Below, one piece after another: positions 1 through 24,030 of a stretch of DNA of 24,030 nt. This stretch comes from a virus. The stretch covers positions 1-24,030 of the IMG/VR virus record IMGVR_UViG_3300031951_001183. One strand, written 5' to 3'. Position 1 is the stretch's first letter. Each line of letters begins with the position of its first letter. The translations under genes and the position numbers were made by a program. The notes under the pieces are model-generated. The model was not told where the DNA came from. It made no database searches and saw only the letters and a list, made by a program, of their open reading frames with translations.

Positions 1-306
1 GAATGTGCCCGCGACAGTGGGTGTAATGCCGACCGACATGAGGAACTTCTCGCGCCCTGCGCCGGGTGGCTTGAAAGGCAGCGCACCCGGCGTATCCCTT
101 GTCGGGATTGCGGCATTGGTCGGGATGCTTCCGTGCGGATGGAAGCCCTCATAGAGCCACAGGCTATGCCATTGGGAAGCTGACGGCGCAGTGGCTGCGG
201 CGCCGGCGATGCGCCCCGTCTTCGTCACTATAGGCACATCAGGTGCCCCGCTGTTGCCGCCGGTGGCGCGATTCACATAGGCAGACAGGCTGTCGAGAGC
301 TGCCAT
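1..306 (-). CDS. Small phage tail-associated protein, 3' end cut by window edge
   Basis: An ATG at 306 opens a frame with no stop down to base 1, so at least 102 residues are encoded and the C-terminus lies outside the window. The visible protein starts MAALDSLSAYVNRATGG and holds an aromatic stretch SQWHSLWLYEGFHPHG, a Pro/Gly-rich middle and the segment PPGAGREKFLMS. I recall short proteins with this kind of SQWHSLWLYEG segment in tail regions of Rhodobacteraceae prophages, but their function is not known to me. It starts 2 bases after the stop of the 72-aa gene, so it belongs to the same transcript. A role as a tip or fibre accessory protein is inferred from position only. Confidence 0.7.
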   Translation of the reverse strand, partial: MAALDSLSAYVNRATGGNSGAPDVPIVTKTGRIAGAAATAPSASQWHSLWLYEGFHPHGSIPTNAAIPTRDTPGALPFKPPGAGREKFLMSVGITPTVAGTF

Positions 307-308
307 GA

Positions 309-527
309 TCACTGACCCTCCGGCCAGTCAATCCCTTGGCTGCGCGCGTGGTCCCGCGCGGCCAAGATCAGGTCGGCCAGATTGTTGAGGTTCTGTCCCG
401 AGCCGAAAAGCAGTTCCCCCGTCGCCGCCGACACGATCTCGAAGTATCCTTGCCGGACGATCAGCTTCCAGTCACCGCCATCGGCCGTGTAGTTGATCTG
501 TCCTGGCTCCATAATGATCTGCATCAT
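309..527 (-). CDS. Hypothetical 72-aa phage protein
   Basis: A small acidic protein without membrane segment or signal peptide, and not recognised. It has a motif-free beta-rich look (GDWKLIVRQGYFEIV) and a helical C-terminal half (NLADLILAARDHARSQ). Two adjacent ATG codons (527 and 524) are possible starts. The Shine-Dalgarno AGGAG at 533-537 lies 5 to 8 bases upstream, a better distance for the second ATG. It sits between the duplicated tail protein and the truncated leftmost gene, and is probably a minor tail accessory protein. That role is inferred from context. Confidence 0.65.
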   Translation of the reverse strand: MMQIIMEPGQINYTADGGDWKLIVRQGYFEIVSAATGELLFGSGQNLNNLADLILAARDHARSQGIDWPEGQ

Positions 528-552
528 CTTTCTCCTTCAGTCCCGATGGGGA

Positions 553-1362
553 TCAGCTCACCGTGGCGGCAAGAGTGAACCAGCCATTCGGCGTGGCCAT
601 GTTGAGGTTGCCGCCGTTCGGCGTGAACGGCAGGCCGGCGTTGTCGTCGTCAAAGGACACAAGCCGCGAGGTCGCCGCGCTGCCTGTGTCGATGAAGACC
701 GCAAAGGCTTCTGCCGTCGGTCCCGTGACGGCCGTGAAGACGGTATCGGCGCTGTCGAAGGTGCCCGATGCAAAGGTCTTGGTCGCCAGGGTCGCCGAGA
801 TTGCTACCCGCGCGCCGACGGGAATGTCGGACAGGAACTGATGCCCCTGGCTGTGGGTATAAGCCCCAAGATCGATCAGCACGACCTTCACGTCAGCGGT
901 GCCAAGGGCGATCCCGCCCGACAGCATGGCCTCGGCTGTCTTTTGAAAGACGGCGGCGGTCGTGCCGCTGACCGTAAAAAGACCTGACGGCACCTGGACG
1001 GTCAGCGTGCTGCCATTCGGCGTGAACGGGAGAAGCGCATTCTGGTCCAGATATGCGATCAGCCTCGACGTCGCGGCCGTGCCTGTATCGATGAACACGA
1101 CCAGCGCTTCGACCGTGGGGCCAGAAAAGGCGGCAAAGGTGAAATCGGCACAATCGAAGGTGCCGTTCGTCACGGTCTTGCCAGACAGGTTCGGCGACGT
1201 CGCAATCCTCGCTCCGGCGGGGATGTCGGACAAGAATTCGTGCGCCGCGCTGTAGGTATAGGCGCCGGTATCGACCGCCACGACTTTGACGTTCGCGGTC
1301 AAGAGGTCGATGCCGCCCTGCAGCAGCTGTTCATTGGCGCGGGGGTAGATCAGGTTTGGCAT
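553..1362 (-). CDS. Tail-region structural protein made of two tandem homologous domains
   Basis: The 269-residue protein consists of two copies of one domain, roughly residues 10-131 and 143-264, set 133 residues apart. Matching landmarks are VKVVAVDTGAYT / VKVVLIDLGAYT, HEFLSDIPAGAR / HQFLSDIPVGAR, VFIDTGTAATSRL / VFIDTGSAATSRL and LPFTPNG in both. The composition (beta-rich, Gly/Thr-rich, no Cys pattern, no signal peptide) suits a virion surface or fibre-associated protein. It lies between the tip protein and the small leftmost genes, where host-range and decoration proteins are common. The ATG at 1362 has AAGGTGAG just upstream. Function is not established; a duplicated decoration or tail-tip domain is the best inference. 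Confidence 0.75.
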   Translation of the reverse strand: MPNLIYPRANEQLLQGGIDLLTANVKVVAVDTGAYTYSAAHEFLSDIPAGARIATSPNLSGKTVTNGTFDCADFTFAAFSGPTVEALVVFIDTGTAATSRLIAYLDQNALLPFTPNGSTLTVQVPSGLFTVSGTTAAVFQKTAEAMLSGGIALGTADVKVVLIDLGAYTHSQGHQFLSDIPVGARVAISATLATKTFASGTFDSADTVFTAVTGPTAEAFAVFIDTGSAATSRLVSFDDDNAGLPFTPNGGNLNMATPNGWFTLAATVS

Positions 1363-1407
1363 TTGGACTCACCTTGTTGAAGCGGGGATGGCGGGGGGGG
1401 GCGGCAG

Positions 1408-1806
1408 TCATTCTGCCACCTGGGCACCGATAAGAAGGGGCATGAACGGCAACGGCGGCTGCACATCAATGCGGTAATGGCCCGGATCAGTCAGCCGGAT
1501 CGTGACCCGGCCGCTGCCGCTCAGGCTCTGGACGATGGCACCGCTCGGTGCCTGAGTGACCTCGAAGGCGGTCGCGGGTGGACAGTCGTCGAAGGTGACA
1601 TCCGTGCCGCCCTCCCCGGTCGTGATGAGAGGCGAGGCCAACACGGGCCGCGCGGCCCATCCATCCTGCGTCAGCATCAGCGATCCCAGCGCCGTCAGTT
1701 CCAGCGCCTCGGGCACCTCGACGTATCCATCGGGGACAATCGCACCCTGCCCGCCGGCGACGACGCATCCGGCCTCGAGCCGGACGTATTTGAAGAGCCC
1801 GGTCAT
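1408..1806 (-). CDS. Tail tip/fibre accessory protein (hypothetical, 132 aa)
   Basis: The ATG at 1806 overlaps the stop of the J-like gene (ATGA), so the two are translationally coupled. The protein begins MTGLFKYVRLEAGCVVAGGQ and ends in a beta-rich segment with GHYRIDVQPPLPFMPLL. There is no signal peptide or membrane helix. It is predicted to be all beta, and its position directly after the tip protein is where many siphoviral tails encode a fibre, a fibre-assembly factor or a small tip subunit. I do not recognise the family with certainty. The gap after it holds a run of nine G (1393-1401). Confidence 0.65.
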   Translation of the reverse strand: MTGLFKYVRLEAGCVVAGGQGAIVPDGYVEVPEALELTALGSLMLTQDGWAARPVLASPLITTGEGGTDVTFDDCPPATAFEVTQAPSGAIVQSLSGSGRVTIRLTDPGHYRIDVQPPLPFMPLLIGAQVAE

Positions 1807-4800
1807 TTCGTCTGCCTGTCGACGGTGATGTAGGCGTTTCGCAAGCAGGTCGTCGTGCTGGCGACGGTCACGCGGGCCACGATGCGGTATTCGAATTCGT
1901 TGAAGGCACCGGTCAGATTGCCGGTGTCACGATAAATGACCCAGGCCGTATCGGTGATCGTATTCACGTCCACATCGAACCACGCTGAAATGGTATCTCC
2001 GGAAAAGTCGCGCTGACGCGCTTGCAGGGTGACGATCGTGTTGCCGCCTGCGACGGCGCGGGCTTCGAAAGAGAATGCGCGCTTGAAGATCACTCCGTGA
2101 CCTTGCACGCCGAGCGTCACCCTCGCCTTTTCGACCAGGGTCGTCGTAAGCGCCTGCGCGGTCGTGATGAAGTCCTGGAAGACGTCGCTGACCGCACCCT
2201 CGGTCAGCGACCCGCGCACGATGAGGTTCTGGAACTGGGCACTGCCGGATTTGTTGATGCGCCATCCGCTGACGTTGGCGACGTAGTTGTCGGACTGCAG
2301 CGCGCCGCCGAACACGGCCAGTCCGCTGGTCGTCAGGCTGGCGGTGTTCAGATGGTTGGCCGCAATCGCGCCGTCGACGACGAGGTCCCCGCCGTTCATG
2401 ACGCGGACCGTCGGCGCAAAGAACCTGGCACGAGCGTCGGATGCTCCAGGGGTCGTGTCCTGTCCCCACGTCCATTCACCCGTGACGGCACCGGCGGGCG
2501 CCGTCATTATCACGCTGAAAGTGAAAGGCGTGATGCCGCCAGAATCATAGAACACCAGATTTTCAGAAATAAAGCTGCCTTGCGCGTTTCTCCAAACGAT
2601 TTTGGCGACCACTGAAACCGTGGTCCCAAGGGTGCGTGCGACCGCCGCAGTGACGCGGTACTGCCGGTCGCCTGTCACCCCAAATGGTCGGCTCGTGCTG
2701 TATTTCCACCCTGCCCCCGCTCCGCCAAGAACGCCCGTGTACCGTATCTCGCCCTTGGACAAGTTCTGGGTCGTGAACTCGTGGCTCTGGAACAGCGTGA
2801 ATTCCGCCGGATTGGTCCAGGCGGCGGGGTCCTGCAGCCCGGAATCGGGCACAAGGTTGGTGAAGTCGCCGACCGCGATCTTGGAGGCCACGACCGCACC
2901 GGCGGCGATGGCCCCGGCGGTCACGGTCCCGGCCAGGATGTCGGCGCCGTCGACTTCGACGGTGAACCCCGCCGCTGTGGCAGGGGTGCCGGTGTGGCGA
3001 TAGAATTTCCGGTTCGTGGTCAGATAGACGAAGCGCCCGGCGAAGTTCCCGGTGTCGGGCAGCGCCGACACGATCTCGGGCACCGTCATGTTCAGCGCGC
3101 GAAGCAGGTTGAAGACGCTGCCCGCTTCGAAATCGGCGTCCTTGATCCCGACGTTCCCGGTCGTCGCGCCAGCCCATTCCGACCAGTCGGTGCTGCGCGG
3201 GGCGATGAAGCGGGCCCGCGTCTCGTATGTCGTCGACGGCAGGATGCCCGCGGCAATCTGCAGCTCTCCCGCTTCGACGCTCTGGGTCGACCCTTGGGCG
3301 ACGATGGCGCCGGTCGAGGGCAGCCGCACCTGCCATTCGACGCCGGTCACATCGTCCTGTTCGCTGCCGTCCCAGCTCACGCGCAGGGCGGGACGGCGGT
3401 TCGTGCCCAGCGCGTCCTTGACCGCATCGAAGATCACGGCCCAGTTCGGCACGCCCTGGGCGGGCGGCCTGACGGGCCCGCTTGCGCCGGCCTCCGAAGG
3501 CAGGAACAGATCTTCGGGATAGTCGTAGTCGGACGGGTCACGCTCGCGCAGGGCGACCCTCTGCAGGCAGGTGGCCAGATCATCGGCGACCTCGCCCACC
3601 TGAAACCGCTTGTCGATGTAGCCATTGGCCGTGCTGGTCCAGCTGACGGTATCAAGCGGCTCGATCACGGCGGCCCGGGGCGGCAGGGTCAGCCCGTGGC
3701 GGCGAAACCGCCGCTCCTCGGCGATATAGGCCTTCATCAGCCGCTGGACCTGGAAGCGGTTGCTGACGGCCACGAACTGCAGATGCGCGACCTTGCGGCG
3801 GCCGCCATCCTGGGCTTCCCAGGTGGAATTGTATCGCGGCGGCGCGTCCTTGGGTTCCCAGTTTACGTCGGGATCGGGATAGGTCGCCGTCACCCCGTTA
3901 AAAGAGCTTTCAAGTCCGGGAAAAGGATTGAAGTCCTGCGGCCTGGTCACGACCGCGTCGTCGTCGGTGAAGAAGAAGATCGGAAGCCCCGCGGCGCCGG
4001 CCCTGGCCTTCCAGGTGCCGCCCATGTCAACCACCTCGCCGGACGAGCCCTTGAGCAGTTCGCGCAGATAATCGGCCGGGGCGCGATCGACCGTGACCTC
4101 CATCCCGCTCGTGAATTGCGTGTCGGCCGGATATCCTGCGGGCGCCTGGACGAGGCGGTCGCATTCGTTCATGGCCGCCGCCCAGGATGCGGTATCGAGG
4201 TTCGAGGCAGCCAGACGGCCGCCCCAGACATCGCCGTCGGCCAGCGTAATGCCGCGCATGACGTTGTAGGCCTGCACGAAGGGGTTGTCAGACGGCAACC
4301 AGGTGGCCGGGTTTGACCAGCGCTGCGATCCGCTGCCGCCGGCAGTCGTATCCTTGCGGATGTCGTACAGGCGGATGCCGCCCAGCACGAACTGCAGTCG
4401 TGGGTGCCCGGCGCCCCAGACCTTGTCGGACCAGCGCATCGTCACGATGGCATAGCACAGACCGCGCCCGATCCTCTCGGCCGACCACGAGCGCTTGGGA
4501 TAGGAGCCGTAGGCAACGACAAGGTAAGGGTCGGCGACCGTCTGCGTCCCGTCGTAGTATTTCACCCAGGCATAGCCGGCGTACTCGCCCAGCACCGGGA
4601 AGCCATAAAGGGAATGGGGGGTGCTCCCCAGTTCATGGACCTGGTCGTTGATGATGACCTGATCGAGCGATACACGGGCCACGTTCGACAGCAGGATGAC
4701 ATAGGTCATGTAGGCGTTCGGGGTCTTCCCGGCCTTGCCATGCGTCATCGGCGGGCAGACGTGCTGCCCGGCCGTCATGGTGCGGCCCAACGGGAACCGC

Positions 4801-5009
4801 AAGGGATTGGTGCCGCCCCTGAGCGTGACACCTTGCGGGAAACCGACCGGGTTCGTATCGATCCGCGGTCTTGTCAGGTGCTGAAGCAGCAGCGATGCCC
4901 CCGCCGAGACAACCAGCCGGCCGAGGAAAGTCGTCGTCAGGAACGTGCCGACTGCTGACGCGGTGAAGGCCGCCCATCCGGCGGCGATGGCGGCGCCGAT
5001 GGCGGGCAT
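1803..5009 (-). CDS. Tail tip / central fibre protein, J family
   Basis: At 1068 residues this is about the length of lambda gpJ, the host-recognition protein at the end of a non-contractile tail. The N-terminus (about residues 1-50) is hydrophobic and Gly/Ala-rich, as in many J-like proteins. The middle (about 260-440) resembles the phage tail-tip domain, with segments such as GVTATYPDPDVNWEPKDAPP. A fibronectin-III-like region lies near residues 525-620 (ALRVSWDG ... TDWSEWAGATTG). A DUF1983-like stretch (VDGAIAANHLNTASLTTSGL) precedes a beta-rich C-terminus, the likely receptor-binding part. Its start overlaps the stop of the DUF6950 gene (TGATG). The order hub proteins, NlpC-like protein, J matches siphoviral tails. 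Confidence 0.9.
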   Translation of the reverse strand: MPAIGAAIAAGWAAFTASAVGTFLTTTFLGRLVVSAGASLLLQHLTRPRIDTNPVGFPQGVTLRGGTNPLRFPLGRTMTAGQHVCPPMTHGKAGKTPNAYMTYVILLSNVARVSLDQVIINDQVHELGSTPHSLYGFPVLGEYAGYAWVKYYDGTQTVADPYLVVAYGSYPKRSWSAERIGRGLCYAIVTMRWSDKVWGAGHPRLQFVLGGIRLYDIRKDTTAGGSGSQRWSNPATWLPSDNPFVQAYNVMRGITLADGDVWGGRLAASNLDTASWAAAMNECDRLVQAPAGYPADTQFTSGMEVTVDRAPADYLRELLKGSSGEVVDMGGTWKARAGAAGLPIFFFTDDDAVVTRPQDFNPFPGLESSFNGVTATYPDPDVNWEPKDAPPRYNSTWEAQDGGRRKVAHLQFVAVSNRFQVQRLMKAYIAEERRFRRHGLTLPPRAAVIEPLDTVSWTSTANGYIDKRFQVGEVADDLATCLQRVALRERDPSDYDYPEDLFLPSEAGASGPVRPPAQGVPNWAVIFDAVKDALGTNRRPALRVSWDGSEQDDVTGVEWQVRLPSTGAIVAQGSTQSVEAGELQIAAGILPSTTYETRARFIAPRSTDWSEWAGATTGNVGIKDADFEAGSVFNLLRALNMTVPEIVSALPDTGNFAGRFVYLTTNRKFYRHTGTPATAAGFTVEVDGADILAGTVTAGAIAAGAVVASKIAVGDFTNLVPDSGLQDPAAWTNPAEFTLFQSHEFTTQNLSKGEIRYTGVLGGAGAGWKYSTSRPFGVTGDRQYRVTAAVARTLGTTVSVVAKIVWRNAQGSFISENLVFYDSGGITPFTFSVIMTAPAGAVTGEWTWGQDTTPGASDARARFFAPTVRVMNGGDLVVDGAIAANHLNTASLTTSGLAVFGGALQSDNYVANVSGWRINKSGSAQFQNLIVRGSLTEGAVSDVFQDFITTAQALTTTLVEKARVTLGVQGHGVIFKRAFSFEARAVAGGNTIVTLQARQRDFSGDTISAWFDVDVNTITDTAWVIYRDTGNLTGAFNEFEYRIVARVTVASTTTCLRNAYITVDRQTK

Positions 5010-5437
5010 CAGCAGCCCTCCGCGGGCACACGAAAGGCCCGCCGCGCCGCCATCAGCGATACGGCGCCCAGACCTTGCGGCGCCGGCACGACGATATCGG
5101 CCCCGGCGACGAGGCCCAGCGCGGGACCTTCTGGCGAATTGACCACCGCGATATCGCCGACCTGCGCCATGAGCGGGGCGATTTCATCAAAGAGCGATGC
5201 GACCAGCGCGACATGGTCGGCAAAGCCTGCCCGGCGCAGCACCCGCCGGCCGCCGGCAAGCGTGCTGTAGCGGCCGCGGAAGGCGGCCGCCGGGTCTTCG
5301 CCCGTCATCGCTTCGACACAGCCCGCTGCAAAGAGCGCGCAGTCGTGCCGGCCCGGCCGGAAGGGCGTCCTTGCGTGCTGCGTCAGAAAGACCGTCACGC
5401 GCGCGTTCCAGTCGGGTAGCCGCCGCATCGCGGTCAT
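5009..5437 (-). CDS. DUF6950 family phage protein (NlpC/P60-like, tail-associated)
   Basis: A 142-residue protein with the motif GRHDCALFAAGCVEAMTG (Cys33 from this start), which matches the nucleophile segment of NlpC/P60-like cysteine proteins and the DUF6950 family. Such proteins sit just before gpJ in siphoviral tails, as lambda gpK does, and may cut peptidoglycan during entry or act in tip assembly. In NlpC enzymes a His follows in the GD.V segment. Here the equivalent stretch reads VGDIAVVNSPEGPALGLVAG with no His, so catalysis is doubtful. The start is taken as ATG 5437 because it overlaps the upstream stop (ATGA); a GTG at 5455 is also open. Confidence 0.8.
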   Translation of the reverse strand: MTAMRRLPDWNARVTVFLTQHARTPFRPGRHDCALFAAGCVEAMTGEDPAAAFRGRYSTLAGGRRVLRRAGFADHVALVASLFDEIAPLMAQVGDIAVVNSPEGPALGLVAGADIVVPAPQGLGAVSLMAARRAFRVPAEGC

Positions 5438-6027
5438 CGCTGTTTCACCCCCCACCAGACCTCGGCTGAACTGTCCGCCCAGCGCAGGAAACGGTCGTCC
5501 GAAATCCGCCGCTGGTTGGCATGGCTGTTCTTGTTCGGCAGCCCGGATGTCAGCTGGCGCGCGGTCGTGACGATGCTGAGATAGCCCGAGGCCTGTTCGC
5601 CGGCTGCCGGCTGGGTCAGATCGACCTCGTCGACGAAACCGAAGAGCACACGATGCGGCGCCTCGATCTGCGCGCGGGTGATCGGATCGAACAGCGCCCG
5701 GTGGATTTGCACGGCGGCAAAGCGGGGATCGTAGCCCCGGATCAGCTGGCGCGCTTCGTTCGTGATCGTCGTCAGGCCAAGCCGGTAGACCTGCACGTCA
5801 AGCCCGGTCTTGTAGTTCACGGGGGGCACGTCGATCAGGTTGCCCGCGCCGAAATAGGTCCGCGTCTGGCCTTCGACGACGATCTCGGCATGGTCGTCGC
5901 CGGTCCAGAGGCCGAGCGTCTCGGTCGCGCCGGTGTCGCGGTTGCGCGCCGAAAACCAGCACAGCACGCGGGACACGATCATCCCGTTTGTCAGAGCCGT
6001 CTGCAGGGCGGTGCTCAGGCTTCTCAT
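5434..6027 (-). CDS. Distal tail/hub protein (hypothetical, 197 aa)
   Basis: Beginning MRSLSTALQTALTNGMIVSR, this protein has a mid-part GDDHAEIVVEGQTRTYFGAG and a C-terminus rich in Arg and Trp. It lies between the 219-aa distal protein and the DUF6950 gene, the place of lambda gpL or the DUF2163 hub protein of gene transfer agents. The layout (short N-terminal helix, then beta sheet with VLFGFVDEVDLTQP) fits that class loosely. ATG 6027 overlaps the upstream stop (ATGA). The reading frame stays open much further upstream, to 6774, but that stretch is antisense-like Arg-rich sequence lying over the 219-aa gene, so the long version was rejected. Family assignment is tentative. Confidence 0.75.
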   Translation of the reverse strand: MRSLSTALQTALTNGMIVSRVLCWFSARNRDTGATETLGLWTGDDHAEIVVEGQTRTYFGAGNLIDVPPVNYKTGLDVQVYRLGLTTITNEARQLIRGYDPRFAAVQIHRALFDPITRAQIEAPHRVLFGFVDEVDLTQPAAGEQASGYLSIVTTARQLTSGLPNKNSHANQRRISDDRFLRWADSSAEVWWGVKQR

Positions 6028-6683
6028 CGCAGGCTCTGCACGTAAGAAAAGCGCAGTCCTTCGCTGATGGTCTGCCGCGTGCGGTTGGGCTGCACGCTGT
6101 TGGCGATGATCACAGCCTTGCACCAGGGCTGCTTCAATTCGATCGCCGCGCCGGTCGCTGCCCCCGGTCTGATCGGCGGGTCGACTTCCATCACCTGCGT
6201 GATACCGGATGCGTCGGCGGTCACGGTTGTCACGACGCGATGCAGCCCATAGCGCGTCGGAGAGCTTGCGTACCAAAACTGCAGGTAGTCGCCTGCCGAC
6301 AGCCGGTAAAGCGGTGGCAGCCCCCCGATTCTCAATTCCCGCAGCTCCGCAGGGTAGAGGGTGTGGATGACCGGCGAAAAACCCGTCAACGCGGCGCCGC
6401 TCGCATCCGCGAGCGGATAGGGTCGGCGGATGTCGAAGCACCGGAACGCCCGGCCGGTCTGCGCCACCAGATCGACAAGCACCTCGATCTCGCCGGCCTC
6501 TGCCCGGGTCATCCGGCCCAGAATGATATCGCCCTGCCAAAGCCGCACGCCGATGTCGGCGCCAAGCTGATCGCCCCCGCCCGTGCGGTTGTACTCGGCT
6601 ACGGGCGGGCATCGCATCGTCATGTCCGCGATCGGGAGCTTGTACATGAACTCCGTCCGGTTCAGCATGGCCTGCAATGGCAT
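6024..6683 (-). CDS. Distal tail protein (Dit/hub-like), hypothetical
   Basis: The 219-residue product follows the tape measure gene directly, sharing one base with its stop (TGATG). Siphoviruses encode the distal tail protein, the ring linking tube and tip, at this site. The protein is beta-rich with landmarks GADIGVRLWQGDIILGRMTR, RAFRCFDIRRPYPLAD and RLSAGDYLQFWY. It has no signal peptide or membrane segment. Alternative internal ATG codons exist (residues 6 and 13), but the overlapping first ATG is favoured for coupling. The assignment rests on gene order and general fold expectation rather than on a clear motif. Confidence 0.75.
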   Translation of the reverse strand: MPLQAMLNRTEFMYKLPIADMTMRCPPVAEYNRTGGGDQLGADIGVRLWQGDIILGRMTRAEAGEIEVLVDLVAQTGRAFRCFDIRRPYPLADASGAALTGFSPVIHTLYPAELRELRIGGLPPLYRLSAGDYLQFWYASSPTRYGLHRVVTTVTADASGITQVMEVDPPIRPGAATGAAIELKQPWCKAVIIANSVQPNRTRQTISEGLRFSYVQSLR

Positions 6684-8890
6684 CAGCCGACCCTCGCCGG
6701 ATCACCGAACACCCGCCGAAACGATTGCGGGAAGACATCCCGGTCATAGATGCGCAGCGCCAGGCTGACCGCATCGGACACCATGTTTTCGATCTCGCGA
6801 TTGCCGCGCGCGCCGCGCACGTCGATCACAAAGGTGGTCTCTCCGCCACCGCCGGTCTTGCCGCCGCGCCCGCCCTCGCCGCCGATCATCCCGCCCGCGG
6901 CATAGCGGGGCAGGGGCGCCCCGGCGTTCATCGCCTCGAGCACGGGCCGGTACCGCTGGGTCGCCGCCGCCGTCACGATGAACTCGCCGGCCGAGCCCAG
7001 GATCGGCACACGGTCCGCCGTCCCGTCGCCGGGCCCGTGGATCATCCCGCCCCGCGCGAAGCCCAACAAGTCGCCGAGGTCGCCCAGGATCGACGTCCCC
7101 CCGAAGAGCCCGCCAAACGGCCCCTGTCCGAACAGCGCAGCCTGCAGCACCGCTTCGGCCAGCGCGGCCGCCGCGTTGCGCGCGGCCTCCTCGACGCTCT
7201 GCGCGCCGGTGGCAATCCCCATCAGCGAGGACTCGGCCGTCTGCGCGAGGTAGTCCCACATCTCGGCCGTCGCCTCCGAGGCCTGCCGTTCGGCCTCGCG
7301 CGCCGCGATCAGCGCGGTGACCTCGGCCCGCTCGGCCTCGGTCGCGCCGGCCAGCGTCTCGCGCTGGCGGATCAGCTCCTGCTGGACGGGGTCGGTTTCG
7401 CGCAGGATGTCGAGCTCTTCCTGCAGCTTTTCGATCAGCTCGCCCACCGCGTCCCGCTCGGCCCGCGCCGCGCCGGCGCCACCGCCGCGACCACCGCCGC
7501 GACCACCGCCGCCGACGGTCGGGGGCGGGACAAAGCCGAAGTCGATGTCGGTCGGACGCGCCTCTGGCCGGCCCGGCGGCGCGGCATCGGCGGGCAGGCC
7601 GGCGGCAGGGAACGTTCCCGGCCCGCCGACGGGCAGCGGCCCCGTGGCATCCATGCGATAGGCCTGCATCGCACCGACGGCATTCCACAGCTGCTGTGCC
7701 AGCGCGGAGGCGTTGTAGATCGCGTGGCCCAGCCAGCCCGCGTCGGGCTCGATCCCAGCGAGGGTCGCAATCGCCGTCTGCGCATCGATGGCGTAGTCGG
7801 CAACAGTCCGCAGGGCGCCCGACAGGCGCCCGGCGCTGTCCGTCGCGCCATCCATCCCGCCTTCCATCTCGGCGGCCCGCAGCGCGATCATCGCAGCCTG
7901 GCGCGCTACGGCAGAAAGCTCGGCCGGAATTTCCTCGATCGAGCCAAAGACACGGATGAAGGCCTCGTTCAACGCGATCGCCGCTTCGACCTGTGCGCCG
8001 ACGGTCGGTGCTTCGGCCAAGTCCCTCAAGGCGTCGACAACGGTCGCGGCCTGCAGATCGGTCAGACGCAGGTTATCGCGCAGTTCAAAGAATGTTGCGT
8101 CGATTTCCTGAACGATCCCACCCGTCGTGACCGTCAGGCTGTCCGACAGTCCGCCGAAGCTTTGCGTGATATCGTCGACGGCTGCATCGAGCGCACGCAC
8201 CGCGTCAACCCGCGCCCAGGATTCGAGGATCGTTGCGACTTCGCCTGCCTTTCCAGCCGCGCCGCCGAAGCGCGCGACAAGCTCGTCTGTGCCTGCAGCC
8301 GCCAGCGCCGACGCATCGCGGTAGGCGGCGACGGCAGCGCTCAGATCGTCGATGCGCTCCTGCAGTGTGATCGCAGGCTCGCGCGCCGAGGTCAGCCACT
8401 GGATGATGGCACCACCGGCGGCAATTGCGCCGATGGTGATCAGATTGATCGGCGAGAGCATCCCCACAAAGGCCGCGCCCAGCGCGCGGGCCGCGCCGGC
8501 GGCGCCCATCGGGCCGATCACCTGGGTGATCTGCGTGCCCTGCTGGATCGCCAGCTGCAGCGGGTTCTGCCCGGCGGCAAGCATCATCCCGATGTCGTTG
8601 AACTGCGCGACAAGGCTGCCGGTGGCCCCGGCGGCCATCGTCGTGCTGCGCGCAAGCTTGGTCTGCGATGCGGCTGCCACATCCTGCGCCGCCGCCATGC
8701 CCCTGAGCTGCGCCTCGGCCCCGTCGGCCGCGCCGGAGAGCGACCCCACGCCGCGCGCGGCATCGGCGGACTTGCGGCCCATGTCCTGCGCGGCTTCGCC
8801 CACCTTGCGGGCGGACGTGGCCAGGCCCTCCACCTCGGCCTTGGCGGCCTTGGCATCCGCCTGGAACAGAAGGCTGACCCTGAACGTCAT
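6683..8890 (-). CDS. Tail tape measure protein
   Basis: At 735 residues this is the second longest gene. The N-terminus (FRVSLLFQADAKAAKAEVEG) and the Ala-rich helical stretch to about residue 100 are typical of siphoviral tape measures. A hydrophobic segment near residues 130-165 (SPINLITIGAIAAGGAIIQW) is likely the membrane-active part used at DNA entry. A Gly/Arg-rich linker (GGGGRGGGRGGG) precedes a coiled coil. The C-terminus holds the usual ARGGMIHGPGDGTADRVP and GEFIVTAAATQRY segments. Tail length is set by this protein, roughly 1.5 angstrom per residue in the family. It follows the G/GT chaperone genes with an ATGA overlap, the standard order. Confidence 0.93.
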   Translation of the reverse strand: MTFRVSLLFQADAKAAKAEVEGLATSARKVGEAAQDMGRKSADAARGVGSLSGAADGAEAQLRGMAAAQDVAAASQTKLARSTTMAAGATGSLVAQFNDIGMMLAAGQNPLQLAIQQGTQITQVIGPMGAAGAARALGAAFVGMLSPINLITIGAIAAGGAIIQWLTSAREPAITLQERIDDLSAAVAAYRDASALAAAGTDELVARFGGAAGKAGEVATILESWARVDAVRALDAAVDDITQSFGGLSDSLTVTTGGIVQEIDATFFELRDNLRLTDLQAATVVDALRDLAEAPTVGAQVEAAIALNEAFIRVFGSIEEIPAELSAVARQAAMIALRAAEMEGGMDGATDSAGRLSGALRTVADYAIDAQTAIATLAGIEPDAGWLGHAIYNASALAQQLWNAVGAMQAYRMDATGPLPVGGPGTFPAAGLPADAAPPGRPEARPTDIDFGFVPPPTVGGGGRGGGRGGGAGAARAERDAVGELIEKLQEELDILRETDPVQQELIRQRETLAGATEAERAEVTALIAAREAERQASEATAEMWDYLAQTAESSLMGIATGAQSVEEAARNAAAALAEAVLQAALFGQGPFGGLFGGTSILGDLGDLLGFARGGMIHGPGDGTADRVPILGSAGEFIVTAAATQRYRPVLEAMNAGAPLPRYAAGGMIGGEGGRGGKTGGGGETTFVIDVRGARGNREIENMVSDAVSLALRIYDRDVFPQSFRRVFGDPARVG

Positions 8891-9575
8891 CGTCTCTGCC
8901 TGTTCAACTCGGCGAGCGCGCCCGCCTCGATCGCCTGAAGATCGCCCCAGAGCCGGGGCGTCACCACCATCCCCAGGGCCTCGAGGCCGGCCCGCGCGCC
9001 GGCATAATCAAGGCCCGTCACCATCATGCCCGCCGCCCCCGAAACCATCCGCCACTGTGTCGAGACGGCCAGGAATGCCGTGACGGCGGCCAGGTTCTCC
9101 TCCCAGATGCCCTCGCGTTCCTTGGGGGCAATATCCTCGGACCGAAGCTCGATCCCCCAGCGGCGCGCATCGTCCAGCGCATCGGCCAGCGCATCGTCGT
9201 CGTCATCGCGGGCAAGGAGTTCGCCACGGACCCAGGCGCCCCCTGCCCATTTCAGTTTCCCACGCGGGCCTTGAGCATCGCCTTCCAGAAGGCGGCCTGC
9301 AGCGCCACGCGGACATGGGCCTGCCCGAGCAGCTCCTCGAAAAGCTCCGGCGTGAAGGCGACCGGCTTGCCCTCGTCATTCTCGAGATCATGCAGCTGCA
9401 CGGTGATGCGCCGCAGGAAGGCCTTGAACCCCTCGATCGACCGGGACTCGGCCGCGAGCAGCTCGTCGTCCGAGACAGCGCGGAAGGTGGCGCGCAGGCT
9501 CATCGGCTCGTCGATCCCGTCGATGACAATCGGCACCTGGACGGTGAAGGTCGGGGTCTTGTTGATGTTGAACAT
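8887..9575 (-). CDS. Tail assembly chaperone GT fusion made by -1 frameshift
   Basis: Bases 9575 to 9255 are read in the G frame. Ribosomes slipping back one base on GGGAAAC continue from 9255 to the TGA at 8887-8889, adding 122 residues to the 107 of G, for about 229 in total. The extension begins with LKWAGGAWVRGELLARD, has an acidic DDDDDALADALDDAR segment and ends AGALAELNRQRR. It fills the otherwise empty 361 bases between G and the tape measure and ends in an ATGA overlap with the tape measure start. Its codon choice looks as coding as its neighbours. In lambda and many siphoviruses the same G/GT pair coats the tape measure while the tube assembles. No good independent start exists for the T part. 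Confidence 0.85.
9252..9575 (-). CDS. Tail assembly chaperone G (unshifted product)
   Basis: The 107-residue product of normal termination. It begins MFNINKTPTFTVQVPIVIDG and continues with a helical, acidic body (SDDELLAAESRSIEGFKAFL, DLENDEGKPVAFTPELFEEL) typical of phage tail assembly chaperones. It lies between the tube and tape measure genes as in lambda. A Shine-Dalgarno GGAG lies 6 bases before ATG 9575. The stop TGA (9252-9254) immediately follows the slippery heptamer, so only a minority of ribosomes should make the longer GT form. Confidence 0.88.
   Translation of the reverse strand: MFNINKTPTFTVQVPIVIDGIDEPMSLRATFRAVSDDELLAAESRSIEGFKAFLRRITVQLHDLENDEGKPVAFTPELFEELLGQAHVRVALQAAFWKAMLKARVGN
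9255..9261 (-). promoter_or_regulatory. Programmed -1 frameshift site GGGAAAC
   Basis: On the minus strand the last sense codons of G read GTG GGA AAC followed by TGA. The heptamer G GGA AAC fits the X XXY YYZ rule exactly, so both tRNAs can re-pair as GGG AAA after a one-base backward slip. Lambda G/T uses GGGAAAG. The stop codon directly after the heptamer, and a short GC-rich stem-capable stretch beyond it, may raise the shift rate; I see no strong pseudoknot. Confidence 0.85.
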
Positions 9576-9602
9576 AAGCTGCTCCGGGTCGGGTGGGTCA
9601 AA

Positions 9603-10541
9603 TCAGGTCAGGACGAGCGTCCACTGGTCGTTGCCGGCGTTCGGGATCGGATTGCCGCGCAGCGACCATTCCTTGACGTTCTGCGCGCCGGTCACCTGCG
9701 GCCGCTGCACCTCGAGCCGCGGCAGGGTGAGCGTGGCGATCCGCCCCGCGCCGACCCCATGCGCGACGACCGCCGCGACGGTGGTCCGCGCGGCCGAAAG
9801 GGCGTAGGGGTTCCAGGTCGCGAGCGGCACCGCTTCCATCTGCCATTCGACCGTCTCGGCCTTGGCGGTGATCCACATTTCCTCGCTGTTGATCAGCATC
9901 CGCGGCTCGACCGCATTGCCGAGGTCGAAGTTCAGGTTGCGCAGGATGAAGTCCGCGCCGCCGATGGTGAAGGTCGGCGTGTTGGTGTCCGACACGGCCT
10001 GGACCAGCGGCCATCCGGACAGCGACGGCGTCACCCGCGTGACATCGGTCGGCTGCGAGAACAGCCCCCAGAAGTCGAAGACGATGTAGGGGATGCCGCT
10101 TGCGGCCAGTTCGATCCGCGCATTGCCCCGCGCGCCGCGCACGACATACCGCGTGCCCCCGATCCAGAGATAGAAGGTGACGCTTTCATGCGCGTCGGAC
10201 ACCGGGTTGTAGGTGACCGAGACGCCGGTCGAGACGACCTGCGCGCAGCCGCAGGCGCGCAGCAGCGCCCCCCAGCGCGGGGCGGTCCCGGCGGTTCCGG
10301 ACGGCGCAAATTCGACGCGGAAGCTGAGCCGCGTGTGCAGATCGGCTGCAATTGTGACGTTGTGGCCCATGAAGGGCTGCTCGAGCTCGCGCGCGAGGTC
10401 GCTGCCTTCCATCGGGGTCAGTTCGACGTCGCGGGCAAAGATCGCGTCCGTGGCGGGCACCGGCACGCTGTCGGTGCCGTAGGCCGTCTCGATCTTGGCA
10501 AGCAGGATTTTCGTGTTCCAGCGCTGGGTGGTGACGGGCAT
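9603..10541 (-). CDS. Major tail tube protein
   Basis: A 312-residue protein starting MPVTTQRWNTKILLAKIETA, followed by AYGTDSVP, the usual opening of tail tube proteins in B3/D3112-like and related siphophages. Its beta-rich body contains FDFWGLFSQPTDV and a repeated-domain look. It sits just before the chaperone pair, and no sheath gene is present, so the tail should be long and non-contractile. Its start follows the 49-aa ORF stop with no gap (TAGATG), with AGGAGG 5 bases upstream, one of the strongest ribosome sites in the window, as expected for a highly made structural protein. Confidence 0.88.
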   Translation of the reverse strand: MPVTTQRWNTKILLAKIETAYGTDSVPVPATDAIFARDVELTPMEGSDLARELEQPFMGHNVTIAADLHTRLSFRVEFAPSGTAGTAPRWGALLRACGCAQVVSTGVSVTYNPVSDAHESVTFYLWIGGTRYVVRGARGNARIELAASGIPYIVFDFWGLFSQPTDVTRVTPSLSGWPLVQAVSDTNTPTFTIGGADFILRNLNFDLGNAVEPRMLINSEEMWITAKAETVEWQMEAVPLATWNPYALSAARTTVAAVVAHGVGAGRIATLTLPRLEVQRPQVTGAQNVKEWSLRGNPIPNAGNDQWTLVLT

Positions 10542-10691
10542 CTATGCCTCCTCTGCGGGGGGTTCGGCGGCCGGGCTGCCGGCGCTGTCGCGGGAAAGCG
10601 AGCCGTCGGGGTTGCGGGTGTAGCTGCCGCCCTCTGCAGGCAGCGGCGGCGGGGTCTTCAACCCTGCGGTCTCGGCGGCGGCTTTCTTCAT
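10542..10691 (-). CDS. 49-aa Pro/Glu-rich small protein
   Basis: Starts MKKAAAETAGLKTPPPLPAE and ends SPAAEPPAEEA. It is of low complexity, probably disordered, with no membrane segment. The ATG at 10691 overlaps the stop of the tail terminator-like gene (ATGA), and its TAG stop abuts the tube start, so the frame is tightly packed in the operon, which supports it being real. Function is unknown; it could be a small assembly factor for the tube, or mainly serve to deliver ribosomes to the tube start. Confidence 0.6.
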   Translation of the reverse strand: MKKAAAETAGLKTPPPLPAEGGSYTRNPDGSLSRDSAGSPAAEPPAEEA

Positions 10692-11116
10692 CCGAAAATC
10701 CTCAGCTGGTTGGGGATCGCGAAGTCGAGCTGGTAGACCAGCGTCCCCTTGTTCATGGTCACGAGCTGGCCGCGCAGCAGCCGGAAGGGCGCCATCGCGC
10801 CCTCGGGCTCCCAGCCGGCCACGGCCTGCGTGATCTCGTCGATCAGCGTCTCGACGTCGGCCACCGCGCGGTCGGTCTGGACGACCATCCGCCAGGTCAC
10901 GATGACCCCGACCACCTCGGTCACCGACTGAACGAAAGCGCCAGCCGCCGCCTCCTCGTCGCCGCCCTGGATGCCAAGCGTGACGACATGCGCCGCCGGC
11001 GTCTGCTGCGGGAGCCCGTTCGACGCCATCAGCGCGGCCAGGTTTGCCGCGCCTTCGACCGTGCGCAGCGCCGGCACGGCATCGGACAGGCGGGCTTTGA
11101 CGGCTTCGACGAACAT
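10688..11116 (-). CDS. Tail terminator / neck protein (Mu gp37-like position)
   Basis: A 142-residue protein beginning MFVEAVKARLSDAVPALRTV, with VVTWRMVVQTDRAVADVETL and a C-terminus of beta strands (GQLVTMNKGTLVYQLDFAIP). Size, layout and position after the gp36 homologue and before the tube fit the tail terminator or minor tail family that caps the tube and joins it to the head. Its ATG shares one base with the gp36 stop (TGATG). No specific catalytic motif is expected or seen. Confidence 0.75.
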   Translation of the reverse strand: MFVEAVKARLSDAVPALRTVEGAANLAALMASNGLPQQTPAAHVVTLGIQGGDEEAAAGAFVQSVTEVVGVIVTWRMVVQTDRAVADVETLIDEITQAVAGWEPEGAMAPFRLLRGQLVTMNKGTLVYQLDFAIPNQLRIFG

Positions 11117-11547
11117 CAGATGAAGCCCTGCATCGTGTCGGCCGAGAAGGGTCTGTCACGGTCGGTCACCACCGCGCCCGACCCGCCCTGGGTCGGCGGC
11201 TCGATCCCGGCGACCGGCAGCCGCATCGTGCCGGCGGCAATCTGCTGCAGCATGCGCAGCGCGTCCTTGTAGTCGGCTTCGATCTTGGGGTCGGCCTGCT
11301 GGACGTGCAGCTTGTAGATCGCGATGGCCTGGGCGAGGTCGGCCAGGAGCGGCGGCACGGTGCCGACGATCGGCAGCACGTAGCGCGCCATCAGATAGCC
11401 GTCGATCAGCGCATCGGTATCGGCCAGCGCGCGGTCGACGACCGCCTCGGACACCAGATGCGTCGGGATGTCGCCCCGGTCGGTGAGCGCGACCAGCACC
11501 CGCTCGCCATAGCGGGCCGTCAGCTGGGAAAGGGTCGCGTAGGGCAT
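11116..11547 (-). CDS. DUF1320 family protein, Mu gp36-like (head-tail connector)
   Basis: The 143-residue protein starts MPYATLSQLTARYGERVLVAL and continues DRALADTDALIDGYLMARY, which is the DUF1320 signature: a helical protein found in Mu-like heads as gp36. It is thought to be a head completion or neck protein. Position after gpT and gp35 and before the tail terminator follows Mu. The start has only a weak ribosome site (GAGCG about 7 bases upstream), and it lies downstream of a strong hairpin at 11581-11616, so expression is probably far lower than that of the major head protein. Confidence 0.88.
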   Translation of the reverse strand: MPYATLSQLTARYGERVLVALTDRGDIPTHLVSEAVVDRALADTDALIDGYLMARYVLPIVGTVPPLLADLAQAIAIYKLHVQQADPKIEADYKDALRMLQQIAAGTMRLPVAGIEPPTQGGSGAVVTDRDRPFSADTMQGFI

Positions 11548-11580
11548 GTTTCACGCTCGCTTCAAGCCGGATTGAAAGCG

Positions 11581-11616
11581 GTCCTCCCGGCGGGCCCGGC
11601 ACGGCGCCGGGAGGAC
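11581..11616 (-). terminator. Strong GC hairpin between gp35- and gp36-like genes
   Basis: A perfect 12-base stem, GTCCTCCCGGCG (11581-11592) against CGCCGGGAGGAC (11605-11616), with a 12-base loop. In the transcribed (minus) direction it is followed by CGCTTTC, so there is no true U tract. It may be a leaky terminator, a processing stop or an mRNA 3'-end stabiliser that lowers neck gene expression relative to the capsid genes upstream. Confidence 0.5.
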
Positions 11617-11655
11617 TGCACGCGCCCCGGTTTGCCCCGGGGTCGCACTCCCGCG

Positions 11656-11925
11656 TCAGGCGTCGGAGCCCGCCGTGACGACGAGAAGGGGGTCCGCATG
11701 CAGACGGGCGAGGTCGTCCTCGCTCAGCTCGGCGGCGGGAATGTCGACGGGCACCGGCCCGAACTGCCGGCCGATCCGCCAGCGCGAGGCCTGCTTGGCC
11801 ACGACGGTAACGACGGCAGGCGGCCGGTTTTTGGGCTTGGCGGTCTTCTGTTCGCTGGTCGCGGTCTTCTGTTCGCTGGTCGCGGTCTTCTGTTCGCTGG
11901 TCGCGGTCTTCTGTTCGCTGGTCAT
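11656..11925 (-). CDS. Mu gp35-like small head-region protein with N-terminal heptad repeats
   Basis: An 89-residue protein. The C-terminal half (RWRIGRQFGPVPVDIPAAEL, SEDDLARLHADPLLVV) matches the gp35 type found in Mu-like phages between the major head protein and gp36; its role is not known. The N-terminus is four direct copies of the seven residues TSEQKTA followed by KPKNRPPA. Such a polar, charged tail is likely to be disordered. The repeat is made by four perfect 21-base units, so its length could vary between isolates. The ATG at 11925 has GGAG about 11 bases upstream. Confidence 0.78.
   Translation of the reverse strand: MTSEQKTATSEQKTATSEQKTATSEQKTAKPKNRPPAVVTVVAKQASRWRIGRQFGPVPVDIPAAELSEDDLARLHADPLLVVTAGSDA
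11840..11923. repeat. Four perfect 21-bp tandem repeats inside the gp35-like gene
   Basis: Units at 11840-11860, 11861-11881, 11882-11902 and 11903-11923 are identical. The length is a multiple of three, so gain or loss of units keeps the gene in frame and only changes the number of TSEQKTA heptads. No base differences were seen between copies, which suggests recent expansion. Confidence 0.95.
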
Positions 11926-11967
11926 CGTCTCTGCAACTCCTCTGATCCGGCAAGGCGGGCCGGCACC

Positions 11968-12014
11968 GTCGGTTCAGTGACGGGGCGGACGGACCGCCCC
12001 GCTGATCAACCGAC
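11968..12014 (-). terminator. Nested hairpin just after the major head gene
   Basis: The inner stem CGGGGCGG (11981-11988) pairs with CCGCCCCG (11994-12001) around a 5-base loop. An outer stem pairs GTCGGTT (11968-11974) with AACCGAC (12008-12014), with CAG/CTG pairing between. It begins 9 bases after the gpT-like stop. There is no U run, so it is either a partial terminator or a 3'-protecting structure for the abundant major head mRNA. Confidence 0.5.
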
Positions 12015-12022
12015 GGCCGCCG

Positions 12023-12916
12023 TCAGGCCAGCCAGGGCACGACAAGCAGTTCGGCCGTGCCTTTCCATTCGTTCGTGATCCCGCCGGTGCCGTACTCGCT
12101 GTTCAGGATCTGCCGGCCCGCGCTTTCCAGCGACGGCGGCACGACCAGAAGGTTCGGCACGAGGCCGAGAGGCCGCCCGCCGTCGCCCTTCATGTTCTGG
12201 ATCGCCGCCCGGGCGATCGCATAGTTCGCGGCGTTCAGCGTCTGGCGCGACCCCCAGGCCATCTGCGGGAAGCCGTAGCCGACGTTGCAGCGCAGGTCGG
12301 CTCCGTAGAAGAACATCCGATCGCTGAAGACGTTGTCGTCTTCCGGGCGATCCTTCGTGACGAACTCGACCGGCTTGCGTTCCTGATAGATGATCGGCTT
12401 GACCGACCGGTTCGTGGAAAGCAGGAACCAGGGCGTTCCCGATCCGCCGTCGGTATTGGCAAAGGTCGTCTCGGCCCCGTTGGCGTCCAGGATCGGGTGA
12501 TCGGTATCGAAGAAGAACTGCCCGTCCCAGCAGTTGGTCGAGAAGCCGGCGTTAAGCAGCGCCCAGACCAGCTGTTCGGGCAGGGCCGCGGCAAGCTCGC
12601 CGAGCTCGGCAAACATCGGCGCATATTGGCCGAGGTTGTCGTCCTCGATGTCGTTGCGGTCGACCGAGACGGTCTTCTCGAAGTGCCGGTTGGCAATCGA
12701 GTAGGAGGCTTCGGCCACGTTGTCGACGACGCGCGGGCCGATCCACTCGCGCATGCCCGGCATCTTGCGCAGCCAGCCGTAGCGGCTCTCGAAGGTGGTC
12801 GAGCGCACGGTCATGGCAACCCGGTCGCGCAGGAGCGGCGCCATGCCGAGGCCGCGCTGGAATTCGGTCTTGAAGCCGACGCGCAGCGCGTCGAGGTTCG
12901 CTTGGCTGATGATCAT
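12023..12916 (-). CDS. Major head (capsid) protein, Mu gpT-like
   Basis: A 297-residue protein opening MIISQANLDALRVGFKTEFQ and containing YGWLRKMPGMREWIGPRVV, FEKTVSVDRNDIEDDNLGQY and FFFDTDHPILDANGAE, all hallmarks of the Mu gpT family of HK97-fold major capsid proteins. The length is close to Mu gpT (about 305). It follows the protease/scaffold and decoration genes in Mu order. The start has AAGGAG 7 bases upstream, a strong site suited to the most abundant virion protein, and a hairpin follows the stop. Unlike HK97 gp5 there is no long N-terminal delta domain; the scaffold is supplied by the protease gene. Confidence 0.95.
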   Translation of the reverse strand: MIISQANLDALRVGFKTEFQRGLGMAPLLRDRVAMTVRSTTFESRYGWLRKMPGMREWIGPRVVDNVAEASYSIANRHFEKTVSVDRNDIEDDNLGQYAPMFAELGELAAALPEQLVWALLNAGFSTNCWDGQFFFDTDHPILDANGAETTFANTDGGSGTPWFLLSTNRSVKPIIYQERKPVEFVTKDRPEDDNVFSDRMFFYGADLRCNVGYGFPQMAWGSRQTLNAANYAIARAAIQNMKGDGGRPLGLVPNLLVVPPSLESAGRQILNSEYGTGGITNEWKGTAELLVVPWLA

Positions 12917-12927
12917 CGCGGCTCTCC

Positions 12928-13359
12928 TTACGCGGCGCGGGTGATGGCTTCGTCGAGACGGACCCAGACACCCTGGGAATCGACCGCCTCGATGATCCCG
13001 GCGCGGGACCGGGTGTTGGTGCCGTTGGTCTTGGCGACCTGGTCGTCGTCGGCGATCCAGGCGATGCCGCCGACATCGGCCTGGGCGATCAGGTCGCCCG
13101 CGGTCGAGTTGCGGAACCGCGCGGTGATCCCGGTCCGGTAAAGGACGTTGATCGCCGCGTTCGCGCCGCCCGTGTTGTCGGCGGGCTCTTCGGCGATGCC
13201 GACGCCGAAGGCACCGGTCGCCACGGCGCCGCGGACCAGAAAGCCCGAGGCGTTGCGCATGATGAGCGCGCCCGCAAAGATGCGGGTCGAGGCGCCCACG
13301 GGACCGGACCGGCGGTCGCCAAGCCAGGTCTGGGTGTTGCGGTCAGCGGTCAGCGGCAT
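12928..13359 (-). CDS. Head decoration-like protein (Mu gp33 position)
   Basis: A 143-residue, beta-rich, Gly/Ala-rich protein beginning MPLTADRNTQTWLGDRRSGP, with IFAGALIMRNASGFLVRGAV and DLIAQADVGGIAWIADDDQV. The pattern (capsid-like beta barrel, segment on introduced properties 'GVGIAEEPADNTGG') resembles DUF2190 or lambda gpD-like decoration proteins found between protease and major head genes in Mu-like phages. The ATG at 13359 overlaps the protease stop (ATGA). The frame is open far upstream through the protease gene, but that part is shadow sequence and the coupled ATG was chosen. Confidence 0.78.
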   Translation of the reverse strand: MPLTADRNTQTWLGDRRSGPVGASTRIFAGALIMRNASGFLVRGAVATGAFGVGIAEEPADNTGGANAAINVLYRTGITARFRNSTAGDLIAQADVGGIAWIADDDQVAKTNGTNTRSRAGIIEAVDSQGVWVRLDEAITRAA

Positions 13360-13922
13360 CAGCGGGCCTCCTTCTGTTCGGCCTTGAGGGTGTCGAGGAA
13401 CTTGTCGTGCGGCACGCCAAGGAGATCGGCGGCCTGGCGCTGTTCGGCGTTCAGGCTGATCTCGCCGTCCTTCGGCGGCTCGGCAGCGGCCTTGGTCGTC
13501 ACCAGCTTGGGCATCCCGAGCACGAGCTTTTCGACCGCGTCGGGGCTGGTCATATGCAGCGCGATCATCTCGTCGCGGTTGCCGGCGTTGAGCCCGGCTC
13601 GGCAGTCGCGGATCGCGCCGTCGATGAAGGCTTCCGATGCGGCCCGCTTGCGCGCGGTCACCGTTTCCGTCAGCTCGGCGGTCAGCCGGTCGACCTGCGC
13701 CTGCAGCGCGACCAGGCTCTCCTTGCCCGCGCCCGCGACCCTGGCGGCAGCGACCACGCTCGATGTCTCGCCACCCTCGACGCCCAGCGCGGCGCCGATC
13801 TCGGCGATGGCGGACTGCATCGCCGCATCGCTCTGCCTGCCGCCGATGGCCGCGAGGATGTCGTCCTCCGTGGCGCCCGCCGGCAGGCCGAGCATCTCCT
13901 TCAGCTTTTCCATGAACGCCAT
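13359..13922 (-). CDS. Possible internal-start scaffold protein (Mu Z-like), in frame inside the protease gene
   Basis: Met164 of the protease (ATG at 13922) is followed by AFMEKLKEMLGLPAGATEDD and would give a 187-residue protein containing only the helical scaffold part. AGAGGA lies about 10 bases upstream. Mu and related phages make a separate scaffold this way, so the product is plausible by analogy, but the ribosome site is only moderate and a second ATG lies three codons further in. Confidence 0.4.
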   Translation of the reverse strand: MAFMEKLKEMLGLPAGATEDDILAAIGGRQSDAAMQSAIAEIGAALGVEGGETSSVVAAARVAGAGKESLVALQAQVDRLTAELTETVTARKRAASEAFIDGAIRDCRAGLNAGNRDEMIALHMTSPDAVEKLVLGMPKLVTTKAAAEPPKDGEISLNAEQRQAADLLGVPHDKFLDTLKAEQKEAR

Positions 13923-14411
13923 GGCTTCTGGGTCCTCTTGGTTGAGCGCGGTCAGCCCGCGCAGGTTCGGGCGGTTGACAAGACTGGCGCGGAGGATGCT
14001 CCGGATGACGCCGGCCTTGTCGTGAAGGATAACGGGGCTGATCCCGCGATAGGCGCGGTCGGCCAGAAGCGCCTGGCCCGAGCCGTTCCATTCCACACGA
14101 CCCCAGATGCCGTCGGGGCGGGCTTCCATCGCCACGATCCAGCCGCGCGCCGGCGCAGGCTCGCCCCGCGGTGCGGCAAGGTCGGTCGCATGGTTTTCGT
14201 CGATCGCCAGCCTGTCGGTCTCGGCAAAGCTCTCGGCGATCAGGCGGCCCGCATCCTCGACGCGATAGGGGCCGCGGCCGTCGCCGGTCCGGATCGGCAG
14301 GCCGAGAGGGCCGGGCAGCAGGTGCACCCAGTCAGGCGCGGCCGGCACATCGCCGGGCGGCGGAAAATCTCGGGTCGCGAGAAGTGCGATCTGGTCGTGT
14401 GTCCGGGTCAT
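13359..14411 (-). CDS. Prohead protease with C-terminal scaffold, Mu gpI-like
   Basis: A 350-residue protein of the Mu gpI family. The protease domain (about 1-155) shows the conserved LAIDENHATDLAAPRGEPAP segment (His74), APARGWI, YRGISPV (Ser125) and SLVNRPNL. I expect His74 and Ser125 to be part of the active site, but cannot prove it. From about residue 160 the protein is helical and charged, as a scaffold. In Mu the scaffold is also made alone (gene Z) from an internal start. The chosen ATG (14411) begins MTRTHDQIALLATRDF; the frame stays open up to 14597, but the extra part is Arg-rich and runs over the preceding gene. About 100 bases before this start hold no gene. Confidence 0.88.
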   Translation of the reverse strand: MTRTHDQIALLATRDFPPPGDVPAAPDWVHLLPGPLGLPIRTGDGRGPYRVEDAGRLIAESFAETDRLAIDENHATDLAAPRGEPAPARGWIVAMEARPDGIWGRVEWNGSGQALLADRAYRGISPVILHDKAGVIRSILRASLVNRPNLRGLTALNQEDPEAMAFMEKLKEMLGLPAGATEDDILAAIGGRQSDAAMQSAIAEIGAALGVEGGETSSVVAAARVAGAGKESLVALQAQVDRLTAELTETVTARKRAASEAFIDGAIRDCRAGLNAGNRDEMIALHMTSPDAVEKLVLGMPKLVTTKAAAEPPKDGEISLNAEQRQAADLLGVPHDKFLDTLKAEQKEAR

Positions 14412-14514
14412 GCCGGGACAATCGCCCGTGCCGCCTGCCCGAAACAGCCACAAGGGCTTGCGGGGGCATCCGCCAGCTATCGCAACCCGACGCTGCCCCG
14501 TCGCGCGGCCGCCG
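14412..14514. other. Gap of 103 bases between gpG- and protease-like genes, no clear feature
   Basis: The only sizeable gap inside the head block. It has no obvious gene, no clear sigma70 promoter and only an imperfect short stem near 14450-14465 (CCACAAGGGCTTGCGG). The protease reading frame is open through it, so a longer protease from a non-ATG start cannot be fully excluded. Confidence 0.4.
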
Positions 14515-15018
14515 TCAATCGCCTCCGGCGACGGCCGTTTCAAGCCACTCTTCGATCGTGGCCAGGATGGTGCCGCGGTCCTCCTCCGAGATGCCAAGGA
14601 ACGGCCGCGCCGGGATCGGCCCCCAGGGGATCGGCGATCCCCGCGCTGTCGTGCCGAAGGCCCCCTGCGCCGCGCCGAACTGCATCACGGCGGCATAGAT
14701 CATGTTCGACCCGATCTCGACCGACGTCCCGTCGGCCGCGACCTCGTAGAAGATCTCCGACGACAGCCGCCCCGACGGCCCGAAGAGGGGCCGGAAATCG
14801 ATGCGGTCGCCCCGCGCCTGATAGGCCGCGATCGTGGTGGCGGATTTCGGGAGCCAGGCATTGCCGTCGGGCGCCCGGCCCTCGGTGAAGCGCAGCTTGG
14901 TCGACCGGACCATCAGCTCGCCGATATCCTGCATCACCGGCGCAAGGTTCGTGAGCGACCGCGACAGCCGTTCCAGCGCCGCCGTGATCTGGTCCTCGGT
15001 CAGATCGACGCTGATCAT
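14515..15018 (-). CDS. Phage virion morphogenesis protein, Mu gpG-like
   Basis: A 167-residue protein. The segments MQDIGELMVRSTKLRFTEGR, APDGNAWLPKSATT, GRLSSEIFYEV, EIGSNMIYAAVMQFGA and PARPFLGIS are diagnostic of the Mu gpG / virion morphogenesis family, which acts in head-tail joining or tail completion. The length agrees with the family. It overlaps the stop of the gpF-like gene (ATGA at 15018) and precedes the protease gene, the same order as in Mu. Confidence 0.93.
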   Translation of the reverse strand: MISVDLTEDQITAALERLSRSLTNLAPVMQDIGELMVRSTKLRFTEGRAPDGNAWLPKSATTIAAYQARGDRIDFRPLFGPSGRLSSEIFYEVAADGTSVEIGSNMIYAAVMQFGAAQGAFGTTARGSPIPWGPIPARPFLGISEEDRGTILATIEEWLETAVAGGD

Positions 15019-15839
15019 GTGCCCGCGCCTGCGGCGGCCTGCCGCGCGATCTCGGCGCGGACCAGATCGGCGAGCTCGGCACGAAGATCGCGCAGGAACG
15101 CCTCGGTGATCGTCTCGGGCCAGTTGCGCGTCTTTGCCGCCATGGCCGAGACGAGGTCGCTCACGCTTGCGCCCGGCGCATAATCCCAGCCCTTCGCGAT
15201 GCCCGGCGGCGTGCCGGTGCGCGGATCGATGGCATCCCAGCCGGGATCGAGCTGCTTGCCGGGGTCGCCGCCCAGCCGCCGCGCGGCCGCGAGCGTGCGC
15301 GCCCCGATGATGTAGCAGCTGCAGCCCCAGCCGTTCGGCGGCGCATGGGTGTTCCAGAACGGATGGTCGGCGGGCAAGACGAGCCCGTTCCAGGCCAGAT
15401 GCTGCAGCCGCGGCTCGAGCGAGCCGCCGTGGAAATAGACCCAGAACGGAAACCCGCCCTCCCTGAGCTGCGCGATGCGGCCGGCGGCATAGGATGTCGC
15501 GGCATTGGTCTTGTAGATCACCCGCGTCCGCCAGGCCTCGCCTTTCTTCGTGCCCTCGCCCGTCCAGCCGTGCCAGCCGCGCGTCTCGACGATCCGGCGG
15601 AAGTCTCGCCGGAACTCCTCAAGGCTCGTGCCCTCGAGGATGGCCTTCTCGACCGCCTGGCCAAGGTCGGCCAGCAGATCGGCCTTCACCGCCCCGGCCA
15701 CCATGAAGGCGCTGTCGTGCTGCGCGCCGCGGATGTCGTCCCACCGGGCGGTCGGGACGAGATTGCCGAGCCTGAGGCGAAACGCGGCGACCTGTTGCAG
15801 GAACGGCCGCCGGAAGATCGCCCGGATCGCCTCAAGCAC
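15015..15839 (-). CDS. Head morphogenesis minor head protein, Mu gpF-like
   Basis: A member of the Mu gpF / SPP1 gp7 family (minor head protein tied to the portal). Family landmarks are RVIYKTNAATSYAAGR, LQHLAWNGLVLPADHPFW and the C-terminal HAPPNGWGCSCY. I start it at GTG 15839 (VLEAIRAIFRRPFLQQ): GGAG lies 7 bases upstream and the start overlaps the portal stop by 8 bases. The alternative ATG at 15872 would add 11 residues but has no ribosome site. The product is then 274 residues. SPP1 gp7 affects DNA ejection; for Mu gpF the role in heads is less clear. Confidence 0.9.
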   Translation of the reverse strand: MLEAIRAIFRRPFLQQVAAFRLRLGNLVPTARWDDIRGAQHDSAFMVAGAVKADLLADLGQAVEKAILEGTSLEEFRRDFRRIVETRGWHGWTGEGTKKGEAWRTRVIYKTNAATSYAAGRIAQLREGGFPFWVYFHGGSLEPRLQHLAWNGLVLPADHPFWNTHAPPNGWGCSCYIIGARTLAAARRLGGDPGKQLDPGWDAIDPRTGTPPGIAKGWDYAPGASVSDLVSAMAAKTRNWPETITEAFLRDLRAELADLVRAEIARQAAAGAGT

Positions 15840-17463
15840 TTTCGGACTCCGCCGCAGCCCGACCGCCGGCATGCGCCGAGGTGAAGGCCTCGGCCAGGAC
15901 CCGCGCCAGCACCGACTGGTCGAGCTGCGGGAACCCTGTGCGCAGCATCTCGCCGAACTCCTCGAGCGTGCTGGCGGCGCCCAGCATAGCCTCGATCTGG
16001 TCGAGCATGATCTCCATCGCCGGGGCGGCTTCGACGACCAGCCGGTCGGCGATCAGGTCCGCCGCACCGGGAGGCCCGGATTTCGCCGCTGGAGCCGCTT
16101 CGGCCTGCGGGGCTGTCCGCGTACCCGGTGCCGCCCCGACCCCTTTAAAAAGCCCGGAGAACCCTTTAACCGGCGAACCGGGCTGCGCGGGGTCGACCGG
16201 CGGTGCCGCAGCGGGGGGCGGGGCAAGGATTTCGTCGGTTTCCGCCGGTTCGCCAAAGCCGAACCGGTCGCGCACCTGGGTCATCGACACCCTGAGCCCG
16301 AGCGGCACCAGGACGCCGAGCGCCGCCGACATCGCGGTCAGGTCCTCAGCCTCGGGCCGCTCGATCCTGATCCGGGGATAGGCCGGGGCCGGGCCGAATT
16401 CGAGGTCCATCCAGGGCCGGATCAGATCGCGGTTCAGGATGGCCGCCAGCGCCCGTGCATCCGCCGTCTCGATGTCCTTCTGAACCTCGCGGTGTTCCTT
16501 GCCGGACCCCAGCCCCCCCACGACCGCATCGGTCGTCGACGTCTGTCCCAACACCGCCTTCGATATCTGCTGGTCAAGCCAGTCGGCCCGCCTCAGGTAG
16601 AGGTCGGACGCCGCGCCGACGTTGGCCGGCTCGACGAAGTCGATCGTCATCGATTCCGGGATGATTGCGGCGCAGTCGCCGGCGATGTTGGCGACCGCGC
16701 GGAACAGCGTGTCCCGATCCGCCTGCGTGGCGCCCGGCCCGTACTTGCCGAGCCTGACCGGCTGCCCGTAGGTCTGGGTGAAGATCGTCCAGTCGCGCTG
16801 GGTATAGGCCTTGAACATCCAGCCCCAGGCCGCCACGCGGGCCAGACCCGACCGCAGCGCAAGCCCCGACTTCGCTCGCATGTTGGCATGTATGAACTTG
16901 AAGGGCTGCAGGGCGATGTCCTCACCCGCGTCCCCGACCATCCGCGGGGTCGACAGGTCGATCCTGTCGAAGCGGAACCAGGCGGGGTTGCGCCATTCGA
17001 GCCGTGCGGGCCGCCACTGGCCGGCGGAGGTGTCCCAGATGATCTCCGTGAAGGAATACCCCTTCCCGATCGCATCGAGGATGTCGAAAATCTCCTCGGT
17101 CAGCTCGCCCCGCGTCAGCCAGTCGCGGATCATTTCCGCCTTAAGCTGATCAAGCGCGTCGTCGCTTGCCGCCTCGACGGTGATCTCGATCTGGCTGACC
17201 GACCTCTTCCTTGTGCCGAGCACGCCCAGATAATGCGGGTCGCGCTCCTCGATCGTCTCGGCCAGCTCGAGGTAGCGGACCGGCTCGCCCCGGTCGGCAT
17301 CCCGCAGGATCGAGGCCAGCCGTTGCGGGTCGAGCCCGTCGGCCGGATATCCGGTCAACGGTGATCGGACGCTGCCGATCCGCGGGACGGCCATCTCGGA
17401 ACCGAGCAGCCCCCGTTCGACCGGGCGCCCGAAGCGGTCAAGCAGCTGCGGCATGCGGGCCAT
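15832..17463 (-). CDS. Portal protein, Mu gp29-like (DUF935)
   Basis: A 543-residue protein of the DUF935 family, the Mu-type portal ring through which DNA enters and leaves the head. Family segments visible: DPHYLGVLGTRKRSV, GKGYSFTEIIWD, WRNPAWFRFDRIDL, AWGWMFKAYTQRDWTIFTQT, GQPVRLGKYG and the C-terminal HREVQKDIETADARALAAIL. The C-terminal extension (about 440-543) is Ala/Pro-rich and variable. ATG 17463 has AAAGGA 7 bases upstream; a second Met three codons in is possible. It follows the large terminase and a 63-aa ORF and precedes gpF, the Mu order. Confidence 0.95.
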   Translation of the reverse strand: MARMPQLLDRFGRPVERGLLGSEMAVPRIGSVRSPLTGYPADGLDPQRLASILRDADRGEPVRYLELAETIEERDPHYLGVLGTRKRSVSQIEITVEAASDDALDQLKAEMIRDWLTRGELTEEIFDILDAIGKGYSFTEIIWDTSAGQWRPARLEWRNPAWFRFDRIDLSTPRMVGDAGEDIALQPFKFIHANMRAKSGLALRSGLARVAAWGWMFKAYTQRDWTIFTQTYGQPVRLGKYGPGATQADRDTLFRAVANIAGDCAAIIPESMTIDFVEPANVGAASDLYLRRADWLDQQISKAVLGQTSTTDAVVGGLGSGKEHREVQKDIETADARALAAILNRDLIRPWMDLEFGPAPAYPRIRIERPEAEDLTAMSAALGVLVPLGLRVSMTQVRDRFGFGEPAETDEILAPPPAAAPPVDPAQPGSPVKGFSGLFKGVGAAPGTRTAPQAEAAPAAKSGPPGAADLIADRLVVEAAPAMEIMLDQIEAMLGAASTLEEFGEMLRTGFPQLDQSVLARVLAEAFTSAHAGGRAAAESESA

Positions 17464-17474
17464 CGTGGTTTCCT

Positions 17475-17666
17475 TTACTGTTCGGCCCCGACCGGCCAGC
17501 GGTCGAGGATGGCATGGACATCTTCAACGTCACCCGCAAGGACGGCGGCGGCCGGCGTCCGCCCGTCAAGCTCGCGATGGCGGCGTGTCATCCAGCGCAG
17601 AAGCCGCTCTTCGGTTGCGATCCAGTCTTCCAGGCGTTGACGAATAGGACGGCGGTCGACGGTCAT
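17475..17666 (-). CDS. Small hypothetical protein between terminase and portal (63 aa)
   Basis: Starts MTVDRRPIRQRLEDWIATEE and is a basic helical protein ending DVEDVHAILDRWPVGAEQ. ATG 17666 overlaps the large terminase stop (ATGA), while the portal begins 11 bases after its stop, so it is packed in the operon. A longer version from 17747 is open but lies over the terminase 3' end. No known domain is recognised. A packaging accessory role is only a guess from position. Confidence 0.6.
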   Translation of the reverse strand: MTVDRRPIRQRLEDWIATEERLLRWMTRRHRELDGRTPAAAVLAGDVEDVHAILDRWPVGAEQ

Positions 17667-19321
17667 CGCACGCTTCCCCTGATCTGCTGGCCAAGCGGGC
17701 CGGACCACCATTGCCGCTCGTCCCGGTCGTCGGGCGGCATGTCCCATCGCCGTCGCTCGTCGCCGCCGCCGGCGGCGCGGTAGCCGTACTCGACCCAGCG
17801 CATGCGGCTTGCGAAATGCGCGAGCGCAAGTGAAATCGCAAAGTCGCCGTGCCGCCGCTTGCCCTTCTCGCCCTCGCGGGTGGGGGGCACCCGCGGCGTG
17901 CCCCGGACGAGCTTGACGGTCCTGAGATCGGCAAGGTGGTCGGAATCGGCAATCAGCGCGATCGTGTCGTCCTCGAAGGCCGTCTTCAGCGGCGGCATGT
18001 GCAGCCGGTACCAGTCCTCGGTGAACTTGACGGCCCAGATCAGCCCGGAACTGTCCTCACCCTCGCGCAGGCCGAAGATGCGGCCCATGTCCTCGGCCAC
18101 GGTCCAGCCCATGCCGGTCGCGTCAAAGGCCGCGCCGACCAGCCGTTCCCGCACGGCGTTCAGGATGTCGCGCACGATGGCCTTCTGCTCGTCGCCGGGC
18201 ACCCCGCGCATCTCGACCGACAGCGCCTCGCGCCGCCGGAGGTTTCGCTCGACCGCCAGGAGCGTGGCGACCGACAGGTCCGCCACCCGCGCGAAATCGA
18301 AGCCGAAGGCGTAATGCGGCTCGGGATCGAGCCCTTTCAACGCCCCTTCAAGCTCCTCCATAAAGGGCGCCAGGAGCTGCGCACGGTCGAAGCGGTCGCG
18401 CTGCAGATAGTCGGGCGGCAGCTCAAGCCGCAGGATCGGCGAGGCGGCCGTCATCCGCGCCTCGATCAGCGGCGCGCTCAGCCAGGCGCCCGACCCCATC
18501 GACGGCACGCAGAAGAGCTCCTCGTCCGCCCCGTCGCCGTAGAAATCGATGATGTCCTGCCGCCATGCGGCTTCCGCCGCCGGCGACCATGGCTGCCGCG
18601 TGACGAGGCAGATGCGCTGGTAGAGGCCCTCGCGCAGCGCATCGTCGAAGTCGATCCGCATGTGGACGTAGGGCTTGCGGCCCGCGAGGATGTCCTGGAC
18701 GGTCTGGTTGAAGACGTTCTCGGCCCCGTCATGGGTCGAACAAACGATGACCTGCCCGCCCCACATCAGGAAGGCGAGCGCCGCCTTCAGAAGCTCGGCC
18801 AGGCTGTCGACGAAGGCCGCCTCGTCGATGATCACGACGCCCTGCTTGCCCCGCAGCGACCGGGGCGCGGAACTGAGCGCGATGATCTCGAAGCCCGAGG
18901 CAAAGCCGATCCGGAAGGCCTTGATCGACCGGTCCCCCGTTTCGTCGCCGTCGGGGAAGAGGAACTCCTCCGACGCAGCCGCGGCGACCGAAAAGGCACG
19001 TGCCCACATCCCGCAGGCATCGATGAACTCCCGCGTCATCTCCTGGCTGTAGGAGATGTACATGACGTCCATCCCGCGCGCTTTCCGTTCGCGCCCCGCG
19101 CGCAGCGCGGCATAGGCCGCGAGCCCCCAGGTCAGGCCGATCCGGCGGGACTTTTCGACGACCAGGACGCGCGTCGAGGTGTCGTCGAGAAGACCGACAG
19201 CGCGCGCCTGATAGGGCAGGAGCACCTTCGGCAGCCCGACCTCGGCCACGACCTCGGGCATCGCCTCGGTGGCCTCGCGCCGCTGGCGCTCCCATTCCGC
19301 GCGGGTGATGGGCGCGGTCAT
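17663..19321 (-). CDS. Terminase large subunit, Mu gp28-like
   Basis: A 552-residue DNA packaging motor. The ATPase domain shows a Mu-type Walker A variant EKSRRIGLTW (about 56-65), Walker B with catalytic Glu in GVVIIDEAAF (161-170), and a coupling motif QVIVCSTHDG (190-199). The nuclease domain has the expected acidic residues: Asp342 in AFGFDFARVADLS, Asp400 in AAFDATGMGW and Asp493 in RRHGDFAISLA, the RNase H-fold metal site that cuts DNA at headful. The start overlaps the stop of the DUF6527-like gene (ATGA). Mu-like phages package host DNA flanks with this enzyme. All key residues appear intact. Confidence 0.95.
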   Translation of the reverse strand: MTAPITRAEWERQRREATEAMPEVVAEVGLPKVLLPYQARAVGLLDDTSTRVLVVEKSRRIGLTWGLAAYAALRAGRERKARGMDVMYISYSQEMTREFIDACGMWARAFSVAAAASEEFLFPDGDETGDRSIKAFRIGFASGFEIIALSSAPRSLRGKQGVVIIDEAAFVDSLAELLKAALAFLMWGGQVIVCSTHDGAENVFNQTVQDILAGRKPYVHMRIDFDDALREGLYQRICLVTRQPWSPAAEAAWRQDIIDFYGDGADEELFCVPSMGSGAWLSAPLIEARMTAASPILRLELPPDYLQRDRFDRAQLLAPFMEELEGALKGLDPEPHYAFGFDFARVADLSVATLLAVERNLRRREALSVEMRGVPGDEQKAIVRDILNAVRERLVGAAFDATGMGWTVAEDMGRIFGLREGEDSSGLIWAVKFTEDWYRLHMPPLKTAFEDDTIALIADSDHLADLRTVKLVRGTPRVPPTREGEKGKRRHGDFAISLALAHFASRMRWVEYGYRAAGGGDERRRWDMPPDDRDERQWWSGPLGQQIRGSVR

Positions 19322-19623
19322 GTCTCGGCCCAGTACCCGTTTTCAAGCCACCAGGCGAATTTGCCATGATCCCCGTGCACGATCGAGACCGAAGGGTCGA
19401 GCGTCGGCTCGGTCCTGGACCCGTTCCAGCGCCACGCCCGCTCGCTGCCGCCGGGGACGAACCCCTGGCCGATCAGGATGCAGGTCTGCTGACCGCAGCC
19501 GCAGGGACAGAAGAACCAGAAATCGAACAGCCCGCCGACCTCGCGCGGCGCGAGGTAGAATGACCCCCGCGAGCGGTAGGTCATCCATCGCGCGCGGTCG
19601 GGGCACCAGATCGCGCGGATCAT
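19318..19623 (-). CDS. DUF6527-like Cys-rich small protein
   Basis: A 101-residue protein beginning MIRAIWCPDRARWMTYRSRG, with a Cys cluster FWFFCPCGCGQQTCILIG and the later RTEPTLDPSVSI ... HGDHGKFAWWL segment. This order (CGC followed by W-W, then PTL.PS. and a C-terminal aromatic strand) is that of DUF6527 proteins, which are common in phages and mobile islands and probably bind zinc; no function is known. ATG 19623 overlaps the preceding stop (ATGA). A longer frame from 19728 lies over that gene and was rejected. Its place between terminase subunits is not the Mu arrangement. Confidence 0.75.
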   Translation of the reverse strand: MIRAIWCPDRARWMTYRSRGSFYLAPREVGGLFDFWFFCPCGCGQQTCILIGQGFVPGGSERAWRWNGSRTEPTLDPSVSIVHGDHGKFAWWLENGYWAET

Positions 19624-20096
19624 TCCCGAAACCCCGTGCCGCAATTGGTGCAGCGGCAAGCCATGTGGCCATTGACGGCAAGCGCGATCGACACCTCGAC
19701 GGTATCGAGCCCAAGGCAGACCGGGCATGACCAGAGACGCGTCTCTTCGCCCACCGCGACCATGCTTCTCCGCCAGGCCCCCGCCGCCTTCATCATCACG
19801 AGCGCTTTTTCGACCGAGCAGCGTTGAGCTTCACGGTCCGCTTCGATCTCTGCATCCGTCTTTGGGTCGTAGGCCGGGCAATCGACTGCTTTCTCGGGGC
19901 CGGGGCGACAGGGCAGCTTGAATATGATCCCGGTTTCGTCGCCACAAGCCTCTGTGACCATCTTCCGGATCGGGTGGCCCAGCGCACAGGCCGCGCAGTC
20001 CGGGAACCCGCGCCGCTCTCGCAGGAAACTCAATGCGGAAAAGTGCCGGCACTGCCGGCCCAATCCTGCCCCGCGATCAGCCATGGCCGCGATCAC
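19620..20096 (-). CDS. Cys-rich zinc-ribbon-like hypothetical protein
   Basis: A 158-residue protein with two Cys zones. The N-terminal one has CRHF, CAACALGH, ACGDE, LPCRPG and DCPAYDP (about residues 16-75). The C-terminal one (about 124-154) has WSCPVCLGLD, then ACRCTNCGTGF, the CxxC...CxxC pattern of a zinc ribbon. It may bind nucleic acid, but that is inferred. The start is GTG 20096, which overlaps the small terminase stop (GTGA); an ATG at 20084 is an alternative. It is not recognised as a named family. With the DUF6527-like gene it forms an insert between the two terminase genes. Confidence 0.7.
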   Translation of the reverse strand: MIAAMADRGAGLGRQCRHFSALSFLRERRGFPDCAACALGHPIRKMVTEACGDETGIIFKLPCRPGPEKAVDCPAYDPKTDAEIEADREAQRCSVEKALVMMKAAGAWRRSMVAVGEETRLWSCPVCLGLDTVEVSIALAVNGHMACRCTNCGTGFRE

Positions 20097-20701
20097 GCGC
20101 CGACCCCGAGGATTTGCGCCTTCACGGCCTCTGCCGTCTCGGCCGACATGCCCGTCGCCTTTGCAGCGCGTTCGACGGCCTCGGTGACTTTGCCCTCGAA
20201 TTCGGCCTCGACCTTGCGCCGCCGGTCCGAACTGATCGACTGCGCCTGCAGTGCCGCCTTGAAGGCGTTCGCGAGCTGCATGACCTCCTTCGACCCCAGC
20301 ACCTCGTCACCCTCGGCCAGCATGTGAAGGATCAGCGACTTGATCGTCTCGCCCAGCATGATGGTCAGGTCGTCGCTCTCCCTGGCGTCGAACTTCTCGC
20401 TGATGGCCGAGACGATCTGCCGGGTCTGGTCCAGCCGCCGCGTGATGCGCGCAAGCCGGATCGACAGCCGGTTGAAGGACGAAAAGCTTGGGATCGTGAA
20501 CTCGATCTCGCCGCGGCTCGCGGCCATGATCTCCTCGCAGCCCCGCACGAAGTCGGCATAGATATCGAGCTGCGTCCGTTGGCGCGCGCCAAGCGCCTGG
20601 GCCGCCTCGGCCAGAAGCGGCTCGCACTCGGGCGGCAGAAGCTCGAAGCCCGAGAGCCGCCCGCGGCCGCGAGGCGGCCCCCTGCTGATGTCGGCCGCCA
20701 C
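20093..20701 (-). CDS. Terminase small subunit, Mu gp27-like (DUF3486)
   Basis: From GTG 20701 the protein has 202 residues. RGRGRLSGFELLPPECEPLL at the N-terminus is the DUF3486 signature, a helix-turn-helix-like DNA-recognition part. The remainder is helical (SFNRLSIRLARITRRLDQTR), ending VEAEFEGKVTEAVERAAKA. It should bind phage DNA and start packaging with the large subunit. The GTG start is chosen because GGAGG lies 6 bases upstream and the preceding gene ends one base before it; the open frame to 20758 only adds sequence running over that gene. Confidence 0.88.
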   Translation of the reverse strand: MAADISRGPPRGRGRLSGFELLPPECEPLLAEAAQALGARQRTQLDIYADFVRGCEEIMAASRGEIEFTIPSFSSFNRLSIRLARITRRLDQTRQIVSAISEKFDARESDDLTIMLGETIKSLILHMLAEGDEVLGSKEVMQLANAFKAALQAQSISSDRRRKVEAEFEGKVTEAVERAAKATGMSAETAEAVKAQILGVGA

Positions 20702-20702
20702 G

Positions 20703-21005
20703 TCAGGCCTCCGGCCGGCTGGGGCGCTGCACGCCCTCGATCGCGATGATCCGGTCAAGGTGCTGCGCGCCCTTCTCGGTCAGCCGCGCGATGCGGATGC
20801 CGCCCGCTTCGACCAGCGTCACGGCGCCGCGATCCTTCAGCCAGGACAGCTCGTCATGCACCCAGCCCCGGTCCTTGCGGATCGCAAAGCGCGCCAGCTC
20901 ATGGATCAGGATGTCGCTGTTCAGCGCCTCGTCCACCTGCGCGCGCAGCGCGGTCAGGATGATCAGCCGGGCCTGCCCCCGCAGAATCTCGTCAAGCGTC
21001 GTCAC
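20703..21005 (-). CDS. Winged-helix-like phage protein, Mu gp26-like
   Basis: A 100-residue protein from GTG 21005 (VTTLDEILRGQARLIILTAL). The layout ALNSDILIHELARFAIRKDR, VHDELSWLKDRGAVTLVEAG and RIARLTEKGAQHLDRI looks like a winged helix: helices followed by a beta wing. Proteins of this kind sit just before the small terminase in Mu-like phages (VpaChn25_0724 type, Mu gp26 position). GGAG lies 8 bases upstream and the start overlaps the DUF2730 stop (GTGA). It could regulate late genes or assist packaging; neither is shown. Confidence 0.78.
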   Translation of the reverse strand: MTTLDEILRGQARLIILTALRAQVDEALNSDILIHELARFAIRKDRGWVHDELSWLKDRGAVTLVEAGGIRIARLTEKGAQHLDRIIAIEGVQRPSRPEA

Positions 21006-21343
21006 TTGCCGTTCTCCAGCATCCATTGCTGCATCCGGTCGGATATCGCCGCGACCGGCTTCAGCCTCTCATTCAAAGTCTCAAGCCGGCCTTCCATGCG
21101 GACGAGCATCACCTCGAGCTCGTTGATCTGGGAAATCGACGGCATCGAGGCGATCCGGTCCTCCGCGCGCTGCAGTTGCCGCTCCAGGACCTCGACGCGG
21201 CGCGCCTGCATGTCGATCCGGTCTGCGGCCCGCCGTGCGGGCGAAGAGAAGATGTTCCAGATCGTGATCCCGAGCGTCAAAAGCGTCGAGCACGCCGCGG
21301 CCCAGAGCACCAGCGCACCGACATCGACCTGATCGGGCGTCAT
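21002..21343 (-). CDS. DUF2730 family membrane/coiled-coil protein, Mu gp25-like
   Basis: A 113-residue protein with one membrane helix (about 9-33, VLWAAACSTLLTLGITIWNI) followed by a long coiled coil (RVEVLERQLQRAEDRI, LEVMLVRMEGRLETLNERLK). This is the DUF2730 / Mu gp25 layout. The N-terminal anchor and periplasmic or cytoplasmic coil could fit a spanin-like or lysis accessory role, as has been suggested for similar Mu-region proteins, but this is inference. The start overlaps the preceding stop (ATGA at 21343). Confidence 0.85.
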   Translation of the reverse strand: MTPDQVDVGALVLWAAACSTLLTLGITIWNIFSSPARRAADRIDMQARRVEVLERQLQRAEDRIASMPSISQINELEVMLVRMEGRLETLNERLKPVAAISDRMQQWMLENGK

Positions 21344-21729
21344 CGTGCGGTGCCCTTGGCGGCCGGGCGGACGGATGTCCCGACTTCCCTGATCTTGGCC
21401 CGGGCAAGGTCGCGCAGAACATCCTCTCGCGGGTTCAGCCCCGCGATCGCGTCCGGGGAACTGCGCAGCGCATAGCCGATGACCTTTTCGATGCGCAGCG
21501 GCTCGTCGCTTTCCCCCTCTGTCGCCAGCACGCCGGATTGCAGGGCGCGGTGCAGCGTCTCGCGCCAGATGCGCTCGGCCTCGAGCCCAAGGTGACGGCC
21601 GATCATGTCGGTCGCCTTGCGGCTCAGCTGGCGGACGGCAAGCACGAAAAGCCCGAAGAGCCAGATCAGGATGCCGCTCAGGATTTCGGTCAGGTGAGGC
21701 TCAAGGGCCTTCAGGAGGGTGTCGAACAT
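21340..21729 (-). CDS. Candidate holin or lysis-associated membrane protein
   Basis: A 129-residue protein with one clear membrane helix near the N-terminus (about 16-36, ILSGILIWLFGLFVLAVRQL) and a charged helical C-terminal domain (EAERIWRETLHRALQSGVLA, EKVIGYALRSSPD). That layout resembles LLH-type phage holins, which also have one N-terminal helix and a helical cytoplasmic part. It lies two genes after the endolysin, which has no signal peptide and so needs a holin. No other good holin candidate exists in the block. AAGG lies 8 bases before ATG 21729. The call is by topology and context only. Confidence 0.55.
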   Translation of the reverse strand: MFDTLLKALEPHLTEILSGILIWLFGLFVLAVRQLSRKATDMIGRHLGLEAERIWRETLHRALQSGVLATEGESDEPLRIEKVIGYALRSSPDAIAGLNPREDVLRDLARAKIREVGTSVRPAAKGTAR

Positions 21730-21755
21730 CGGTCAGGCCTTCTGCTGGGGATAGG

Positions 21756-22073
21756 TCAGGCGTCGTCGCCGGGCGCGGCATCGGCAAGCGCAAACCCCTC
21801 GCCAGAGCCCACGACGCAGGTCAGGCCGGCGGCGGTCGTCGCGGTGAGCGTCCAGGTCCCGGTCTCGGCATTGCCCCACAGCTGAACCATCAACTCGCCG
21901 TTCAGGCCCATCGCAACCGGGCTCTCGCCCCAGCCCTGGGCCAGCCTGGCCGCGACATCGGCGGTCGGGCCGCATTGCGCCCCCTGCGCCGACGCAGAGC
22001 CGCTGACAAGGACGGCCAGGACAAGGGCGCAGACAAGACGGCGCAGGGCGCGCGCCGGACGCGTGACGATCAT
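21756..22073 (-). CDS. Exported small protein in the lysis block
   Basis: A 105-residue protein with a Sec signal peptide: MIVTRPARALRRLVCALVLA, hydrophobic core, then VSGSASAQ with probable cleavage after ASAQ. The mature part has two Cys (CGPTADVAARLAQGWGESPV ... AAGLTCVVGSGEG) and a TGTWTLTATT strand. Similar small secreted proteins with the C...RL...GE, GTWT and C pattern are widespread in alphaproteobacteria; their function is unknown to me. No lipobox is present, so it is not an obvious spanin. Start ATG 22073 overlaps the endolysin stop (ATGA), which places it in the lysis cassette. Confidence 0.8.
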   Translation of the reverse strand: MIVTRPARALRRLVCALVLAVLVSGSASAQGAQCGPTADVAARLAQGWGESPVAMGLNGELMVQLWGNAETGTWTLTATTAAGLTCVVGSGEGFALADAAPGDDA

Positions 22074-22717
22074 CGCGAAACCCCCTTTGCCAGCCAGGCC
22101 GGCACGTTGAACCCGGGGCAGGCCTTGGCTGCCCATTCGTTGTGGCCCGAGATGCGGCGGATCGGCGTGCGCGCGCTGATCTGCGCGATAAGCTGGCGCA
22201 GCGCCGCGTCCTGCTCACTCGTGAAATGCGCGCCGAACCGGTCGGTGCCGGCCGAGCCATGCCCGCCGATCAGGCAGACATGGATGACGCCGCGATTATG
22301 CCCCTCAACACCCGCGCCGATCTCGGTTTCGGGCCGACCGGGCGCCACGTCACCGTCGCGGTCGATGATCCAGTGATAGCCGATGTCGCGCCACTTCCGG
22401 TCCTCGACATGCCAGCGACGGATTTCGGCGACCTTGGCGGCCATCGTGAAGTCGTCCATCCAGTCGGGCTCCGTGGCCGAGCAGTGCACCACGATCTCGT
22501 CGACCAGATAGCGCGCGCTGCCCTGATAGAGCTTTTGGGCAGACACGCCCGAAGACAGAGAGGTCATCATAGGCGGTCGCGATGTGACCACCGGCTGCCC
22601 GCGGAAGGCGATGCAGGCGCGCAGGGCCGCCTCGGTCTTCGGGCCCCAGTCGCCGTCGGCCGCGCCCGCGTCATAACCAAGGGCGTTCAGGCCCTCTTGG
22701 ATCGTCTTCAGGCTCAT
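22070..22717 (-). CDS. Endolysin: N-acetylmuramoyl-L-alanine amidase (amidase_2 fold)
   Basis: A 215-residue lysin. Residues about 3-45 look like a small peptidoglycan-binding domain (EGLNALGYDAGAADGDWGPK). The rest is an amidase_2/PGRP domain with T7-lysozyme-type zinc site: His78 (VVHCSATE), His192 (SGHNEW) and Cys200 (AKACPGF), plus Tyr114 (GYHWIIDRDG) and Lys198. The spacing H192-C200 equals H122-C130 in T7 lysozyme. It cuts the bond between muramic acid and L-alanine at the end of the lytic cycle. No signal peptide, so it depends on a holin. ATG 22717 has GAGG 6 bases upstream. Mu has a lysin at the same map position. Confidence 0.93.
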   Translation of the reverse strand: MSLKTIQEGLNALGYDAGAADGDWGPKTEAALRACIAFRGQPVVTSRPPMMTSLSSGVSAQKLYQGSARYLVDEIVVHCSATEPDWMDDFTMAAKVAEIRRWHVEDRKWRDIGYHWIIDRDGDVAPGRPETEIGAGVEGHNRGVIHVCLIGGHGSAGTDRFGAHFTSEQDAALRQLIAQISARTPIRRISGHNEWAAKACPGFNVPAWLAKGVSR

Positions 22718-22745
22718 GGCTGTCCTCGCGCATCCGGCGGTGCCG

Positions 22746-22799
22746 TGGTCAGACCATGCCATTCCCGAAATTCCCGATCCGCCCGCAAGCGCTTGCGGG
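22746..22799 (-). promoter_or_regulatory. Candidate late promoter/operator ahead of the lysis-to-tail operon
   Basis: The 99-base gap between the activator-like gene and the endolysin holds three ordered elements. One is a perfect 18-base palindrome CCCGCAAGCGCTTGCGGG (22782-22799). The next is a direct repeat ATTCCCGA at 22761-22768 and 22770-22777 (9-base period). The last is a smaller inverted repeat TGGTC-A-GACCA (22746-22756). CATGGT on the minus strand (22758-22753) could be a weak -10, about 32 bases past the palindrome centre, an activator-dependent layout as at Mu late promoters. The palindrome could instead act as a terminator of the activator gene, but no U tract follows. Confidence 0.45.
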
Positions 22800-22816
22800 G
22801 GGCGCCCTGCGCCGGA

Positions 22817-23203
22817 TCAGAACAGCCGCATCTGCCGCCTGTCCGGGTCCTCGCCCAGATCGGTCCGGCGCAGCCACGCCCGGACCGACACATCGGTCGC
22901 ATGCAGAATGCGGGCGATTTCGGCCACGGGCAAGCCCCGTGCGCGCAGCACCTGCGCGATCCATGGCTTTGCCGTCGGCACCCGCCGCGGCAGCCGCTCG
23001 GCCATCGCCGCCAGCGCCGCCGCACGATCCGCCCCGAACATCCGCTCGACACGGCCCCGGCCCTTGGGATTGGCCGCAAGGTAAAGCTCGGCCCCGCCGA
23101 AGGCGAGCAGGAACTTCACCGCCCCGTCGACGCCCAGCACCTCGACGTAAGGCGCCACCTGCGCCGGCGGCCGCGGCGACAGCTTGCCGGGGTCAGCTGA
23201 CAA
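22817..23203 (-). CDS. Helix-turn-helix protein, probable Mor/C-like late transcription activator
   Basis: A 128-residue protein if begun at TTG 23203, which has GGAGG 6 bases upstream. Residues 24-43 (GVDGAVKFLLAFGGAELYLA) recall the GG-x-x-Y strand of Mor/C proteins, and 81-113 (AQVLRARGLPVAEIARILHA, then VSVRAWLRR) form a C-terminal HTH. Mu Mor and C are 129 and 140 residues long, and C lies just before the lysin gene, as here. It should bind an inverted repeat and help RNA polymerase start the late operon. Match to the family is by layout, not by a strong signature; a generic HTH protein is possible. An ATG at 23258 is open but runs antisense to the cargo gene. Confidence 0.6.
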   Translation of the reverse strand: MSADPGKLSPRPPAQVAPYVEVLGVDGAVKFLLAFGGAELYLAANPKGRGRVERMFGADRAAALAAMAERLPRRVPTAKPWIAQVLRARGLPVAEIARILHATDVSVRAWLRRTDLGEDPDRRQMRLF

Positions 23204-23230
23204 GACCGGCCTCCGCCATCTGTCCGGCCC

Positions 23231-23260
23231 TTGACCTACAGCAGCAGAACACAAGATCAT
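23231..23260 (+). promoter_or_regulatory. Possible sigma70-like promoter for the HdeA-like gene
   Basis: TTGACC (23231-23236) and GATCAT (23255-23260) are separated by 18 bases, a passable -35/-10 pair facing the plus-strand gene. It would give a very short leader, with the ribosome site AGGAGG right at the start of the RNA, so the exact start is uncertain. It lies in the 76-base divergent gap between this gene and the activator-like gene. Confidence 0.3.
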
Positions 23261-23279
23261 CGTGCCAGGAGGTGCGATC

Positions 23280-23612
23280 GTGAAGGCACTCGCAATCATC
23301 GCTGTCTCGGGGCTGACCGCGCAGGCCGTCATTGCCCAAAACGTAACCGTTCACGAGTTGCCCTGCTCGGTCCTGACCACCTATCTCCAAGCGCCGCAGA
23401 CGGTCGACAAGGTTGTCGGCCTTCAGTTGGATAGCTTCCTTCTTGGCGTCTATCTCGCAGGCACCGATGAAGCCGGGAACCAACTCGATCTGCCATCGGT
23501 ATGCTCGGACAACCCAGCCATGACGATCAGCATAGCCGTTGCGACGGCTCGGGCGGAAGGCATCACGACGCGGCCTCCGTCCGTCGATATCGATGCGATC
23601 ATCGGTGACTGA
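23280..23612 (+). CDS. Secreted HdeA-like small protein, probable moron cargo gene
   Basis: The only supported plus-strand gene. GTG 23280 has a perfect AGGAGG (23267-23272) 7 bases upstream and gives 110 residues. A Sec signal peptide (KALAIIAVSGLTAQAVIAQ) is followed by a mature part with two Cys: Cys29 (ELPCSVLTTYL) and Cys75 in VCSDNPAMT. The layout C ... FLLGVYLAG ... C-x2-NP is like the HdeA acid-stress chaperone family, which has one disulfide and a CxxNP motif; Rap1a-type proteins are an alternative. It faces the phage operon head-to-head and converges with the methyltransferase. It probably serves the lysogen in the periplasm rather than the virion, which is inference. Confidence 0.7.
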   Translation: MKALAIIAVSGLTAQAVIAQNVTVHELPCSVLTTYLQAPQTVDKVVGLQLDSFLLGVYLAGTDEAGNQLDLPSVCSDNPAMTISIAVATARAEGITTRPPSVDIDAIIGD

Positions 23613-23623
23613 CAACGGCAGGC

Positions 23624-24030
23624 TCACGCGAACCTCGCGGTCTGGTCGCCCCAGACATCGCGCCCGGGCCATGGCTCTCTCGCGAACAACTCGCACGCCC
23701 ACACATCCGGCAGAAGCTTGTCGATCATCGCACGGGCCTCGGGCGGCTTGCGCGAGTGTTCCCGGCGCAGACCCTCGATCAGATTGCGGACGCTTCTCGA
23801 CCTGACCTTGGGGTTGCCGATCGTGCCGATCAGGAAAGGCTCCGTCGCCGAGCGCAAAAGATAGCCGGTCCCGAAAGCCGCCTTGCCTGTGGCTGTCCGC
23901 TTGACCCAGGCGCCGCCGGTTTTATAGGCGAAGCCCCACGCAGCCATGACATCCATCGCCAGATCGAGATGCGGCCAGGTCGTCCACATCATGAGTAGGC
24001 AATCGGGGGCCGCCAGCTGCGACACCGGCA
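23624..24030 (-). CDS. MT-A70 family adenine methyltransferase, 5' end cut by window edge
   Basis: The frame is open to base 24030, so the N-terminus, including the DPPW active-site motif, lies outside. The visible C-terminal part has APDCLLMMWTTWPHLDLAMD, AWGFAYKTGGAWVKR, GTGYLLRSATEPFLIGTIGN, REHSRKPPEARAMIDKLLP and CELFAREPWPGRDVWGDQ. These are the standard MT-A70 segments for N6-adenine methyltransferases. Phages use them to modify their DNA against restriction; Mu uses Mom for a similar purpose but with another enzyme type. It ends 11 bases from the end of the plus-strand cargo gene, tail to tail. Being upstream of the late activator, it is probably an early or middle gene. Confidence 0.88.
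   Translation of the reverse strand, partial: PVSQLAAPDCLLMMWTTWPHLDLAMDVMAAWGFAYKTGGAWVKRTATGKAAFGTGYLLRSATEPFLIGTIGNPKVRSRSVRNLIEGLRREHSRKPPEARAMIDKLLPDVWACELFAREPWPGRDVWGDQTARFA

Follow-up and report, generated by a model that had tools for sequence, protein, structure and literature searches.

The open reading frame that runs against the operon near the right end of this Mu-like phage fragment is confirmed as a real gene, and together with the promoter-like sequence ahead of it, it is likely a moron, that is, a promoter-plus-gene cassette, encoding an HdeA-like protein. The fragment, from an IMG/VR virus record, comprises 24,030 bases and is referred to here as the window, meaning the whole stretch of DNA analyzed. 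Superinfection exclusion at the envelope of the lysogen is the leading, though tentative, candidate for the function of the product.

Gene content and coding status of the antisense frame

Genes of the window are ordered on the minus strand from a tail region at low coordinates to the right end, where a late activator and an MT-A70 methyltransferase are located (Table 1). The first-pass annotation had described a lone plus-strand gene wedged between these two; in agreement with that description, the remaining supported genes all tile the minus strand, the longer plus-strand frames are their shadows, and the flanks were identified as MT-A70 by Pfam and as a Mor/C-type activator by PHROG 836. 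The GTG start, perfect AGGAGG, signal peptide, two cysteines, and CxxNP-type segment listed in the same annotation are likewise all present, with Cys75 of the window protein lying within the segment CSDNP. The interval assigned to the gene (23204–23623) was too wide: it contains the gene proper, whereas positions 23204–23279 constitute the divergent intergenic or promoter region. The moron is arranged tail to tail with the methyltransferase at the left border of the slot between the two neighbors, with stop codons 11 bp apart, and head to head (divergent) with the late activator at the right border.

Table 1. Coordinates of the moron, its putative signals, and neighboring genes in the window
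Feature	Position	Strand	Evidence and remarks
HdeA-like secreted protein gene (moron)	23280..23612	+	GTG start, 110 aa; homologues, AlphaFold
Predicted signal peptide, ~residues 1–19	23280–23336	+	By inspection; hydrophobic N-terminus ends AQAVIA, followed by QN
Mature part of HdeA-like protein	23337–23612	+	Exactly two Cys: Cys29, Cys75
Shine-Dalgarno AGGAGG	23267..23272	+	7 nt before GTG of HdeA-like gene
Sigma-70-like promoter TTGACC-18-GATCAT	23231..23260	+	Sequence match only
MT-A70 adenine methyltransferase, C-terminal part	23624..24025	−	Pfam 1.6e-16; cut by window end
Mor/C-type late transcriptional activator	22817..~23203	−	TTG start 23203; PHROG 836, 2.3e-21
Phage amidase	22070–22762		Near moron slot

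Other minus-strand genes of the window also have distinctive features. Near the tail end, positions 553–1362 encode a 269-aa protein made up of two tandem copies of one domain, likely a duplicated tail-fibre type domain, the halves of which share motifs such as FLSDIP.GAR.A and VFIDTG.AATSRL. The small protein encoded at 11656–11925 starts with MTSEQKTATSEQKTATSEQKTATSEQKTAKPKNR, four heptapeptide repeats. In the lysis region, 21756–22136 encodes a second exported two-cysteine protein with a signal peptide and the sequence GAQCGPT...LTCVVGSGEGF; because it is kept on the operon strand in relatives (43% in L004), it is a normal late or lysis gene and not a moron.

The coding status of the plus-strand frame is established by comparison with related phages. 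An antisense frame of 118 aa in L005 occupies the same place and orientation and is 31% identical to the window protein (pairwise BLASTP 1e-10). Conservation between these two at codon positions 1, 2, and 3 is 0.50, 0.60, and 0.41, and the corresponding values for a second pair of relatives, L069 and L075, are 0.80, 0.91, and 0.71; in both pairs the second position is best conserved and the third worst. The pN/pS ratio is 0.36 for the L069/L075 pair and 0.68 for window/L005, the latter being near saturation and not indicative of positive selection. Additionally, the ribosome-site context CCAGGAGGTG is common to the window, L004, and L005. Many long shadow frames exist in GC-rich DNA, and a 169-aa minus-strand frame also crosses this spacer, both of which would be compatible with an open frame present only by chance or as a shadow opposite a transcribed spacer. 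Such an origin is nevertheless highly improbable: position, orientation, signal peptide, and cysteine spacing are kept in independent phages, as are the coding-type substitution pattern, the ribosome site, and the promoter, and the shadow-frame interpretation was rejected on the basis of codon-position conservation.

Occupancy of the slot and properties of the cassette

Direct homology searches of Pfam, PHROGs, PDB, phages, plasmids, and genome contigs recovered L002 as the sole close copy of the gene; L002 is near-identical, represents the same phage in another sample, and contains the complete methyltransferase (5345–5908, minus strand). Other relatives were obtained by synteny via the two neighboring genes, direct protein searches not having yielded them. 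The slot is empty in 26 compared loci, among them the isolated phage RC1, with the methyltransferase adjoining the activator at a gap of about −8 to 86 bp; some of these loci may represent one prophage included in two collections. Five phages or prophages carry in the slot an antisense HdeA-like gene encoding a signal peptide and two cysteines: the window/L002 phage, L004 (100 aa), L005, L069, and L075 (the last two 101 aa each), with L069 being a prophage of Sedimentitalea xiamensis JM2-8. According to the first-pass annotation, its reading would be contradicted if close relatives with the same flanks lacked the frame in an otherwise coding minus-strand gene. This was not borne out: in these relatives, the slot is either empty or holds an antisense gene of the same kind.

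Antisense slot genes with a signal peptide and two cysteines 51–52 residues apart also occur in L037 (4559–4861) and L042 (4550–4858), both on the minus strand of their loci. They form a second family, 35% identical to each other and with no demonstrated sequence link to the HdeA group, and are kept apart from it. The more distant loci L043, L065, and L074 contain co-oriented genes between methyltransferase and activator, the insert of L074 encoding a 356-aa protein that resembles a phage Gp37/Gp68-type protein; the place therefore accepts various inserts. The closest isolated relatives are Rhodobacter phage RC1, Rhodovulum phage RS1, and Thiobacimonas phage vB_ThpS-P1. RC1 and RS1 share the methyltransferase–activator order of the window but have an empty slot, whereas vB_ThpS-P1 has no methyltransferase before its activator.

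Morons have been described as single coding regions inserted between genes that are adjacent in relatives, with their own promoter and terminator and an odd composition (PMC4378225). Insertion of this kind is apparent both from the 26 empty loci and from the sharp DNA borders between L004 and L005: identity is 85% as far as the methyltransferase stop, similarity disappears across the cassette, and it reappears inside the activator gene. While the neighbors in the window are 78–80% identical to those of L004 and L005, the moron is only 31% identical to that of L005 and has no detectable similarity to that of L004; dN between the window and L005 is 0.68 for the moron, as compared with 0.14 for both neighbors. 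This rapid divergence could also reflect weak constraint. Between L069 and L075, the block comprising gene and promoter is 83% identical and the flanks 70–73%, and dS is 0.51 in the moron versus 1.18 and 1.71 in its neighbors, as would be seen if transfer of the cassette postdated the split between the phages.

The composition of the moron is also atypical, its GC content (60.1%) and GC3 (0.71) being the lowest of the window genes measured; GC3 of the 19 others ranges from 0.74 to 0.92. Both strands of the 1.1 kb around the gene contain a single sigma-70-like site, the one before the gene, as compared with 0.1 expected. The window as a whole contains two such sites, about 1.6 being expected, and because this count is near expectation, the evidence for a promoter is the position of the site and not its existence. 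The TTGA(C/T) box is at a constant distance from the ribosome site in the window, L004, and L005, and the L069 homologue has a better promoter-like sequence (TTGTCA-17-TATACT) in the same relation to the gene. A search for a plus-strand intrinsic terminator behind the moron found none. The locus thus resembles morons generally in having an accessory gene between core genes, a deviating composition, and a putative promoter of its own, and the own strand and possible own promoter to which the first-pass annotation pointed are supported, with the slot empty in many relatives.

Family members also occur outside the slot. Of 397 host-family genomes, 4 and then 6 (largely overlapping sets) were matched by a family profile, and the well-supported new matches have phage-type genes around them. 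In Mu-like prophages, L099 and L100 lie antisense between the gp16-like and DUF3164 genes; L080, from a local profile search, is antisense behind the gp16-like gene of a Mu-like prophage; and the L101 member adjoins an HK97-type capsid gene. A chromosomal locus, L108 (1291–1992, plus strand; genome G391), encodes a distantly HdeA-like exported domain (E = 5e-6) between response-regulator genes; in this longer protein, the HdeA-like domain is followed by an apparent peptidoglycan-binding domain. L109, a marginal match with an internal stop, was disregarded. Only 3 of 199 host-family genomes carry PF06411 genes, and the host PF06411 loci L110–L113 were rejected as a source slot, having no phage gene alongside except, in L112, a marginal activator match of 28 residues (E = 0.005). 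This distribution bears on whether the product is a lysis regulator, an antiholin-like periplasmic protein that would delay or time lysis as T4 RI does. A periplasmic two-cysteine protein near the lysis genes, where the late operon begins, would suit such a function, but the moron is transcribed opposite the late operon, is missing from many relatives with the same gene order, and has other copies at different genomic positions, behind gp16-like or DUF3164 genes, making lysis regulation improbable.

Relationship to HdeA and Rap1a

The window protein has no match in Pfam, PF06411 included, in a search up to E = 10, and searched alone it returned nothing convincing in NCBIfam, PDB, or the phage and plasmid collections; its best match in PHROGs, phrog_6411, is weak (E = 0.08). 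The L004 protein, a close relative from the same slot, scores 23.4 bits against PF06411 (HdeA), for which the Pfam cut-off is 22. Shuffle z-scores are 9.9 for window–L005, 6.6 for window–L069, 7.2 for L004–L069, and 10.6 for L004–L100; L004 and E. coli HdeA give 6.9, a value that is supporting only. No direct link was found between the window protein and E. coli HdeA (z = 0.6), and that between the window protein and L004 is not strong (z = 2.6); the window protein joins the HdeA group transitively, through L005 and L069. In HdeA, the two cysteines are spaced 48 residues apart. This trait, a Sec signal peptide (by inspection) with two cysteines about 48 residues apart, is present here: spacings in the nine HdeA-like members are 46, 46, 47, 46, 46, 46, 45, 45, and 55, that is, 45–47 in eight of nine, with 46 in the window protein and an insertion in the one exception, L101. 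A PDB profile search with the family returned only viral coat proteins (E 0.03–0.26), which were taken as noise.

The AlphaFold model of the window protein contains four helices (mean pLDDT 76 over the full length and 82 for the mature part). The top three matches in a Foldseek search of 350,542 PDB chains were HdeA (1dj8), Rap1a (3zfi), and YmgD (2lrm), all small periplasmic proteins. None is significant (E 2.4–3.1, TM below 0.5): HdeA is the top match, with E = 2.4 and TM 0.39–0.43, and Rap1a has the best TM-score of the PDB matches, 0.47. In the comparison with HdeA and Rap1a folds suggested in the first-pass annotation, both rank at the top, but with nonsignificant E-values and for a protein that has no Pfam match. 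Because the sequence link is transitive and the PDB fold matches are without significance, the window protein is described as HdeA-superfamily-like and is not filed as an HdeA. It resembles HdeA/HdeB (PF06411; 1dj8) as a small exported helical protein with two cysteines about 46–48 residues apart, a syntenic L004 member that passes the Pfam cut-off, and HdeA among its top fold matches; it differs in being phage-borne, encoded by a single gene, very divergent, and without an HMM match, in a family of variable pI.

A true HdeA/HdeB-type stress chaperone, which would loosen or unfold under acid or envelope stress and hold periplasmic clients, is the next most likely function after exclusion, though itself unlikely. 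The sequence link to PF06411, the acidic mature protein (pI 4.1), and the fold ranking are consistent with it. Several observations argue against it: pI across the family ranges from 4.1 to 9.2, indicating that acid-sensing chemistry is not kept; the moron changes much faster than its neighbors; PF06411 is rare in the host family; and the moron stands alone and antisense in phage genomes, whereas E. coli has an hdeAB operon within an acid fitness island (PMC8144458). An exported, exchangeable, fast-changing protein with no conserved acid-sensing chemistry fits a variable-partner binder better than a general acid chaperone, and we favor a periplasmic exclusion or inhibitor role over the latter.

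Somewhat less likely again is a Rap1a/Tai4-like inhibitor of peptidoglycan hydrolases, guarding the lysogen from the amidase effectors of rivals, a phage endolysin, or a tail lysozyme. The window protein is predicted to share with these type VI immunity proteins a general fold class, periplasmic location, and one intramolecular disulfide, and Rap1a is among its top fold matches. BFVD annotates two viral matches as phage proteins with a Rap1a domain, a phage amidase gene is next door, and L108 fuses a distantly similar domain to its apparent peptidoglycan-binding domain. However, the Rap1a Pfam profile gave zero matches for any family member scanned; no cognate peptidoglycan amidase effector gene lies directly beside the moron, whose neighbors are the methyltransferase and late activator; and the Tai4 disulfide (Cys48–Cys108) has a spacing of 60 (PMC3695027), as compared with 46 in the window protein. 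With a tail hydrolase as the target, such inhibition would overlap with exclusion.

Proposed action in lysogens

Partner binding at the lysogen envelope, leading to superinfection exclusion, is tentatively put forward as the most likely job of the product. The cassette occupies a preferred slot of Mu-like phages of Rhodobacteraceae and is oriented opposite to the early/middle/late operon. A promoter of its own would permit expression from the repressed prophage, and during lytic growth, operon transcription running antisense through the moron may shut it down. The product is predicted to be a small Sec-exported protein that adopts, in the periplasm, an HdeA/HdeB/Rap1a-type fold with four helices and one disulfide, and at the lysogen envelope it may bind one protein partner so that competing phages are excluded. 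Possible modes of exclusion are blocked DNA entry or a blocked tail-borne wall hydrolase, the latter in the manner of T4 Sp, which acts on the tail hydrolase (PMC11436027). The envelope of cells carrying the dormant phage is probably altered by the moron product, and the sequence of the window protein points to no target.

Morons and superinfection-exclusion genes of transposable phages used for comparison were olg1/sie1 of Fc02 and gene 10 of Ps56. In the Mu-like phage Fc02, superinfection exclusion is conferred by a gene that runs against the lytic operon and is transcribed in the lysogen (PMC9936078); the window moron likewise runs against the lytic operon and would likewise be transcribed in the lysogen. 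In contrast, Olg1 of Fc02 is similar to a DEDDh exonuclease and is encoded within the repressor transcript, whereas the window product is a secreted HdeA-like protein with a putative role in exclusion. Fc02 is a precedent for the arrangement and not for the protein. Phage carriage of this fold class has a precedent in the Rap1a-domain annotations in BFVD. Judged by titles and abstracts, a non-exhaustive survey of literature linking HdeA to prophages, morons, lysogens, or phages yielded nothing beyond work on host HdeA regulation and general prophage surveys.

Rhodobacteraceae Mu-like phages, and at least one HK97-type prophage, may carry a phage-specialized branch of the HdeA/Rap1a fold as exchangeable, always exported cassettes that form a fast-evolving periplasmic exclusion or inhibitor locus, a proposal that we put forward with reserve. 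The slot is a defined site for cassettes in a group of temperate phages that is common in marine and freshwater Rhodobacteraceae, and its HdeA-like occupants probably form a phage-borne branch of a fold otherwise known from acid chaperones and from immunity proteins directed against hydrolases. As the L069 member resides in a named strain, S. xiamensis JM2-8, expression in the lysogen and exclusion are directly testable. Should exclusion prove to be the function, a protein of the HdeA/Rap1a fold would be acting as a periplasmic exclusion factor, a new use of that fold.
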